This document shows positions 1 through 64,000 of a stretch of 64,000 nt of DNA, piece after piece. Each line of letters begins with the position of its first letter. The stretch's first letter is position 1. The position numbers were made by a program, and so were the translations under genes. This DNA comes from Cytophagales bacterium (GTDB lineage Bacteria > Bacteroidota > Bacteroidia > Cytophagales > Spirosomataceae): the NCBI GenBank assembly GCA_013298125.1, contig JAAFJP010000015.1, positions 62,001-126,000 on the forward strand, read 5' to 3'. The notes beneath the pieces were generated by a model, which saw only the letters and a list, made by a program, of their open reading frames with translations, did not search any database and was not told the DNA's origin.

Positions 1-194
1 TCACTAACATTATCTGACATCAATTCACAAAAAGCTGAGTAATTACCCTTTGGATAGGCATTTACCAAAACCTCAGATATTTTTGCGGGAGTATCAATAT
101 CCGTTCTATTATCTGGAATAGTGTCTAAATAATTATCGCAACCTGCCAATGTTAGCAAGCTGAATGTACCTATATATATGATGAATTTCTTCAT
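1..194 (-). CDS. SusD/RagB-family outer-membrane lipoprotein, N-terminal part (cut by window edge)
   Basis: Only the first 64 or so codons lie in the window. The protein starts MKKFIIYIGTFSLLTLAGC, a lipoprotein signal with lipobox L-A-G-C and lipidated Cys19. It is followed by DNYLDTIPDNRTDI, the typical start of a mature SusD-like protein (a Cys, then a 'YLD..P' stretch). It lies 82 bp downstream of the SusC gene on the same strand, the usual susC-susD order. Family knowledge: SusD proteins cap the SusC transporter at the cell surface and bind the glycan or peptide substrate. The substrate cannot be told from this fragment. Confidence 0.85.
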   Translation of the reverse strand, partial: MKKFIIYIGTFSLLTLAGCDNYLDTIPDNRTDIDTPAKISEVLVNAYPKGNYSAFCELMSDNVS

Positions 195-276
195 GTGTCT
201 TTTATTTTTAATTGATAACTAATTGTTTTCTAATATGTTATATTGAAACTTTTAATTACTAATTGTACATTTTTAA

Positions 277-3200
277 TTAAATACTTGCTCTTAAAGAAAA
301 TGAAACTTGTTGTGGAACTGGCAACGCAACTCCGCCTGAACCAAAGAACTCAGGGTCTTGACCCAACAAACGTTTATCTGAATATAACAACATTAAATTC
401 GTTGCTGATACTTTTGCAGATAAGGTTTTAACGCCAATCTTTTTTGCCCATTCGACAGGTAAACTATAGCCGATTGAAACATTTTTTAATCTTACAAAGT
501 CACCATTCACAACTCTGGCAGTTGATAGATTATAAACCGTCAATGGGAAAGTTCCTGTACCTAAATTAGATTGCGTTCTTCTATCTAAAATAGAGGGAAT
601 ACTTGTTGTACTTTCATCACCTGATAGCACCCATCTATTTGAAAATTCTTTTGGGGAAGCAATCAAGTCAGTATATATTTCTGAAAACTTGGGATCAAGT
701 TTGATTTTATTTCCTCCTTGGAAAGACACAAAGAAATTAAAGTCCCAGTTTTTGTATTTAAATGTATTTGAGAAACCCCCATTGATGGTTGGGTCAAGAG
801 AACCTAAGTATTTCAGATATTGTGTCTCTTGACTTTGAATATCAATTTTGGTACTTACCTCGCCTTTTTCATCAACGAATGTTGGAATACCATTTTGATT
901 TAATCCTTTAAACTCTAATCCAAAAATACCTCTCACTGGGTAACCTTGTTGTGGTCCACCTTCTTGTTTTACTAAATCAAAAATCAAAGGCAAGCTTTTC
1001 AAGTTGGTAATTTCAGTTTTATTAAAGCCAAAGTTGAAGTTAGTTTTCCATTGAAAAGCCTTGTAATTCAGAACTGTTGCAGATAAACCAATATCTATAC
1101 CGCCCGATTTCATGTCAGCATAGTTGGCATCTTTGAACAGCTCTCCACCTACGCCCGCAGTTTTTATTCTACCGATAAGGTCAAAACCTTTTCTTTGGTA
1201 GGCATCCACGATTAAACTAATTCTATTATTGAAAAGTCCCAAGTCAAAACCAATATTAGTTTCGTATTGTTTTTCCCACGTCAGTTCAGAGTTTTCTAAG
1301 TTATCAATGATGATACGAGACTCTTTTTCTATTTGAATAGGTCTGGTTGTGATTTCATTTTTGAAGATGGCTGTCGAATTCTTCGCTCTACCGATACTGG
1401 CTGTAAGTCCGTAAGTTCCTCTTAACGACAAACGGCTAATCACGTTATTGTCTTGTAAAAATGGCTCTTCCTTAGCATTCCATGAACCACTAATGTTCCA
1501 AGTTGGTAAATATCGTGCAGAAGTAGCACGCCCCAATTGGTTTGAACCGTCAATACGTCCTGTTAGGTTAAGCGTATATTTATTCTTGTATGAATAACTG
1601 GCATTAGAGAAGAAGGCTACAAAGCGGTCTCTAATATTATTGACTCCAAAATAATTGAAGTTATAATCTAATCCCTGCTTTACGATTCTATAGTCAGTAA
1701 ATGGAACGCCTCCTTTATCAAACTGATAACCATAGCCATTCAAAAACGATTCTTGTCTATTGGCAAATCTGATTTCTTGTCCAAGTAACACATTCACATT
1801 GTGATCTACATTGAAAGTATTGTTCCAGTTTAACTGATGTCTTGCGTAATAATTCACTAATCTATCTTCATTTTGTCGATAAATACCTCCTTGTGGTAGC
1901 ACGACTACGGGTTGAGCTTCTGGATTGGCAGGGTCACGATACAGATATTTATTTGCCTGTATTACTGTGGAATTCTCAGCAGCACGATAAGCATTAGCTT
2001 GGTTAGAGCTTTCGAGTGTTTTGTTTTCTCTATTTGAGTTTACATAACGCATTGTTCCCAAAATATTATAAGTCAGGTTTTTACTGAACTTGTATTGAGT
2101 CTCTAATTGAAGTTTAAGGTCTAACTGATTCAAATCCAAATAGTTAGACTCTGTTTCTTTCAAGATATTAAAAGGAGCAAAGTCTCTTTTGAAGTATTCC
2201 AGATTACCATTTTCATCATAAGCCGTTAATGCTCTACTGGTATTGAGGGCATAACTGAACGGATTAACATCAAAATCTCTATCATATCTTCCTTGAACAA
2301 CATTATTTGTTCTATCCTGAGACCCAGGAGCTCTTTGTTCTCTGACAGAACCAACGGTGGTGAATCCCAAAGAAAACTTTTTACTCAGGTTAAAATTGGC
2401 TCGCATCGTGGCAGTATATCGTCTTACTTTATCAGCAATTGACCAACCGCTATCATCATAAACTGAAGTTGAGAAATAATACTGTGCTGCATCTGTACCT
2501 GCATTGATGCTCAAAGAATGTTCTTGTGTAAGAGAGTTACGGAACAATAATTTAAACCAATCAGTATTAACCCCAGCGTATCTTTGAAGAAAATTAGAAC
2601 GTGCTTCGGGTGTATTCTCTAAACCAAATTTCTTAGTGGCGGGGTCATAAGTACTTATTAAGTCATACATTTTTCCATAAACACCCGAATTTGAACGACG
2701 AGAAACATCACTGTAAGTTAGCCAGCCTTTACGTTCCATTTCGGCATAAACGCCCATTTGTTCATTTGAATTCATGATATTATAAGTATCATAAGTAGGG
2801 CGAAGCGTAATAGCGAAGTTACTTGAATAACTAACGGTTGGAGCTTGTACACGTCCTTTTTTAGTCGTGATTACTACCACACCATTCATAGCTCTTGCAC
2901 CATAAAGTGCTGTTGCCGAAGCATCTTTCAAGATTTGGAAAGATTCAATATCATCAGAGTTGAGACCCGCCACGGCAGAACCTAAGAGTGTATTGGCATT
3001 TCCAGAAGATAAATCATCGTTAGAGATATTTACGACATCTTCTAAAACTACGCCATCAATTACCCAAAGCGGTTTGTTCTCACCCGTGATAGAAGTTGCA
3101 CCACGCACCCTGATTTTAGGAGCTGTACCAAACGTACCCGAAACGTTCTGAACAGAAACCCCTGCCGCACGACCTTCGAGCATACGCCCTACGTCAATCG

Positions 3201-3657
3201 TACCTGCGAGTTTTACGTCCTCCGCTTTCAGTTTGACGGCTGCCCCTGTGAAGTTGGCTCGGTCAATTTTCTGATAACCCGTTACAACCACCTCATCAAG
3301 AGCTTTTGTATCAGACTCTAAGGACACATTGATGCGAGATTGTTTGTTTACTGCCACTTCTTGGGTAGTAAATCCAATGGCAGAGAAAACCAGCGTAGCA
3401 CCGTCTTTGACTTTGATGGTATATTCACCATTCACATTAGCGGCAACCCCATTTTTAGTTCCCTTCTCTCTGACAGCAGCTCCTGGAATAGCTACACCTT
3501 CGCTACCAGCTTCGGTAATTTTACCAGAAACCGTGATTTCGAGTGTATTATTTTTTGAGGGTTCTGTCTTGGCATGAACATAATTTGTCAATAAAGCCAA
3601 ACAAAATATGAGTGGATTTATCCATTTTATGTGAAACATAGTTAAGTTTTTCTTCAT
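277..3657 (-). CDS. SusC/RagA-type TonB-dependent outer-membrane transporter
   Basis: 1126 residues, a usual SusC length. In order: signal peptide (about residues 1-29), carboxypeptidase-regulatory-like beta-sandwich (about 40-112, with VSGKITEAG and GVAANVNGEYTIKV), a DEVVVTGY box near 119-126, plug domain (about 130-260, with IRVRGATSI and PLWVIDGVVL), then a long beta-barrel ending in SFSLRASI with a terminal aromatic/hydrophobic strand. It imports a substrate across the outer membrane using TonB energy, with the SusD lipoprotein encoded immediately downstream. No anti-sigma/ECF pair, SARP or glycoside hydrolase lies in the window, so the substrate is unknown. It is divergent from the gamma-carbonic-anhydrase-like gene across a 215-bp AT-rich gap. 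Confidence 0.95.
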   Translation of the reverse strand: MKKNLTMFHIKWINPLIFCLALLTNYVHAKTEPSKNNTLEITVSGKITEAGSEGVAIPGAAVREKGTKNGVAANVNGEYTIKVKDGATLVFSAIGFTTQEVAVNKQSRINVSLESDTKALDEVVVTGYQKIDRANFTGAAVKLKAEDVKLAGTIDVGRMLEGRAAGVSVQNVSGTFGTAPKIRVRGATSITGENKPLWVIDGVVLEDVVNISNDDLSSGNANTLLGSAVAGLNSDDIESFQILKDASATALYGARAMNGVVVITTKKGRVQAPTVSYSSNFAITLRPTYDTYNIMNSNEQMGVYAEMERKGWLTYSDVSRRSNSGVYGKMYDLISTYDPATKKFGLENTPEARSNFLQRYAGVNTDWFKLLFRNSLTQEHSLSINAGTDAAQYYFSTSVYDDSGWSIADKVRRYTATMRANFNLSKKFSLGFTTVGSVREQRAPGSQDRTNNVVQGRYDRDFDVNPFSYALNTSRALTAYDENGNLEYFKRDFAPFNILKETESNYLDLNQLDLKLQLETQYKFSKNLTYNILGTMRYVNSNRENKTLESSNQANAYRAAENSTVIQANKYLYRDPANPEAQPVVVLPQGGIYRQNEDRLVNYYARHQLNWNNTFNVDHNVNVLLGQEIRFANRQESFLNGYGYQFDKGGVPFTDYRIVKQGLDYNFNYFGVNNIRDRFVAFFSNASYSYKNKYTLNLTGRIDGSNQLGRATSARYLPTWNISGSWNAKEEPFLQDNNVISRLSLRGTYGLTASIGRAKNSTAIFKNEITTRPIQIEKESRIIIDNLENSELTWEKQYETNIGFDLGLFNNRISLIVDAYQRKGFDLIGRIKTAGVGGELFKDANYADMKSGGIDIGLSATVLNYKAFQWKTNFNFGFNKTEITNLKSLPLIFDLVKQEGGPQQGYPVRGIFGLEFKGLNQNGIPTFVDEKGEVSTKIDIQSQETQYLKYLGSLDPTINGGFSNTFKYKNWDFNFFVSFQGGNKIKLDPKFSEIYTDLIASPKEFSNRWVLSGDESTTSIPSILDRRTQSNLGTGTFPLTVYNLSTARVVNGDFVRLKNVSIGYSLPVEWAKKIGVKTLSAKVSATNLMLLYSDKRLLGQDPEFFGSGGVALPVPQQVSFSLRASI

Positions 3658-3834
3658 AAGAATTGTTGATTGTAAATTTTTAAAGGGAATAGTTTTGCAA
3701 GTTTTACGATTGTCAAATACGAATATATTAAAAAATGTTTATATTTAACTTAACCCTTGTTCAATATTAACGTTTAAACGGTGATTCTATTTTTTTTGTT
3801 TGGAATATTATCTTTATCAATTAATTCTAAGATG

Positions 3835-3842
3835 TATATTTG
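3835..3842 (+). promoter_or_regulatory. Bacteroidota -7 promoter box (TATATTTG)
   Basis: The octamer fits TAnnTTTG, the -7 element used by the primary sigma factor of Bacteroidota. It ends 30 bp before the ATG at 3873, a plausible 5' leader length. No clear TTG -33 element was found at the usual spacing, so the site rests on the -7 box and its position. Confidence 0.45.
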
Positions 3843-3872
3843 TGCCATTCTGATAACTCAATCTCCAAAAAT

Positions 3873-4382
3873 ATGCCTTTAATCAAACCCGTAAGGGGAA
3901 TATTACCCAAATTTGGGAATAACTGTTGGTGTGCCGAGAACTCAACAATCGTTGGAGATGTAACGATGGGAGAAAACTGTACGGTCTGGTTTAATGCTGT
4001 TGTGCGTGGAGATGTTAATTCCATTGTTATCGGTAATAATTCTAATATTCAAGATGGTGCAATTATTCATTGCACTTATCAAAAAACCAAAACCATCATT
4101 GGTAATTATGTCTCAATTGCACACAATGCCATTGTACACGGTTGTATCATTGAAGATAATGTATTGGTAGGAATGGGGGCAATTATCATGGACGGTGCAG
4201 TTGTTGAAACAGGCTCTATCATCGCCGCAGGGGCAATTGTTACGCAAAACACTCGTGTACCCGCAGGTACAATATACGCTGGAAACCCCGCTAAATTTTT
4301 GAAAAATGTTTCGCCCGAAGCCTCAGAAGTCTCTATGAGAACAGCTAATAATTATGTTATGTATTCGGAGTGGTTTAAATAA
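3873..4382 (+). CDS. Gamma-carbonic-anhydrase-like hexapeptide-repeat protein
   Basis: 169 residues from the ATG at 3873. An upstream TTG at 3840 would add 11 residues but overlaps the probable promoter box, so it was not chosen. The chain is a left-handed beta-helix of hexapeptide repeats (STIVGDVTMGENCTVWFNAV and following). His66 (IIHCTY), His84 and His89 (SIAHNAIVHG) fit the three metal-binding histidines of the gamma-class carbonic anhydrase/YrdA/PaaY group. The C-terminal segment AGNPAKFLKNV is typical of this family. Whether it hydrates CO2 cannot be read from sequence, since many family members have no demonstrated activity. It is followed by a palindromic element and a HIT-family gene on the same strand. 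Confidence 0.88.
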   Translation: MPLIKPVRGILPKFGNNCWCAENSTIVGDVTMGENCTVWFNAVVRGDVNSIVIGNNSNIQDGAIIHCTYQKTKTIIGNYVSIAHNAIVHGCIIEDNVLVGMGAIIMDGAVVETGSIIAAGAIVTQNTRVPAGTIYAGNPAKFLKNVSPEASEVSMRTANNYVMYSEWFK

Positions 4383-4395
4383 AATATCGGTTAAA

Positions 4396-4469
4396 GGTAA
4401 ACGGTACACGGTGAACGTATATATCATCGTATCATTTTCCCATATACCGTTCACCTTTTACCGTTTACC
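4396..4469. repeat. Palindromic intergenic element (GGTAAACGG family)
   Basis: Inverted arms 4396-4417 and 4448-4469 match at about 20 of 22 positions (GGTAAACGGTACACGGTGAA against its reverse complement), with a 30-nt AT-rich loop. It fills the gap between two plus-strand genes. A related short hairpin lies at 47962-47990, so this is a dispersed family rather than a terminator. Confidence 0.7.
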
Positions 4470-4475
4470 AAAAAA

Positions 4476-4865
4476 ATGACAATATTCACAAAAATCGTCA
4501 ATGGCGAAATTCCTTGCCATAAAATTGCGGAAGATGATAATTTTCTTGCGTTCTTAGACATCACTCCATTAGCAGATGGACATACGCTGGTGATTCCCAA
4601 AAAAGAGATTGATTATATCTTTGATTTAGAGGATAATTTACTGGCTGGATTGATACTATTTGCTAAAAAAATAGCCCCTGCCATCGCACAGGCGTGTCCG
4701 TGTAGGCGAGTAGGGGTGTCGGTGATAGGGTTAGAAGTACCTCACGCCCACGTACATTTGATTCCTCTGAATTCGATGAATGACATTAATTTTACGAGAG
4801 AAAAAATGAAGCCTTCACAAGAAGAATTGAAGGCAACTGCCGAGAGAATTGTGGGGTGTTTATAA
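4476..4865 (+). CDS. HIT-family nucleotide hydrolase
   Basis: 129 residues, standard length for a bacterial Hint-like protein. The N-terminus TIFTKIVNGEIPCHKIAEDD and the segment ADGHTLVIPKK are characteristic. The catalytic triad motif H90-A-H92-V-H94 (PHAHVHLIPL) is intact, with His92 or His94 expected to serve as nucleophile/general base by family analogy. HIT proteins hydrolyse AMP-linked phosphoramidates or dinucleotides in the cytoplasm. The start is the first ATG after the palindromic element, and no good Shine-Dalgarno is visible, as is common in this phylum. Confidence 0.95.
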   Translation: MTIFTKIVNGEIPCHKIAEDDNFLAFLDITPLADGHTLVIPKKEIDYIFDLEDNLLAGLILFAKKIAPAIAQACPCRRVGVSVIGLEVPHAHVHLIPLNSMNDINFTREKMKPSQEELKATAERIVGCL

Positions 4866-4891
4866 ACAAAGCGGTTTAATGTTTTCAAATC

Positions 4892-4956
4892 GTAGGGGCG
4901 TATCGCATACGCCCACATTCTGACAAACAATGTGGGCGTATGCGATACGCCCCTAC
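4892..4956. repeat. Perfect palindromic element (GTAGGGGCG family), copy 1
   Basis: Arms 4892-4919 and 4929-4956 are perfect 28-bp inverted repeats (starting GTAGGGGCGTATCGCATACG) around a 9-nt loop. It sits between the convergent HIT gene and nadA. Related copies occur at 13109-13300 (interrupted by a MITE) and 18670-18725. It may act as a bidirectional terminator, but the shared sequence marks it as a dispersed repeat. Confidence 0.85.
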
Positions 4957-4973
4957 CTAATATCACCAAATAC

Positions 4974-5963
4974 TTACTTACTAATCTCCAACATCGCCTT
5001 CAAAGCCTTCAAAGCTGGCACTCTCACGTCTTCTGGCACTTGAATTTCAGGCAATTCATAAAACATGGCGTTGTACAATTTCTCCATCGTGTTCATCTTC
5101 ATATACGGACACTCAGAACACGCACATGAATTTTTCTCATTAGCAGGGGCAGGAATCAGCTTTTTGTTAGGTACTGATTCTTTCATTTTATGCAAAATCC
5201 CCGCTTCGGTTGCTACGATAAACTCCTGATTTTCAGAGGTTTTGACGAAATTCAAAAGAGCCGTAGTCGAACCCACAAAATCAGCTTGTGACAAAACCAC
5301 TTCCTTACATTCTGGGTGGGCAATCAACAGTGCATTGGGATTTTCTTCTTTGACTTTCTTTAATTTTTCCAAAGAAATATCAATGTGAACCATGCACGCA
5401 CCTTCCCACAAAATCAAATCACGACCTGTTTTCTTGGCTACGTAGCGACCCAAATTTTCATCGGGAGCAAAGATAATTTGCTTGTCTTTTGGGATAGATT
5501 CCACCACTTTCACAGCATTGGATGACGTGCAGATAATGTCGGTCATTGCCTTGATGTCGGCAGTACAATTGATATAACTTACCACGACGGCATCAGGATG
5601 TTTTGCCTTAAAAGCCGCAAACTCCTCTTTGGGAGCAGCATCTGCCAATGAACAACCTGCATTAAAATCTGGGAGAACCACCTTTTTGTTGGGGTTCAAG
5701 ATTTTGGCGGTTTCACCCATAAAATGCACGCCACAGAATACAATCATGTCGGCATCGGTTTTCTCGGCGGCTTGTGCCAATCCGAGGCTATCGCCCAAGT
5801 AATCAGCAATATCCTGAATCTCGGAATCGACATAATAATGAGCCAAAATGACCGCATTTTTCTCTTTTTTCAATTTCAAGATTTGCTCTTTCAAATCTCC
5901 GCCCTTGAAAGGCACTGAACGGCTCACGTAGCCAACTCGTTGTGATTCTTCTAATAAATTCAT
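4974..5963 (-). CDS. nadA: Quinolinate synthase
   Basis: 329 residues. NadA condenses iminoaspartate with dihydroxyacetone phosphate to quinolinate in de novo NAD synthesis, using a [4Fe-4S] cluster. Motifs seen: [17 protein letters not shown] (about 39-55), [14 protein letters not shown] (76-89), [10 protein letters not shown] with Cys104, EGACMVH with Cys190, and the C-terminal group Cys280/282/285 (CACSECPYM). These supply the three expected cluster ligands. nadC lies 0.9 kb upstream on the same strand but two accessory genes separate them. The start ATG at 5963 gives an N-terminus of usual length. Confidence 0.97.
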
Positions 5964-5970
5964 AATATGT

Positions 5971-6022
5971 AGCCCGATGCTTCCGCATCGGCTTTTATAC
6001 TTTTCCGATGTGGAAACATCGG
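5971..6022. repeat. Tandem short hairpins (CCGATG type)
   Basis: Two neighbouring hairpins fill the gap between the kinase-like gene and nadA. The first pairs the segments at 5974-5980 and 5985-5991 (CCGATGC / GCATCGG). The second pairs 6005-6011 and 6016-6022 (CCGATGT / ACATCGG). The near-identical arms can also pair with each other. This resembles the other intergenic palindromic repeats rather than a simple terminator. Confidence 0.55.
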
Positions 6023-6042
6023 GTTACAGTTTTATTTCAAAT

Positions 6043-6591
6043 CTAAACTATTAAATATTGTATCAAATCATTGTCTCTGAACCAGTTAGGAATGTGATTT
6101 GGTGAAACTTCAATGATATTCATATCAGAAACATCCAGAAATTTTATCGTTTTAAAAAGTTCTATATTTTCTCTAAACAATCGAAAAGTATTCTCAAACA
6201 TTTCTTCAATAATTGCTTGTTCAACTAAATGTCCTCCGTTCCGATGTCTTGTTTCAGCTCTCAATAAACACAATTCTATATTATCCGTAAAATAAAGAAT
6301 TAGATGAATATGATTACTTGAATCAAAATACGCAATTGATTTCAAGTAGTCGTAATGAGACTGAAAACCTAAATTGAGTTCTAAAACAAAGTCTTTTTTC
6401 TCGAATAGATGATTTTTAATTTTTTGATTAACGCCAAATGTTGCTAATTGTTGATAATCCTGAAAACCCTCTTTTCGATATTGATACGCCGCTAAATCTT
6501 GGTCAATAATTGATATTCCATCAGGAACATAATCAAATGAACTTGAACTTTTCCCGATACCTGGTGGTCCAGCAATGAGGTATATATTCAT
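6043..6591 (-). CDS. Zeta-toxin-like P-loop kinase
   Basis: 182 residues. A Walker A motif GPPGIGKS at residues 8-15 starts immediately at the N-terminus, followed by IIDQDLAAYQYR and a later basic segment RAETRHRNGGHLVEQAIIEEMFE. This is the layout of small zeta-toxin/AAA-type kinases that phosphorylate UDP-activated sugars or other small molecules. Its start codon overlaps the stop of the upstream small gene by 4 bp (6588-6591), so the two are translationally coupled, as in toxin-antitoxin pairs. Toxicity is not shown by the sequence; a housekeeping sugar or nucleotide kinase role remains possible. The pair lies between nadC and nadA, suggesting insertion into an NAD operon. Confidence 0.6.
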   Translation of the reverse strand: MNIYLIAGPPGIGKSSSSFDYVPDGISIIDQDLAAYQYRKEGFQDYQQLATFGVNQKIKNHLFEKKDFVLELNLGFQSHYDYLKSIAYFDSSNHIHLILYFTDNIELCLLRAETRHRNGGHLVEQAIIEEMFENTFRLFRENIELFKTIKFLDVSDMNIIEVSPNHIPNWFRDNDLIQYLIV

Positions 6592-6791
6592 CTTAATTTC
6601 TCTATTCTACCATCTTTATATTCAGCGACGGGGACACCTTCTAAATAATAAACCAATGGCTGATTAATAGAAAAGAGATAATTTCTTATGTTTTTTTTAC
6701 TTTGTTCTTGCCAATTTTTATACTCGATTGGTGACATCTGACTCGTAGGTTTAGTCATTTTACCTGTTCTATATTGAATTTCTTTTACCAT
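6588..6791 (-). CDS. Small protein coupled to the zeta-like kinase (possible antitoxin)
   Basis: 67 residues from the ATG at 6791. An ATG at 6830 would add 13 residues (MQYSGIQIFTNKI) that look like translated intergenic sequence. The protein is polar and charged, with MSPIEYKNWQEQSKKNIRNYL in the middle and a C-terminal LVYYLEGVPVAEYKDGRIEKL. It has no membrane segment and I recognise no family. Its stop overlaps the start of the downstream kinase gene, so co-production is likely. An antitoxin role is inferred from context only. Confidence 0.5.
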   Translation of the reverse strand: MVKEIQYRTGKMTKPTSQMSPIEYKNWQEQSKKNIRNYLFSINQPLVYYLEGVPVAEYKDGRIEKLR

Positions 6792-6838
6792 TATTTTATT
6801 TGTAAATATTTGAATGCCAGAATATTGCAAAAATTATT

Positions 6839-6864
6839 CCCCCTAATTCCCAATCCCTAACCTC
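6839..6864. repeat. CCCTAAT-family repeat, partial copy
   Basis: A short run of CCCCTAATTCCCAATCCCTAA-type sequence abuts and overlaps the nadC stop codon. The same wording recurs as long inverted arms at 46507-46682 and upstream of the GH3-like gene at 52905-52933. Confidence 0.5.
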
Positions 6865-7717
6865 AATACGCTTTCAAACTCAAATCTAAACTATTCACAT
6901 GATGTGTCAAAGCTCCGCATGAAATATAATCTACGCCACATTCGGCATATTCCCGAATCGTGGTTTCATTGATGCCTCCCGATGCCTCGGTCATGAATTT
7001 TCCATCAATCATCTTGACGGCTTCACGGAGGTTTTCAAACGAGAAATTATCCAACATAATTCTATCCACTTGCCCAATTGCTAAGACCTGACGGAGTTCA
7101 TCCAGATTTCTGACTTCAATTTCTATTTGTAAATTACGACCCGTAACTCGCAGATATTCAAGGGCTTGATTAATGGCGTTGTGTATGCCACCTGCATAAT
7201 CCACGTGATTATCCTTTATCAAAATCATATCGAATAAAGCATAACGGTGATTGACGGCACCGCCAATTTTGCACGCCCATTTTTCGCATAATCTGAAATT
7301 TGGCGTAGTTTTACGAGTGTCCAATAATTTGGTATTTGTACCTTCTAATAATTTTACCATCGAAGCCGTGTAGGTGGCAATGCCCGACATTCGTTGCATA
7401 CAGTTCAGCACCAAGCGTTCAGCTTTGAGAATGGACTGCGACGAACCCGCCACCGTCAAAACGATTTCACCTTTCGAGATGCTTGCACCGTCTTGTAAAA
7501 TGGTTTCTACCACTAAGTTAGCATCTACTTCGGCAAAAATCATTTTGGCTAATTCGACTCCCGCCAAGATGCCCGTATCTTTCACCAAAAGCCTTGCCCG
7601 ACCTGTGGCAGTGCTTGGAATCGTGGAAAGGGAAGTATGGTCTCCATCACCCACGTCTTCGTGCAGGGCGGTTTGAATGAAGTTTTTTAGGTAAGTTGGT
7701 TCTAAGTAATTGAACAT
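6863..7717 (-). CDS. nadC: Nicotinate-nucleotide pyrophosphorylase (carboxylating)
   Basis: 284 residues, normal length. It converts quinolinate and PRPP to nicotinate mononucleotide, CO2 and PPi, the step after NadA. Visible motifs: HEDVGDGDHTS (19-29), LNCMQRMSGIAT (104-115), the PRPP/quinolinate-binding LLDTRKTTPNFR (131-142), then KIGGAVNHRYALFDMILIKDNH and the C-terminal EASGGIN and GVDYISCGALTH barrel segments. It probably once formed an operon with nadA; a zeta-like kinase and small partner now lie between them. Confidence 0.97.
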   Translation of the reverse strand: MFNYLEPTYLKNFIQTALHEDVGDGDHTSLSTIPSTATGRARLLVKDTGILAGVELAKMIFAEVDANLVVETILQDGASISKGEIVLTVAGSSQSILKAERLVLNCMQRMSGIATYTASMVKLLEGTNTKLLDTRKTTPNFRLCEKWACKIGGAVNHRYALFDMILIKDNHVDYAGGIHNAINQALEYLRVTGRNLQIEIEVRNLDELRQVLAIGQVDRIMLDNFSFENLREAVKMIDGKFMTEASGGINETTIREYAECGVDYISCGALTHHVNSLDLSLKAY

Positions 7718-7784
7718 AAATTAATTTGGTAATTTGAAGATTTGAAAATGAATTTACGGTTAATATCTGCTTTCCCTAAAAGCT

Positions 7785-7822
7785 AAAATTGGTCGTTGGT
7801 TTATAAATCAACGACCAATTTT
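7785..7822. terminator. Hairpin terminator between the SUMF1-like gene and nadC
   Basis: Perfect 14-bp inverted repeat, 7785-7798 against 7809-7822 (AAAATTGGTCGTTG arms), with A/T flanks on both sides. It lies 75 bp past the stop of the upstream minus-strand gene, so it could end that transcript. Confidence 0.7.
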
Positions 7823-7896
7823 TATTTCTACTATTTCCATCATTCTAAAAGATTTGTTGCTCAAAAATAACGGTTTTTATTTGATAAATGTTTGTC

Positions 7897-8835
7897 CTAC
7901 TTCAACACCCCCTCAAAAAACGCCAAAACCTCTTCCTTCGTTGGTTGTTTCACAGGGCGAACGACTCTGAAACCCACAAAAGGAGAATCAGCATTCCACC
8001 ATTTACTTTTGGGAATTTGAGGATCACGGCGGTTCCAAATTGGGTCGGATTTTAGGCGGTCGGCACTGCGTAATTCTGTGGCTTCGCTTTGGTAATTTCC
8101 GCCTTTTACGGTGCTTGGATAACGCTTTAATTTTACGTTGTATGGATTAGTTTGTCCTTCCGAAATGGTTTTGTAAAAACCTTCGTCATATTGGTCAAGT
8201 GTCCATTCTGCCACATTTCCTAGCATATCATACAAGCCCCAAGGGTTCGGTTTTTTCTCTGCCACATGATGATATTTTTCTTCTGAATTGGTTTTAAACC
8301 ATGCGTAATTACTTAATTCTGAGGCATTTGCTCCAAAAAAGAAGGACGTTTTGCTTCCTGCCCTACACGCATATTCCCACTCGGCTTCGGTGGGTAATCG
8401 GTAGAACAAACCTGTTTTAAAATATAACCATTTGCAGTACATCAAAGCCGCATATTGTTGCATCGAATTGGCTGGAAATCCGCCTACTTTACCCATCCCC
8501 AAGGTGAAATCTATGTACGGTGGCGATGGTCTCGTGATGGCATCGGGTTTGGGCTCGGGGTCACGTTCTTCTTCAAAAAATAGTTGATATTCATCGTACG
8601 TCACTTCGGTTGCTCCCATCCAAAGGGCTTCGATTTTCACCTTGACTTGTGGACTTTCATCTGCCTCATGTCCTATTTCATTTTCGGGACTTCCTAACAT
8701 AAATTCCCCCGCAGGAATCGGCATCATTTTAAACTTCACAGTCGTATTAGGAATCACTTGCTCATACGCCTTAAAATCCTGTGAAATAGCGATTTGGGAG
8801 ATAAAAAGGAAGATGATGAAAAATATTTTTTGCAT
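7897..8835 (-). CDS. Secreted formylglycine-generating-enzyme (SUMF1)-like protein
   Basis: 312 residues with a signal peptide (about 1-18, MQKIFFIIFLFISQIAIS). The SUMF1/FGE-sulfatase fold follows: IPAGEFMLGSPENEIGHEAD (about 40-60), WMGATEVTYDEYQLF, RLPTEAEWEYACRAGS, NPWGLYDMLGNVAEWTLD and a C-terminal SPFVGFRVVRPV. Lack of a lipobox argues against GldJ/GldK gliding lipoproteins. No sulfatase is nearby. Many Bacteroidota paralogues of this fold lack true formylglycine-generating activity, so the function is uncertain. It is followed closely by apbE on the same strand (37 bp gap), so the two may share a transcript. Confidence 0.85.
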   Translation of the reverse strand: MQKIFFIIFLFISQIAISQDFKAYEQVIPNTTVKFKMMPIPAGEFMLGSPENEIGHEADESPQVKVKIEALWMGATEVTYDEYQLFFEEERDPEPKPDAITRPSPPYIDFTLGMGKVGGFPANSMQQYAALMYCKWLYFKTGLFYRLPTEAEWEYACRAGSKTSFFFGANASELSNYAWFKTNSEEKYHHVAEKKPNPWGLYDMLGNVAEWTLDQYDEGFYKTISEGQTNPYNVKLKRYPSTVKGGNYQSEATELRSADRLKSDPIWNRRDPQIPKSKWWNADSPFVGFRVVRPVKQPTKEEVLAFFEGVLK

Positions 8836-8872
8836 GATTTTGGTAAAAAAATTAAGAGTTCAAAAGTACACA

Positions 8873-9925
8873 TTATTTCTCTAAATAACCCTCAAAACCC
8901 TCTGATTGCCACATTTTTAATTTTCCTTTTCGTATTTCAGCCATCAATAATTCACAATTTGGCATAGACCTTATCAACCTCAAAGCCTTCTTGACCGACA
9001 GCACACTACACGCTGTTGCAAGCCAATCCGCCGTTGCACCATCGGGAGCAATTACGGTTACATTCCGTTGATGCGTTACGCCCAAACCCGTATGTGGATT
9101 CACAATATGTGAGTATCTTTTTCCATTAATTTCCACAAACTGATACATATTTCCAGAAGTCGCAACTGCCTGATTTTGAAGAACTAAATATCGTGAAATT
9201 AGCTCTTCGGAGTTAGGAATGGTTACGCCAATGCGTAGCCCCCTACCCCCCCGAGGGGGAATTGACACGGAAGAATCTTTGGATGTTGTAGCTCCTCCTC
9301 TGGGGGCGGGGGGGGCGTACATCGCCAAATCTCCTCCCGCATCCACCAAAACCTTTTCAATGCCCTCATTCCTACAAAAATTAACAATTACCTGAGCAAC
9401 ATATCCTTTGGCAATTCCTCCTAAATCTAATTGTGTATTAGGTTCTAAAAGTTTAACAGAATAATTTAATGAATCTAAGATAATAGATTGATAACCAACA
9501 CTTTGTAACGTATTTTTCAAAACATTTTTTTCTGGTAAAACCTTTTCTTTCCGTGCTTTTCGCCATAGTTTTACGATGCCTCCAACGGTTATATCATACG
9601 CCCCTTTGCTTTTGTTTGATGCCTTTATAGATAAATCTAATATATCCCATAAAGCGGGTGAAACCGTTGTAAATTCATTTGTACCAGCTTTTTTACTCAA
9701 CAAATTCAGCTCACTATTTTCTACATAATCACTGTAAATTAAATTCAAAGAATCCGCAATTTTGTAGGCTTCTGTGGCGATTTGATTGGCTTTTGTAGAA
9801 TCATTAGCATACAGAGTAATGTTCAAAGGTGAACCCATTTTAGGTTGCGAGAAGGTGTATTTTTTGGGTTGAGAGTAAGTAGATAATGAATTGATTATCA
9901 GAAAGATAAATAATAGTTTTTTCAT
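8873..9925 (-). CDS. apbE: FAD:protein FMN transferase (ApbE family) with in-frame palindromic insertion
   Basis: 350 residues with a signal peptide (about 1-18). ApbE covalently attaches FMN to threonine in redox proteins such as Nqr/Rnf subunits at the periplasmic side. Motifs seen: GAYDITVGGIVKLWR (about 108-122), QLDLGGIAKGYVA (165-177), VDAGGDLA (194-201) and SGNMYQFVEINGKRYSHIVNPHTG with the downstream DGATADWLATA. Between GGDL and RIGVTIPNSE is an extra stretch at about residues 204-229, rich in Pro, Arg, Gly and Ser, encoded by a G/C-rich inverted repeat (about 9237-9318). Family members normally have only a short loop here. The reading frame remains open, so the enzyme may still fold. 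Confidence 0.9.
   Translation of the reverse strand: MKKLLFIFLIINSLSTYSQPKKYTFSQPKMGSPLNITLYANDSTKANQIATEAYKIADSLNLIYSDYVENSELNLLSKKAGTNEFTTVSPALWDILDLSIKASNKSKGAYDITVGGIVKLWRKARKEKVLPEKNVLKNTLQSVGYQSIILDSLNYSVKLLEPNTQLDLGGIAKGYVAQVIVNFCRNEGIEKVLVDAGGDLAMYAPPAPRGGATTSKDSSVSIPPRGGRGLRIGVTIPNSEELISRYLVLQNQAVATSGNMYQFVEINGKRYSHIVNPHTGLGVTHQRNVTVIAPDGATADWLATACSVLSVKKALRLIRSMPNCELLMAEIRKGKLKMWQSEGFEGYLEK
9237..9318. repeat. GC-rich palindromic element inserted in frame within apbE
   Basis: Imperfect inverted repeat: about 9237-9270 (GCCCCCTACCCCCCCGAGGG) against about 9286-9318 (CTCCTCTGGGGGCGGGGGGG). It is far more GC-rich than the surrounding gene and encodes about 26-27 residues that normal ApbE proteins lack. 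The length and frame allow read-through without a stop. Confidence 0.7.
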
Positions 9926-9970
9926 TTAGTATCTTCTAATTTTATACGATTTCAGATTATGAAGCAATAA

Positions 9971-10027
9971 AAAAGACTTCCTACAAAAGTGTTTTATAAT
10001 TCAAAACACTTTTGTAGGAAGTCTTTT
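9971..10027. terminator. Strong bidirectional-type hairpin between sodA and apbE
   Basis: Perfect 25-bp inverted repeat: 9971-9995 against 10003-10027 (AAAAGACTTCCTACAAAAGT...), loop of 7 nt, with a T run after and an A run before. It lies about 110 bp past the sodA stop codon and upstream of apbE, so it should insulate the two minus-strand genes. Confidence 0.85.
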
Positions 10028-10139
10028 AAAGATCAGAAAGTTGAATTAAGCATATCTCTTTTTTGAAGAAAGGGCTTTATAATTTCGCATTTCATTACTT
10101 TCGAGTAGAAAGAGATTTGACCAGTATTTCAACCAATCA

Positions 10140-10748
10140 CTATTTCGCTGCCTTATAACGAGCCTCTGCACCATTCCAATCAACTACATTCCAGAAAGTG
10201 TCGATATAGTCAGGGCGTTTATTTTGGAATTTCAAATAATATGCGTGTTCCCAAACGTCCAAAGCAAGGATTGGTGTACCTTTTACATCTGCAACGTCCA
10301 TCAATGGATTGTCTTGATTTGGTGTTGAAGTTACTGCCAATGTTCCGTCAGCCTTCACGATTAACCACGCCCAACCCGAACCAAAACGCCCGATACCCGC
10401 TTTTTTGAATTCAGCTTTTAGGTTGTCTAATGAACCAAAAGTAGCATCAATGGCAGTTGCCAAAGTTCCTACTGGCGAACCCCCAGCGTTAGGTGCAAGG
10501 ATATTCCAGAAGAAAGTATGATTCCAGTGTCCACCGCCATTGTTACGTACAGGGGCAGGTAGTTTACTAATGCCAGCCATCAATTCCTCGATGGATTTTC
10601 CTTCTAAATCTGTTCCTGCAACGGCTGCATTAAGATTTGTGACATAAGCGTTGTGATGACGGTCATGGTGGATTTCCATAGTCAGTGCATCAAAATGAGG
10701 TTCTAACGCATCATTTGCGTAAGGTAATGGGTCTAATACGAATGCCAT
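10140..10748 (-). CDS. sodA: Superoxide dismutase, Fe/Mn family (Mn-type residues)
   Basis: 202 residues. Metal ligands are His27 (EIHHDRHH), His77 ([11 protein letters not shown]), Asp164 and His168 ([10 protein letters not shown]). Gly73 before His74 and Gln145 in PNQDNPL match the manganese-type pattern, where the active-site Gln comes from the second domain, so manganese or cambialistic use is more likely than strict iron. It has no signal peptide and is cytoplasmic. The gene is a single unit, with a strong hairpin downstream and a palindromic repeat upstream (10782-10900). Confidence 0.96.
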
Positions 10749-10781
10749 TTTATTTGAGTTTATTTCTTTTTAATTTAATGA

Positions 10782-10900
10782 AATTTTCAATTTTCAATAT
10801 TCAACACTCAATTTTCAAGTTTAGAGTAGTAAAACACTTGTACATTGAGCATTGAATGCGGAACGCCGCCCGATTGTGTATTGAAAATTAAATATTGTTC
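10782..10900. repeat. Palindromic element (ATTTTCAAT family), copy 1
   Basis: Left part carries ATTTTCAATTTTCAATATTC-like words and right part their reverse complement (ACTTGTACATTGAGCATTGA... and TATTGAAAATTAAATATTG). A small GC-rich hairpin (GCGGAACGCCGC) is inserted in the right arm near 10859. The same family lies on both sides of nuoB (57985-58108 and 58690-58775). Confidence 0.6.
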
Positions 10901-10925
10901 ATTACGAAAACTATGAAAAAGATGA

Positions 10926-11363
10926 TTAAGTTCTAAGACGAGCAAAAAATCGTTTTAAAATTTCTTCGCAATCTTCTTGAAGTACCCCAAATGTGACTTG
11001 GGTTTTGGGATGAAGGATATTGGATTGGACTTTCTGAAAGCCTCTTTTTTCATCGGATGCACCCCAGACAATTCGCCCGATTTGTGACCAAAATATTGCC
11101 CCTGCACACATCACACAGGGTTCGAGTGTTACGTATAAAGTGCAGTCTTTCAGATATTTAGCTCCTAATTTTTGACTTGCCGCCGTCAATGCCAACATTT
11201 CTGCATGGGCGGTTACATCATTTAACTTTTCAGTTTGATTATATCCTTTGGCAATGATTTGGTCTTGGCAAACTACCAATGCCCCCACAGGAACTTCTCC
11301 TTCATCAAAAGCATTTTCGGCTTGTTGAAGGGCAAGGGACATGAAGTATTGGTCAGAAAACAT
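10926..11363 (-). CDS. tadA: tRNA-specific adenosine deaminase
   Basis: 145 residues. Zinc-dependent deaminase fold with H53-A-E55 (TAHAEMLAL) and P82-C83-x-x-C86 (EPCVMCAGAI), where Glu55 is the proton shuttle and His53, Cys83 and Cys86 bind zinc. TadA converts A34 to inosine in tRNA-Arg(ACG). The N-terminal FMSLALQQAENAFDEGEVPVGALVV is typical of TadA rather than guanine deaminase. Its start codon lies inside the 3' end of the upstream Uma2-like gene (11-bp overlap), so the two are probably co-translated. Confidence 0.93.
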   Translation of the reverse strand: MFSDQYFMSLALQQAENAFDEGEVPVGALVVCQDQIIAKGYNQTEKLNDVTAHAEMLALTAASQKLGAKYLKDCTLYVTLEPCVMCAGAIFWSQIGRIVWGASDEKRGFQKVQSNILHPKTQVTFGVLQEDCEEILKRFFARLRT

Positions 11364-11976
11364 TTTTGTATATTTCTTTCATTTGAACGGTGTAAGAGTC
11401 TATTACAATGGCATCTTCCATTTTATCATAATCTACATTTAGCCAAACTGTTCCATCGTCTGAGCGAACATAAGAATAAATTAATGCCTCGTACTGATTG
11501 ATGAGTATTATCTGTTTGACTGAAGGTATTTTTTTGTAGTTATGGAGTTTCGTCGAAAAATCATAACGACCCGTTGATGCGGATAATACTTCAATAATGA
11601 TGTATGGGTTTTCTAATTCCGTTTGGGCATTATCTCTAAAAGTGGGTTTACCTGAAACAACAGTTACATCTGCTTGATGAAAATTAGTTTGCCCTGGAAT
11701 TACGATTCCAAGACTACTACCCAGAACGTAGAAATTTGGTTTATCTTGATATATATTTCCCAAAATTCTACTGAGTGTTCCCACTATTAATTCATGAAAA
11801 AAAGAAGCAACTCCCATTAGTACAATGTTTCCGTTTATGTATTCAACTTTGTTATATTCTGTTTCGGATAAAAAATCTATAAACTCATCATAAGTAGCGG
11901 AAATAACCACAACTTTACCTTCGGCAAGTGTTTTTTTATCCTCTTCGGAGATATGTATTTTTTCAAGTAATTCCAT
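11353..11976 (-). CDS. Uma2-family putative nuclease-fold protein (DUF820)
   Basis: 207 residues. The pattern is typical of the Uma2/DUF820 PD-(D/E)XK-like family: EYNKVEYINGNIVLMGVAS (about 40-57), HELIVGTL, a central FHQADVTVV in the place of the family PD motif, and NPYIIIEVLSAST with a following KLHNYKKIPSVKQIILI (the E-x-L and Tyr-x-x-I-P-S segments). These proteins are abundant in Cytophagales and cyanobacteria; their function is unknown although a restriction-like fold is predicted. It overlaps tadA by 11 bp. Confidence 0.85.
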   Translation of the reverse strand: MELLEKIHISEEDKKTLAEGKVVVISATYDEFIDFLSETEYNKVEYINGNIVLMGVASFFHELIVGTLSRILGNIYQDKPNFYVLGSSLGIVIPGQTNFHQADVTVVSGKPTFRDNAQTELENPYIIIEVLSASTGRYDFSTKLHNYKKIPSVKQIILINQYEALIYSYVRSDDGTVWLNVDYDKMEDAIVIDSYTVQMKEIYKNVF

Positions 11977-12011
11977 ATTCTTTTTAAGTTCTATTATCTC
12001 ATTTTGGAAAT

Positions 12012-13094
12012 CTAACCTCTAATATACGCCTTATTCCGTAAATAAAAATCTACCAAAACCAAAGCCGCCATTGCCTCCACGATAGGCACGGCACGTGGCA
12101 CTACACAAGGGTCATGGCGACCTTTGCCTGACACTTTTACGGCATTACCTTCTGCGTCCACGCTGTCTTGATCTTGCATGATGGTTGCTACGGGTTTGAA
12201 GGCTACTCTGAAATAAATATCTTCTCCGTTCGAGATACCTCCTTGAATGCCCCCCGAGTGATTAGTTTTTGTTCTAACTCGCTCATTTTCATCTAAATAC
12301 ATCTCGTCGTTATGTTCTGAACCGTACATCTCTACACCCTCAAATCCACTGCCATATTCAAAACCTTTCACGGCATTGATGCTCAACATGGCTTTGCCTA
12401 ATTCGGCGTGAAGTTTATCAAAAACGGGTTCGCCCAAACCCACAGGTGTACCTGTGATTACGCAATTGACCACGCCCCCGATAGAATCTCCTTTTTTGCG
12501 AGTTTCATCAATTAAATCAAACATTTGTTGGGCGACCACTGGGTCAGGGCAACGGACGGCATTTTCTTCTGCCTTCGAGATGTCTAATTGTTGGTAAGGA
12601 GTCGATAATTTCAACTTCCCAACTTGCGAAACGTACGACTGGATTTCAACGCCCATTTCTTTCAAAATCATCTTCGCAATTGCCCCAGAGGCTACACGAG
12701 CGATGGTTTCACGGGCAGAACTACGCCCACCCCCACGATAATCACGATTGCCGTATTTGGCTGTATAGGTATAATCAGCGTGCGATGGACGAAACTGTTG
12801 GGCAATGTGTGAATAGTCCTTTGAACGTTGGTCTTCGTTCCGAATCACCATCGCAATGGGTGTGCCTGTGGTTTTGCCTTCAAATATGCCCGAAAGAACC
12901 TCAAACTCGTCAGCTTCACGACGTTGGGTCGTGATGCGAGATTGTCCAGGTTTGCGGCGGTCTAATTCTGATTGAATATAGGCAGAATCAAAGGTTACGC
13001 CCGATGGACAACCGTCTATAATTACGCCTACTCCTATGCCGTGAGATTCTCCGAAGGTGCTGATTTTGAATAACTTACCGTATGTACTGCTCAT
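12012..13094 (-). CDS. aroC: Chorismate synthase
   Basis: 360 residues from the ATG at 13094 ([19 protein letters not shown]). A longer reading from 13139 would add 15 residues translated from a palindromic repeat, so it was rejected. AroC makes chorismate from 5-enolpyruvylshikimate-3-phosphate with reduced FMN. Signatures: [18 protein letters not shown], the basic [52 protein letters not shown], and the C-terminal [22 protein letters not shown]. No other aromatic-pathway gene lies in the window. Confidence 0.97.
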
Positions 13095-13108
13095 TTTAAA
13101 TTTATATT

Positions 13109-13300
13109 GTAGGGGCGTATCGCATACCAATGCTGTCAACTTAAGGATTTACTTTTGTCAAAATATATTTAAAAAACCCGTTTGAACGCTGGTAGGGTTC
13201 AAAACCCTACCAGCGTTAGTCGGACAGATTTCTTAAATTGACAGCATTGGTATAGCATACGCCCTCACCTGTACAAAGGGCGTATGCTATACGCCCCTAC
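13109..13300. repeat. GTAGGGGCG-family palindrome, copy 2, interrupted by a MITE
   Basis: Left arm 13109-13126, right part 13251-13300 ending in ATACGCCCCTAC. The continuous element is split by a 124-bp insertion at 13127-13250. Right-part sequence GGGCGTATGCTATACGCCCC at about 13279-13298 pairs with the left arm, showing the original structure. Confidence 0.8.
13127..13250. mobile_element. 124-bp MITE with 19-bp terminal inverted repeats and probable 9-bp target duplication
   Basis: Termini CCAATGCTGTCAACTTAAG (13127-13145) and its reverse complement with one mismatch (13232-13250). Flanks TATCGCATA (13118-13126) and TATAGCATA (13251-13259) fit a 9-bp target-site duplication with one difference. 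Inside is a perfect 15-bp stem, 13185-13199 against 13203-13217 (AACGCTGGTAGGGTT arms), with a 3-nt loop. There is no coding capacity, so it would need a transposase from elsewhere in the genome. Confidence 0.8.
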
Positions 13301-13312
13301 CTATTAACAATT

Positions 13313-14788
13313 TTACTTTTTTCTATTGGGTAACAAAATATAAATCATCCCAATCAACATAATGACTATCAGGATGTTAGCTTCGTCTTTCAAGAGTTTG
13401 GTGATATTACTTTGCTCTTCTGACGAATCCACATTTTCTAAACCATCATAGACTGATGCCCCTTCCGTTGGGGTATCGGCAGTTTGGATAGTTTGCCCCG
13501 TAACGCCCAAGGCAATGTTTGATTTCAGCGTATCGTATCGGGCGGTTTGGGTATTGAAGTATATCCACTGAAAATATTTATTTAACACAAAGTTACCAGC
13601 CCGTTTTGGAATTATCTGAAAAGTGAAGGAATTTGTGGTAATAATTTTCCCATTTTGTGGTTCTGGGCGAACGTCTATTTTAGGCGTAAAAAAGTCAAAA
13701 ATACTATCATTCTTGATTTGAGGCAGTTTTACGTTATACCCATCACCCGTAATCTGGAGTTTGTATTGGACAGATTTTCCTGTACTGACCTTGTATTTAT
13801 CCAACGATTCTCGCCAAGAAAATTGACCCACCGATACCTCATGTTTCAAGGGGTGAGAAGGTAATTCTTTGGCTTTGATAGTGAATGGACGGGTTGTGAA
13901 AGAGATAAAACTGGTATTTTTTTTGCCATTTTTATCGGGTGTAAATTTCAATAAACGAAGATTAACCGAAGGAAAAAGAATGGCTTTGTTATTAAGAGGG
14001 TAAAATGTGGCTTGATAAAATTTGTATTGGGTATAATTTTTACCTTTAAGTGTAATGTCTGCGACCTTTGCCTCCTCAATTCCAAACGATTCCTCCCAAC
14101 AGTTTTCGGGTTTTATTTTTTTGGTAATAACAGGTATTTGTACTTCATTATGGTCAAATTGAATATCTGCGGCATTGTTTTTCGCTACATAAAAAGCTAA
14201 GGTTACTGTAAAGCCCTCTCCAACATAAGGATTTGATTTTGAAGAACTTAATGATAAAAAAGCATCCTCTTTTGTATTAATATTTTGTAATTCTTCCTCT
14301 TCATTTTTACCCTCAATAAAATCCGTAAAATCTTCTTTTTCCTTAAAAAGTGGCGTGTCCTGATTGTTTGGGTCTTTTTTATCGGGCGAAATTGCTTTGC
14401 TCACTTTCACAGTAAATCCCTCCGCTTTCAGTTCAGAACCATTGACCATCACACTAAACGCAGGTACTTTTAGATTTCCCTCTTTTTGGGCTGCATAATT
14501 TTGGGTAATCGTACAGGTTGTAACTGACTGCCCACTTACAAACGAGCGTGCGGTCTGTTTTGATTTTCCTCTATCTTTAAAATTAGGCAACTTCGGAAAC
14601 ACACATTCTGGAGCAGGAGCATCGCCCACGAACTTAACCACCACCGTTACAATGAGGGGGTCTTCGAGCGTAATATTTTTATCTCCTATAACAAGGGAAA
14701 CATCGCTATTTTGTTGTGCTTTTGTCGTAAAACACAAAAAAAAGCAAAAAAATATTGGAATATTGATATAATAATTCTTAACTTTCAC
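13313..14788 (-). CDS. batD: BatD-family protein (aerotolerance-type, membrane anchored)
   Basis: 491 residues. Signal peptide about 1-24 (ends TTKAQQ), then an extracytoplasmic beta-rich region typical of BatD: SDVSLVIGDKNITLEDPLIVTVVVKF (start), the FPKLPNFKDRGKSKQTARSF segment and ITQNYAAQKEGNLKVPAFSVMVNG. A C-terminal membrane helix at about 468-488 (ILIVIMLIGMIYILL) ends in a basic tail NRKK. BatD usually sits with batA, batB, batC and batE; here it stands alone next to aroC, which suggests a paralogue or a split operon. Its exact role is unknown. Confidence 0.85.
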   Translation of the reverse strand: MKVKNYYINIPIFFCFFLCFTTKAQQNSDVSLVIGDKNITLEDPLIVTVVVKFVGDAPAPECVFPKLPNFKDRGKSKQTARSFVSGQSVTTCTITQNYAAQKEGNLKVPAFSVMVNGSELKAEGFTVKVSKAISPDKKDPNNQDTPLFKEKEDFTDFIEGKNEEEELQNINTKEDAFLSLSSSKSNPYVGEGFTVTLAFYVAKNNAADIQFDHNEVQIPVITKKIKPENCWEESFGIEEAKVADITLKGKNYTQYKFYQATFYPLNNKAILFPSVNLRLLKFTPDKNGKKNTSFISFTTRPFTIKAKELPSHPLKHEVSVGQFSWRESLDKYKVSTGKSVQYKLQITGDGYNVKLPQIKNDSIFDFFTPKIDVRPEPQNGKIITTNSFTFQIIPKRAGNFVLNKYFQWIYFNTQTARYDTLKSNIALGVTGQTIQTADTPTEGASVYDGLENVDSSEEQSNITKLLKDEANILIVIMLIGMIYILLPNRKK

Positions 14789-14959
14789 CGTTATTTCTAA
14801 TGTTCATTCAATAAAGTTAAATACTTAGGGCGTGATTATTAGGAATAGAATTAATGAGTATTTAATACTAATTTAATCGTTAGTGCTTGACAACCAAGGA
14901 TTTACTCATTACTTTTAACCAAATTTAATCCTTCCCCCATAAAAAACACAATTAAAGCT

Positions 14960-15178
14960 ATGACAACTTTAGATTACGTCAAAGTTATTCTTGAAAAAGT
15001 TAGCTTCGATGCAAAATTATTCGAGAAAGAGTTAAGAAAAGCAATTAAAACCTTATTAACCGAAGAAATCAAAGAATTACGAACGTGGTGTTCCGAACAA
15101 TTCGGAAAAATGTACAATCAAGTGATAGACAAATGTTTCAGCAGAATGCGTAGAAAAAACGTCAGTTTAGCTATTTAG
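14960..15178 (+). CDS. Small charged helical protein of unknown function
   Basis: 72 residues, predicted mostly helical: TTLDYVKVILEKVSFDAKLFEKELRKAIKTLL, then EEIKELRTWCSEQFGKMYNQVIDKCFSRMRRK. No signal peptide or membrane segment. I do not recognise a named domain. It stands as a single gene, with a strong terminator 8 bp after its stop and an AT-rich upstream region, which supports real expression. Two cysteines (in TWCSEQ and KCFSRM) are the only obvious candidate functional residues. Confidence 0.7.
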   Translation: MTTLDYVKVILEKVSFDAKLFEKELRKAIKTLLTEEIKELRTWCSEQFGKMYNQVIDKCFSRMRRKNVSLAI

Positions 15179-15185
15179 AATTAAT

Positions 15186-15222
15186 AAAAGAGCCGTTTCA
15201 AATTGTTTGAAACGGCTCTTTT
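15186..15222. terminator. Bidirectional terminator
   Basis: Perfect 17-bp inverted repeat, 15186-15202 and 15206-15222 (AAAAGAGCCGTTTCAAA arms), 3-nt loop, T run following on the plus strand. It lies between convergent genes and ends both the small-protein and acyl-CoA dehydrogenase transcripts. Confidence 0.9.
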
Positions 15223-16395
15223 TTATTCTTGATACACCTTCTTGTAAGCCGCTCCATCCACGACAATTTTTCCGATAATTTCTTTCATAATTTCTGATGT
15301 ACCACCCGCAATCGTACCTACACGAGCATCACGGTAGATTCTGCAAATGGGATAGTCCTCAATGTATCCAAATCCTCCAAAAAATTGCAAACAACCATCT
15401 GCCACTCGTTTTGCGAGTTCGGAGGTGAAGAGTTTTGCCATTGAACATTCTTTTACAACTACTTCGCCTTGTGTGAATTTCCAACAGGTTGAATAGACGT
15501 ACTCACGAGCAATGTCCACCTCGGTAGCCATTTCTGCGATTTTATGACGGATTGCCTGATATTTCGCAATTGGACGACCAAAGGTTTCTCTTTCGTGAAG
15601 GTATTGAATCGTTAACTCTAAACTCAATTCTGACCCTGCAACTGCCATAACGGCGGCAACTAATCGCTCTAATTGCAGACTTTCCATCAAATAATAAAAA
15701 CCCGCATTTTCCTGCCCGATTAAGTGCGTTACGGGTACACGCACATTGTCAAAACGTATTTCGGCAGTGTCTGAGCTATGCCAACCCATTTTGTTCAACT
15801 TAGTTCGAGAAACGCCTTCTGCATCCAAATCTACTACGATTAGGCTCACGCCTCCTGCTCCTGCCGCAGTATTGGTCTTGCAAGTTAGGGTGATAAAATC
15901 GCCATAAGTGCCGTTGGTGATGAAGGTTTTTGAACCATTGATTACATACTCATCGCCCTCACGAACAGCGGTTGTGAGAATAGCGGAAACGTCTGAACCA
16001 GCATTGGGTTCAGAGATACCGAGAGCCGCAATTTTTTCGCCCGCAATGGCAGGGGCAAGGTATTTTTCTTTCAAAAATGGACTCCCAATTTTGGCGATAT
16101 GATTAACCGCCATGTATTGATGCACACTCACGGCAGTTGAAAATCCGCCCATCGTGGAGCGGGCGATTTCTTCTAAAAACACTACTGAATACCACAAATC
16201 GGCATTTGTTCCTCCGTAATCTTCTGGAAAATTGATGCCTAAATAGCCTAAATCGCCCATTTTTTGGAAGACAGATTTAGGAATTTGGCGTTCAGTTTCC
16301 CATGTTTCAGCATTTGGGATAACTTCTTTTTCGATAAATTGACGAACTGATTGACGAAAAAGTTGATGGTCTTGATTGAAATATTGTGATGGCAT
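15223..16395 (-). CDS. Acyl-CoA dehydrogenase
   Basis: 390 residues with the three-part fold: helical N-terminus (1-120), beta domain with LGISEPNAGSDVSAI (125-140) and FITNGTYGDFITLT (158-171), helical C-terminus with REYVYSTC, DGCLQFFGGFGY and RDARVGTIAGGTSEIM (356-370). The FAD-dependent enzyme makes 2-enoyl-CoA from acyl-CoA. The position of the short/medium-chain catalytic Glu in the C-terminal G-T-S motif is Gly364. Glu243 in LQLERLVAA matches the alternative catalytic Glu of isovaleryl-CoA and long-chain enzymes, so a branched-chain or long-chain substrate is more likely than a short straight one. No partner genes (etf, enoyl-CoA hydratase) are nearby. Confidence 0.94.
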   Translation of the reverse strand: MPSQYFNQDHQLFRQSVRQFIEKEVIPNAETWETERQIPKSVFQKMGDLGYLGINFPEDYGGTNADLWYSVVFLEEIARSTMGGFSTAVSVHQYMAVNHIAKIGSPFLKEKYLAPAIAGEKIAALGISEPNAGSDVSAILTTAVREGDEYVINGSKTFITNGTYGDFITLTCKTNTAAGAGGVSLIVVDLDAEGVSRTKLNKMGWHSSDTAEIRFDNVRVPVTHLIGQENAGFYYLMESLQLERLVAAVMAVAGSELSLELTIQYLHERETFGRPIAKYQAIRHKIAEMATEVDIAREYVYSTCWKFTQGEVVVKECSMAKLFTSELAKRVADGCLQFFGGFGYIEDYPICRIYRDARVGTIAGGTSEIMKEIIGKIVVDGAAYKKVYQE

Positions 16396-16579
16396 GAGTT
16401 TGTTGTTGAATTTTTCGTAAGTTCATAATAAACTTCTGATTAACAAAAAATTAAGTGAAACAAAAATGTTTGACCTTACGTTGTTTTTATGAGATAAATC
16501 AGTAATTTAGAGTGTGTAAAATTAGCAATAACAAACAATGATGGTTGATAAATAACAGATAAATAAACATTACAGAATT

Positions 16580-17104
16580 ATGGGTCGGAAAGTTTTAATT
16601 TTAAATCAAGATTATAGTGCATTAACGGTTTGTTCTATTCCCAAAGCATTTTTATTGGTCTTTTTGAAAAAAGCTGATTTGGTAGCGGAGTCTGCCACGG
16701 AGCAACTGCATTCCATTTCGCAATCCTTTCCGATGCCCTCTGTCATTCGTTTGCACCGTTATGTTTACTTGCCTTATAAGGGCGTGATGTTATCACGTCA
16801 GAATATTTTTAGGCGAGATAATAATTGCTGTCAATATTGTGGAAAAACGGACGATTTGACCCTCGACCACGTAATGCCAAAATCAAGAGGAGGAAAAACA
16901 TCGTGGGACAATCTCACAACGGCTTGTAAACGTTGTAATTCTCGAAAGGGAGACAATACGCCCGAAGAAGCCCAAATGCCTTTAAAAATCAAGCCATTCA
17001 AGCCTTCATTTGTGATGTTTTTGAGAGATTTTGGAGGAAGTATAGAAGATAGCTGGTTGCCGTTTTTGGGTAAGAAGAAAGAGAAAGTGTTGGTTGATCC
17101 TTGA
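16580..17104 (+). CDS. HNH endonuclease-family protein
   Basis: 174 residues. C-terminal HNH domain with zinc knuckles Cys84-x-x-Cys87 and Cys116-x-x-Cys119, catalytic-type D96-H97 (LTLDHVMPKSRGG) and Asn111 (WDNLTTACKRCNSRKGD). The N-terminal region GRKVLILNQDYSALTVCSIPKAF is conserved in free-standing HNH proteins of Bacteroidota and cyanobacteria. It is not next to a restriction, CRISPR or phage gene, so it is likely a chromosomal HNH of unknown function. All key residues are intact. Confidence 0.93.
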   Translation: MGRKVLILNQDYSALTVCSIPKAFLLVFLKKADLVAESATEQLHSISQSFPMPSVIRLHRYVYLPYKGVMLSRQNIFRRDNNCCQYCGKTDDLTLDHVMPKSRGGKTSWDNLTTACKRCNSRKGDNTPEEAQMPLKIKPFKPSFVMFLRDFGGSIEDSWLPFLGKKKEKVLVDP

Positions 17105-17668
17105 TTACGAATTATTTGGCTCTTTTCAAAGTTTTGACATACACTCAGACATCACTTACAACTTTTGGCACGTACATAGGTCATTTTGTTGAAAACTGTT
17201 TGCTGATAAAACCAAAAATTACCAAATAGACAATAATTTTCATTTCGTTAAACTACTAAAAATCAACGAGAATCAACAGTTTTGAAGTAATAGATTTCTA
17301 AATTTGATAATAATTTTTCAAAAGCACAAAACAATTTACTTCATCAGTTTGTAACACCTCTTAGTAAATCACAACACTCCACCAAGTAATTCTAAGAAAG
17401 ATATTTTTCATAAAAATTCATTCGTCTGGAAAATTAAGATTTTATCAAATTTCTTAACTAATCATCCCCAAAAAAGTCTTATTTAAAATCAATATTTGTA
17501 AATTCGTTTTCAAATTTTAATATAAAAGTAAGTTTAATTTTAATCATTAGTTTTTTTCTGATAAACCGCCACAAGTTGTAATACGTTTTTGCCAATTTAT
17601 TTGTCTGAACAAAACATCCTTGCTTTAAAACCAATATCAGTCCAGAACTATAATCCTTTCCTAAAACA
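17105..17668. other. 564-bp AT-rich gap upstream of nrdB, no gene seen
   Basis: Both strands were read. One minus-strand reading frame (17479-17748) overlaps the nrdB start and has no recognisable domain, so it was rejected. No convincing riboswitch, NrdR-box pair, palindrome or tRNA was seen. The long AT-rich leader may hold the nrdB promoter and control sites. Confidence 0.5.
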
Positions 17669-18655
17669 ATGAGCAATACGCAACAACAGGTAGAACCTCT
17701 GTTAGTCGAAGACCCAAATCGCTTCGTACTTTTTCCTATCAAGCACAATGATATTTGGCAATTTTATAAAAAAGCCGAAGCCTCTTTCTGGACTGCCGAA
17801 GAGATTGACCTTTCGCAAGATACCAACGATTGGGAAAATCGTTTGAACGATGGTGAAAGACATTTCATCTCACACGTATTAGCCTTTTTTGCTGCCTCAG
17901 ACGGTATCGTGAACGAAAACTTAGCGGTTAATTTCCTTTCAGAAGTACAATACGCCGAGGCAAAATGCTTCTACGGTTTTCAGATTATGATGGAGAATAT
18001 TCACTCAGAAACGTATTCGTTGTTGATTGATACTTACATCAAAAATCCAACTGAAAAAGACAAAATGTTGCGTGCTGTTGATACAATTCCATGCGTTAAA
18101 AAGAAGGCAGATTGGGCTTTGCGTTGGATTGAGTCGGGTAATTTTGCTGAAAGATTAATTGCATTTGCAGCCGTTGAAGGTATTTTCTTTTCGGGTTCTT
18201 TCTGTTCTATTTTTTGGTTGAAAAAACGTGGTTTAATGCCAGGATTATCATTTTCAAACGAATTGATTTCGAGAGACGAAGGCTTACACTGTGATTTTGC
18301 CTGTATGTTATATACCGACCATATCAAAAATCAATTAGATCCAGAATCCATTTATACCATTATTTTGGATGCTGTTTCTATCGAAAAAGAATTTGTAACT
18401 GATGCTTTGCCAGTTTCGTTAATCGGAATGAATGCTGAGTTGATGTGTGAATATATTGAGTTTGTAGCTGACCGTTTGTTGGTGGCTTTGGGCTTAGATA
18501 AACAATTCAATACACAAAATCCTTTCGATTTTATGGAAATGATTTCGTTGCAAGGCAAAACAAATTTCTTTGAGAAACGTGTAGCTGAGTACCAAAAATC
18601 AGGTGTAATGTCAGAGAAAGAGACGATGGCGTTCTCGTTGGATGAAGATTTTTAA
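17669..18655 (+). CDS. nrdB: Class Ia ribonucleoside-diphosphate reductase, small subunit
   Basis: 328 residues, close to the eukaryote-like R2 group. Di-iron ligands can be placed at Asp78 ([10 protein letters not shown]), Glu109 and His112 ([10 protein letters not shown]), Glu170 (AAVEGIFF), Glu204 and His207 ([10 protein letters not shown]). The radical tyrosine Tyr116 is present. The C-terminal tail MAFSLDEDF matches the short acidic/aromatic peptide that docks onto the large subunit. It supplies the radical for dNTP synthesis. The large subunit nrdA is not adjacent, so it must be encoded elsewhere. A long AT-rich leader precedes the gene. Confidence 0.97.
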
Positions 18656-18669
18656 TCTATTGAATTGAC

Positions 18670-18725
18670 GTAGGGGCGTATCGCATACGCCTCGGACAAA
18701 ACGGGCGTATGCAATACGCCCCTAC
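18670..18725. repeat. GTAGGGGCG-family palindrome, copy 3
   Basis: Arms 18670-18691 and 18703-18725 are near-perfect inverted repeats (GTAGGGGCGTATCGCATACG... against ...ATACGCCCCTAC) with one central mismatch. It sits between nrdB and the NTF2-like gene and adjoins the terminator. Confidence 0.8.
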
Positions 18726-18738
18726 AATTCGTAAATGT

Positions 18739-18775
18739 AAAAAAGCCTTAAATCATTACGATTTGAGGCTTTTTT
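18739..18775. terminator. Bidirectional terminator overlapping the NTF2-like gene end
   Basis: Arms 18739-18754 and 18760-18775 (AAAAAAGCCTTAAATC against GATTTGAGGCTTTTTT) form a nearly perfect 16-bp stem with a T run. The right arm encodes the last residues of the minus-strand gene. Confidence 0.85.
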
Positions 18776-19154
18776 GCGTTTCAAGCATCATTTTCATTTT
18801 TTCATGAATCAAATTAATCGCTTTTAATGGACGTACCATCACTTTGAAATCTACGATTTTTCCTTCTTCATTCCACGAAATCATATCCACACCATTTACA
18901 AAAATTCCATCAATTTCAGTGGTGAACTCCAAAATAGCGTTTGAGTCATTAGTTAATTCTCGCACATAGGTAAACTTAGGCGTTACGAAGGTGTGAAATG
19001 CCGCCATCAGATAGAGCGTAACGATTTTCTTACCTTCGATTAGATTATGTACAATGGGCGAATGTAGCACAACTTCATCTGCTAAGATAGTGTCGAGGTG
19101 ATTAGTATTTCGTTCTTTGATGGCTTGATGCCAAATTTCGAGGGGATTATTCAT
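18756..19154 (-). CDS. NTF2/SnoaL-like small protein
   Basis: 132 residues. The fold pattern is that of NTF2-like proteins: N-terminal helix PLEIWHQAIKERNTNHLDTIL, a short VVLHSPIVHNLIEGKKIVTLYLMAAF, then a curved sheet (FTYVRELTNDSNAILEFTTEIDGIFVNGVDMISWNEEGKIVDFKVMVRP). Such proteins are small enzymes or ligand binders. No signal peptide; specific function unknown. It precedes nothing obvious: gpsA lies 26 bp upstream on the same strand, so they may be co-transcribed. Confidence 0.8.
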   Translation of the reverse strand: MNNPLEIWHQAIKERNTNHLDTILADEVVLHSPIVHNLIEGKKIVTLYLMAAFHTFVTPKFTYVRELTNDSNAILEFTTEIDGIFVNGVDMISWNEEGKIVDFKVMVRPLKAINLIHEKMKMMLETQKSLKS

Positions 19155-19180
19155 GTTTAGTTTTTGTTTTTGAATATTGT

Positions 19181-20206
19181 TTATTTCAAAAAACTCTTCA
19201 AAATCCCAATCTCAGCCATTGGGTTTCCTTTTTCGTAAAGAATCCTGTAAACAGCATCAATAATGGGCATTTCTACGTCGTGCTGTTCGTTGATTTTGTG
19301 AATACTTTTTACGGCATAAAATCCTTCTGCAATCATATTCATTTCTATTTGTGCCGACTTCACAGAGTAACCTCTCCCAATCATATTCCCGAAGGTACGA
19401 TTCCTTGAAAATTGTGAATAAGCTGTTACCAACAAATCTCCCAAATAACCCGAACTATGTAAATCTCGATTGGCTTGTGGGTAAACAATATCTAAAAACC
19501 TCTTGATTTCCTGCATGGCGTTGGAAACCATCACCGCCTGAAAATTATCTCCAAAACCCAAGCCGTGCGTTATTCCGCACGCCATTGCTACGATATTTTT
19601 GATAACGGCACAATACTCAACACCGTACAGATCTGCCACGGGATTGGCTTGAATATATCGACAAGTCATCAAATTTGAAAACTCTTGGGCTAAGGCAAGA
19701 TTGGGTGAACCAATGGTAAGATAGGACTGTTTTTCCTGAGCCACTTCTTCGGCATGGCAGGGTCCCGCAATCACGCACATTTGGGTTATGGGTACGCCAA
19801 AGACCTTTTCCATCCAATCCGTTACCAACATATTTTCATCGGGAATCATACCTTTGATGGCTGAAACGACCTTTTTCCCTGCAAAATGATTGCGAGTCAA
19901 GTTCTTCAACGCATCAGGCACAAAAGCCGCTGGCACTGCAAGTACCACATAATCAACCCCTTGGAGGGCATCGTACATTTTATAATACGCCTTCACCTTC
20001 CTCGGATTTAGTGGGGCATCGGTCAGATAAGATGGATTGTGATTGTATTTCTTGATAAAATCTACGTCCGATTTACGGCGTAACCACCACTTGACACGGA
20101 CGTTGTTTTCAGTCAAAATCTTAATAATTGCCGTAGCCCAACTACCACCACCCAATACTGCGATTTGGGTTGGGAGATTCTTTTTAAATGCTGGAATTTC
20201 TGTCAT
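19181..20206 (-). CDS. gpsA: NAD(P)-dependent glycerol-3-phosphate dehydrogenase
   Basis: 341 residues. N-terminal Rossmann motif IAVLGGGSWATAIIKIL (about 17-33), then VVLAVPAAFVPDAL, AIKGMIPDENMLV, VIAGPCHAEEVA (the conserved G-P-x-x-A/H-A-x-E segment) and the catalytic-lysine region AVIKNIVAMACGITHGLGFGDN. It reduces dihydroxyacetone phosphate to sn-glycerol-3-phosphate for membrane lipid synthesis. All hallmark motifs are present, and the length is normal. Confidence 0.96.
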   Translation of the reverse strand: MTEIPAFKKNLPTQIAVLGGGSWATAIIKILTENNVRVKWWLRRKSDVDFIKKYNHNPSYLTDAPLNPRKVKAYYKMYDALQGVDYVVLAVPAAFVPDALKNLTRNHFAGKKVVSAIKGMIPDENMLVTDWMEKVFGVPITQMCVIAGPCHAEEVAQEKQSYLTIGSPNLALAQEFSNLMTCRYIQANPVADLYGVEYCAVIKNIVAMACGITHGLGFGDNFQAVMVSNAMQEIKRFLDIVYPQANRDLHSSGYLGDLLVTAYSQFSRNRTFGNMIGRGYSVKSAQIEMNMIAEGFYAVKSIHKINEQHDVEMPIIDAVYRILYEKGNPMAEIGILKSFLK

Positions 20207-20303
20207 TCTGTAAAGTTACGGATTTAACAAAATATCATTCCAAAACAATTCGTTAAATTTACAGTGTGAGCAAGGAGTAAAGTTTGTAGTGGTATATTTT
20301 TTA

Positions 20304-20335
20304 TACTGCCTACTGCCAACTACTCACTGCCTACT
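20304..20335. repeat. AGTAGGCAG-family element, single-arm copy
   Basis: The words TACTGCCTACTGCCAACTAC and ACTGCCTACT occur in tandem just before the start of the large secreted protein. The same words form full inverted repeats at 39104-39200 and 61370-61480. Confidence 0.5.
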
Positions 20336-20355
20336 ATCAATAATCTGTAAAATCT

Positions 20356-23300
20356 ATGAACACCAAATCGTTAGTGTTGAGCGTGATGCTCGTGTTGGGA
20401 TATTTTTTTTCAAATGCACAAGGACTGAAATTGTCTGATAAACCCGAAGAGTTTTTGGCGGATGCTAAGAATTTTTTGGTGCTGTCAAACAATCCACAAG
20501 CGGATGCTATTTCCTTGAATTTTGATAAACTCTGGAACTCTGGTAAGCTGACCGACCCACAGAAAGCGAAGCTGGCGAGTGTCTCTAATCTGATGTTCAA
20601 AAAGGGCTACAAACCACCGCAGTTTGTGGGACTTTTTGATGCCATTATTTTGGGGGTAAATAACTCTCTGATACCTCAAACTTTATTGGATAATTATTTA
20701 GAAACCCTTAAAAAATCCGTAGAAACGGGTGATACAAAAACGACTTTACGTTACATTGATATTAGCCGTTTGTACTTCAATAATCGGAGTGTTTATTTCA
20801 CGAATTTCAACCGTTTGTACGCTCAAAATGGTTCAGTTGGGTTTAGATTCAATGAACAAAAAATAGAAATCAATAAACCTGAAAAGCCCTTTACGCCAAA
20901 TCAGCCTACAAATACATCGCCTGAGCCAGTAAAAAAAACTGATGCTTGGGATGATTGGGATGCTCCCCTTCCCACAGGCGGAAATGCCCCCGCACAAGCT
21001 CCTGTGGAAGAACCCGCCATGCAGTTTTTGAACCCTGGACCAGTCATAGAGTTTACTAAAATCGACTTATCAATTGCTACTGCCAACGACTCCGTTACGC
21101 TGAAAAGTACCTCAGCAATTTTGAGTATAAAAGATGGTATTTTGTTGGGTACAGGAGGCGTTTTTTCTTGGGAAAATGTGGGGATTCCAGGCGTTTTTGC
21201 GACCTTGAATAATTACAACATGGAAATCCGAAATCCGAAAATCACCTCTGAATTTGCGACTATTACCAATAATCAAAAACTGAATGCTCCGATTAAAGGA
21301 ATCTTTGAATTTGTGAGTAAAAAACGAGCCAAAAATGCCCCATCGCTTTACCCAAGATTTATGTCTTTGCAGAATGATGTCGTCTTGAAAAATAGTGGTG
21401 ACATTGACTATAAAGGCGGTTTTACGATGGTTGGCAATAAGATTTCGAGTGCCTCTTTACAGTCAAAATACGCTACGATTATTGTTAAAAAGGATGGAAA
21501 AATAGCTTTTAGGGTTACCAGCAAACGCTTTGAAGTGGGTGATTCGTTGATTACTTCTCCGTCGGCTATTTTTACGGGTTATTTTGCGGGTACAGATTCC
21601 CTATATCACCCTTCGGTAAAGTTGAGTTATAACCGTAAAGATTTCATTCTTCGTTTGAATAAAGTAGATGCGGGTGGATTCAGAGAGTCCTCATATTCAG
21701 ACAGTTATCACAAATTAGACATCACTGCCGATGCGATGAGTTGGAACATGAACGACCAACGCATGGACTTCTCAATCCTCACGGCAAAGAACGTTGTGCC
21801 AGCCCTTTTTGAGTCTTTTGACTATTACAATCCAGAACGTTTCGCTCAACTTTCAGCAAATTATAATTTCAATCCGCTTTTAGTGGTGTCTAATTATATC
21901 CGAAAAAATAATTTGCCATCAACTACGCTTTCTAACCTTGCCGCTGCCTTCCAAAAAGATGTAAACGTCCTTAGACCCGTATTTTTGGAGATGATGCAAA
22001 AAGGGTATTTTGAGTACGACCCTGACGTAGAAAACTTAAAATTATCTCGAAAAGGAATGCACAATTTAGCGGCTTATGGGGCGAGAAAAGACTATGATAA
22101 CTTCTTGATTCCTTCGTTTTATTCTTCCAATAAAAAGGATTCTACAACTAATGCTACTTTAAATTTGAAAGATAACCAATTGATTGTCAGAGGAGTAAAA
22201 CAGTTTTACCTTTCAGATTCCCTTAACGTTTTCATGGCTCCTTATGACAACATTATAAAAGTAAACAAGGATAGAAACTTTGGAATCAGTGGCGAATTGA
22301 AGACAGGTAATTTTAGATTTAGAGGGAAAGATTTATCCTTTAATTACGGTGAATTTAGTGTAAAATTGAATAAAATCGACTCCATCACTTTCGTTCCACA
22401 AAAAGAATTAGCCAAAAAAGGACGAACTGAAATCGGAGGAGATTTGAAGTATGAAGCGGGCGTAATTTACATCAACAAACCCGACAATAAATCGGGTCGT
22501 CAGCGATTGGTCGAGTACCCACGCTTGGTTGTCCCCACAGGTGTAACCGCCTATTTCGACCACTCGTATCGTGCCAATGGCGTTTACAACAAAAAGGTGT
22601 TTTTCAAAGTCCCAAGTATTGATTTTGATAGTTTGAATATTAAAGATATTGACTTTGTGGGAACGTTTAATTCTGACGGCATTTTCCCTTCATTCAAAGA
22701 AACACTTATCTCAATGCCAGATAACTCGCTGGGTTTCAGGCACAAAGTTCCCGAGGGAAAGTACAATGTCTATAATTCAAAAACCTTCGTGAAGTTTGAC
22801 AAACCGCTTTTGATGGATAAGGAGGGGCTTCATGCAGAATGTGAAATCAACCATTTGACTTCACAAATTCAAGCAAAAAATGCCTTGTTTACGCTTGATT
22901 CTGTCACAGCAAACGGCACAACGGGTATTGTCAATGAAGGCACGATTGACCAAGCCTATTATACGAAAGTTGATATAAAAAATTATACCTTGAAATGGCA
23001 ACCGAAAGCCGACAGTATGTTGATTGAAACCAAAGGAAATTCGTTTGATTTTTATGCTTCCAGCTCAAAATTAGAAGGAAAATTATTGGTTCGTCAGACG
23101 GGTTTATTTGGTTTTGGAAAAGTAAAACGTCAAGATTCAGAGACGGAATCGGATAACATAAAATTCGGAAAAGAGGCTTTCACGGCTGATTTAGCCAATC
23201 TTTCGGTGGGAAATAACTTGAAAACTTCCAAGCCCGCTTTGTTAGGAAAGAAAATGAATGTCAGTTTTAATCTGGCAACGGGTTTGGTCAATATCAAAAC

Positions 23301-25074
23301 ACCTGCAAACCTGAAAATTGAAGATTCGACCAGTTTGTATTTCCCTTATACCGCCTACAAAACCTCTATCAACAGTGCCGAGTGGGACATTAACAAAAAG
23401 ACAATCACTATGAAAGGCGATGTTCGGAATACGACTTTCACGTCCATCGAACCATCCCAAGAAGGACTTTCATTCAATGGCTCAGAAGCCCTGTATGAGA
23501 TTGAAAAACAGTCACTTAACATCAACGGTGTACCTTTTATCAAGTCGGCAGATGCCAAAATTATTCCTGACAAAGGGGCAGTTTCTATCCGTAGAGATGC
23601 AGAAATGCGAGGTTTTTATAATGCCAAATTGCAAATTGATACAGTCAATGGTTATCACAATTTAGTGAACGGAAATATCAGAATTATCTCACGAATAAAA
23701 TTTGAAGGTGATGCTACTTACCGTTTTCCAAATTTGGCGGGCGATACCATGAATATCAAAATGGGCAATTTTGATTTCAAAGAGTCCATCGTGGATGCTC
23801 GTAAAAAAACCAAAGGCTACGTAACTACGGCAAAGGCAACAGTTGAACAAACGGATAAATTTCACTTATCGCCCAAGGTACTTTATCGTGGCGATATTAC
23901 GATGGTAGCAACCGATAAAAACCTGATGCTCAACGGTTTCGTGCGTCCAGAATACAAAAATCGGGCGGATGTGGTCAATTGGGTAGCGTACAAAGGTAAT
24001 AGTACAGACGATGTGAATATTCAGATTCAACCCAATATGAAAGGGGATTTGAACCTTCCTATATACGCAGGTCTTCACGCCAGAAGTGCTTCTACGGGCT
24101 TATACACGACCTTTTTGACGAGTAAAGAAGACCCGAAAGATGAAGATATTTTTACGGTAAATGGTCAATTACGAGATATTCCAAAAACTTCCCGTTTTGA
24201 GATTGGTCCAGATGATAAAAATAAATCTTACGAAGCCAGTCGCTATACGTATGATGACGACAAGCGAACCTTGAAATTGGAAGGGAATTTTAATTTTTAT
24301 AATCCTTCAAATTATATTCAAACGGCTGGTTTTGCAGAAATGCGAGTGGATAGTGGCAAGTATAAATTTGACCAAATGATGGTCTTGAATTTTCCAATGC
24401 CTGCGGAGGTTTTGAAAGCTATGGCGGATAAAGTCGTGAAAACTAATCTTGATAGCCGAGACAATGCCAGTGCCGACGAACCAGAGGATAAGGAGAAATT
24501 AATGTCAAAATTAGCCAATATTTTAGGCGGAAAAATCATTGAACCTTTCGAGCGAAGACTGAAAAATGAACACGTGCCATTGCACACGATAAATGCCAAA
24601 TTGAATACAACAATGGTAATTTCTAAGGCAAATTTGCGATATTCAGAACAAGCCTCCGCCTTTTATTCAGTCGGAAAATTGAGCATTGCCAGCATCGGAG
24701 GAACGGACATTAATTCGGAAGTAGAAGGCATGGTCGAAATCAAAAAAACTGCCGAAGGAGACGAATTTTATCTGTATTTAGAACCCTCAACGGACGTTTG
24801 GTATTTCATGGGATATTTGAAAAACGAAATGGGCGTAATCTCCTCAGACGGTGAATTTAACAACGCCGTAGCTGCCAAATCGAAGGGTGTCAAGAAAGGA
24901 AGTGGTAAAAATGCTTATGCTTTCTTGGGCGTGGGTGCAGAAGAAAAATTTGCCTTCACTGAACGTTTCACAGACTCATACAGAACCAAAACCGAGAAGG
25001 GCAAAAAGGTTGTGAAAAAGGACGAAGTGAAAAAAGAAGAGAAAAAGAAGGAGGAAACCAAGGAAGGGTTTTAA
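20356..25074 (+). CDS. Very large secreted protein of unknown function
   Basis: 1572 residues. Signal peptide about 1-21 (MNTKSLVLSVMLVLGYFFSNAQ). A short helical N-terminal domain (about 25-180) is followed by a Pro/Asp-rich linker (about 175-220) and then more than 1200 residues of mostly beta-strand character with recurring short strands (e.g. SLQSKYATIIVKKDGKIAFRV, LNIKDIDFVGTFNSDGIF, GLVNIKTPANLKIEDST). The tail (about 1545-1572) is Lys/Glu-rich. There is no type IX C-terminal signal, transmembrane barrel terminus or lipobox. Related proteins are likely restricted to Cytophagales-type genomes; I do not recognise a named domain. It is followed by purM with a 27-bp gap, suggesting co-transcription. 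Confidence 0.85.
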   Translation: MNTKSLVLSVMLVLGYFFSNAQGLKLSDKPEEFLADAKNFLVLSNNPQADAISLNFDKLWNSGKLTDPQKAKLASVSNLMFKKGYKPPQFVGLFDAIILGVNNSLIPQTLLDNYLETLKKSVETGDTKTTLRYIDISRLYFNNRSVYFTNFNRLYAQNGSVGFRFNEQKIEINKPEKPFTPNQPTNTSPEPVKKTDAWDDWDAPLPTGGNAPAQAPVEEPAMQFLNPGPVIEFTKIDLSIATANDSVTLKSTSAILSIKDGILLGTGGVFSWENVGIPGVFATLNNYNMEIRNPKITSEFATITNNQKLNAPIKGIFEFVSKKRAKNAPSLYPRFMSLQNDVVLKNSGDIDYKGGFTMVGNKISSASLQSKYATIIVKKDGKIAFRVTSKRFEVGDSLITSPSAIFTGYFAGTDSLYHPSVKLSYNRKDFILRLNKVDAGGFRESSYSDSYHKLDITADAMSWNMNDQRMDFSILTAKNVVPALFESFDYYNPERFAQLSANYNFNPLLVVSNYIRKNNLPSTTLSNLAAAFQKDVNVLRPVFLEMMQKGYFEYDPDVENLKLSRKGMHNLAAYGARKDYDNFLIPSFYSSNKKDSTTNATLNLKDNQLIVRGVKQFYLSDSLNVFMAPYDNIIKVNKDRNFGISGELKTGNFRFRGKDLSFNYGEFSVKLNKIDSITFVPQKELAKKGRTEIGGDLKYEAGVIYINKPDNKSGRQRLVEYPRLVVPTGVTAYFDHSYRANGVYNKKVFFKVPSIDFDSLNIKDIDFVGTFNSDGIFPSFKETLISMPDNSLGFRHKVPEGKYNVYNSKTFVKFDKPLLMDKEGLHAECEINHLTSQIQAKNALFTLDSVTANGTTGIVNEGTIDQAYYTKVDIKNYTLKWQPKADSMLIETKGNSFDFYASSSKLEGKLLVRQTGLFGFGKVKRQDSETESDNIKFGKEAFTADLANLSVGNNLKTSKPALLGKKMNVSFNLATGLVNIKTPANLKIEDSTSLYFPYTAYKTSINSAEWDINKKTITMKGDVRNTTFTSIEPSQEGLSFNGSEALYEIEKQSLNINGVPFIKSADAKIIPDKGAVSIRRDAEMRGFYNAKLQIDTVNGYHNLVNGNIRIISRIKFEGDATYRFPNLAGDTMNIKMGNFDFKESIVDARKKTKGYVTTAKATVEQTDKFHLSPKVLYRGDITMVATDKNLMLNGFVRPEYKNRADVVNWVAYKGNSTDDVNIQIQPNMKGDLNLPIYAGLHARSASTGLYTTFLTSKEDPKDEDIFTVNGQLRDIPKTSRFEIGPDDKNKSYEASRYTYDDDKRTLKLEGNFNFYNPSNYIQTAGFAEMRVDSGKYKFDQMMVLNFPMPAEVLKAMADKVVKTNLDSRDNASADEPEDKEKLMSKLANILGGKIIEPFERRLKNEHVPLHTINAKLNTTMVISKANLRYSEQASAFYSVGKLSIASIGGTDINSEVEGMVEIKKTAEGDEFYLYLEPSTDVWYFMGYLKNEMGVISSDGEFNNAVAAKSKGVKKGSGKNAYAFLGVGAEEKFAFTERFTDSYRTKTEKGKKVVKKDEVKKEEKKKEETKEGF

Positions 25075-25101
25075 ATTTGCCCCTTAATTTAGAGAGAACA
25101 A

Positions 25102-26268
25102 ATGATCATAGACCGCTATATGCAGCGAGGCGTTTCTGCCTCCAAAGAAGATGTCCACAAAGCCATCGAAAAAATAGATAAAGGGCTTTTTCCAAAGGCT
25201 TTCTGTAAAATTTCGCCCGATATGTTGGGTGGAGATGAGGCATATTGCAACATCATGCACGCCGACGGGGCTGGCACAAAATCATCCTTAGCCTATCTTT
25301 ATTGGAAAGAAACGGGCGATATTTCCGTGTGGAGAGGCATTGCCCAAGATGCCGTGGTGATGAATACCGACGACATGATTTGCGTTGGTGCAACCGATAA
25401 TATGCTCTTATCCAGCACGATAGGTCGTAATAAAAATCTAATCCCAGGCGAAGTTATTGCCGAACTCATCAACGGAACGGAGGAAGTTTTGGAAATGCTC
25501 CGTGACAATGGTATCGGGATTTGGAGTACAGGTGGCGAAACTGCCGATGTGGGCGATTTAGTCCGCACTATCATCGTGGATTCTACCGTAGTTGCCCGTA
25601 TGAAACGTACCGATGTGATTTCAAATCATACCATTCAAGACGGTGATGTAATCGTAGGTTTAGCCTCAGACGGACAAGCTAATTATGAGAAAGTTTACAA
25701 CGGTGGTATGGGTTCAAACGGACTCACTTCTGCCCGTCACGATGTTTTAGGGCATTATTTAGCCACAAAATACTCAGAAAGTTTTGACCCAGCCGTTCCA
25801 CAAGAATTGATTTATAGTGGTTCAAAAAAATTGACGGATTCTGTGGAAGGTAGTCCTTTGAATGTGGGGCAATTAATCCTCTCACCTACTCGCACGTATG
25901 CCCCCGTAGTGAAGGCTATATTGAACGAACTACGTCCTGTGATTCACGGCATGGTACATTGTTCGGGTGGGGCTCAAACGAAAGTTTTGCATTTTGTCGA
26001 TAATGTTCATATCATCAAAGACAACCTGTTTGCACTGCCCCCACTTTTCAAAATGATTCAAGCCGAATCAGGCACGGATTACAAAGAAATGTACAAGGTT
26101 TTCAACATGGGACATCGTTTGGAAATATACCTAAATCCACAATATGCTCAGGCGGTAATTGATATTTCAAAATCATTTGGAATCAATGCACAGATAATTG
26201 GACGAGTGAAAAGTGCTGAGGGTAAAGAAGTTACCATAAAATCTGAGTTTGGGGAGTTTGTTTATTAG
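25102..26268 (+). CDS. purM: Phosphoribosylformylglycinamidine cyclo-ligase (AIR synthase)
   Basis: 388 residues. PurM makes aminoimidazole ribonucleotide from FGAM with ATP. Seen: ADGAGTKSSLAYLY (about 55-68), MNTDDMICVGATDNMLLS (about 92-109), the ATP-site region GGETADVGDLVRTIIVDSTVVAR, then GDVIVGLASDGQANYEKVY, GSNGLTSARHDVLGHY and RPVIHGMVHCSGGAQTKVLHF. It is of the longer Bacteroidota-type PurM rather than the approximately 345-residue enterobacterial form. No other purine gene is adjacent. Confidence 0.93.
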   Translation: MIIDRYMQRGVSASKEDVHKAIEKIDKGLFPKAFCKISPDMLGGDEAYCNIMHADGAGTKSSLAYLYWKETGDISVWRGIAQDAVVMNTDDMICVGATDNMLLSSTIGRNKNLIPGEVIAELINGTEEVLEMLRDNGIGIWSTGGETADVGDLVRTIIVDSTVVARMKRTDVISNHTIQDGDVIVGLASDGQANYEKVYNGGMGSNGLTSARHDVLGHYLATKYSESFDPAVPQELIYSGSKKLTDSVEGSPLNVGQLILSPTRTYAPVVKAILNELRPVIHGMVHCSGGAQTKVLHFVDNVHIIKDNLFALPPLFKMIQAESGTDYKEMYKVFNMGHRLEIYLNPQYAQAVIDISKSFGINAQIIGRVKSAEGKEVTIKSEFGEFVY

Positions 26269-26311
26269 GAGAGTTTTATTAATTTACCTTAGATTTCTAA
26301 ATAACAGTAAT

Positions 26312-26770
26312 ATGACAACGATTCTAAAAGATATTATACAACCTCTATTTGTCGTTTTTGGAGGAATATTTGCCTTGTACCAGTATCAAAAACAGCAAAA
26401 ATTCAAACGTTTACAGAATTTATCAGCACTTTGGAAAACCTTTCTCAATGATGAAAAAATGTTAGATTTATTTAATCTCCTTAATCTTGCAGAAAATAAA
26501 GACCCACAAGTAATTGAAAATATCCGAAATTATGACCAAAAATTGAAGTATAAATATTTGGCGATGATTGAAGAAGTAACTCTTTACGTTGATACTTTCG
26601 AGATTGACAAACCCCAAGCAAAATACCTTTTTCAATGGCATTTTTATTTCGCTTATCAATCGCCCGATACGGTTGAAAACTTTTGGAGTAATTTGGGCGG
26701 AGTAGAAGAGATGAATGCTTCGTATTGGGCAAAATCTCGAAATCTGTCAAAAGTGTTTTTACCAAGTTAA
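26312..26770 (+). CDS. Small membrane-anchored protein of unknown function
   Basis: 152 residues from the ATG at 26312; an ORF start at 26249 would overlap purM and add an unlikely N-terminus. One N-terminal membrane helix (about 8-26, IQPLFVVFGGIFALYQY) is followed by a basic segment (QKQQKFKRLQ) and a soluble, mostly helical and acidic domain including LNLAENKDPQVIENIRNYDQKLKYKYLAMIEEVTLYVDTFEI. The topology is similar in outline to the Csx28-like gene at 38124, but no sequence kinship is evident. A terminator follows directly. Confidence 0.7.
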   Translation: MTTILKDIIQPLFVVFGGIFALYQYQKQQKFKRLQNLSALWKTFLNDEKMLDLFNLLNLAENKDPQVIENIRNYDQKLKYKYLAMIEEVTLYVDTFEIDKPQAKYLFQWHFYFAYQSPDTVENFWSNLGGVEEMNASYWAKSRNLSKVFLPS

Positions 26771-26777
26771 TATCAAT

Positions 26778-26813
26778 AAAAAAGCCGTCTCAATCATCTG
26801 AAACGGCTTTTTT
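26778..26813. terminator. Hairpin terminator
   Basis: Arms AAAAAAGCCGT (26778-26788) and ACGGCTTTTTT (26803-26813), extended by a few more pairs inward, with a T run. It ends the small membrane-protein transcript. Confidence 0.8.
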
Positions 26814-26963
26814 ATTGAATCCAGTCAAACGAAACCTTATCTTAATCTGGGTTTATTTTATCATATTGATTTACTAAAACTCTTCTATTTTTCTGAAAAT
26901 TTCGCCAACCATTTTGTTGAAAAATTGCTATTTACCAAGGGATGCTATAATGGTATTTCCCCT

Positions 26964-29288
26964 CTACAATATCCTCAACTTAGCAAAACTCAACAGCAAA
27001 GTCTTCTCCCCAATACTCCCCTCAAACTGAATCGTCGCTTTGCGGTCTGTGCCGTTGGTATCTATCTTTTTTACTTTCCCAAAACCAAATTTTAAATGTT
27101 CTACTCTATCGCCTTCGGCTAAGTTTTTGGTATCGCTTGGGGCAAAATCTGAGGAGGGTTTGTACGTATTTCCAACCACTTGTGGGCGTGCTACATTGGG
27201 TCTTTGAATCAAAATATTCGTTGGTGTTGGGTTGTTGCTTGTTCCAAAATCAGGCATTTTTTGCTCACGATTCGACATCTTGACAAAACCTTGTGGGAGT
27301 CGCTGTGTGTCTTCAACAGCCTTGCGAATATTTTTGGCAAATTGTAAATATTTAGGGTCTATCTCATCCAAGAAACGACTTGGTTCACAGGGTTTTAGCC
27401 TTCCCCATTGGTATCTTGTCTCGGCATAAGACATCACTAATTTCTTCTCCGCACGAGTAATTGCCACATAAAAAAGACGACGTTCTTCTTCCAAATCCTG
27501 ACGACTTTGTAGCATCATTTGGCTTGGAAAAAGGTCTTCTTCCATCCCCACCACATACACATGATTGAACTCCAAACCCTTCGCCCCGTGAATGGTCATC
27601 ATCGTTACTCGGTCATTGTCTCCATCGGGGTCGTCTTGGTCGGCTGTGGTCATCAAAGATACCGTTTGAAGGAAGGTATTGAGGTTTTTCTCTTCAACGC
27701 CCGTGTCGGGGTCGTCCACAAATTGTTTGATGGAATTCAATAATTCCTGTACGTTCTCGTATCTCGAAAGCCCTTCAACGGTTTTATCTTCGTGTAATTC
27801 TTTCAACAATCCCGATGATTTCGCAATGTGCGAAGCCACTTCGTAGGCATCTTTTTTCTTAGAATCGACCATGATTTTGAAGGACTTAATCAAGTCCGCA
27901 AAACCTTCAATCGTATCTGATAATCGCCCAGTTTGGTACTGTTTGATATTAGCAATTACTTCCCAAATTGGAATCTGTTGTTCAGCCGCCGTGATAGTCA
28001 ATTTGGCGATGGTTGTATCACCAATGCCACGTTTTGGCAAGTTGATAATTCGCTTGAAGGCCTCTTCGTCGTTTTGATTGATGGTGTATCTAAAATACGC
28101 CAATAAATCTTTAATCTCACGACGTTGGTAGAAAGACAAACCGCCAATAATTCGGTATTTGATATTCAGTTTTCTGAGAGATTCTTCAAAAGTTCTGGAC
28201 TGGGCATTGGTTCGATATAAAATCGCAAAATCAGTATTACGAAGTCCCAAGTTCATTTTTGACTCAAAAATATGGGTCGAAATCAGTCGTCCTTCTTCAT
28301 TATCCGAACTTGCTTTTACCAATTCAATCAACGAACCTTCTTCGTTTTCGGTAAAAACCGTTTTCTTTAATTGGTTCTTGTTTTTGGCAATAATTGAGTT
28401 GGCAGCCTCCACAATATTTTGGGTAGAACGATAATTCTGTTCCAACTTAATCGTGGTCATGTTGGGGTAATCTTTCTCCAAATTCAAGATGTTATCAATA
28501 CTCGCACCACGGAAAGCGTAGATGGATTGGGCATCATCGCCCACGACACAAAGATTCTGTGAAATATCAGATAACTTCTTGACAATCAGGTACTGAGAGA
28601 CGTTGGTATCTTGAAACTCATCCACCATCACGTACTTAAATTTGCGTTGGTATTTGTCTAAAACGGCAGGATGGTCACGAAAAAGGATGTTGGTATTATA
28701 CAACAAATCATCAAAATCCATGGCATTGGCTTGGAAACAACGGAGGGCATAAATCTTATAAATCTTACCCATTTCTGGCAATTTTGCCGCCACGTCGTCT
28801 GCCGCAATGATAGGATTGGTTACGTACTCATCGGGCCCAATTAAGCGGTTTTTTGCTCCTGAAATTCGGTTGTAAACTACGTTTGGTTTATAGATTTTGT
28901 CATCCAAACCTCGCTCTTTGACGATGCTTCGGATGAGGGATTTTGAGTCGTCGGTATCATAAATCGAGAAGTCGGAAGTATAGCCTAAATGCTTGCCATC
29001 AAAACGAAGGATTTTGGCAAAAACTGAGTGAAAAGTCCCCATCCAGAGGTTTTTAGCATCATTTCCAATGACTTTTTCCACCCGCTGACGCATTTCTCCT
29101 GCGGCTTTATTGGTAAAAGTCAGTAATAAAATCTGAAATGGATCAACCCCTTTTTCGATAAGATGAGCCGTGCGATAGGTCAGCACACGGGTTTTGCCCG
29201 AACCCGCCCCCGCAATAATCATGAGTGGTCCGTTACTATGTTTTACCGCATCTTGTTGCGGTTGATTTAATCCTTCTAAGTAATTCAT
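26964..29288 (-). CDS. pcrA: UvrD/PcrA-type superfamily 1 DNA helicase
   Basis: 774 residues. N-terminal LNQPQQDAVKH (Q-motif region), Walker A AGAGSGKT (26-33), LLLTFTNKAAGEMR, the DEFQDTN Walker B, GDDAQSIYAFRGA, QNYRSTQNIVEAAN and the C-terminal TIHGAKGLEF motif and YVAITRAEKKL. The last 50 or so residues (GDRVEHLKFGFGKVKKIDTNGT...) form the small C-terminal Tudor-like domain found in PcrA. It is a 3'-5' helicase in repair and replication/transcription conflict. A single gene; no repair neighbours. Confidence 0.97.
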   Translation of the reverse strand: MNYLEGLNQPQQDAVKHSNGPLMIIAGAGSGKTRVLTYRTAHLIEKGVDPFQILLLTFTNKAAGEMRQRVEKVIGNDAKNLWMGTFHSVFAKILRFDGKHLGYTSDFSIYDTDDSKSLIRSIVKERGLDDKIYKPNVVYNRISGAKNRLIGPDEYVTNPIIAADDVAAKLPEMGKIYKIYALRCFQANAMDFDDLLYNTNILFRDHPAVLDKYQRKFKYVMVDEFQDTNVSQYLIVKKLSDISQNLCVVGDDAQSIYAFRGASIDNILNLEKDYPNMTTIKLEQNYRSTQNIVEAANSIIAKNKNQLKKTVFTENEEGSLIELVKASSDNEEGRLISTHIFESKMNLGLRNTDFAILYRTNAQSRTFEESLRKLNIKYRIIGGLSFYQRREIKDLLAYFRYTINQNDEEAFKRIINLPKRGIGDTTIAKLTITAAEQQIPIWEVIANIKQYQTGRLSDTIEGFADLIKSFKIMVDSKKKDAYEVASHIAKSSGLLKELHEDKTVEGLSRYENVQELLNSIKQFVDDPDTGVEEKNLNTFLQTVSLMTTADQDDPDGDNDRVTMMTIHGAKGLEFNHVYVVGMEEDLFPSQMMLQSRQDLEEERRLFYVAITRAEKKLVMSYAETRYQWGRLKPCEPSRFLDEIDPKYLQFAKNIRKAVEDTQRLPQGFVKMSNREQKMPDFGTSNNPTPTNILIQRPNVARPQVVGNTYKPSSDFAPSDTKNLAEGDRVEHLKFGFGKVKKIDTNGTDRKATIQFEGSIGEKTLLLSFAKLRIL

Positions 29289-29392
29289 TTATGTTGTTTA
29301 ATTCAAAATCATTTCACCTTCACGCCATTCTTTTTTCTTTGCCATCGTAAAATTGCCTTGTATATTTACAAAAATACAAAAAGAAGAGCAAA

Positions 29393-29722
29393 ATGAATCA
29401 AACCAGAAAAATAAGACAAAACGAAAGAGATTTAATCCTGTTTTTATTAGAAAAACTCAACCTAAACGTAGCGGATTATCCCATCAACGAAGAGGTTTTT
29501 GAATATGAAGGAGGGAAAATGGGAAGCATCAGTCTGAACAATAATCCAGATGCTTATGCAGGAGATTTGATACAGGTAGAATACATTGATACTGACAATA
29601 CGCCCGTAATGATTACGCTCACCCACGACGCAGAAGGGCAATTATTGGATTTAGATTTCTGGAAAACTGATTTTTCTAAATTGTTGAAATATCCAGCGGT
29701 TGAAGAAATTGTATTCAAATAA
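29393..29722 (+). CDS. Small protein of unknown function (DUF6984-like N-terminus)
   Basis: 109 residues. It begins MNQTRKIRQNERDLILFLLE, a pattern (R-x-I-R-x-N-E-x-x-L-I-x-F-L-L) that resembles a small widespread uncharacterised family; this assignment is from memory and tentative. The rest is a beta-rich domain with VEYIDTDNTPVMITLTHDAEGQLLDLDFWKTDF. No signal peptide or membrane helix. It is ended by a strong terminator and lies divergent from pcrA. Confidence 0.65.
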   Translation: MNQTRKIRQNERDLILFLLEKLNLNVADYPINEEVFEYEGGKMGSISLNNNPDAYAGDLIQVEYIDTDNTPVMITLTHDAEGQLLDLDFWKTDFSKLLKYPAVEEIVFK

Positions 29723-29758
29723 AAATGCTCTGTGAACGAAAATTCACAGAGCATTTTT
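29721..29758. terminator. Bidirectional terminator between convergent genes
   Basis: Perfect 16-bp inverted repeat: 29721-29736 (AAAAATGCTCTGTGAA) against 29743-29758, 6-nt loop, T run on the plus side. It ends both the small gene and prmA; the right arm touches the prmA stop codon. Confidence 0.9.
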
Positions 29759-30591
29759 TAGATTCTTTCAAAAACTACCGCTGCCCAATTATTCTTTTGG
29801 TCGGCACGGGTTTTTACTAAACCAACCGACTTGGCTACTTCTTCAATGTCCGCAATGTCATGTTCATAAAAACCACTAACCACTAATTTTGAAGGGGCGG
29901 GTTTCATAAATTCTATATATTTTGGAATATCACGCATCAAAATATTACGATTGATATTTGCCAAAACGATGTCATATTGCTCCGTAGGTTCATCTTCAAT
30001 TGTTCCTTGGCGAATGATAACATTCTGACAATCATTCAATTGGCAATTTTCACGAGAATTCTCTGCCGCCCATTCCTCAATATCAAACCCAGCGATTTCG
30101 GAAGCTCTTAATTTAGAAGCAAAAATTGCTAAAATACCCGTTCCACAACCTACATCAAGCACTTTTTTGTCTTGGTGGTCAATATCCATTTGTAGTCCCA
30201 AGACCATCGAAGTCGTTTCGTGGTGTCCCGTTCCGAACGACATTTTTGGATTAATCAACAATTCATAGTCCACATTTGGGTCAGGTTCGTGGAAATTTGC
30301 CCGTACTCGTACCCGCCCGTTAGCCGCTAAAATGGGTTCATAATTCTTCTCCCATTCTTCGTTCCAATTCTTTTTTTCTAAGGTTTTGTAAGAATAACTA
30401 ATCGGAGTCATACCAAGATACCGCTCCATGATTTCATCCACAGCCTCTTCCGAAAAAATATCTTCGGTGATATAGGCATTCAGTGAATCAGATTCTTCGG
30501 TAAAAGTTTCGTAACCAATTTCACCCAATTCAGCCATGAAAATATCTGAAAATTCAGGATTGATATTTAGTTTTAATTCAATGTAATTCAT
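29758..30591 (-). CDS. prmA: Ribosomal protein L11 methyltransferase
   Basis: 277 residues. N-terminal L11-recognition domain (about 1-95), then the SAM-binding Rossmann-like domain: PKMSFGTGHHETTSMVL, KVLDVGCGTGILAIFASK (motif I), GFDIEEWAAENSRENCQLN (motif II), YDIVLANINRNIL (motif IV). The NxxxPY-like catalytic segment of N6-adenine MTases is absent, as expected. PrmA trimethylates ribosomal protein L11. A strong terminator precedes the start. Confidence 0.95.
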   Translation of the reverse strand: MNYIELKLNINPEFSDIFMAELGEIGYETFTEESDSLNAYITEDIFSEEAVDEIMERYLGMTPISYSYKTLEKKNWNEEWEKNYEPILAANGRVRVRANFHEPDPNVDYELLINPKMSFGTGHHETTSMVLGLQMDIDHQDKKVLDVGCGTGILAIFASKLRASEIAGFDIEEWAAENSRENCQLNDCQNVIIRQGTIEDEPTEQYDIVLANINRNILMRDIPKYIEFMKPAPSKLVVSGFYEHDIADIEEVAKSVGLVKTRADQKNNWAAVVFERI

Positions 30592-30627
30592 GGTTTTTGG
30601 GAGCTTATTTTAAATTATAGTGCAAAT

Positions 30628-30658
30628 AAAAGCCCTAAACCGTTAAGTTTAGGGCTTT
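30628..30658. terminator. Hairpin terminator
   Basis: Arms 30629-30640 (AAAGCCCTAAAC) and 30647-30658 are perfect inverted repeats with a 6-nt loop and A/T flanks. It ends the minus-strand DUF3037/HipA-like operon just after its last gene. Confidence 0.85.
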
Positions 30659-30676
30659 CTTAAAAATATTATGACT

Positions 30677-31537
30677 TTACCTACGAACAATATGCCCAAC
30701 AATCTCCCCTGAATAATCGTCAAACTGTGGCTCTTCAATGATTTTCTTTGAGGTCGGTACTGATTCCAAAACTCTCAAAGCCTTGTCGTAAGAAGCAAAA
30801 AGGTTTCTTGATGATGGGCGACTTACTAAAATATCAAAAGTGTAATTTTTATCCTTTGCTGTTTGATTTAGCAAGGTCAAATACCCAAAATTACGGGCAG
30901 ATTTCTCTTGGATTCCTTCTTCTGTTTCCAAATCAAACGCCAAAGGTTTAACCAAATGTTTTTGAAGATTCTGCCAAGCGTATTCAAACTTTAAGGTCAA
31001 TTCGGGCGATTCTACGATAATATCTTTCTGCAAATATTGTTCAACGTCTTTACTCTTGGCAATGATATTTTTATATAGTTTTTGACTAATATATTTTTCG
31101 TTGCGTTGATGCTCTTTTTGCTCTTGCTCTTCATAATCACCGAAGTAAAGCTCATAATAAGACTTTGCTAAACCGTTGAAATCGTCCGTATCAAGCACGC
31201 CTACACGCAAATCGCTGAACTGTAAGGCAGTGGCATCTTCTAATAAAAATTCACGGGCTATGAATGTTCTTTGGTCTTTTAGAATTTCGTCCGAAAACAA
31301 ATTCCAATCACTACTTACTTGCTGTACTTTTTGCTTAATCCCTTTCAAATGTGCCTTAACGAGCCATTCAGAGAAGTTTTGGTAAGTGTGTGATAATCTT
31401 GAAAGTTTTTGGGGAGCGTGAAAAATAACTTGTTTTTGCTCTGGAAAAATGAACAAAATACCCACGTTCAAGGCTTCTCCTGACGAAGCTGAATGCACGT
31501 ATCGTAAGAGGCTATATGTGAAAATGTTGGTGTTCAT
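30677..31537 (-). CDS. DUF3037-family protein
   Basis: 286 residues. The N-terminus FTYSLLRYVHSASSGEALNVGILFIFPE is typical of DUF3037 (a conserved L-x-x-Y-x-H...E-x-x-N-x-G-I-L/V pattern). The rest is helical with EEQEQKEHQRNEKYISQKLY in the middle and a C-terminal DILVSRPSSRNLFASYDKALRVLE. The start overlaps the stop of the HipA-like gene by 4 bp (31534-31537), so the two are coupled; this gene pairing is common in bacteria. Function is unknown. The pair is divergent from the cas13b gene. Confidence 0.8.
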   Translation of the reverse strand: MNTNIFTYSLLRYVHSASSGEALNVGILFIFPEQKQVIFHAPQKLSRLSHTYQNFSEWLVKAHLKGIKQKVQQVSSDWNLFSDEILKDQRTFIAREFLLEDATALQFSDLRVGVLDTDDFNGLAKSYYELYFGDYEEQEQKEHQRNEKYISQKLYKNIIAKSKDVEQYLQKDIIVESPELTLKFEYAWQNLQKHLVKPLAFDLETEEGIQEKSARNFGYLTLLNQTAKDKNYTFDILVSRPSSRNLFASYDKALRVLESVPTSKKIIEEPQFDDYSGEIVGHIVRR

Positions 31538-32334
31538 TGGAGTATTCCTTTCAAAAGGGTTACAAATTTATAACTATTTTGCTTAGTATGTTGCAAATAG
31601 AGTTTTAAAATTTCAATATCAGGCATCGGGAAGTTAAGTTCCTCTAATTGAGCCACATACGAATTTATCTTATTAACGTTCAACCGCTTCAATAGTTCTT
31701 CAAAGTCATTAAAATACTCTGATTTAGTCTGTTTACTGTGACCTAATAAGAACGGATAAAACACATGATTCTTATAAAGGTATGTCCAATTTTGAGTTTC
31801 CAAATCTTTAAAATGCTCTAAATCAATTATTAAACAGTATTCATGGTCTATCAAATAAATGTCGTGATTGAGTAATAATAAATTAGTCTTTTCAGTAAAA
31901 CGTCTATCAAAATTTCGTACCAAGTTATCGAATGCAAAAACCGTGTCAATTCCCATAAGTCCCTCCAAAGTATTTTTGGCAATGTTTTCGCCAAAATTAT
32001 TTGCACCTGGCAAAAACTCGCAACCAAAATTTAGATAAGCCTTTTTTTGCTTAATTTCCTCTTGTAAATCTTTTGAAAGTGTTTGTAAAAAACCCTTATT
32101 GAAACGAATATAGGCGGGTGAGGGCGACAATAGTTCAAATTCATCTGCCAAAGCCACCGTCAGCACATCACGAGCGATGGACAAGTTGTTTTGAACTTCA
32201 ACTTCACTGTAAAGTTTTACAACGTATTGTTTGAGTTTACCCTCTTCATCTCTGACCGTTACAATTATTGGACGTGTTCTCCCTCCTTTCATTATTCGGC
32301 TCTCAAAGGCTATGGCATCGTAGATTGGTAACAA
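31534..32334 (-). CDS. HipA-like kinase-domain protein
   Basis: 266 residues. Seen: RTRPIIVTVRDEEGKLKQYVVKLYSE (N-lobe-like beta sheet with a VVKLY lysine), then DTVFAFDNLVRNFDRRFTEKTNLLL with the kinase catalytic-loop pattern D-N-x-x-R-N-x-D-R and N near 151, and the metal-binding-type IYLIDHEYCLI. This matches the HipA-like kinase group encoded next to DUF3037 proteins. The true HipA N-terminal domain and a HipB-type DNA-binding partner are missing. It runs divergently from cas13b across 241 bp. A role in defence or dormancy is inference from context. Confidence 0.72.
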   Translation of the reverse strand: MLPIYDAIAFESRIMKGGRTRPIIVTVRDEEGKLKQYVVKLYSEVEVQNNLSIARDVLTVALADEFELLSPSPAYIRFNKGFLQTLSKDLQEEIKQKKAYLNFGCEFLPGANNFGENIAKNTLEGLMGIDTVFAFDNLVRNFDRRFTEKTNLLLLNHDIYLIDHEYCLIIDLEHFKDLETQNWTYLYKNHVFYPFLLGHSKQTKSEYFNDFEELLKRLNVNKINSYVAQLEELNFPMPDIEILKLYLQHTKQNSYKFVTLLKGILQ

Positions 32335-32532
32335 GCTGGCTTTGTTTATGTTGTATTTTCAAAGATAGTGATTTTATGACATTTTTGACTAAATTATGTT
32401 TCTCTTTGTCACTTCTCAATAGTATGAGGTCAATTTCGTCTTTACGAGTAGGCAATATCTTGTAAAAAAGGCTTGACATTTACCCCAAACTACCGCTTAA
32501 TAGAAAAGCCCTTATGTTTGTGAAGAAAAAGA

Positions 32533-32540
32533 TATATTTG
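32533..32540 (+). promoter_or_regulatory. -7 promoter box for cas13b (TATATTTG)
   Basis: Matches the Bacteroidota TAnnTTTG consensus and ends 35 bp before the cas13b ATG. A TTTG at 32517-32520 lies upstream at a spacing of 12, shorter than usual, so the -33 element is unclear. The 241-bp region upstream also separates cas13b from the divergent HipA-like gene. Confidence 0.5.
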
Positions 32541-32575
32541 TGATGTAAAACAATGAAAACTAAAAGCATCATAAA

Positions 32576-35500
32576 ATGAATCCACAAGCACGTACACGTA
32601 AACCTGAAACACCACTTAAACCCGTAGGAAATGAACATTTTGCTGTATTTATCAATATCGCACGCCACAATGCTTTTATTGCTATCACTGAGCTAAGTAA
32701 AATCTACGGTATGACTCCTCCCAATGAAGATGAATTAGCTACATCTCGTTTTATAGCCGCCTTTGACTCCACAACAATTGATGTACGTAAGCTAAAACAG
32801 CGATTGAAAAGACTTTCAAGTTTGATGCCTTTTTTGAAATCTTTACAGGATAAAACCGATGCTGAAATTATCGGAATCCTTAAAGACCTCCTCTCTCTTG
32901 TTAATCAATTTAGAAACTACTATTCTCACTATAATACTTCCGATTTTCTCACAATCAATAGTAACGAATTTATTACTTCTGATAAAGTTTCAATCTTAGA
33001 AAATATTTTTGAAAAGGCTGTCTTATCATTAACCAATTCAGAAAAGGCTTATGATAGATTTGAAATTATTTCTTTACTGAAAAGTGAAAAACGAGCGGAT
33101 AAGCCTTATTTCTATGAATTTATCGAAAACAACAAAATCTCTGAAAAAGCTATTGCTTTCTTCTTCTGTTTGTTTTTGGATAAACCCAACGCCATGAAGT
33201 TCTTAAAAAGGCTCAAAGGATTTAAAGGGGCTGATACTAAGCAATTTAGAGCAACTTTGGAAGCCTATACGACTTACTGTATTCAGTTACCTGAACCTAA
33301 ATTTCTATCTGACCGACCAAATCTTGCCATAATCTTAGACGGAATCGAACATCTAAAAAGGTGTCCAATTGAAGTTCATAAAACCCTTAGTTTCAGAGAC
33401 AAACAAAAATTTGAACGAAAAGTAATGAGGGAAGACCTCAATGGGGACTTGCAGGAGGAAAATATTGAATTACTCAGATATGATGATAGATTCGCTGAGT
33501 TTGCCATGCGTTATTTGGATGATTTTGATATTTTGTCCGATGCCAAAAAACAGAACACATACCGTTTTGAAATTCAATTAGGAAAGAAGGTGGTAGAATC
33601 TAAAAAATTGGCAGAAGAAACTACCGAGGCACAGGATAAAATCCCTGTCAGGTTCAAGCCTGTGAAGGCATTTGGCAAATTGGCGGATATTCCTCGTAAG
33701 AAAGATGAAGCCGTTATTGACTGGCAACAAGATTTGGAAGAACTATACGCTTACGAACCTCATTACAAGATTGAAAATCACTCTATTGGTATCAAGAAAA
33801 TTGCAACCGAAGATACTTTTCGTTTGAACAATCCCGAAGAATTACCTGATGCTTATCTGAGTGAATATCAGTTGCGTAACATTATTTTTCTGAGTTTAGA
33901 ATCAAGCAACAAAGAAGAATTTTTCATGGCTTGCCAAATACGGATTGGTAAAATCAAAAGCCTATACAAAGCTCTCTCAGCACCTACACACTACAAAGAA
34001 AGCATAAAGCAAAAATATAATGAGCTGATTAACAATAATTTACTACCTAAGCCATTGGTCAAATACTTAACGCATAGTTTAGACGAATTGCCAACTTACA
34101 AATCAAAAGCCATCAAAAAATTGAAGTTTTGGCAAGACGAAACAGAAAATTTATTGGCGGAAGTCAAAAGACATAATGAGAAATCGGAGAAGGCTCGAAA
34201 GGAAAATAAATTCTTTAAGTCCTTCTTGAAATCAGGGCAAATAGCTACTTGGTTGATAAAAGATATTCAGCACTTTTTGCCTTTGCAAGGTAAACTTTCT
34301 GTGCTAAAATATAATGCACTTCAAGCTAAATTGGCGATTTACAATTCGGAAGAATTGAAAGAGATGCTCACTGATTTTCAAGTCTATGATACCCCAAAAG
34401 GAACGGACAGAAATATGCCTGAAAAAGGCGGAGGGCATCAATTTATCAAGACTGTTTTTGATAAAAATCCCCAAAAATTACCTCCTCATTGGTTGCATTT
34501 TTATAATGATTACCTCAATGCTAAAAAGCAATGGATTGAAGACAAAATCAAGTTTCTGACAGCCATGCCAGACACTGAGGCTGAAATTATGAAGCAACAG
34601 CCACTTTTCTACTTTTTGGATTTAGGTTCAAATTATGAAGAGGGTGAGAAAATAGTCTATTTCCGTGAGAACTCGCCCGCATACATAGCCAAGTATTGCG
34701 AAGAGTTACTCAAAAAGCCCGTTGATTTACCGATTGCCCTGAGCTATGACCTTGTGGCTAATATGCGTACAGGCTTAGAAAAAGCTAAATCTGTTACCGA
34801 TTTTATTGACGATAAATATCAATCAGAACCTCCATATTATCATCTCCCAAGACAATACGATTTATTCAAAGCATTTGGCGATAAACCTTCTGAAAAACTG
34901 TTTGCTACTGACAAAAAGCCCCTGCATGAAGTGTATGGAGAGTATAAAGCCAAGAAAACAGATCCAAGAACGATTAAAAAGATAAAGGGATTTTTAGACC
35001 AAGAACAACGCATCCGATACCTGAAAGTTTGTGATAAACTCTTGGTGAAAATATTAGAAAAATACCTTGCCAAAGAAACGGAGCTTAAAAACGTTCAATT
35101 GACGGACGCACAAGGAAAATTGATTTTGGATAAAGTGTTAGAGACAGAATTTGAAATGCCTCCCTATGGTTTCAAGGTGCGTTTGAAGGACTATGGACGT
35201 TATCGCCGTTTTGTCAAAGACCGCCGATTGGTTTCTATGCAAGACTATCTCAATCAAAGTGTCTTTACGCCCGACACGCTCATTACAGAATTAAATCTTT
35301 ACGAAAAACAGCGAAGTGAGTTTTTGAAAATAGTGCTTGAATTTGAAAAACGACTTTTGTCTGCCTCAGACACATTGAACATTAACTTAGCTGACCAACA
35401 AACAACATTAGGTGAGGATAAAATACGAGACTACATAACCCACAACTACCTTTTGGAAGTGGCTTTACGAAATAATTTTATCTCAGAAAATGAAGCAAGA

Positions 35501-35653
35501 GCCATGTTGTGGTTTAGAAATGGAGCATTGCATAACCAATTGCCCGACCTACAAAAATTAGTAGGTTTGATTGATACCGAAGAACAAAAAACACAAAGAT
35601 ACTTTCTGAAAGGAATGGAAATGTATAAAAAAGGAATTGAGAAAATATCATAA
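32576..35653 (+). CDS. cas13b: Type VI-B CRISPR RNA-guided RNase Cas13b
   Basis: 1025 residues, somewhat shorter than most Cas13b proteins (about 1100-1250). Two HEPN ribonuclease motifs R-X4-H are present at the expected ends: R113-N-Y-Y-S-H118 (QFRNYYSHYN) and R981-N-G-A-L-H986 (WFRNGALHNQLP). The central region is highly charged and helical, with no other recognised domain, fitting the lid and helical segments of the family. It is a crRNA-guided nuclease that, when activated by target RNA, cleaves RNA non-specifically. It is followed 33 bp later by its CRISPR array on the same strand. No cas1 or cas2 lies in the window, normal for type VI-B. It is clearly distinct from Cas13a, Cas13d and the compact Cas13bt forms by motif positions and repeat type. 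Confidence 0.95.
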   Translation: MNPQARTRKPETPLKPVGNEHFAVFINIARHNAFIAITELSKIYGMTPPNEDELATSRFIAAFDSTTIDVRKLKQRLKRLSSLMPFLKSLQDKTDAEIIGILKDLLSLVNQFRNYYSHYNTSDFLTINSNEFITSDKVSILENIFEKAVLSLTNSEKAYDRFEIISLLKSEKRADKPYFYEFIENNKISEKAIAFFFCLFLDKPNAMKFLKRLKGFKGADTKQFRATLEAYTTYCIQLPEPKFLSDRPNLAIILDGIEHLKRCPIEVHKTLSFRDKQKFERKVMREDLNGDLQEENIELLRYDDRFAEFAMRYLDDFDILSDAKKQNTYRFEIQLGKKVVESKKLAEETTEAQDKIPVRFKPVKAFGKLADIPRKKDEAVIDWQQDLEELYAYEPHYKIENHSIGIKKIATEDTFRLNNPEELPDAYLSEYQLRNIIFLSLESSNKEEFFMACQIRIGKIKSLYKALSAPTHYKESIKQKYNELINNNLLPKPLVKYLTHSLDELPTYKSKAIKKLKFWQDETENLLAEVKRHNEKSEKARKENKFFKSFLKSGQIATWLIKDIQHFLPLQGKLSVLKYNALQAKLAIYNSEELKEMLTDFQVYDTPKGTDRNMPEKGGGHQFIKTVFDKNPQKLPPHWLHFYNDYLNAKKQWIEDKIKFLTAMPDTEAEIMKQQPLFYFLDLGSNYEEGEKIVYFRENSPAYIAKYCEELLKKPVDLPIALSYDLVANMRTGLEKAKSVTDFIDDKYQSEPPYYHLPRQYDLFKAFGDKPSEKLFATDKKPLHEVYGEYKAKKTDPRTIKKIKGFLDQEQRIRYLKVCDKLLVKILEKYLAKETELKNVQLTDAQGKLILDKVLETEFEMPPYGFKVRLKDYGRYRRFVKDRRLVSMQDYLNQSVFTPDTLITELNLYEKQRSEFLKIVLEFEKRLLSASDTLNINLADQQTTLGEDKIRDYITHNYLLEVALRNNFISENEARAMLWFRNGALHNQLPDLQKLVGLIDTEEQKTQRYFLKGMEMYKKGIEKIS

Positions 35654-35686
35654 CTCACAGATATTGAATAACTTATAATGTCCAGC

Positions 35687-38087
35687 GTTGTTACAGCCCT
35701 TAGTTTGTAGGGTAATGACAACTCTTTTCATTAATTATCATAAGCCTTTCAGTTGTTACAGCCCTTAGTTTGTAGGGTAATGACAACAATTAATCAACTT
35801 TGGTAGAACACTATTAAGTTGTTACAGCCCTTAGTTTGTAGGGTAATGACAACAGGTGGTCAAACCAGTAATTTTCAATCAAAGTTGTTACAGCTCTTAG
35901 TTTGTAGGGTAATGACAACCATACTGGAATTATCGTTACTACGCCCCCTGTTGTTACAGCCCTTAGTTTGTAGGGTAATGACAACAAGTTTGACAATATT
36001 TCGCATCAATCAATGGTTGTTACAGCCCTTAGTTTGTAGGGTAATGACAACAAAGAACTCCATATCCGCAATGTGCCAACCGTTGTTACAGCCCTTAGTT
36101 TGTAGGGTAATGACAACCAGGACGACAAGCGTATATTGTCCAAAACGTTGTTACAGCCCTTAGTTTGTAGGGTAATGACAACTGGTTTTTGTAAAGATTG
36201 TCAATGTGTAAAGTTGTTACAGCCCTTAGTTTGTAGGGTAATGACAACCACTGATACCCAATTTTCAATTCTCTTTTTGTTGTTACAGCCCTTAGTTTGT
36301 AGGGTAATGACAACAGTAAATGGTTTTGTTAGGGTTCTTTTTTCGTTGTTACAGCCCTTAGTTTATAGAGTAATGACAACACCTGTATATGATGATTTTT
36401 GCATTGGATGTTGTTACAGCCCTTAGTTTGTAGAGTAAATGACAACTTCTCTTATTAGCTGATTTTTTAGCGTGAGTTGTTACAACCCTTAGTTTGTAGG
36501 GTAATGACAACTTAAATTGTTTTAATACATCTCCTTTACTTGTTGTTACAGCCCTTAGTTTGTAGGGAAATGACAACTATTTTTCAATATATTGTTGTAT
36601 TGTTAAGTTGTTACAGCCCTTAGTTTGTAGGGCAATGACAACACATAACATTGAATTTAAAACGTTGATAATGTTGTTATAGCCCTTAGTTTGTAGGGTA
36701 ATGACAACAGTCATTTCCCATGATTAAATTTACCAATAGTTGTTACAGCCCTTAGTTTGTAGGGTAATGACAACACATAATTTACAGCGTTTGCATTTCA
36801 AAATAGTTGTTACAGCCCTTAGTTTGTAGGGTAATGACAACTATCTGGTAGTATTCATAAAATCCGCTGTGGTTGTTACAGCCCTTAGTTTGTAGGGTAA
36901 TGACAACTAAAATCTGTGTTGAGTGATTTGATTTCCAGTTGTTACAGCCCTTAGTTTGTAGGGTAATGACAACTTGAAAGTGTTACTAAACTGTTTCAAA
37001 AGGTTATTACAGCCCTTAGTTTGTAGGGTAATGACAACCATCGTCCACGTGAGCCGTATTTTTCTCAGTTGTTACAACCCTTAGTTTGTAGGGTAATGAC
37101 AACTAAATCCTAAAATCATTGTTTTTGTTGGTGTTTTTACAGCCCTTAGTTTGTAGGGTAATGACAGCTGTCATAATATTTGTGTTTTAATTCCGACCGT
37201 TGTTACAGCCCTTAGTTTTTAGGGTAATGACAACAAGACTGTCAAGTTTCATGGCAACTTTATGTTGTTACAGCCCTTAGTTTGTAGGGTAATGACAACC
37301 ATTTCAATAAAACATTTAATTGTTGTAAAGTTGTTACAGCCCTTAGTTTGTAGGGTAATGACAACAGGGTGATAATCAAAATATTTTGCCGCTTTGTTGT
37401 TACAGCCCTTAGTTTGTAGGGTAATGACAACTATTCCCTGTTCTTCGTAAATATTGACGTTGTTGTTACAGCCCTTAGTTTGTAGGGTAATGACAACCAA
37501 AAGGCATTATTGAATCATCAAACATAGTTGTTACAGCCCTTAGTTTGTAGGGTAATGACAACACATTTACTCAATTATCCAATCTGGGGTAAGTTGTTAC
37601 AGCCCTTAGTTTGTAAGGTAATGACAACTGGACTCGTATCGCTTTGTATTACCTGTTCGTTGTTACAGCCCTTAGTTTGTAGGGTAATGACAATAATTTA
37701 TCAGTCAATACCTGTCAATCTCAGTTGTTACAGCCCTTAGTTTGTAGGGTAATGACAACCAAAGTCCGTCATCAACAGCACTTTTTCGGTTGTTACAGCC
37801 CTTAGTTTGTAGGGTAATGACAACCTAATGAAAGTAGAGTGATGATTAGTAAGTGTTGTTACAGCCCTTAGTTTGTAGGGTAATGACAACTCATACCGTT
37901 TGATAAGTTTTAATGATTTTGTTGTTATAGCCCTTAGTTTGTAGGGTAATGACAATAAGGCTCAACAAAGCCCCATTTGATTAGGGTTGTTACAGCCCTT
38001 AGTTTGTAGGGTAATGACAACAAAAGTTTCAATTTCCTATATACTAAAAAAGTTGTCGCAGCTCTTAGCTTGTAGAGTATTGACAGC
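35687..38087 (+). CRISPR. Type VI-B CRISPR array, 37 repeats and 36 spacers
   Basis: Repeat unit 36 nt beginning GTTGTTACAGCCCTTAGTTT and ending GTAGGGTAATGACAAC. GTTGT and ACAAC at the ends are complementary, and the CCCT/AGGG pair forms an inner stem, as in Cas13b repeats. Period 65-66 bp, spacers 29-31 nt. First repeat 35687-35722, last 38052-38087. By reading each, 22 repeats are identical and 15 vary by one or more bases; the copy at 36410-36446 has one extra base. Variants cluster at 36345-36708 and 37003-37234, and the last (38052) is the most decayed, which points to the cas13b side as the leader. Repeat sense matches known Cas13b crRNA repeats, so crRNAs read from the plus strand with the repeat 3' of the spacer. 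Confidence 0.98.
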
Positions 38088-38097
38088 GGATTTTATT

Positions 38098-38105
38098 TAC
38101 ATTTG
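38098..38105 (+). promoter_or_regulatory. -7 promoter box for the Csx28-like gene (TACATTTG)
   Basis: TAnnTTTG match ending 18 bp before the ATG at 38124. A TTG at 38080-38082, which lies inside the last CRISPR repeat, is 15 bp upstream, slightly closer than usual for a -33 element. If used, the decayed terminal repeat doubles as part of the promoter. Confidence 0.4.
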
Positions 38106-38123
38106 TAAGAAAAAAGAAAATTT

Positions 38124-38657
38124 ATGAAGCCAGAAACAACCCTTAGTGATGTTCTTTTAACCGCTTTGCTTACCGCCCTTGCTTCGGGTTTAGCGTCCAG
38201 TTTATTGAGTTATTTTTTTTGGAGAAGACAAAAGAAAGACGAAATCAATTACGGTATTCGTAATGCTCATTACGTAAAAGCCCAAGAAGCCCTCATGGCA
38301 ACATGGAGTTTATTAGGCAGAATGACTGATACAGAGAATCCGCAAAGTATTTTGGTGTGGGAAAAAGCAAAAGATAAGACCGTTACCTACGTTCTCAGAG
38401 TAGCCCAAGCACAAGAATTTATGAGTGATTTGTCGGAAGTATTCTACAAAAAAGGGTACGGTATTTTCCTAAATCAAGACATCAAATCACTATTGTTTGA
38501 GTATCGGAGCATTTTATACGGTCTATTACTCAGTGAAAAGAGTAACGCAGAGCCACAATTTGTAGTAAAAAATGAAGAAGTCGTTGAAAGAATGAAAAAA
38601 ATCTATGAAGAGCTAAACAAAGCCCTTCAAGAAGAGATGAATGTATCGGTAAACTAA
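38124..38657 (+). CDS. csx28-like: Csx28-like single-pass membrane protein, candidate Cas13b accessory
   Basis: 177 residues. An N-terminal membrane helix (about 10-32, VLLTALLTALASGLASSLLSY) is followed by a basic stop-transfer WRRQKKDE, then a soluble helical domain. Length, topology and location at the end of a type VI-B array fit the Csx28 accessory family, which in VI-B2 systems enhances Cas13b defence and has been reported to form a membrane pore. Identity is not certain: there is only one histidine (His49, in R46-N-A-H49) and no R-X4-6-H HEPN motif. The nearest candidate position has Arg128 (YRSILYG) without a histidine. Csx27 is unlikely since only one membrane helix is seen. The gene begins 36 bp after the last repeat and is ended by a strong terminator. 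Confidence 0.55.
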   Translation: MKPETTLSDVLLTALLTALASGLASSLLSYFFWRRQKKDEINYGIRNAHYVKAQEALMATWSLLGRMTDTENPQSILVWEKAKDKTVTYVLRVAQAQEFMSDLSEVFYKKGYGIFLNQDIKSLLFEYRSILYGLLLSEKSNAEPQFVVKNEEVVERMKKIYEELNKALQEEMNVSVN

Positions 38658-38665
38658 TATCTCCC

Positions 38666-38726
38666 AAAATAAAAGCTAAAAGAGCATTCACACAATTTGT
38701 ATGGATGCTCTTTTAGCTTTTATTTT
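38666..38726. terminator. Strong terminator closing the cas13b-array-csx28 unit
   Basis: Perfect 22-bp inverted repeat, 38666-38687 against 38705-38726 (AAAATAAAAGCTAAAAGAGC arms), 17-nt loop, T-rich end. It lies 8 bp past the csx28-like stop. Confidence 0.9.
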
Positions 38727-38860
38727 CTCACTATTTATCAAGAAAGTCTTTAAAAATGACTGGCGAAAGTTTCACATTCATTTTTTTACGGAAGATAAAA
38801 TGAAATATTTTTAAAAAATCAAAATATTTTCTACTTACCCATTTGCTTACCCAATCAATA

Positions 38861-38895
38861 AAAAACCCCTCATACGTTACGTACAAGGGGTTTTT
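38861..38895 (-). terminator. Terminator of the tRNA-Phe gene
   Basis: Arms 38861-38870 and 38886-38895 (AAAAACCCCT against AGGGGTTTTT) with a further inner pairing (TACGT/ACGTA). It starts 2 bp past the tRNA 3' end on the minus strand and ends in a T run on that strand. Confidence 0.85.
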
Positions 38896-38897
38896 AG

Positions 38898-38970
38898 TGG
38901 TAAAAGGCGGACTCGAACCGCCGACACACGGATTTTCAGTCCGATGCTCTACCAACTGAGCTATTTCACC
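38898..38970 (-). tRNA. tRNA-Phe (anticodon GAA)
   Basis: 73-nt cloverleaf on the minus strand. Acceptor GGTGAAA pairs with TTTTACC (one G-U), the D-loop has AGCTCAGTTGGTAGAGC, the anticodon arm GGACTGAAAATCC holds GAA, and the T-arm has GGTTCGAGTCC. The 3' CCA is not encoded after the discriminator A. A minus-strand ORF over the same bases is spurious. Confidence 0.97.
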
Positions 38971-39103
38971 ATTTACTTGTTTGGTACTACCCAATGTGTC
39001 ATTTGGGACTGCAAAGGTAGGAACTTTTTTTTTATTTCAAAAACCATTCTTTAAAAAAGATAGAAAAAAAATGAATCCATCTCATTCTCAGCGATTTATA
39101 AAT

Positions 39104-39200
39104 AGTAGGCAGCATTTAGTTTTACAGTAGGCAATCTAATAAATTTACACTTAACAATCTTATTTTTAACTACTTACTGCCTACTGCCAACTAATTTTTA
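39104..39200. repeat. AGTAGGCAG-family palindromic element
   Basis: AGTAGGCAGCATTTAGTTTT at about 39105-39124 and the opposite-strand words ACTTACTGCCTACTGCCAAC at about 39171-39190 form inverted arms. It fills the gap between tRNA-Phe and comB; apart from it, nothing else was seen in 38971-39243. Confidence 0.6.
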
Positions 39201-39243
39201 CTAAATAACTCTTTACCTTTATTTTTATAAAATTTTCTCCCTT

Positions 39244-39948
39244 TTACATTCTAACCAAAGTATTCCCTCTCAAAACAGGCAACACATCATGTAAATCATG
39301 TTGAAGACAGTAGGCAATATCTTTCTGAATCCCGAGGCGTTGAAGTCTCTTTACGTGTGATGATGAGGCTACGAATGAAAGCAAATCGTCTTTACCCTGA
39401 GCATACAAACGTTGTGCCATTAGGGCGGCATCTTCTTCTACTATAAACTCATCGTTGAGGCGTTCTACTAATGCTCCTGCAAAGAGGGTATCTTCCAAAT
39501 TGGGTTTGCCTTTCCAGCCTGCACAAAGTACCAGAACGTCGTATTGTTGATTGCGGAGATAAGTTGTCAATGCCCCTAAGTTCAGAAATGCCCCTACCAT
39601 TACTTTCACGGCAGATTTTGATTTGGTAATTGCCAGCGTTCCATTGGTGGTAGTTACGCAAATGGTTGCTCCTTGTACTTTATCGACCATGTAATTAAAT
39701 GGTGAATTATCAAAATCGAAGCCTTCGGGAGTTTTGCCGTCTCTTTCGGCTGCTGCCAAATAACCTTGTTGTTGATAGGCTACACATTCGTCGATGGTGG
39801 CAACGGGGATAATTGCCTCTACACCATGAGCGAAGGCGGTTGTCATGCAAGAAGTAGCTCTAAAAATATCCACGACCACTACAATTGAATTTTCGATGTC
39901 GTGCAGATGTAATAATTCAGGAGTTAAGCAAACGTCTATTTTTTTCAT
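39244..39948 (-). CDS. comB: 2-phosphosulfolactate phosphatase (ComB family)
   Basis: 234 residues. Seen: VVVVDIFRATSCMTTAFAHGVEAIIPV (about 23-49), AAERDGKTPEGFDFDNSPFNY (about 65-85), TTTNGTLAI (about 98-106), LCAGWKGKPNLEDTLFAGALVERL (about 140-163). ComB hydrolyses 2-phosphosulfolactate to sulfolactate, a step in coenzyme M synthesis in archaea. In Bacteroidota, which do not use CoM, the substrate is unclear; sulfolactate is a possible sulfonate metabolite. It starts 2 bp after the gcvT stop on the same strand, so the two are likely co-transcribed. Confidence 0.88.
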   Translation of the reverse strand: MKKIDVCLTPELLHLHDIENSIVVVVDIFRATSCMTTAFAHGVEAIIPVATIDECVAYQQQGYLAAAERDGKTPEGFDFDNSPFNYMVDKVQGATICVTTTNGTLAITKSKSAVKVMVGAFLNLGALTTYLRNQQYDVLVLCAGWKGKPNLEDTLFAGALVERLNDEFIVEEDAALMAQRLYAQGKDDLLSFVASSSHVKRLQRLGIQKDIAYCLQHDLHDVLPVLRGNTLVRM

Positions 39949-39950
39949 TT

Positions 39951-41051
39951 TTACTTCAAAAAAGGCATTTTTGTTACGACTGCCTTCAAATATTTATTAC
40001 GAATGTTGATATAAATTTCAGAGCCATTTTTAGCGTATTCTGTTGCCACATAACCCATTCCGATTCCTTTGTTCATGGATGGTGATTGTGTTCCAGAGGT
40101 TACTTCTCCGATGATATTCCCTGCCGCATCCATGATTTCGTAGTGTTGTCTCGGAATACCTCGGTCTATCATTTCAAAGCCTACTAATTTCTTGGTAGCT
40201 CCGTTTTCTTTGATTTTTTTGTGTAAATCAGAACAAATAAATTCTTTGTTGAATTTAGTAATCCAACCCAAACCTGCCTCAATGGGCGAAGTCGTGTCGT
40301 CAATATCATTTCCGTAAAGACAATAACCCATTTCTGTACGTAGCGTGTCTCTTGCCCCTAAACCTACTGGTATGATATTGAATTCTTCGCCTGCCTCAAA
40401 AATGGCTTTCCACATGGCTGCGGCGTGTTCATTTGGTATGTACACTTCCATTCCTCCAGCACCCGTATAACCAGTTGTGGCAACTAAAACATTGCTTATT
40501 CCTGCCACAGTCCCTTCTTTGAAAGTATAATATTCCATTGAACTCACATCCAAATCAGTTAATTTTTGCATCGTAGCTACGCCCTTTGGTCCTTGCACGG
40601 CAAAAAGACTCATTCCTTCACTGATGTCACTCATTTCTACACCAAACGAGTTGTGAGAAGTCATCCAATTCCAATCTTTTTCGATATTTGAGGCATTGAC
40701 GACTAAAAAATATTCATTATCGTTACGTTTATAAACCAAGAGGTCATCTACAATACCACCTTTATCATTCGGTAAACATGAGTATTGCACTTTTCCATCC
40801 ACCAAAGCTGAGACATCGTTTGAAGTAACATACTGCAAAAACTCAGTAGCACGCTCGCCTTTCACCACGAACTCACCCATGTGAGAGACATCAAAAACGC
40901 CCACCGAATTACGAACTGCTAAATGTTCTTGGATAAGATTTGTATATAAAACGGGCATCGAATAACCCGCAAAAGGTACCATTTTAGCCCCCAGAGCCAC
41001 ATGAATATCGTTGAGGTGTACGTATTTTAATTGTTCAGTTTGTTGTTCCAT
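39951..41051 (-). CDS. gcvT: Glycine cleavage system T protein (aminomethyltransferase)
   Basis: 366 residues. N-terminal HVALGAKMVPFAGYSMPVLY, GVFDVSHMGEF (folate-binding region), YFLVVNASNIEKDWNWM, TGYTGAGGMEVYIP, GLGARDTLRTEMGYCLYGNDID, and a C-terminal beta-barrel with EVTSGTQSPSMNKGIGMGYV. It transfers the methylene group from the H-protein to tetrahydrofolate, releasing ammonia. gcvP and gcvH are not adjacent. No glycine riboswitch was seen upstream. Confidence 0.97.
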   Translation of the reverse strand: MEQQTEQLKYVHLNDIHVALGAKMVPFAGYSMPVLYTNLIQEHLAVRNSVGVFDVSHMGEFVVKGERATEFLQYVTSNDVSALVDGKVQYSCLPNDKGGIVDDLLVYKRNDNEYFLVVNASNIEKDWNWMTSHNSFGVEMSDISEGMSLFAVQGPKGVATMQKLTDLDVSSMEYYTFKEGTVAGISNVLVATTGYTGAGGMEVYIPNEHAAAMWKAIFEAGEEFNIIPVGLGARDTLRTEMGYCLYGNDIDDTTSPIEAGLGWITKFNKEFICSDLHKKIKENGATKKLVGFEMIDRGIPRQHYEIMDAAGNIIGEVTSGTQSPSMNKGIGMGYVATEYAKNGSEIYINIRNKYLKAVVTKMPFLK

Positions 41052-41081
41052 AAGAGATTTTTGTTGTTGATGATATTCCCT

Positions 41082-44000
41082 TTATTTTTGGGTAATGACT
41101 ACTTTTCGTGTTTTTTCATATCCTGCCGCAGATACTTTCACGATGTAAGTACTACCTTCGTAGTTAGGTACTGAGATTTTCTTCAAGGTATTGTATTTAT
41201 CTACCACATATTCTGTGACTAATCTTCCATAATAATCATAAACGGTGATAGTTGCTCCAATCAAATCTTCCAAAACTTCCACATTTATTTCATTATTTGG
41301 ACTTGGATTCGGGAAAACGCTCATTCCCTCAAAGGTCAAATCTTGTTCGTATTTGAGTATATCCGAAGACTTAGAGTAACAAACTAAACGCCCCCCTGCC
41401 AACGAAACATTGTTGTAGGTAATACTTGCTTGTACTTGGTAATCTCCGTTTCCAATAGTTTTGATTATCCTTGTGGTCAGATTAGGCTTTACATCTCCAT
41501 TGTATCGCCAAAAGTATCCATTTTCATCTCCAATTCCCTGAGCATCGAGGGTGAATGCACCAACTTTCTTAATAGTTGTGGGGGTTGGGTTTGGTCGAGA
41601 ATCCACTAAAATAAGGTTTGATGGTAGAGAAATACATTCGTTCCCGTCTTTGACTTTGGCGAAATAATTACCCGATTTAGAGACGACAATCGAAGTCAGG
41701 TCTGTACCTTTTCCGATAGAATCCGTTGTGCTTCGCCACCAATAAGCCTGAAATGGGCTTGATGAATTTAGTCGTACTTGTGAGCCTTCACAGAAAGTCG
41801 TAACACCATTAGCCGTTAATTGTGGGGTAGCTGGCAAAGGATATACTCTTACCAAAATTGGCTGTGATGGTTTAGAAAAACAGCCAAAATTATTGATGCT
41901 TTGGGCAGTGATATTTCCTGGGACATTGGTGGTAATATTGGTGGTAGTTGCTCCTGTACTCCATTTGAAGGTTACGCCGCTTGTTCCAGACACGCTTAAT
42001 GTCACGTTTTTATCAGCACAAAAAGGAATTGCTCCCCGTGCCGTAATGGTTGGAGCATCTGGAAGGGGATTCACAGTTGTTTTGATGGTATCTGAGATGG
42101 CGAGTGCTTTACAACCATTGGTATCAGTTACAGCAACGGCAATACTCCCTGCCTTTTTCCACGAAAATTGACGATTAAATGATTCAAGAACCGTCTGCCC
42201 ATCCACAATCCAGCGGTATTTATTTTTTGTACCATTAGGCGTTGTGGTTAATAAACTTGATTGTACGATGGTGCTATCTTCATCACAGAATACTTTTGAT
42301 TTTACAATCTGAATACTCGGTTTGGCGGGTAATGGGCTTATCATAATTTTTCGAGGATTTGAATAGTTAGCAAAACATCCAAAACTATCCCTGACTCTAA
42401 CACTGAATGAACCTGTGGTACTTACAGAAATCTCAGAGTCTGTCGAAACCTCTTTACTATTGCTTTCGTCTCGCCATGAGTACTGTCTTATGTTGGTATT
42501 GGCAACCAGAGCTGTAAGTATCACTTTTCCACCATCACAGATTGTTCCAGATGCAGGATTTGTCAGGATACTGGCTGGTTCGGGGGCATCCCGTACGGTG
42601 ATAGTTACATTTCTGGATGTATCTGACAAACAGTTTTTATCACTAATGGTTCGTACATAAAATTTCCCGATTTTTCCATCGCCATTAATAGCTTTATTGA
42701 AATATTTGCTTGTAGTATCAATAAGTACCGATTTTTTATCACTAAATTCCTTGTTATCTTTTGTATTTATCCATTTATAAACACCCGTTGGTGAATCACT
42801 TGATGTTAAAGTTATCGTTGAGTCAGGACAGAAGATAAACGCTCTATTTCCTGTGATAGTGGGTGTAGTGGGTAAAGGATTTACGATAATCGTTCTGGTA
42901 TCAGATGGGAATTGAGACCTACAACCTTTATTAGAAACAGATTTGACAGAGACTAAAATAAAGTCTTGAAAAGTTTTTCGGGTATAGCTATTCAGCGGAA
43001 CATCCAGCACTGGTGCTTGAATAGGTTGTGAGCCTGGGTAATTCCACTCAAAAGTTACGGGAGAAGTTGCAGAGGATGCTACCAAAGTTACAAATTGACC
43101 AAAGCAAAACTCATCACTTCTCGAATTGCTAATGGTTGGTCTGGCGGGTAATGGATTAATAGTCAAGACCGTTGGTGCTGAAACTAACGACTTACATTGA
43201 TTTACTGGTTCTGTAAATTCGAGGGTATAAGAACCACCTGTTTTTAAGGTAATATCCCTATTTGTACCAACAATCGAATTTCCGTTCTTCCAACTGTATG
43301 TACCCCCTGTATAATTATTGGTTGGACTCAATCCAGTACTATCTAAATCACATATTTCAATGAAGCCTAATCTATTCAAAATAGGCTTCGCTGGTAAAGC
43401 ATTCACCGTTACGATAAATGGGGTTGAAGTAAGTGAAATACAACCATTGACATCTTTCGCTTTTACGAAGTAAGTATTTATCCCAACACTCTGGGTAGTT
43501 ACGCCATCTACGCCCGTAGTTGTGGTGTCAGCCAAAGTTATCGTGCCACCAGTTGTGGTAGTAATTGTTTTAGTCCAAATATTAAACCCAGTTGGCGAGG
43601 TATAAGACGAGTTTAACTTTACACTTCCTCCTTCACAGAATGTAACTGCTCCCGTGGGAGTAATGGTAGGAGTAGCTGGGATTGTTGGGAAAAGCTGAAG
43701 TGTAACACCTGGCTGAGAATCATCTGAAATACAACCCACCGAATTTTTTAGATAAACTGTAAAAGTATAAGACCCTCCTGTAGTTATGCTATTGCCCGCC
43801 ACAGAATAAGTCGTTGCAGTTGTACTATCAATAAGGGTTGTATTACGTTTCCAATAATATTTAGTTCCTCCGCTACTAACATTTAGTGTTTGGGTTGATA
43901 TTCCACAAAACAATGTTGTACTTGTTTGTGCTGTAACAGTTGGAGCAGCGGGTTTTGGGGATACTTTTAATGGTATAGGGGTGGCATCATTTGAGAGACA

Positions 44001-45326
44001 GCCTGTGGCATTTTGAACAGCAACTGTATAATTATAAGTCCCAGGGCTTGTTACATCGTTACCCGTAACAGTAATTGAATTAGTCGAACCACTTATAGTT
44101 ACACCGTCTCGTTTCCAAAAATATGTTGAACCAGCAACATTCGTAGTCGTCAAGGATTGTGTAGCAGTTCCACAAATCGGATTTACGATAGGGGTAACTA
44201 ATGAAACAGTTGGTGCTGGAAGGGCTGGTGCCAATGTTAAAGTTACTCCCGTAGTTGAATAATCAGAAACGCAACCCACAGAATTTACTGAGGCTGCTTT
44301 ATAAAGAAAAGTCCCTGTTGCATCTGTTCCTGTAACTGTCAGCGTGTTAGTAGTAGGAGTTAAAACCGTACTACCCCGTTGCCACAAATAGGAACTTCCA
44401 CCAGCACTTGCGGTGAGTGTTTGAGTTGATGTTCCACAAAGTAAAGTAGCTGTGGTCAGAGCCGATACGGTTGGTGCTGCGGGTTTTGGGGACACTTTCA
44501 AAGCCACAGGAGCCGAATCATCTGAAAGACATCCAGCAGCATTTTGAGATGAAACTGTATAGTTATAAGTCCCCGCTGTGGCAACGTCATTACCTGTAAC
44601 CGTAATCGTATTTGTCGTACCTGTTATCACCGAACCATCACGTTTCCAAACATAGGTGGAACTACCAATATTAGAAGCCAACAAAGCCTGTGTACCTGTC
44701 CCACAAATGGGTGTAGTGAGGCTTGCGGGTGTTATAGTAGGTGCAGCTGGTTTAGGAGAAATAGTTACCGACACACCATTGCTGGTTGCAGTACAACCCG
44801 TAGTAGCGTTTGTGGTGGTAACAGTATATGAATACGTACCTGCTGGGGCTGAACTTCCATCAACAGATAATGTACTGGTTGTAACGGCTGGCGAAATTGC
44901 TACACCATTACGATTCCAAGAATAATTGGCAGCAACACTTGATGTTAAGGTCTGGGTGGACGATGCAACTGGACAAAGTGGCGTTACAACAGTTGCAGGA
45001 GTTACCGAGGGTGCGGCGGGTACAATATTGGCAGGAATTGGAAATCCGTTCGCCCCGCCCAAAGTACTGGGAATGTTATTTCTTGTGATTGTAACATTGT
45101 ATGAACCTGAGGATTGCGTGATAGTAGCCGTTGTAGCAGTAAAGCCCCCACCTGTTCTTGACCAGACGTATGAGGTAATCCCAGTAGATGGACTAACTGC
45201 CAAAGTAGCACTTCCTGTTCCTGTACAGGTGTAGCCAGAAATACCAATATTTTGTGACAACGATGATTGGGTAGTCACAAATATTACGGAAAGTATGAGA
45301 ATGATTGTTTTGGAGATATTCATCAT
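41082..45326 (-). CDS. Type IX-secreted giant adhesin-like protein with Ig/PKD-type repeats
   Basis: 1414 residues. Signal peptide about 1-24 (ends SSLSQN). The body is a chain of 12 or more beta-sandwich modules of 80-90 residues, each with a Y-x-W (TYVWKRDG, SYLWQRG, TYFWKRDG) and a conserved Cys pair (ICGTGTQ and AGCLSDD types), linked by P-rich hinges (SPKPAAPT). Modules at about residues 190-540 form a duplicated two-module unit of roughly 175 residues. The last about 80 residues (SVFPNPSPNNEINVEV, TITVYDYYGRLV, SYIVKV-like strand, KTRKVVITQK) form a type-A type IX sorting signal. It should be exported to the cell surface; the ligand is unknown. Confidence 0.9.
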   Translation of the reverse strand: MMNISKTIILILSVIFVTTQSSLSQNIGISGYTCTGTGSATLAVSPSTGITSYVWSRTGGGFTATTATITQSSGSYNVTITRNNIPSTLGGANGFPIPANIVPAAPSVTPATVVTPLCPVASSTQTLTSSVAANYSWNRNGVAISPAVTTSTLSVDGSSAPAGTYSYTVTTTNATTGCTATSNGVSVTISPKPAAPTITPASLTTPICGTGTQALLASNIGSSTYVWKRDGSVITGTTNTITVTGNDVATAGTYNYTVSSQNAAGCLSDDSAPVALKVSPKPAAPTVSALTTATLLCGTSTQTLTASAGGSSYLWQRGSTVLTPTTNTLTVTGTDATGTFLYKAASVNSVGCVSDYSTTGVTLTLAPALPAPTVSLVTPIVNPICGTATQSLTTTNVAGSTYFWKRDGVTISGSTNSITVTGNDVTSPGTYNYTVAVQNATGCLSNDATPIPLKVSPKPAAPTVTAQTSTTLFCGISTQTLNVSSGGTKYYWKRNTTLIDSTTATTYSVAGNSITTGGSYTFTVYLKNSVGCISDDSQPGVTLQLFPTIPATPTITPTGAVTFCEGGSVKLNSSYTSPTGFNIWTKTITTTTGGTITLADTTTTGVDGVTTQSVGINTYFVKAKDVNGCISLTSTPFIVTVNALPAKPILNRLGFIEICDLDSTGLSPTNNYTGGTYSWKNGNSIVGTNRDITLKTGGSYTLEFTEPVNQCKSLVSAPTVLTINPLPARPTISNSRSDEFCFGQFVTLVASSATSPVTFEWNYPGSQPIQAPVLDVPLNSYTRKTFQDFILVSVKSVSNKGCRSQFPSDTRTIIVNPLPTTPTITGNRAFIFCPDSTITLTSSDSPTGVYKWINTKDNKEFSDKKSVLIDTTSKYFNKAINGDGKIGKFYVRTISDKNCLSDTSRNVTITVRDAPEPASILTNPASGTICDGGKVILTALVANTNIRQYSWRDESNSKEVSTDSEISVSTTGSFSVRVRDSFGCFANYSNPRKIMISPLPAKPSIQIVKSKVFCDEDSTIVQSSLLTTTPNGTKNKYRWIVDGQTVLESFNRQFSWKKAGSIAVAVTDTNGCKALAISDTIKTTVNPLPDAPTITARGAIPFCADKNVTLSVSGTSGVTFKWSTGATTTNITTNVPGNITAQSINNFGCFSKPSQPILVRVYPLPATPQLTANGVTTFCEGSQVRLNSSSPFQAYWWRSTTDSIGKGTDLTSIVVSKSGNYFAKVKDGNECISLPSNLILVDSRPNPTPTTIKKVGAFTLDAQGIGDENGYFWRYNGDVKPNLTTRIIKTIGNGDYQVQASITYNNVSLAGGRLVCYSKSSDILKYEQDLTFEGMSVFPNPSPNNEINVEVLEDLIGATITVYDYYGRLVTEYVVDKYNTLKKISVPNYEGSTYIVKVSAAGYEKTRKVVITQK

Positions 45327-45418
45327 AATAAGGTATGCTAAGAATGGTTGGCGGGTTTGTTTATTTTATTTGATTAACGTTTTTTGTTATAATAAATTTT
45401 TCCTCTCTCACCCAAAAA

Positions 45419-45439
45419 GACAAGGCATTACCTTGTCTC
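45419..45439. repeat. Short palindrome (AGACAAGG arms)
   Basis: Perfect 8-bp inverted repeat, 45419-45426 and 45432-45439, in the obgE/adhesin gap. The AGACAAGG...CCTTGTCT wording is common in intergenic palindromes of Bacteroidota. It lies just after the obgE stop codon (on the minus strand), so it may also act as a terminator. Confidence 0.4.
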
Positions 45440-45465
45440 TACTGATTTCCACAAATAATCACCTC

Positions 45466-46506
45466 CTAAAAATCAGTATCATCTACTTCTGGAACTACAA
45501 CAACGGGTGGTTGGGCATTTTGTAAACTCTTCCAAATCATATCTTTCATTTCTACTAAACCTTGTTGTAGGGCAGACGAAAACAAAAGATAAGGTAAGCC
45601 TTCGGGAATTTGTTTCAAAATACGCTGATGGTCTTCTTCATCTTGTACTAAATCCATTTTTGAAATTGCCAAAATCCGTTCTTTGTCTAACAGAGCGGGA
45701 TTATACAATTTCAATTCATTTAGTAAAATATTGTATTCTTCGTCAATATTTTCAGCCGTTGCGGGTACTAAAAACAAGAGAATAGAATTACGTTCAATAT
45801 GGCGTAAGAATCTCGTTCCTAACCCTTTACCTTCGGCAGCACCTTCGATAATCCCAGGAATATCCGCCATTACAAATGACCTATAACCACGATAAGACAC
45901 TACGCCCAAATTTGGAACAATCGTTGTAAATGGATAATCGGCAATCTCTGGTTTGGCGGCTGACATGACGGAAAGTAAAGTCGATTTTCCAGCATTTGGG
46001 AAACCTACAAGCCCCACATCTGCCAATACTTTCAATTCTAAAATTACCCACATATCGCCTCCGTCTTCGCCTGGTTGGGCATAATGCGGGGCTTGATTGG
46101 TTGATGATTTGAAGTTAGAATTTCCTAAACCTCCACGTCCCCCCTTCAACAAAATAAACTCTTCGTCTTGTTTCGTAATTTCAGCAAGAATCTCTCCAGT
46201 TTCTGGGTCTCTCACTATTGTTCCCAATGGTACTTCGATGATGGCATCGTCGCCTTCTGCACCTGTGCGTCTGCCACCTTCGCCACCTTTACCTTCTTTG
46301 GCAAAGATATGCTTTTGGTATTTTAAGTGTAGCAATGTCCAGTGCTGAGAATTTCCCCTCAACACCACGTGTCCACCACGTCCACCATCACCCCCGTCGG
46401 GTCCACCTTTTGGTACGTGTTTCTCACGACGAAAATGGCTCGAACCACTCCCCCCATGACCAGAACGGACATTTATTTTAACGTAATCTATAAAGTTTGA
46501 TGTCAT
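45466..46506 (-). CDS. obgE: GTPase Obg/CgtA
   Basis: 346 residues. N-terminal glycine-rich Obg fold ([31 protein letters not shown], about 14-44), then the GTPase domain with G1 [10 protein letters not shown]3 DIPGII, and G4 SKMD. The C-terminal extension of many Obg proteins is shortened here. Obg acts in ribosome assembly and stress control and is essential in most bacteria. It lies 176 bp downstream of adk on the same strand; a palindromic element separates them. Confidence 0.97.
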
Positions 46507-46682
46507 TTTTAGGGATTAGGGGATTGGGGATTAGTGATTGGGTAATTAGGGATTAGGGATTAGGGATTGGGGTAAGTCTTTTATGGATAATAAATTTTAA
46601 TTTAATGGTTAAATTTATTATCCTCAAATTCTAATCCCTAATTACCTAATCCCCAATTACCTAATCCCTAATCCCTAATTAC
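46507..46682. repeat. Long inverted repeat (CCCTAAT family) between adk and obgE
   Basis: Left part has words such as ATTAGGGATTAGGGATTGGG and right part the reverse complement (TAATCCCTAATCCCTAATTA), with a central perfect 13-bp stem at 46585-46597 and 46611-46623 (GGATAATAAATTT arms). The inner stem may act as a terminator of adk. Related partial copies are at 6839-6864 and 52905-52933. Confidence 0.75.
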
Positions 46683-47255
46683 CTATTTTAACAAATCAAT
46701 TGCGTTGCAAACATTATTGAAAATCTCTTCAATATCACCAATACCGTTTACCTTCGTTACCTTGTTTTGGGCTTCGTAGTAGGGTAAAACGTGAATGGTT
46801 TTTGAGAAATATTCGTCAATTCTCTTTAATAATTTATCTGCATCATCATCCGCACGTCCAGATACTTTCTGACGTTCAGCGATGCGATGTTTGATTTCTT
46901 CTTGGTTTACATCTAATTGTACAACCCCGTTGATTCCTTCGCCTTTTCCTTCTAAAAACACATCCAAAGCCTCTGCCTGAGCCACGGTACGAGGAAAACC
47001 ATCAAAAATAAAGCCTTTTGCCTCTGGGTTACGTTGTACTTCCTCCTCCAACATTTCAATCGTGATAGAGTCTGGCACTAACATTCCATCTGCCAAGATT
47101 TGTTTCACACGTTTACCAAGTTCAGTATCGTTTGAGATGTGCATACGGAACATATCGCCCGTAGAAATATGTGATAGTTTGTACTTTTCAATCAATTTTG
47201 CCGATTGAGTTCCTTTACCTGCCCCTGGAGGTCCAAACAAGACGAGATTTAACAT
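46683..47255 (-). CDS. adk: Adenylate kinase
   Basis: 190 residues. Walker A GPPGAGKGTQ near residues 8-17, AMP-site HISTGDMFR (about 29-37), GFIFDGFPRTVAQAEAL (about 76-92). The lid is the short form (SGRADDDADKLLKRIDEY) without the long zinc-type insert. It interconverts ATP + AMP and 2 ADP. A perfect stem follows in the adk/obgE gap. Confidence 0.97.
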   Translation of the reverse strand: MLNLVLFGPPGAGKGTQSAKLIEKYKLSHISTGDMFRMHISNDTELGKRVKQILADGMLVPDSITIEMLEEEVQRNPEAKGFIFDGFPRTVAQAEALDVFLEGKGEGINGVVQLDVNQEEIKHRIAERQKVSGRADDDADKLLKRIDEYFSKTIHVLPYYEAQNKVTKVNGIGDIEEIFNNVCNAIDLLK

Positions 47256-47354
47256 TCGCTTTACAATTATTTTTAAAGAAATAAACTAATAATCACAAAG
47301 TTACGATAAGCGTTTGAATATTAATAATGAATCTTGTGATTGACCATACATAAG

Positions 47355-47390
47355 AAAGCCTTGTAAAATGGTTTTTTACAAGGCTTTTTT
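47355..47390 (-). terminator. Hairpin terminator between adk and a decayed type IX gene fragment
   Basis: Perfect 14-bp stem, 47355-47368 and 47374-47387 (AAAGCCTTGTAAAA arms), followed by a T run on the plus strand and A/T flank on the other. On the minus strand it follows the remnant gene that stops at 47411, as would a former terminator. Confidence 0.75.
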
Positions 47391-47410
47391 GGGTAAATGA
47401 TTAGATTTTT

Positions 47411-47530
47411 TAGTTCCCTAATTTTATCAATTTGGTTGAATACGTTGTATCATTTATCAACAAACGGCAAATGTATGTCCCAGAAGGAAGCTCTTTACCA
47501 ACCATTGGATAAAAATAATGACCTTTGGCA
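47411..47530 (-). pseudogene. Remnant of a type IX secretion C-terminal domain protein
   Basis: The minus-strand reading gives LIAKGHYFYPMVGKELPSGT, then YICRLLINDTTYSTKLIKLGN and a stop at 47411-47413. This fits the last strands (LPSGTY...KLIKL) of a type-A sorting domain. Upstream the frame is broken: a stop precedes the fragment, and another frame gives partial gene-like sequence (LIFAYDQEVFRY). No start or full-length gene can be built, and the fragment keeps a terminator downstream. Only about 40 codons support the call. Confidence 0.5.
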
Positions 47531-47644
47531 ATAAGTTATTTCCCAGTCTATATCTATACCTAAAAACCTCTTGGTCATACGCAAAAATAAGCCCTTCGTG
47601 TAGAAAATGGATACAGATTCAAAAAACTCTCCCACCTTTGACAC

Positions 47645-47935
47645 ATGATGTTGAAACGAATAAACATAGAACTTCTTTTTTGGGTTATTGGACTAACTTA
47701 CTTAGCTTTGACGAATCCTTCAGAAACACATTTTTCGTTATGTCCGATAAAGAATTTAGGTTTTTCGTTTTGCCCAGGTTGCGGGTTAGGACATTCTATT
47801 TCGTACCTTTTTCACGGACAGTTTACCACATCTTTTCACCATCACCCATTGGGAATATTTGCTTTGGTTGTGATTTTGATGAGAATTTTCAAACTCTTGA
47901 AAGGACAAATAATGAAATTGCATAAATTAAAATGA
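47645..47935 (+). CDS. DUF2752-family small membrane protein
   Basis: 96 residues. Two membrane helices (about 9-24 and about 66-83) flank the DUF2752 signature CPxCGLGHSISYLFHGQ-type (SFCPGCGLGHSISYLFHGQ), with Cys-Pro-x-Cys and His nearby. Function unknown. It is followed by a TM2-domain gene on the same strand (69 bp gap). The neighbour pair DUF2752/TM2 recurs in Bacteroidota. The start could be ATG 47645 or 47648. Confidence 0.82.
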   Translation: MMLKRINIELLFWVIGLTYLALTNPSETHFSLCPIKNLGFSFCPGCGLGHSISYLFHGQFTTSFHHHPLGIFALVVILMRIFKLLKGQIMKLHKLK

Positions 47936-47961
47936 TTAACGATAAAATTTTATCTCTCAAC

Positions 47962-47990
47962 TGTTTGCCGTGAACCGTTCACTGTAAACC
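47962..47990. repeat. Short hairpin of the GGTAAACGG family
   Basis: The arms GTTTGCCGTGAAC and GTTCACTGTAAAC form an imperfect inverted repeat with 10 of 13 positions paired, 14 bp before the TM2 gene start. The wording matches the longer element at 4396-4469. Confidence 0.5.
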
Positions 47991-48004
47991 AAACAAATAC
48001 AACC

Positions 48005-48364
48005 ATGAACTCAACCGCAATGATGATGCTTTCTAATCTTGAAATGGAAGAATCAATGTTTATCCAAAATTTGATTAAGGATATGGACGAAGAAAAACAA
48101 AAGACCTTCGCCATGATGTACCAAAACAAAAGACGTGACACCACGCTCATTTTAGTAACCACCATTATCGGTTTCTTTGGTTTTGCGGGTATTCAACGCT
48201 TTTTGACAGACCAAATCGGAATGGGAATTCTCTATTTCTTTACGGGTGGGCTGTGTTTTATTGGAACAATTGTCGATTTAGTCAATCATAAAAGTATCGC
48301 AATGGAATACAACCAGAAAGTAGCTCAGGAGACTTTGATGATGATGAATAATTGGAAGAGCTAA
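48005..48364 (+). CDS. TM2-domain membrane protein
   Basis: 119 residues. An N-terminal helical, methionine-rich segment (about 1-40, including LIKDMDEEKQKTFAMM) is followed by the TM2 pair of helices: TLILVTTIIGFFGFAGIQRFLTDQIGMGILYFFTGGLCFIGTIVDL, with the typical G-x-x-x-x-Q-R-F and short turn between helices. Function unknown, likely inner membrane. It follows the DUF2752 gene and may be co-transcribed. Confidence 0.85.
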   Translation: MNSTAMMMLSNLEMEESMFIQNLIKDMDEEKQKTFAMMYQNKRRDTTLILVTTIIGFFGFAGIQRFLTDQIGMGILYFFTGGLCFIGTIVDLVNHKSIAMEYNQKVAQETLMMMNNWKS

Positions 48365-48683
48365 TGCTAAGAATTAATTGTATTACTCCTCAATTAGATT
48401 ATTTGAGTTATTTACAGGTTGCAATATATTTCTGTGGGGAGTAGAGGATTCTACCGACCATGGAAACAAGAATTACCTTTCTTTAATCTTATTTTCATTG
48501 CTTCAACCTTTCTCAGAAACAAAGCTATATGGGGGATAGTCATAGCTCGCAAAATGTGAGCAAATGCGGGGTTTTCCTTTTATCATATCTCACCACCTTT
48601 CAACCTTCTTCTTGTTTTTCAATTCAAATTCAATCTCTTATATTCGTACAAATTATTATCAATTAAAATCAATACAAAAACAA
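48365..48683. other. 319-bp gap before the LolA-like gene
   Basis: Holds a 6-bp stem near 48545-48565 (GCTCGC/GTGAGC) and AT-rich sequence, with no gene. An ORF start at 48564 would add 40 residues that do not look like protein, so the true gene start is placed at 48684. Confidence 0.4.
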
Positions 48684-49439
48684 ATGAAAAAGTTTTCACA
48701 AATCCTTTTACTGACGGTTTTATCGTTAGTAACCAATCTTACTTTCGCTCAAACAGCCGATGATGTTATCAACAAATATTTTGAGGCAACGGGCGGAAGA
48801 GCCAAATGGGCAGCATTGAAAGATGTAAAAGCAACAGGTAAATTAAAAGTACCGTCTCAGGGATTAGAATTACCCATGGTCATGCTTCAAAAATCTCCCA
48901 ACAAACAAAAAATGACGATGACTTTTCAGGGAAAAGAAATTGTGCAACCATCGTTTGATGGAAATGAAGGTTGGAATACCAACTTTATGACCATGAAACC
49001 AGAAAAGATGGAAGCCGAAGACAGCGAAATTATGAAACAGGATACTGATTTTCCAGATGCTTTCTGGAATTTTAAAGAAAAAGGCTTTTCAATAACCCTC
49101 GAAGGTGAAGAAAGCATTGAAGGTGTAGCTTGTCATAAAATAAAATTGACTAAAAAACCTGTCAAAGTTGATGGAAAAGAAGAGGAGAATTTTAGTTATT
49201 ATTTTTTCGATAAAGAAAACAGTGTACCAGTAATGTTTCGTTCGGTTGGCAAAAAAGGTCAGATGAAGGGTATTGCCATCGAATCATTTTTGAGTGATTA
49301 TCAGGAGGTGAATGGTGTTTTCTTGCCTTTTACCATTAACCAAAAAATGAACGGCAAAGTAATGGCGAGTGTAGTAATTGAAAAAATAGAGACAAATGTA
49401 AATGTGGATGACAAAGTGTTTGCTTTTCCTCAAAACTGA
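48684..49439 (+). CDS. LolA-like outer-membrane lipoprotein-carrier-fold protein
   Basis: 251 residues from the ATG at 48684, which begins a clean signal peptide (about 1-22, ends TFAQ). The mature part QTADDVINKYFEATGGRAKWAALKDVKATGKLKV is typical of the LolA-like families of Bacteroidota (DUF/LolA-like, 'helix-then-curved-sheet' fold). It continues with QKMTMTFQGKEIVQPSFDGNEGW and YYFFDKENSVPVMFRSV. It is probably periplasmic and may carry a lipid or lipoprotein, but is not the main LolA. It is a single gene and precedes a palindrome at 49466-49532. Confidence 0.78.
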   Translation: MKKFSQILLLTVLSLVTNLTFAQTADDVINKYFEATGGRAKWAALKDVKATGKLKVPSQGLELPMVMLQKSPNKQKMTMTFQGKEIVQPSFDGNEGWNTNFMTMKPEKMEAEDSEIMKQDTDFPDAFWNFKEKGFSITLEGEESIEGVACHKIKLTKKPVKVDGKEEENFSYYFFDKENSVPVMFRSVGKKGQMKGIAIESFLSDYQEVNGVFLPFTINQKMNGKVMASVVIEKIETNVNVDDKVFAFPQN

Positions 49440-49465
49440 TAACTTATTAATGAATTAAAATATTT

Positions 49466-49532
49466 AACATAGAGGTTTAGAGAAATAGAGTTAAAGTTTG
49501 TCTTTACTCTAATCCTCTATACTTCTATGTTT
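49466..49532. repeat. Imperfect intergenic palindrome
   Basis: Arms 49466-49496 (AACATAGAGGTTTAGAGAAA...) and 49502-49532 pair at most positions with a 5-nt loop. It lies between the LolA-like and BNR-protein genes and could work as a terminator for the first. Confidence 0.55.
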
Positions 49533-49578
49533 TATTCCATATAATTACAGATTGTTTTCTTAATTTACCTTAATTCTT

Positions 49579-52500
49579 ATGAAAAAGTACATTCTATTTT
49601 TCTTCTCAACACTCTTATTTCAAAATCTTTCAGCCCAAGATGCCTTGCCCTTGAAAGGTGATGAAATTTTTGGCTCAATGCGAGCCAGACACATCGGACC
49701 CGCCCTGATGAGTGGTCGGGTGGTCGAATTGGAAGGGCATCCAACCAATGCCAAAATCCTTTACGCAGGTGCAGGAGGCGGAGGCGTGTGGAAAACCAAT
49801 GACGGCGGTGTAACCTATAATCCGATTTTTGAAAAACATAATCAGTCTATCGGTGCAATTGCCATTGACCCTAAAAACCCTGATCAAGTGATTTGGGTAG
49901 GAACGGGCGAGGTCTGGACTCGAAACAGTGTAACCGTTGGTGATGGTATTTATAAATCTACGGACGGTGGTCAAAACTGGACGAATATGGGTTTGCCAAA
50001 TTCAGAAAGGATTAGTTCCATCAAAATCAACCCAAATAATACAAATGAGGTTTTTGTAGGTGTTTTGGGTGCTTTGTGGGGTAATAGTGCAGACAGGGGC
50101 GTATATAAAACCACCAATGGAGGCAAAACGTGGGAAAAGATTTTCTATGTAAACGAATTTACTGGTTGTTCTGATGTTACGATGGACCCAAAAAATCCAA
50201 GTGTGTTGTATGCTTCTTTTTGGGAGTTTCGTCGCACAGCTTATTCGTTTAATTCAGGTGGTGTAAACAGTGCTTTATATAAATCAGCCGATGGCGGTAA
50301 AACTTGGAATAAAATTCACAATGGTTTTCCATCTGGAAAATTGGGCAGAATTGCAGTAGCGATTGCCCCTTCAAATCCGAATATTTTGTATTCGGTGATA
50401 GAATCAGAAAAAGATACCGACAAAGGTTTATATCGTTCAGATGATGCTGGGGCTACTTGGAAACGCACCAACGGCGATTTTGAATTGGTGGTTCGTCCTT
50501 TCTATTTTTCTCGCATCGTAGTTGACCCCAAAGACCCTAACATCATTTGTAAAGCCAGCTTAAATGGTTCAATCAGTAAAGACGGAGGAAAAACTTTTCG
50601 CTCAATTGGCGGAGGTTTTCACAGTGATGTCCATGATTTTTGGTTTGATATTAATAATTCTAATCAAATTTTTGGTTGTGATGATGGTGGAGTTTATCGC
50701 ACCTTAGACGGTGGCAATGTGTGGGAAAAAGCAAAATGTATTCCTGTTTCTCAGTTTTACCAAGTGGCAGTTGATAACCAAAGCCCTTTCAAGGTTTATG
50801 GAGGTTTACAAGACAACGGTTCTTGGGTTGGTCCTTCTTCAAAACCTGGGGGTATCGAAAACCGTGATTGGGTTTCGGTGGGACAAGGCGATGGTTTTAG
50901 GGTTTTTCCACATCCAAAAAATCCGAGTATCGTGTATTCTGAAATGCAAGGAGCTGAATACATTTGGCGAGTAAATATTGAGAAAAACCAAGCAAAAACC
51001 ATTAAGCCCTTTCCAGAAGCCAATGATCCAAAATTCCGTTTCAACTGGAATACTCCAATAACGACAAGCGTCCATAATGCTGATAGATTATATTGTGGAA
51101 GTCAGTTTTTACATAAATCAGACGATATGGGGGAGACTTGGGTAAAAATTTCACCCGATTTAACCACCAACGACCCCACCAAACAACAGCAAGAAAATTC
51201 AGGAGGATTGAGTGCCGATAACTCTGGGGCAGAAAATCACTGTACAATCTTTGCGGTAAACGAATCGCCTTTGGACGAAAAAATAATCTGGGTTGGTACA
51301 GACGATGGCAACGTACAAGTAACTTTTGACGGTGGTAAAAATTGGAATAACGTAACAGCAAATATTCCGAATCTACCCAAAAACACGTGGGCATATTTTA
51401 TCGAACCAAGCAATTTTGATAAAAATACTGCTTATGCAGTTTTTGATGGACATACGCAAAATGATTTTAAGCCTTACGTCTATAAAACTACTGACGGTGG
51501 AAAAACTTGGAAATCAATTGTTACAGCAGATTTAAAATCGTATGTAAGAAATATTAAAGAAGACTTCAAAAATCCAAATTTATTGTTTCTTGGCACAGAA
51601 GGTGGGCTTTATGTTACGATTGATGGTGGACAAAATTGGTCGCAATTCAAAAATAATATGCCGCCAGTAGCAGTGCATTGGATTGCCCATCAAAGGGAAG
51701 AAGATGCCTTGGTGTTGGCTACGCACGGGCGAGGCGTAATTATCGTTGATGATATTTCACCACTTCGTCAGCTTACGAAAGAAACCATCGGCAAAGATTT
51801 ACAATTTTTTGACAGAAAACCAACCGTTATGCGTGAAAATAGCGGTTTTGGGGGATATGCAGCTATGGGTGAGTTTGTCGGTGAAAATCCAACATCCTTA
51901 GCTCAAATCGTATATTTCTTGAAAAGTCGTCATACTTTCGGTAAAATGTCAGTCGAAGTTTTTGACCAAAAAGGCACAAAAGTGGCAGATTTGCCCGCTT
52001 CAAAATCAAAAGGAATTAATATTTTGGAATGGAATTATCGCCTTGTACCACCAAAAGTGGCAAAAGGAAAAACCATCGTGAGAGGTGGATTCACGGGTCC
52101 AACCGTGCCAGCAGGAACGTACAAGGTGAAAATTACGAAGGCGAGTAAAGTCTATGAAACGGATTTGGTACTGAAAGCTGACCCTAAATCAATTCATACC
52201 GACGAAGACCGTAAAGTTCAGAATGAAGTAGCGATGAAACTCTACAACATGAACGAAGAACTCGGCTACGTAGTGGACCAAATTGATAATCTCATGCCAA
52301 CGCTTACTGACATTTCGACAAAATTGACTACTTCAAAATTGAAAAAACAATTCCCTGTTGAAGCAATGACTAAGGAGATGACGGCTTTGAAAGAAACGTT
52401 GGTAGTTTTGAAAGGGGACAATTATGTTGGCACCGCCGAGCCACAATTACGTGAAAAAATATCGGGTTTATACGGTGAAGTAGCAGATTATGCGGGTCGC

Positions 52501-52680
52501 CCGTCGAACGCACAATTAGCAAATTTGAAGGTTTTGACTGATAAACTCAATGCAGCGAAAAGCAAAGTTGATGCTTGGAAAAATCAGTTAAGTGCCTTAG
52601 CTCCAGCTATGGCAAAAGCACAATTGCCAGAAGTGAAATCGGTTAGGAGTTTTGAAGAATTTAAGGCGAGTGATATGTAG
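49579..52680 (+). CDS. Secreted sortilin/VPS10-type BNR-repeat protein
   Basis: 1033 residues. Signal peptide about 1-19 (ends LSAQ). Ten or more BNR/Asp-box-type blades recur: GGVWKTNDGGVTY, GIYKSTDGGQNW, GVYKTTNGGKTW, ALYKSADGGKTW, GLYRSDDAGATW, GSISKDGGKTF, YKTTDGGKTW, YVTIDGGQNW. They form a multi-bladed propeller (about 30-700). A C-terminal helical segment (about 860-1025) follows. Bacteroidota members of this family are exported; substrate is unknown and glycosidase activity is not implied. A terminator follows at 52715. Confidence 0.9.
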   Translation: MKKYILFFFSTLLFQNLSAQDALPLKGDEIFGSMRARHIGPALMSGRVVELEGHPTNAKILYAGAGGGGVWKTNDGGVTYNPIFEKHNQSIGAIAIDPKNPDQVIWVGTGEVWTRNSVTVGDGIYKSTDGGQNWTNMGLPNSERISSIKINPNNTNEVFVGVLGALWGNSADRGVYKTTNGGKTWEKIFYVNEFTGCSDVTMDPKNPSVLYASFWEFRRTAYSFNSGGVNSALYKSADGGKTWNKIHNGFPSGKLGRIAVAIAPSNPNILYSVIESEKDTDKGLYRSDDAGATWKRTNGDFELVVRPFYFSRIVVDPKDPNIICKASLNGSISKDGGKTFRSIGGGFHSDVHDFWFDINNSNQIFGCDDGGVYRTLDGGNVWEKAKCIPVSQFYQVAVDNQSPFKVYGGLQDNGSWVGPSSKPGGIENRDWVSVGQGDGFRVFPHPKNPSIVYSEMQGAEYIWRVNIEKNQAKTIKPFPEANDPKFRFNWNTPITTSVHNADRLYCGSQFLHKSDDMGETWVKISPDLTTNDPTKQQQENSGGLSADNSGAENHCTIFAVNESPLDEKIIWVGTDDGNVQVTFDGGKNWNNVTANIPNLPKNTWAYFIEPSNFDKNTAYAVFDGHTQNDFKPYVYKTTDGGKTWKSIVTADLKSYVRNIKEDFKNPNLLFLGTEGGLYVTIDGGQNWSQFKNNMPPVAVHWIAHQREEDALVLATHGRGVIIVDDISPLRQLTKETIGKDLQFFDRKPTVMRENSGFGGYAAMGEFVGENPTSLAQIVYFLKSRHTFGKMSVEVFDQKGTKVADLPASKSKGINILEWNYRLVPPKVAKGKTIVRGGFTGPTVPAGTYKVKITKASKVYETDLVLKADPKSIHTDEDRKVQNEVAMKLYNMNEELGYVVDQIDNLMPTLTDISTKLTTSKLKKQFPVEAMTKEMTALKETLVVLKGDNYVGTAEPQLREKISGLYGEVADYAGRPSNAQLANLKVLTDKLNAAKSKVDAWKNQLSALAPAMAKAQLPEVKSVRSFEEFKASDM

Positions 52681-52714
52681 ATTTTATAGGTAGAGCAATA
52701 ACTATCAAAAAGGG

Positions 52715-52747
52715 GGCTGTCTCAAAAGTAATTTTGGGTCAGCCTTT
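52715..52747 (+). terminator. Hairpin terminator after the BNR-repeat gene
   Basis: GGCTG-T-CTCAAAA (52715-52727) pairs with TTTTGGG-T-CAGCC (52732-52744), one mismatch and one G-U, followed by TTT. The CTGTCTCAAAAG wording also resembles IS terminal sequence, but no transposase or second end is present. Confidence 0.7.
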
Positions 52748-52904
52748 AATTTTTATACTCTTTCACTTGGTCGGTTTCCCCACCGTACCATCTTGCGACA
52801 GCCAGCGGAAGAACTTTATACTTGATTCATTCGATAAATTCTTGTATGTTTGTAATTAGAGGTTTTAGGTTTTTGGTATAAGGTTTTAGTATCACCTTAA
52901 CTCC

Positions 52905-52933
52905 AAATCCCTAATTCCCCAATCCCTAATACC
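52905..52933. repeat. CCCTAAT-family repeat upstream of the GH3-like gene
   Basis: AAATCCCTAATTCCCCAATC and CCTAATACC words immediately before the ATG at 52940, matching the element at 46507-46682. A G/T-rich segment at about 52858-52892 is a weak left arm. Confidence 0.5.
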
Positions 52934-52939
52934 TAAAAT

Positions 52940-54469
52940 ATGGCTATCCTCAACGAAACAATTGCTTGGCTGATGAAAAGACGCTTGCCCCGAATCCAGT
53001 CGTTTATGGAACGACCCATGGAGACACAGGAGCAAATGCTTTGGAATTTAATCCAGTCTGCCAAACATACCGAGTGGGGAAAACGTTTTGATTATCAGTC
53101 GATTAGCTCTATCAAAGACTTCCAAGAGCGTTTGCCAATTTCCAATTACGAAAGCCTTTACCCGTACATAGAACGCATGATGCGGGGCGAACAAAACATC
53201 CTCTGGCACTCCGATATTCAGTTTTTTTCTAAGTCTTCTGGCACGACCAACGCCCGTTCTAAATTTATTCCTGTCTCCAAAGAATCGCTTGATGATTGTC
53301 ATTTTATGGGTGGAAAAGACATGATGACGCTCTTGGTCGAGAACAAACCCGACACCGAAGTTTTCTCGGGCAAAGGACTTTCAATTGGAGGTAGTTTGCA
53401 GTCTAATCAGTTGAATTCCAGAACCTTAATGGGTGATGTATCGGCGGTGGTGATGAAAAATTTACCGATTTGGGCTCAGTTGATTCGCACGCCTTCTTTG
53501 GATGTGGCTTTGATGGATGTTTGGGAGGAGAAAATTCAGAAAATGGCGGAAATTACGTCTCAGGAAAACGTAACGTCTATCTTAGGCGTTCCGACTTGGA
53601 CGTTGGTTTTGATTGAGAAGGTTTTAGAACTTACAGGCAAAGATAACATCCTCGAAATTTGGCCCAATTTTGAATTTTTTATTCACGGGGCAGTGGCGTT
53701 TCAACCTTACCGTGAGATGTTCAAAACCAGCGTATTTCCTTCAAATTCAGTCAGTTATCTCGAAATCTATAATGCTTCCGAAGGTTTTTTTGGGGTGCAA
53801 GATGATATTTATCGCCCTGACGAAATGCTCTTGATGTTGGATTATGGCATTTTCTATGAGTTTATTCCGATGGAAGAAATTGAGAGCGAAAACCCAAAAG
53901 TTTTGACCTTAGACGAAGTAGAATTGCATAAAAATTACGCCATCATGATTTCGACCAATGCAGGTTTGTGGCGTTATAAAATTGGCGATACCGTAAAATT
54001 TACCTCAAAAACACCATACAGAATCAAGATTTCGGGACGGACAAAGCACTTCATCAATGCCTTTGGCGAAGAACTCATCATCGAAAATGCCGAGCGTGCC
54101 ATCACCCGTGCTTGCGAGGCTACGGGGGCAGTCTTGACCGACTACACCGCTGGACCTGTATATATGAATGACCGCCAGCAAGGTTGCCACGAATGGATTA
54201 TAGAATTTTCGCAAGAGCCTGATAATCAAGAAGTTTTTAATAAAATATTGGATGAAACCCTCCGAGAAATCAACTCAGATTACGATGCCAAACGTTACAA
54301 AGATATGGTCTTGAAAGCTCCCAAAATCAACGTTGTTCCTCACGAAACATTCTACACGTGGATGCGAAATCGAGGTAAATTAGGCGGACAACACAAAGTA
54401 CCAAGACTGAGTAACTCACGGGAGTTTTTGGAGGAGATTTTGTTGGTGGGGAAGGAGGTTTTGGTGTAG
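52940..54469 (+). CDS. GH3-family acyl-adenylate-forming enzyme
   Basis: 509 residues. The GH3 (auxin-responsive promoter) family joins carboxylic acids to amino acids through an acyl-adenylate. Motifs: FFSKSSGTTNARSKFIPVS (ATP/AMP-binding, about 94-112), EIYNASEGFFGVQDD (about 274-288), TNAGLWRYKIGDTVKFTS (about 337-354). Bacterial members such as PBS3/BrtB-like proteins and many from Bacteroidota are known, but substrates are mostly undescribed. All core motifs are present. It is convergent with the two-component gene at 54481, with an 11-bp gap. Confidence 0.88.
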   Translation: MAILNETIAWLMKRRLPRIQSFMERPMETQEQMLWNLIQSAKHTEWGKRFDYQSISSIKDFQERLPISNYESLYPYIERMMRGEQNILWHSDIQFFSKSSGTTNARSKFIPVSKESLDDCHFMGGKDMMTLLVENKPDTEVFSGKGLSIGGSLQSNQLNSRTLMGDVSAVVMKNLPIWAQLIRTPSLDVALMDVWEEKIQKMAEITSQENVTSILGVPTWTLVLIEKVLELTGKDNILEIWPNFEFFIHGAVAFQPYREMFKTSVFPSNSVSYLEIYNASEGFFGVQDDIYRPDEMLLMLDYGIFYEFIPMEEIESENPKVLTLDEVELHKNYAIMISTNAGLWRYKIGDTVKFTSKTPYRIKISGRTKHFINAFGEELIIENAERAITRACEATGAVLTDYTAGPVYMNDRQQGCHEWIIEFSQEPDNQEVFNKILDETLREINSDYDAKRYKDMVLKAPKINVVPHETFYTWMRNRGKLGGQHKVPRLSNSREFLEEILLVGKEVLV

Positions 54470-54480
54470 GGGAAAATAAC

Positions 54481-55116
54481 TCAGACAATCTTCCTATCCC
54501 GAGCAAATTTTAGAAGCCCTACAACGGTCTGGGTATTGGTTTTGCGGTAAATGTTTCTGCGGTGAGTTTCGACGGTACGTTCGGAGATGAACAGTTGGTC
54601 GGCAATCATTTTGTTAGAAAGGTCTTCATAAATCAGTTTGATAATTTCTAACTCTCGGGGCGTAAGCTCCTCTTCATCAGACACTTGTGATTTTACAGAA
54701 GCATCCAAAAGATTTTGTAGAGCCTCTTGGGCGAAGTATTTTTTGCCTTCTCCAACGGTTTTCAATGCCGTAATGAGGTCTTGTTTACTGGTTGTTTTCA
54801 GAATATATCCTGATGAACCTGCCGCTACCATTTCCCGAATCGTCTCACCTTCGGTATTCATCGAAAGGGCTAAAATCTTAATATCTGGGAAATTTGTTCT
54901 GACCAATTTACAAAGTTCAATGCCTGATAGTTGAGGCATATTGGTATCGGTCAAGAGAACGTCTATCGCTAAATGTTGTAGCGTTTCAATTACCGTCGTT
55001 GGATCGTTGGAAGTTCCAACTATCTCAAAATCAGACTCAAAGCCAATCAAAACGTCCAAACCATCAATCACAATTTGGTGGTCATCAACAATAAATATTC
55101 TTAGTGGATTGTTCAA
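54481..55116 (-). CDS. NarL/LuxR-family response regulator
   Basis: 211 residues. N-terminal receiver with VDDHQIVIDGL (Asp11/Asp12 acidic pair), phosphoacceptor Asp57 (LLTDTNMP) and Lys107-type K (YILKTTSK). C-terminal LuxR helix-turn-helix ELTPRELEIIKLIYEDLSNKMIADQLFISERTVETHRRNIYRKT. It is 40 bp downstream of the histidine kinase on the same strand, so the two form a two-component system. The target genes cannot be inferred. Confidence 0.95.
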   Translation of the reverse strand: MNNPLRIFIVDDHQIVIDGLDVLIGFESDFEIVGTSNDPTTVIETLQHLAIDVLLTDTNMPQLSGIELCKLVRTNFPDIKILALSMNTEGETIREMVAAGSSGYILKTTSKQDLITALKTVGEGKKYFAQEALQNLLDASVKSQVSDEEELTPRELEIIKLIYEDLSNKMIADQLFISERTVETHRRNIYRKTNTQTVVGLLKFARDRKIV

Positions 55117-55156
55117 AATAATAGCTTTGGGGGTGATGGGGGTGAGGTTATATTTA

Positions 55157-57451
55157 TCAACTTATAATCGGTATCTGAATCGCCAATAAAGTTCCTTTTC
55201 CTTTCTGAGAAGAAATATCCACATTTCCTTTCAAAAAAGCTACTCGGTCACGAATATTTTTTAAGCCAATACCCTCATAATCAGTCCCTTTTGAGTCGAA
55301 ACCTACGCCGTTATCTTCAATTGTGGTTTCGATAAAATCTTTATTTTTTGCAATTTGGATGTTCAATTCACTCGCTTTGGCGTGTTTTACCACATTATTC
55401 ACCGACTCCTGAATGACTCTGTAAAGCACCTTTTCGATATTGGGTTCGATGGCTTCGTTGAGGTTCGAGACGTTTAGGTTTATCTTCAGAGTAGGTGCTT
55501 CAACTCTACTAATAAATTCTCGCAAAGCCGAGTATAAACCACTCTTTATCAAGGCATTAGGCATCATCTGGTGAGAGATTGACCGTACTTCTTTGGCAGA
55601 ATCGGTAGCAAGATTTAGGGCATTTTCAAAAACCTTTTGAGCCTTTGGATTCTTAAACTCTATGTAATCTGAAATCCCCGAAAGGTTCATTTTCAGAGCC
55701 ATGATGCTTTGCCCAACGCCATCGTGTAAGTCGGCGGCTATACGTGTACGCTCACGTTCCTCCGCATCCAAAACCGCCTGCGTAGCGAGTTCCTGTTGTT
55801 TGGCTACTTCGGTTTGGAGTTTGGCTTCTTGTTGTAATTTACGACGATTATAGAAAAGGTAAGCCAGTAATAATGCCAACATAAACGTCCCTGCCAAGAT
55901 GGCAAGAAGAAGATTTCTACGTTCTACTTGCAGTCTATTCAATTGATTTTCAGTATCTAAGGTTTTTATTTGAGCTTGTTTTTTTTCATTTTCCAATTCC
56001 GAAGATTTCACTTTGGCATCTTTTTCGGAGATTTCCAATTTCTGATTGGAGATTGCCAAATCTTGATTTCGGAGGGTTAGCAATTGCGTTTCGATGGCTA
56101 AACTTTGTTGCTTTACCAATAGATTTTTATTGTTCAACGCCAAATTACTTTTCTCTAATTCCACCCCTTTCAGTTGGTTTTGGGTATTCAGAATAGAGAT
56201 TTGTTGCTCCTTTTTCTCGGTTTCGTATTTGGTTTTAAGTTCTGAAATCTGACTATTTTTCTTTATATTCAAGATAGAATCTTCCAAAATTCGTTGTTTA
56301 TAATGATACTGAAAAGCACTCTTATAATTTCCCACGGCAGAATCTAACTCAACACGGTGCTTATAAATCTCAATCTTTTCAGACAATAATAAATTCTTCT
56401 GAGCCTCCGCTTTTTCAAAATAAGGTAATGCTTTATCATATTGTTTTGAGCGTGAAAGTGCCGTACCGATATTTTGCAGATACAAACCCATTGAAGTCAT
56501 ATCCTTAGTTTTTTCGGAAGAGGCAATAATTTTTTGATAATATTCAATGGCTTCTTCGTATTTGCCTTGGCGGAGAGCAATTGAACCTAAATTATTCATA
56601 CAAACCGTTACTCCTTTTACAAAACCTATTTTCTCAAAAATCACCAATGCTTTTTTAATGAAAGGCACACCTTCGGAAAGTTTCCCTTTTTCAACATGAC
56701 TATTGGCTAAATTGATATATGCCACGCCAAGATTACGGTCATTATTTGTTTTTTCACAAAGAGTTATTGCCTTCTGACTGTACTCCATACTTTCGTCATA
56801 TCGCTTAGTCTCGTTCAACAGTCGGGCGATGTTATTGTAACCGCTACTCAAAATCTGCATATTATTGGTTTGTTCCGCTATTTTCACCGCATCAATCAAA
56901 GCCCGAATAGCATCTTCTTGTCGTCCTATTTTTAAATAAACCGCCCCCAAGTTGTTTTTAATGGTCGCAATCACTTTTGTAGTACCCGTTTTTTGAGCAA
57001 GTTCTAATGCTTTTTCACTCCATTCTATTGATTCTTTATTTTTTTCTAAAAATCCATAAGCCCTTCCAATACCTGCATAAGCTTGTATCAAGGATATGTC
57101 TTTCCTAAATTTAATGGCAAAATCTCTCATTTTTTCATATTGAATAAGCCCCTCTTGGTTTTTACCTTGAATCATCTTTGTACTACCCAAAGCACCGTAA
57201 GCCCCAATGATTCCATCCTGATAATTGAGTTTTTCAGAAAGCACAAGGAGTTCTTTGGCAGTAGCAATGACCTTTGCCGTATCTTTTTGTTCAGAAATAC
57301 GACCGACTAAATCATTGAGCGTCATAGCTCTGGAAAGACCAACAAGATTCGGATTTTTGAGGACAGTCTCTAAGCTATCAACCGTTTTGGATTGAGCAAA
57401 AGAAGAAAATTGGAAAGACGTAATGAGAGCAAGAAGTATAAGTTTTTTCAT
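55157..57451 (-). CDS. TPR-containing sensor histidine kinase (HisKA_3/NarX type)
   Basis: 764 residues. Signal peptide (about 1-20), 6-8 TPR units over about 75-380 (e.g. AIRALIDAVKIAEQTNNMQI, AIEYYQKIIASSEKTKDMTS), a coiled coil (about 400-512), one membrane helix (514-534, LLLAILAGTFMLALLLAYLFY), then HisKA_3 with phosphorylated His576 (RIAADLHDGVGQS) and a HATPase_c with VNNVVKHA (N box), DNGVGFD (G1 box) and GIGLKNIRDRV. The TPR part is outside the cytoplasm and may bind a peptide or protein. It pairs with the downstream regulator. Confidence 0.94.
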   Translation of the reverse strand: MKKLILLALITSFQFSSFAQSKTVDSLETVLKNPNLVGLSRAMTLNDLVGRISEQKDTAKVIATAKELLVLSEKLNYQDGIIGAYGALGSTKMIQGKNQEGLIQYEKMRDFAIKFRKDISLIQAYAGIGRAYGFLEKNKESIEWSEKALELAQKTGTTKVIATIKNNLGAVYLKIGRQEDAIRALIDAVKIAEQTNNMQILSSGYNNIARLLNETKRYDESMEYSQKAITLCEKTNNDRNLGVAYINLANSHVEKGKLSEGVPFIKKALVIFEKIGFVKGVTVCMNNLGSIALRQGKYEEAIEYYQKIIASSEKTKDMTSMGLYLQNIGTALSRSKQYDKALPYFEKAEAQKNLLLSEKIEIYKHRVELDSAVGNYKSAFQYHYKQRILEDSILNIKKNSQISELKTKYETEKKEQQISILNTQNQLKGVELEKSNLALNNKNLLVKQQSLAIETQLLTLRNQDLAISNQKLEISEKDAKVKSSELENEKKQAQIKTLDTENQLNRLQVERRNLLLAILAGTFMLALLLAYLFYNRRKLQQEAKLQTEVAKQQELATQAVLDAEERERTRIAADLHDGVGQSIMALKMNLSGISDYIEFKNPKAQKVFENALNLATDSAKEVRSISHQMMPNALIKSGLYSALREFISRVEAPTLKINLNVSNLNEAIEPNIEKVLYRVIQESVNNVVKHAKASELNIQIAKNKDFIETTIEDNGVGFDSKGTDYEGIGLKNIRDRVAFLKGNVDISSQKGKGTLLAIQIPIIS

Positions 57452-57480
57452 TGGTGGTTATAATAATAGCTTTCTGAAAA

Positions 57481-58011
57481 TCAATATTTCACCTGAATCC
57501 CATGGTAATATTCCTGAGCTTCATAGTCTTTACGAAGGGGATGTCCAACCCAATCTTCGGGCAATAAAATCCGTCGCATATCTGGGTGGTTCGAGAAGTT
57601 AATGCCCAGTAAATCAAAGACTTCACGCTCGTGCCAATCGGCAGTTCTCCAAATATGGCTCACCGTTGGCACTACGGGCAAAGGCTCATTTTCTTGATTT
57701 CTTGGAAAAACTATCTTCAACATCAACGAATGCTCAAAAGGAATCGAATAGAGATTATAGACAATCTCCATCGTATCTTTCTCAACGCCATTATCCAAAC
57801 CCGTCAAGCACGAGAGCATATCAAAATAACAGTCTTCGTGCGTATGTAAGAGCGTACAAACCTCCGCAATGCGTGCTGTTGGTACAGTCAGGCATTGGTG
57901 GTCGGCTTGGAGAATAATGTCTTCGCCGAGGGAGTTTGTTAGTATATTTTTGAATTTTTGTATCAACTTTTTATTTAAATTAATTTTCAATATCGAATGT
58001 TCAATTTTCAA
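57481..58011 (-). CDS. nuoC: NADH-quinone oxidoreductase subunit C
   Basis: 176 residues. Conserved ending SHIWRTADWHEREVFDLLGINFSNHPDMRRILLPEDWVGHPLRKDY (about 119-164) is the 30-kDa-subunit signature. NuoC is part of the peripheral arm of respiratory complex I. It lies downstream of nuoB on the same strand, separated by a palindromic element. The first codons (MKIEHSILKIN) match the ATTTTCAAT repeat family, so the N-terminus seems to be built from repeat sequence; no later ATG exists before Met64. nuoA, nuoD and the rest are not in the window. Confidence 0.94.
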   Translation of the reverse strand: MKIEHSILKINLNKKLIQKFKNILTNSLGEDIILQADHQCLTVPTARIAEVCTLLHTHEDCYFDMLSCLTGLDNGVEKDTMEIVYNLYSIPFEHSLMLKIVFPRNQENEPLPVVPTVSHIWRTADWHEREVFDLLGINFSNHPDMRRILLPEDWVGHPLRKDYEAQEYYHGIQVKY

Positions 58012-58108
58012 TGTTCAAGTAAAAAGAAAGTAACACTTTAGAATGTATATTCTCTGCCCGTTTTTACTTGAAAGTTGAGCATTGAAAATTGTACATTGAA
58101 AATTATTA
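57985..58108. repeat. Palindromic element (ATTTTCAAT family), copy 2, overlapping nuoC start
   Basis: Arms contain ATTTTCAATATCGAATGTTC-like words and their reverse complements (TTGAAAGTTGAGCATTGAAA and GAAAATTGTACATTGAAAAT). It fills the gap between nuoC and nuoB and runs into the first codons of nuoC. Confidence 0.65.
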
Positions 58109-58114
58109 AACCTT

Positions 58115-58669
58115 TTAAGCAACAACCGCAAACTCAGGCTTCATATTCCTCGCTTCTTCCTCCTCCATCTCCAAAAGTGCCTTCGGGGCTACTAAACTTT
58201 CGTTTCTAATTTTTTCTTGTAATTTCAAAAAACCGCCAATTAGAGCTTCTGGGCGAGGTGGGCAACCTGGCACATACACATCTACGGGGATGATTCTGTC
58301 CACACCTTTCACTACATGATAGCCATGTTCCCAATATGGACCTCCACAATTTGAGCAACTTCCCATCGAAATCACATAGCGTGGTTCGGGCATTTGTTCG
58401 TATAATCTTCGGATGCGATCAGCCATTTTAAAAGTAACCGTTCCCGCTACAATCATCACGTCCGACTGCCGAGGCGAAGGTCTTGGGAAAACCCCAAAAC
58501 GGTCTAAATCATAGCCAGAAGCCATCGTTTGCATCATTTCGATAGCACAACAAGCCAAACCAAAACCCATGGGCCAAAGCGAACTCAGCCTCGCCCAATT
58601 GATGAGGTCATCTACTTTGGTGATTACTACGCCACCTTCATTGAATTGTTGATCTAATAAACTTTGCAT
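58115..58669 (-). CDS. nuoB: NADH-quinone oxidoreductase subunit B
   Basis: 184 residues from the ATG at 58669 ([20 protein letters not shown]). A longer frame from 58765 has 32 extra residues translated from a palindromic repeat and was rejected. Cluster N2 ligands are visible: the adjacent Cys-Cys pair in [12 protein letters not shown], Cys in [13 protein letters not shown], and Cys-Pro in [12 protein letters not shown]. It carries the last iron-sulfur cluster that passes electrons to quinone. Downstream is nuoC. Confidence 0.96.
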
Positions 58670-58689
58670 TGTAATTAAATAATGAATAA

Positions 58690-58775
58690 TTTTCAATGTA
58701 CAATGCTCAATGTACAAGTATTTGACAGTTAGACACTTGTACATTGAACATTGAAAATTGAGCATTGAAAATTAT
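58690..58775. repeat. Palindromic element (ATTTTCAAT family), copy 3
   Basis: Arms AATTTTCAATGTACAATGCT (about 58690) and ACTTGTACATTGAACATTGA... (about 58733-58775) form a long inverted repeat in front of nuoB. Confidence 0.75.
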
Positions 58776-58792
58776 TCTTTTTAACGCTAAAA

Positions 58793-61282
58793 CTACCTTA
58801 TTATCGTAACATACCCCGTCAGCGGAGGTACATCTGGACTTGGTTTTATGACGTAAAAGTACGTTCCTGCGGGGAGCCTTTCGCCGTTTTGAATACCAGA
58901 AAAAGGTGTTCTTTCATATTCTCTTGCACCAATAGATGCAAATATTTCACTACCCCAACGGTTATAAATTTTGACTTCCATATTTGGATAATCAAGAATT
59001 TGTTGGTTATTATCTAAAATTTTCCACGTCTCATTTTTTCCTTCTAAATCATTATTAGGCGTAAAGGCGGAAGGTATATCCAAAACCGCTCTTACGAAAA
59101 CAGTCATTTTATCAGTAACGGAGCATTTACCTAATACAGATGATACTTTTACGACATATTCCGTAGTTAAATTAGGACTTGCAATGGGTTGATAAGCATT
59201 GGGCGAATCCAAACCAGTTGCGGGTGTCCATTCGTACAGATATTTAGAACCTGTACTTCCTACGCTTTTTATTTGGACACTTTCCCCTCTAAAAATAGTT
59301 AAATCACTCCCTAATCTCACCGTAGGAACTTGATCAACGATAACCGTTTGGTCAGCCGATTTTTCACAACCTTCCGCTGTTCTGAAAGAATAGGTTAGCT
59401 TAAATGAACCATAACCCGACACAGTAGGGTCAAATTCATAGCCATTTACGATTCCATTTCCCGTAAAAACACCACCGCCTGAATAAAAAGGTGTCACCAA
59501 AGGTTGTAAATTTATTTTGGCAGATTTAGTATTACAAATAGAAGCTATCGGAGCAAAGGTTACCGTTGGATATGGTGTAACCGTAACCGTAATAGTTGGA
59601 TTAGCAAAGGCATCACAAATCCCTAAGGCATCTTCAACTCTTAATCCATAAACTCCCGATTGTTTAACATCTAAATCTGGATTTTTACCCGTTGGTGCTG
59701 GTATGTCGGCTCCATCTTTTACCCATTGATACACTACCCCAGTGGCTTGTTGGGCGGATAGTTTTACGACTTCGCCATCACAAATTTTTGTTCTATTGGT
59801 AACATTGGTAATTTTAGCTTGGGGTACTGGTATGGCGTTTATCTCAACTGAATCGGTATAAGAGCATTTTGGGTCTGCAAATTGTGTCACCACAACTTTG
59901 TAATGCCCTTTTTCTCCTGTATTATAAAACTGCCCTCCTACACCGTTCAGACGCACATTATCTTTATACCAGACCTTATTAAAATTACCCAAAGCTGCCC
60001 CCGTTGATTTTTGAAGAATTGTTAACGTTGTTTGGTCTCCCTCGCAAAATGCTTTTGTGGTAGCATCCAATTTTACATTTTCACCTGCCTGTGGAGTTAG
60101 CTCAGTATTTAGGGATGTTTCAGTCCCTGCCCCACACGCTGAACCTGCGGGACGAGTTACCTTCACCGTATAATCTCCACCACCGCCTGTTGTAGGGTCT
60201 CCAAATACTTTTAATTGATATTTTGTTGCTCCAGGAATATCAACACCACCTTTTTGCCATTGATACGTAAAACCTGTACCGTTGGCAGTCTCTAAGACTC
60301 TGGTAGAACCTTCACAGATAACAAGTCTATTGAGATGTACGGCAGGTGTCCCTTCTAAATAGACTAATGGCTTAGGGTTGTTACAGTCTTCAACAACAAT
60401 TTCAAAATCCATTCGATTTGAGCCGATTTCTCTACCTCCTCTAAACTCCGTACATTCTACTACAACTAAATATTTACCCTTTACAGCAGGAGCTGTTCCA
60501 GAAAGTACACCCGTTGCGGGGTCAATCGTTACGCCCGCACCCATGGGGCTTGTATCCGAAAAACCAGCATTCCAAGCTACGGGAGTGAAACCCCCAACGG
60601 AATTTCGAGGGGTTGGTAGGGTTTGTTTAAAAGAAAACGTATTTAACTGTGGACCCGAATAAGGTATCACCAATTTATAAGTTCGGGTATTACCAGCATC
60701 GGAGTCAGTAGCTCCTAAGTCTATACTAAAAGTTTTACCCACACAAGCAATGATTCCTTTGTCAAGTTTGAATACAGGAGACGAATTATCTTGGACGTTG
60801 AGTGGAGGAAATTTCAGCAACCAGAGCTGTCCTTGACTGGAATTAGCATTGACCGTTACGTTTCTATCGCCGTCTTGCCAAATAAGATAATACCCCGCAG
60901 GATTAGTATATCTGGCTTTATTCAGCGTTACATCAGCCGAAAAAACAACTTTTGAGACAGAGGGCTGATTAAAAATACATTCTTTATCTGTATAATCAAG
61001 GTCTGTAATTGATACAAAATCTAACTTCACATTTTGCATCAAAGGGTCAGGAATGGGTCCCAAAGAATAAATACTGACGTTGATAAAATTATTGATATAC
61101 AAGCTCGGGGCTGTTGCTTTTTGCCCTTTATCAACAAAAATCGTCACTTTGATATTATAAGTACTACCTCCTTTATGCGTAAATTCCATCATTCCTCCTG
61201 CCACACTATTGGCATGAACACGGGAACAATTGATAATAAATACGATGAGGGAAAGAAGTAAATGATAAAAATGCTTTTTCAT
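58793..61282 (-). CDS. Type IX-secreted protein with gliding-motility (CHU_C) C-terminal domain
   Basis: 829 residues. Signal peptide about 1-24 (ends RVHANS). Ig/PKD-type beta modules with W-x-x (YQWQKGG, YQWVKDG) and a Cys pair fill about 330-730. The C-terminal domain IPSAFTPNNDLEGKNETW, NMEVKIYNRWGSEIF, LPAGTYFYVIKPSPDVPPLTGYVTIIR matches the CHU_C/type-B sorting signal used by type IX secretion for cell-surface attachment. Its surface role (adhesion, gliding, polymer use) is unknown. It is separate in type from the type-A protein at 41082. Confidence 0.92.
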   Translation of the reverse strand: MKKHFYHLLLSLIVFIINCSRVHANSVAGGMMEFTHKGGSTYNIKVTIFVDKGQKATAPSLYINNFINVSIYSLGPIPDPLMQNVKLDFVSITDLDYTDKECIFNQPSVSKVVFSADVTLNKARYTNPAGYYLIWQDGDRNVTVNANSSQGQLWLLKFPPLNVQDNSSPVFKLDKGIIACVGKTFSIDLGATDSDAGNTRTYKLVIPYSGPQLNTFSFKQTLPTPRNSVGGFTPVAWNAGFSDTSPMGAGVTIDPATGVLSGTAPAVKGKYLVVVECTEFRGGREIGSNRMDFEIVVEDCNNPKPLVYLEGTPAVHLNRLVICEGSTRVLETANGTGFTYQWQKGGVDIPGATKYQLKVFGDPTTGGGGDYTVKVTRPAGSACGAGTETSLNTELTPQAGENVKLDATTKAFCEGDQTTLTILQKSTGAALGNFNKVWYKDNVRLNGVGGQFYNTGEKGHYKVVVTQFADPKCSYTDSVEINAIPVPQAKITNVTNRTKICDGEVVKLSAQQATGVVYQWVKDGADIPAPTGKNPDLDVKQSGVYGLRVEDALGICDAFANPTITVTVTPYPTVTFAPIASICNTKSAKINLQPLVTPFYSGGGVFTGNGIVNGYEFDPTVSGYGSFKLTYSFRTAEGCEKSADQTVIVDQVPTVRLGSDLTIFRGESVQIKSVGSTGSKYLYEWTPATGLDSPNAYQPIASPNLTTEYVVKVSSVLGKCSVTDKMTVFVRAVLDIPSAFTPNNDLEGKNETWKILDNNQQILDYPNMEVKIYNRWGSEIFASIGAREYERTPFSGIQNGERLPAGTYFYVIKPSPDVPPLTGYVTIIR

Positions 61283-61369
61283 AAAAACAAATCAAATGGT
61301 GTTGTTATAGTTAAACGTAAAGAGTGGGCATTTTTCTATACGAAGGCACATTTTTTTATCATCAGAAGA

Positions 61370-61480
61370 GTAAGTAGGCAGTATTTAGTTTACAGTTTTA
61401 AGGAAAACCAGCGTAAGATATTTATAATCAATTGATAATGTGATTTTGACTCTTACTGCCTACTGCGAACTGATTTTTAC
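61370..61480. repeat. AGTAGGCAG-family palindromic element
   Basis: Left AGTAGGCAGTATTTAGTTTA (about 61372-61391) and right words TTACTGCCTACTGCGAACTG (about 61454-61473) are inverted. The loop is AT-rich. Same family as 39104-39200. Confidence 0.6.
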
Positions 61481-61525
61481 TGAATACTTGCATTTCGATT
61501 ACTTGGTGATAAACACAAATATACG

Positions 61526-61566
61526 AAAAAAGCCCCGCAAGATTTCAAACATCTTACGGGGCTTTT
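61526..61566 (-). terminator. Terminator after the minus-strand lipoprotein gene
   Basis: AAAAGCCCCGCAAGAT and ATCTTACGGGGCTTTT arms (one G-U pair), 8-nt loop, A/T tract on both sides. It lies 20 bp past the stop of the minus-strand lipoprotein gene at 61586. Confidence 0.85.
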
Positions 61567-61585
61567 GTATAGATAAGCTCAAATT

Positions 61586-62239
61586 TTATTTTGCGGTAAG
61601 TTTGGTCCCCAATGTTACACTCTTAGAGGTCTTTGTCGCAAGACCTGCAAAAGCTGCGATAAGGTACGCATTTTTTTGTGATTGTGTTGCGGTTGCGAGG
61701 TCAGCCACATTCATGCTAATAGAGTATCCTAATGTTTTGTCTGTAATATCGTTGATATCATAGTCTGTATTTTCATTAGTATTCGAGATATTAAGCTGTT
61801 TATCGGAGTTCAGAAATTTCCATGTTCCTTTTGTAGTTTTTTTGTCAGTATCATCATATTCTTCATAACTACCGTCCTTCCCAAACAACTTATAGTCGTT
61901 TGGTGTAACATCAATAGAGGCAGTAGGGGGTAAGGTAATTGCGTTTGGACCATAAATAACAGACTTCTTGCCATCCACAATTACGTAAAGTTCTTGATAA
62001 GCCCATTTACGGACAATTGAAGTAGTTTTTTGAGCGGTTGTTCCAGTAGTTGAACCTCCCGTGGTACCCGTTCCGCCTGTTGTTCCTGTACCGCCACCAG
62101 TAGTACCCGTTCCGCCTGTTGTTCCTGTGCCACCCGTGGGAGGGATAGTATTACCAGGTTCATTTGGTGTAATTCGTTCATCACAACTTTGTAAAAAGAT
62201 GGACATTGCCATCGTTGCCATTAGTAGTAGTTTTTTCAT
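61586..62239 (-). CDS. Lipoprotein with Gly/Thr repeat linker
   Basis: 217 residues. Lipobox SIFLQSC gives lipidated Cys19, then DERITPNEPG. A low-complexity linker of Gly-Gly-Thr-Gly-Thr-Thr repeats (about 36-70) is coded by tandem repeats at 62049-62144. A globular C-terminal part follows with WAYQELYVIVDGKKSVIYGP and KDGSYEEYDDTDKKTTKGTWKFLNSDKQLNISN, a pattern like small lipocalin-type lipoproteins. It is related to the gene at 62284 (matching CDERI and KGTWKF...KQL). Confidence 0.78.
   Translation of the reverse strand: MKKLLLMATMAMSIFLQSCDERITPNEPGNTIPPTGGTGTTGGTGTTGGGTGTTGGTGTTGGSTTGTTAQKTTSIVRKWAYQELYVIVDGKKSVIYGPNAITLPPTASIDVTPNDYKLFGKDGSYEEYDDTDKKTTKGTWKFLNSDKQLNISNTNENTDYDINDITDKTLGYSISMNVADLATATQSQKNAYLIAAFAGLATKTSKSVTLGTKLTAK
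62049..62144. repeat. Tandem repeat coding the Gly-Thr linker
   Basis: Short units such as CCTGTTGTTCC and CGGTGGTACC recur over about 90 bp and encode GGTGTT/GGTTGG-type peptide in the minus-strand lipoprotein. Length is likely to vary between strains. Confidence 0.6.
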
Positions 62240-62283
62240 TACTTTTTAAAATTAATGTTATGATTATTACTCGTATTCGCAAG

Positions 62284-62811
62284 TCATGCAGGTATGAGCG
62301 AGTATTTTGTTGTAAATTCTGTGGTTGTGGCAGGCAAGCCTGTCCGTTTCAATAATTCAGCCCAAAGTGTATCGTCACCAATGGAGGCTTTGGTAATGGT
62401 TTCTGTAAAATCAAACCAAGTTTTTGATATATTTACAATATCAAAAGTACGAACTGTTCCTTTATCTTCCGTTAAAATTAACTGTTTTTCATCAGCTGAG
62501 AACTTCCAAGTTCCTTTTCTGTTTTTGACATTTGAGGTTGTTTCAAATCCTCCGTCGATTTTATAAGTATCTTTTTGAGTACTGATTTCAGATATTGAAG
62601 AGGTAGAATTAGGTCTGGAAAACTGTGTAATGCTTTGTCCACCACCTTTTAATACGACTTCATTATATTGCCACGGATGAGCTGTCAATAACTCAAACTT
62701 TGTAAGTTCGTCTATTGTTTCTATGTTTACTTTGTCAGGATTAATTCGTTCATCACAACCCTGTAAAGTAATTACAAGTGTTAAAAGGCTTATTTTTAGT
62801 AAATATCTCAT
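62284..62811 (-). CDS. Lipoprotein related to its neighbour
   Basis: 175 residues. Lipobox VITLQGC with Cys19, followed by DERINPDKV. The mature domain shares NVKNRKGTWKFSADEKQLILTEDKGT with the KGTWKFLNSDKQLNISN segment of the gene at 61586. It lacks the Gly-Thr linker. Probably a tandem duplicate with a different linker. Likely outer-membrane anchored; function unknown. A 44-bp gap separates the two. Confidence 0.75.
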   Translation of the reverse strand: MRYLLKISLLTLVITLQGCDERINPDKVNIETIDELTKFELLTAHPWQYNEVVLKGGGQSITQFSRPNSTSSISEISTQKDTYKIDGGFETTSNVKNRKGTWKFSADEKQLILTEDKGTVRTFDIVNISKTWFDFTETITKASIGDDTLWAELLKRTGLPATTTEFTTKYSLIPA

Positions 62812-63156
62812 GTTATGGGTTTCCTTAAATCGTACAGATATTTATTTTATCCAGTATTTTTTCAGTAATTTGTTTTTACAAATAACGTTTACTGTAAAAA
62901 ATAAACGAAATTTACATGGAAAATCGTACATTTTTCGTTGAGATTTCAAGTTTTCAATAATTGAAACTGTTTAAACTTATTCCTTTTATTGTAAATAGTT
63001 TCATTTTAAACCTACTCGTTCAAGATTTATTCAAAGACTGTGCGTCCCAATAGTATGCTATTCTTCACAAATCTTGAACGAGTAAATTCAAAATGAATTC
63101 GATTTCCATTCAAAACGAAAAGTTTAAACAATTTCATCAAAAATCAGTCCTAAATT
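62812..63156. other. 345-bp gap holding a 175-bp nested hairpin element
   Basis: No ORF with a recognisable domain. The element at 62962-63136 is described separately; the rest is AT-rich and may hold the promoter of the OmpA-family gene. Confidence 0.5.
62962..63136. repeat. 175-bp nested inverted-repeat element
   Basis: Outer arms 62962-62978 (TGAAACTGTTTAAACTT) and 63120-63136 pair with one mismatch. An inner perfect 16-bp pair is at 63013-63028 (TACTCGTTCAAGATTT) and 63069-63084. Sequence between the two pairs is also partly complementary, so the region can fold into one long imperfect hairpin. It lies 20 bp before the OmpA-family start codon. Confidence 0.7.
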
Positions 63157-64000
63157 ATGAAAAAGGTCTTCTTGTCTTATTTTTTTATTCTTCTTTTCAA
63201 CAATCAAGCAATCGTTGCTCAAAACAAAACTGAAGAACCCGTCAAAAAATATAAACTCCAAATCAGAGCATACGATTATGAGAGTAGAGATGATCTGGAA
63301 GGAACATATATCAAACTATTTAATTTGACCCTTAAAAAATTAGCGGACTCTGCCGTGGTAATGAACGGTTATGCCACTTTCACACTCGAAAAAGGTTATG
63401 ATTACGATTTGGTCGGGCAACGGGCTCGTTATATGACTCGCCGTGCCAATTTCAATGCAGCTTGTTATAAGCAAGACCCTAAAAAAGTTTTTTGTGTGTC
63501 AGGAATTGATGTTGAAAATGTGGCAAAACAATCAGACGGGACAGATTTAGTAGAAGGGGCAATTGCCATGAAAAAAATCAAAGTTAATGATTCTTTCAAA
63601 ATAGAAAACATCCGTTATGACCTCAATAAATGGGATATTCGCCCAGATGCAGCCAAGGAGTTGGACAATTTAGTTCAGATTTTGAAAGATAATCCTGGCA
63701 TTGTGGTAGAATTAGGTTCACACACAGATTGCCGTGCGAGTGATGATTACAACCTCAATCTTTCTCAAAAACGTGCGGAGGCTGCCGTGAAATACATCAT
63801 CGAAAAAGGGAAAATACCTTCCAATAGAATTTCTGCCAAAGGTTATGGCGAAACAAAATTATTGAATAAATGTGATGATGGTATAGCCTGTTCGGAAGCT
63901 GAACATTCTATCAATCGTAGAACCGAAATCAGAATTACGGGATATTTAGTAGATGGCGTTCCCGTAGATTTAAAAGGAGGAACTGCCGTTTCGGGAGATA
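63157..64000 (+). CDS. OmpA-family protein, C-terminal part cut by window edge
   Basis: About 281 codons are visible from the ATG at 63157. The protein starts MKKVFLSYFFILLFNNQAIVAQN, a signal peptide. A first domain (about 30-140) holds YKLQIRAYDYESRDDLEGTYIKLFN and a G-rich segment. The OmpA-like peptidoglycan-binding domain follows: IRPDAAKELDNLVQILKDNPGIVVELGSHTDCRASDDYNLNLSQKRAEAAVKYIIEKGKIPSNRISAKGYGETK and NRRTEIRI. It ties the outer membrane to peptidoglycan. No stop codon is reached before 64000. Confidence 0.9.
   Translation, partial: MKKVFLSYFFILLFNNQAIVAQNKTEEPVKKYKLQIRAYDYESRDDLEGTYIKLFNLTLKKLADSAVVMNGYATFTLEKGYDYDLVGQRARYMTRRANFNAACYKQDPKKVFCVSGIDVENVAKQSDGTDLVEGAIAMKKIKVNDSFKIENIRYDLNKWDIRPDAAKELDNLVQILKDNPGIVVELGSHTDCRASDDYNLNLSQKRAEAAVKYIIEKGKIPSNRISAKGYGETKLLNKCDDGIACSEAEHSINRRTEIRITGYLVDGVPVDLKGGTAVSGD

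Follow-up and report, generated by a model that had tools for sequence, protein, structure and literature searches.

The best-known palindromic elements lying in frame within genes are those of Rickettsia and Wolbachia, which are often discussed in the context of reductive genome evolution. Those of Rickettsia form families RPE-1 to RPE-7 (Ogata et al. 2000; PMC3767692, PMC10969869); the same site sometimes holds different repeat groups, as it does in the genomes studied here, and the R. japonica paper reports that every Rickettsia orthologue carries its insert at the same position (PMC3767692). REP and REPIN sequences are dispersed and patchy in distribution; their hairpin-forming units are paired in inverted orientation and separated by a spacer (PMC3116915, PMC3733652). 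Intragenic REPs have been described in other species, CGTC-type repeats have been placed in Bacteroidetes among other phyla (PMC3733652), and Y1 transposase subclasses are recognized in Bacteroidetes (PMC6006769). MITEs can add coding sequence to genes (review, PMC10969869). In the literature on this group, covered largely outside subscription journals, we found no description of elements such as those reported here.

The element that is the subject of this study lies within apbE in a window of 64,000 nucleotides (the whole stretch of DNA that was analyzed). Like the palindromic elements of Rickettsia and Wolbachia, it is a short palindrome carried in frame by genes that are unrelated to one another and often essential, and its peptide is probably solvent exposed. 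Unlike the Rickettsia elements, it comes from a genome of the free-living type and from another phylum, has a GC-rich, two-hairpin build and a strong single-phase bias, and leaves clear empty sites in congeners. The sequence-only reading had likened it to the Rickettsia elements; that likeness stands for behavior, since 37 of 52 copies are in frame in unrelated genes, but does not extend to family membership, from which the element is set apart by phylum and GC-rich arms rather than by sequence comparison. It shares with REPINs the paired inverted units, spacer, and dispersed, patchy occurrence, but most copies are intragenic, there is no conserved GTAG tag, and no RAYT was linked to it at the loci examined. 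As in MITEs, the element is non-autonomous, with terminal inverted repeats (arms of ~23 bp) and no gene of its own, but neither a target-site duplication nor a partner transposase was found. On the features tested, the element is Rickettsia-like in action and REPIN-like in build and is not a member of either group.

It is very likely that this is a non-autonomous mobile palindromic repeat whose in-frame copies survive in tolerant loops as translated filler. Here, the carrier is an environmental bacterium whose genome measures 5.9 Mb, and in its family members of several further genera likewise have in-frame elements in essential enzymes. The presence or absence of copies between close paralogues, in a probably culturable group, makes it testable how a repeat enters genes without killing the host; two further testable questions are whether new protein loops can originate from translated repeats and what enzyme mobilizes palindromes that lack a linked transposase.

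The apbE copy

The features of the locus are as follows.

8873-9925, minus strand: apbE (FAD:protein FMN transferase), host gene of the element, an uninterrupted ORF of 350 aa
9233-9319, minus strand: element segment standing for the native loop, codons 203-231 (YAPPAPRGGATTSKDSSVSIPPRGGRGLR), from an alignment with 17 relatives
9238-9260, plus strand: left arm GCCCCCTACCCCCCCGAGGGGGA, of the GCCCCC-TAC-CCCCC-CCG-AGGGGGA type, a small hairpin by itself (arm pattern, C7:71238-71260)
9261-9292, no strand: spacer of ~32 nt coding for a Ser/Thr/Asp/Lys-containing stretch (sequence and comparison of coding copies)
9293-9315, minus strand: right arm CTCCTCTGGGGGCGGGGGGGGC, inverted relative to the left arm (arm pattern, C7:71293-71315)

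The product matches the Pfam ApbE family (PF02424, 6.6e-64) and solved ApbE structures (phmmer and Foldseek). A GC-rich imperfect inverted repeat with an open frame, as originally read from the DNA, is indeed present at 9238-9315, and its right arm is a degenerate reverse complement of the left. The repeat has the form GCCCCC-nnn-CCCCC-xxx-GGGGGA, followed by the spacer and then by the inverted, degenerate second arm; both arms are small hairpins in themselves. An inverted-repeat search over 9100-9450 returned no inverted pair, the arms probably being too decayed for the search thresholds. Folded alone, the apbE copy was moderately better than its shuffles (z -1.6), whereas a better-kept family member (L120) gave a near-perfect hairpin (z -10.7); the apbE copy therefore looks like a decayed member of the family. 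Separately, a perfect-looking 26-bp hairpin (z -10 as RNA) at 9972-10028, between apbE and a superoxide dismutase-like gene (10140-10748, minus strand), is probably a terminator.

The ApbE of the sister L036 reads DLAM-VSQDDKPWK-IGV across this region; it and two others (L038 and L039) have a 9-residue native loop, VSQDDKPWK or VTQVDKPWK, and the loops of 13 more distant relatives are likewise short. The element is missing from 16 of the 17 related ApbEs, and the sole carrier, L037, has similar element DNA in the same loop. Hence, the extra residues are not a feature of most ApbE proteins of the clade encoded by unrelated DNA. The original estimate of about 26 extra residues was right as to an insertion, but not as to its size or to simple addition: about 29 residues (203-231) replace 9, a net gain of 20. 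An AlphaFold2 model built with 18 ApbE sequences had a mean pLDDT of 85, and the only segment with a pLDDT of <50 comprised residues 209-227, between strands 199-203 and 230-238. Foldseek matched the model to solved ApbE structures (TMq of 0.72 to 0.79 among the ApbE hits). In the model, the insert, which the first reading had put in a loop, forms a loop predicted to be disordered; it runs from one strand to another, and the ApbE fold appears to be intact.

A dispersed repeat family

The genome of the window (G000) is an incomplete, Arcicella-like freshwater metagenome-assembled genome (MAG) of 5.85 Mb in 72 contigs, with a completeness of 95.5%. BLAST of the apbE segment against it gave 52 matches. 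The arm pattern matched 106 times (51 + 55), compared to 0 times for the reversed-pattern control, which corresponds to about 55 elements; the palindrome therefore belongs to a dispersed family, mostly in frame within other genes. Most elements are 57 to 90 bp long, with two inverted hairpin-forming arms of ~23 bp each around a spacer. Arm pairs were sought at spacings of up to ~200 bp, and the copies studied were stretches with flanks around the listed matches together with 13 arbitrary control chunks of 20 kb, which added a single copy, the GAT-core variant L130. Searches of Rfam and of phage and plasmid collections gave no match to the element. In nirB (L113:3001-3141), a second left arm is nested within the element and the frame is still open; extra arms are also present in the G004 orthologue (L231). 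A 15-bp addition within one arm (GCGACCGACGCTTCG) is common to L231, L254, and L271 (right arms), L244 (left arm), and L107, from several genomes, and is a possible sub-lineage marker.

Empty and shared loops

Orthologues in G001, G007, and G004 were located with a chimeric query of flanking sequences. For 18 host genes besides apbE, the orthologues aligned or located had short, variable native loops, with two exceptions in G004: the loop in question is occupied by a separate copy with a GAA core in PBP1C, and by elements also in nirB (L231). Because orthologues without the element have a native loop in its place, native residues have been replaced and not merely added to. Two leuS genes of G000 with ~93% identity and unrelated flanks (L086:2124-5051 and L088:2139-5066) have one element in common; a second is present in L086 only, and a third site is occupied by the element in L088 and by a different palindrome in L086. 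This other palindrome (CACCCCTCTCATAATGGAGAGGGGCAGGGGGTGAGG) lies at about codon 538 of the L086 gene.

Mobility is suggested by these dispersed copies, which are patchy between species and present or absent between orthologues and between leuS paralogues. The repeat would spread through the genome without aiming at reading frames; most insertions into genes would be lost, and the survivors would be those in variable, probably solvent-exposed loops, with loss of native loop residues at or after insertion.

Where two species carry the element in one orthologous gene, the site is usually the same loop. Such cases are leuS (three sites, G000 and G013), valS (G013), uvrA and apbE (G035), and, with G004, PBP1C, nirB, L114/L241, and L130/L226. 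The copies in a shared loop often differ in the core triplet in both arms, as do the copies of an orthologous intergenic element (L108/L252), which points to re-insertion at tolerant loops or conversion between copies. It could also be that same-loop elements in different genera are old insertions followed by loss or conversion, which would count against the mobile-repeat reading. One alternative is accordingly that the loops are old landing sites, entered ancestrally or re-entered, and that copies were later lost or were overwritten by gene conversion from other copies. Losses and concerted evolution would then have shaped the distribution to a greater extent than new insertions. The shared leuS, valS, uvrA, apbE, PBP1C, and nirB loops, and core triplets that have changed in both arms even in the intergenic copy, favor this explanation; in most comparisons, however, the sister loops are native and alignable, with no trace of the element, and leuS paralogues that are ~93% identical differ in element content. 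We consider the explanation a serious contender, but on balance unlikely.

Other repeats also occur in these loops. In three G004 and G007 orthologues (L292, L296, and L298), heptamer-type repeats (CAGTTATCAGTTAACAGT) occupy loops that hold the element in G000; the heptamer pattern CAGTTAT is found 103 times in G004 and 217 times in G007, compared to twice in G000 and not at all in G001. The uvrA loop of G004 (L333) contains a long repeat-like stretch made of GATGTTCGATG and its inverse. We tentatively suggest, with somewhat less than even confidence, that a coding-adapted, REPIN-like repeat population of the Spirosomataceae re-occupies the same loops across genera (three leuS sites, valS, uvrA, and apbE) and within the genus (PBP1C and nirB), its arms changing together by conversion or re-insertion, and that these loops, which CAGTTAT heptamers and a CACCCC palindrome also fill, are zones of repeat turnover in free-living bacteria.

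Proposed movement of the repeat

Since neither a target duplication nor a linked transposase or RAYT was found, we infer movement from the distribution of copies only. Direct repeats of 4 to 9 bp were not in excess over shuffled flanks, although the loss of native loop bases may hide a target-site duplication. An inverted extension of the palindrome into the flanks, hinted at by one locus (L091), was not general.

A second alternative is REPIN-type movement, in which a Y1 tyrosine transposase (RAYT) would mobilize the paired hairpins in trans. The two inverted hairpin arms with their spacer are compatible with this, as are the target duplication not being seen and the presence of full-length Y1_Tnp genes in the genome; a single-strand, HUH/RAYT-like mover acting in trans would suit both the resemblance to REPINs in build and the failure to detect a target duplication. 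Against it, no arm lay within 1.5 kb of a Y1_Tnp gene at the 5 loci of this genome and the 29 loci of relatives that were fetched, and the GTAG tag was present at only 17 of 101 arm starts. Furthermore, the number of Y1_Tnp genes does not track the number of elements: G001 and G007 have 6 to 7 and almost no elements, and G014, with 22 arms, yielded a single weak Y1_Tnp match. A RAYT as the mover is thus possible but doubtful. The genome's two full-length Y1_Tnp genes (L031:1051-1613 and L032:1313-2195) adjoin other repeats, of the CGCCCCGATGGGGC and AAGGGTTTAAACCCTT types, which may be their own targets.

Probable translation of the in-frame copies

With ORFs called mechanically, and ORFs of at least 150 aa making up 83% of the control chunks, 37 of the 52 two-arm copies in G000 lie wholly within ORFs of at least 200 aa whose frame remains open. 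By Pfam, the hosts include LeuRS, ValRS, PheT, MurD, Ddl, UvrA, Lnt, a PBP1C-like protein, an ABC exporter, NirB, methylmalonyl-CoA mutase, ArgC, an FGGY kinase, an aminotransferase, and glycosyltransferases, among others. For ValRS, PheT, MurD, Ddl, Lnt, and ArgC, the element-bearing gene is the sole one found in this 95.5%-complete genome; judged from sequence, these proteins therefore very probably function while carrying the element. When ValRS, MurD, and PheT were compared with solved homologues, the insert fell in a gapped or poorly aligned stretch, and for ArgC the alignment was poor around the insert.

One codon phase (phase 1), reading [AS]P[PL][AT]PRGG-spacer-PPLGAGG or SPSGG, is used by 31 of the 37 coding copies. 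The distribution over the three phases (31:4:2) differs from the stop-codon expectation (p=3e-6), and among intergenic copies phases 1 and 2 are open about equally often (10/30 and 9/30, respectively), so stop codons alone do not explain the bias, which could be due partly to copying from copies already in genes. The stop-free triplet CCG is commoner in coding arms than in the others (27/74 versus 1/30), and TAA is rarer (17/74 versus 19/30). The only clearly hydrophobic reading (MFPLWRLGGFLF) sits in a membrane protein, Lnt. Relatives were sampled at arm matches and not exhaustively; phase 1 was used by 8 of 9 in-frame copies in G004, 2 of 3 in G035, 6 of 9 in G013, and 12 of 15 in a further sample, mostly of other genera, including all four strict copies on the 7.43-Mb contig of G101. 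Over all sampled genomes, which as relatives are not fully independent, 59 of 73 coding copies are in phase 1. The surviving phase would be the one that gives a flexible, Pro/Gly-rich, stop-free peptide; this would be translated but not put to use, a filler that the host protein tolerates.

The strong phase bias and the recurrence of the peptide form in many genera could instead mean that the peptide has been recruited, perhaps as a loop for regulation or interaction, and is kept by selection. Changes in the arms showed no third-codon-position excess (24/486, 41/492, and 25/502), and there is therefore no sign of constraint on the peptide sequence; the spacers vary, those of coding copies being only slightly more alike than intergenic ones, the host proteins are unrelated, and sister species manage without the insert. 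A selected role is thus improbable. Even less probable is the absence of the element from the finished protein through ribosome skipping or RNA removal (compare mitochondrial byps): the better-kept copies do form strong hairpins, but a skipped element would need no open frame, phase bias, or TAA depletion, and all three are seen, the frame being kept and stop free in 37 genes.

Distribution among relatives

Arm counts over 59 genomes are patchy: 106 in G000, 51 in G004, 91 in G013, 57 in G035, 62 in G055, 22 in G014, and 14 in G017, with many of the G055 matches being a related but different motif. The remaining genomes, including G001 and G007 of the same genus, have 0 to 5. Within the family, 13 of 151 genomes, from 7 of 36 genera, carry the strict two-arm pattern; the controls gave 0.

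That the apbE palindrome arose by chance in a native loop, or is an assembly artifact, is conceivable for a copy that folds only marginally better than shuffles in a MAG, but is effectively dismissed by the 106 arms compared to 0 in the control, the relatives without the insert, and similar elements in separate assemblies, a 7.4-Mb contig among them.

In G055, which belongs to another family, a related arm (GCCCCCAAACCCCCGAAGGGGGC) is present in many, often clustered copies, which are possibly a sister repeat family.
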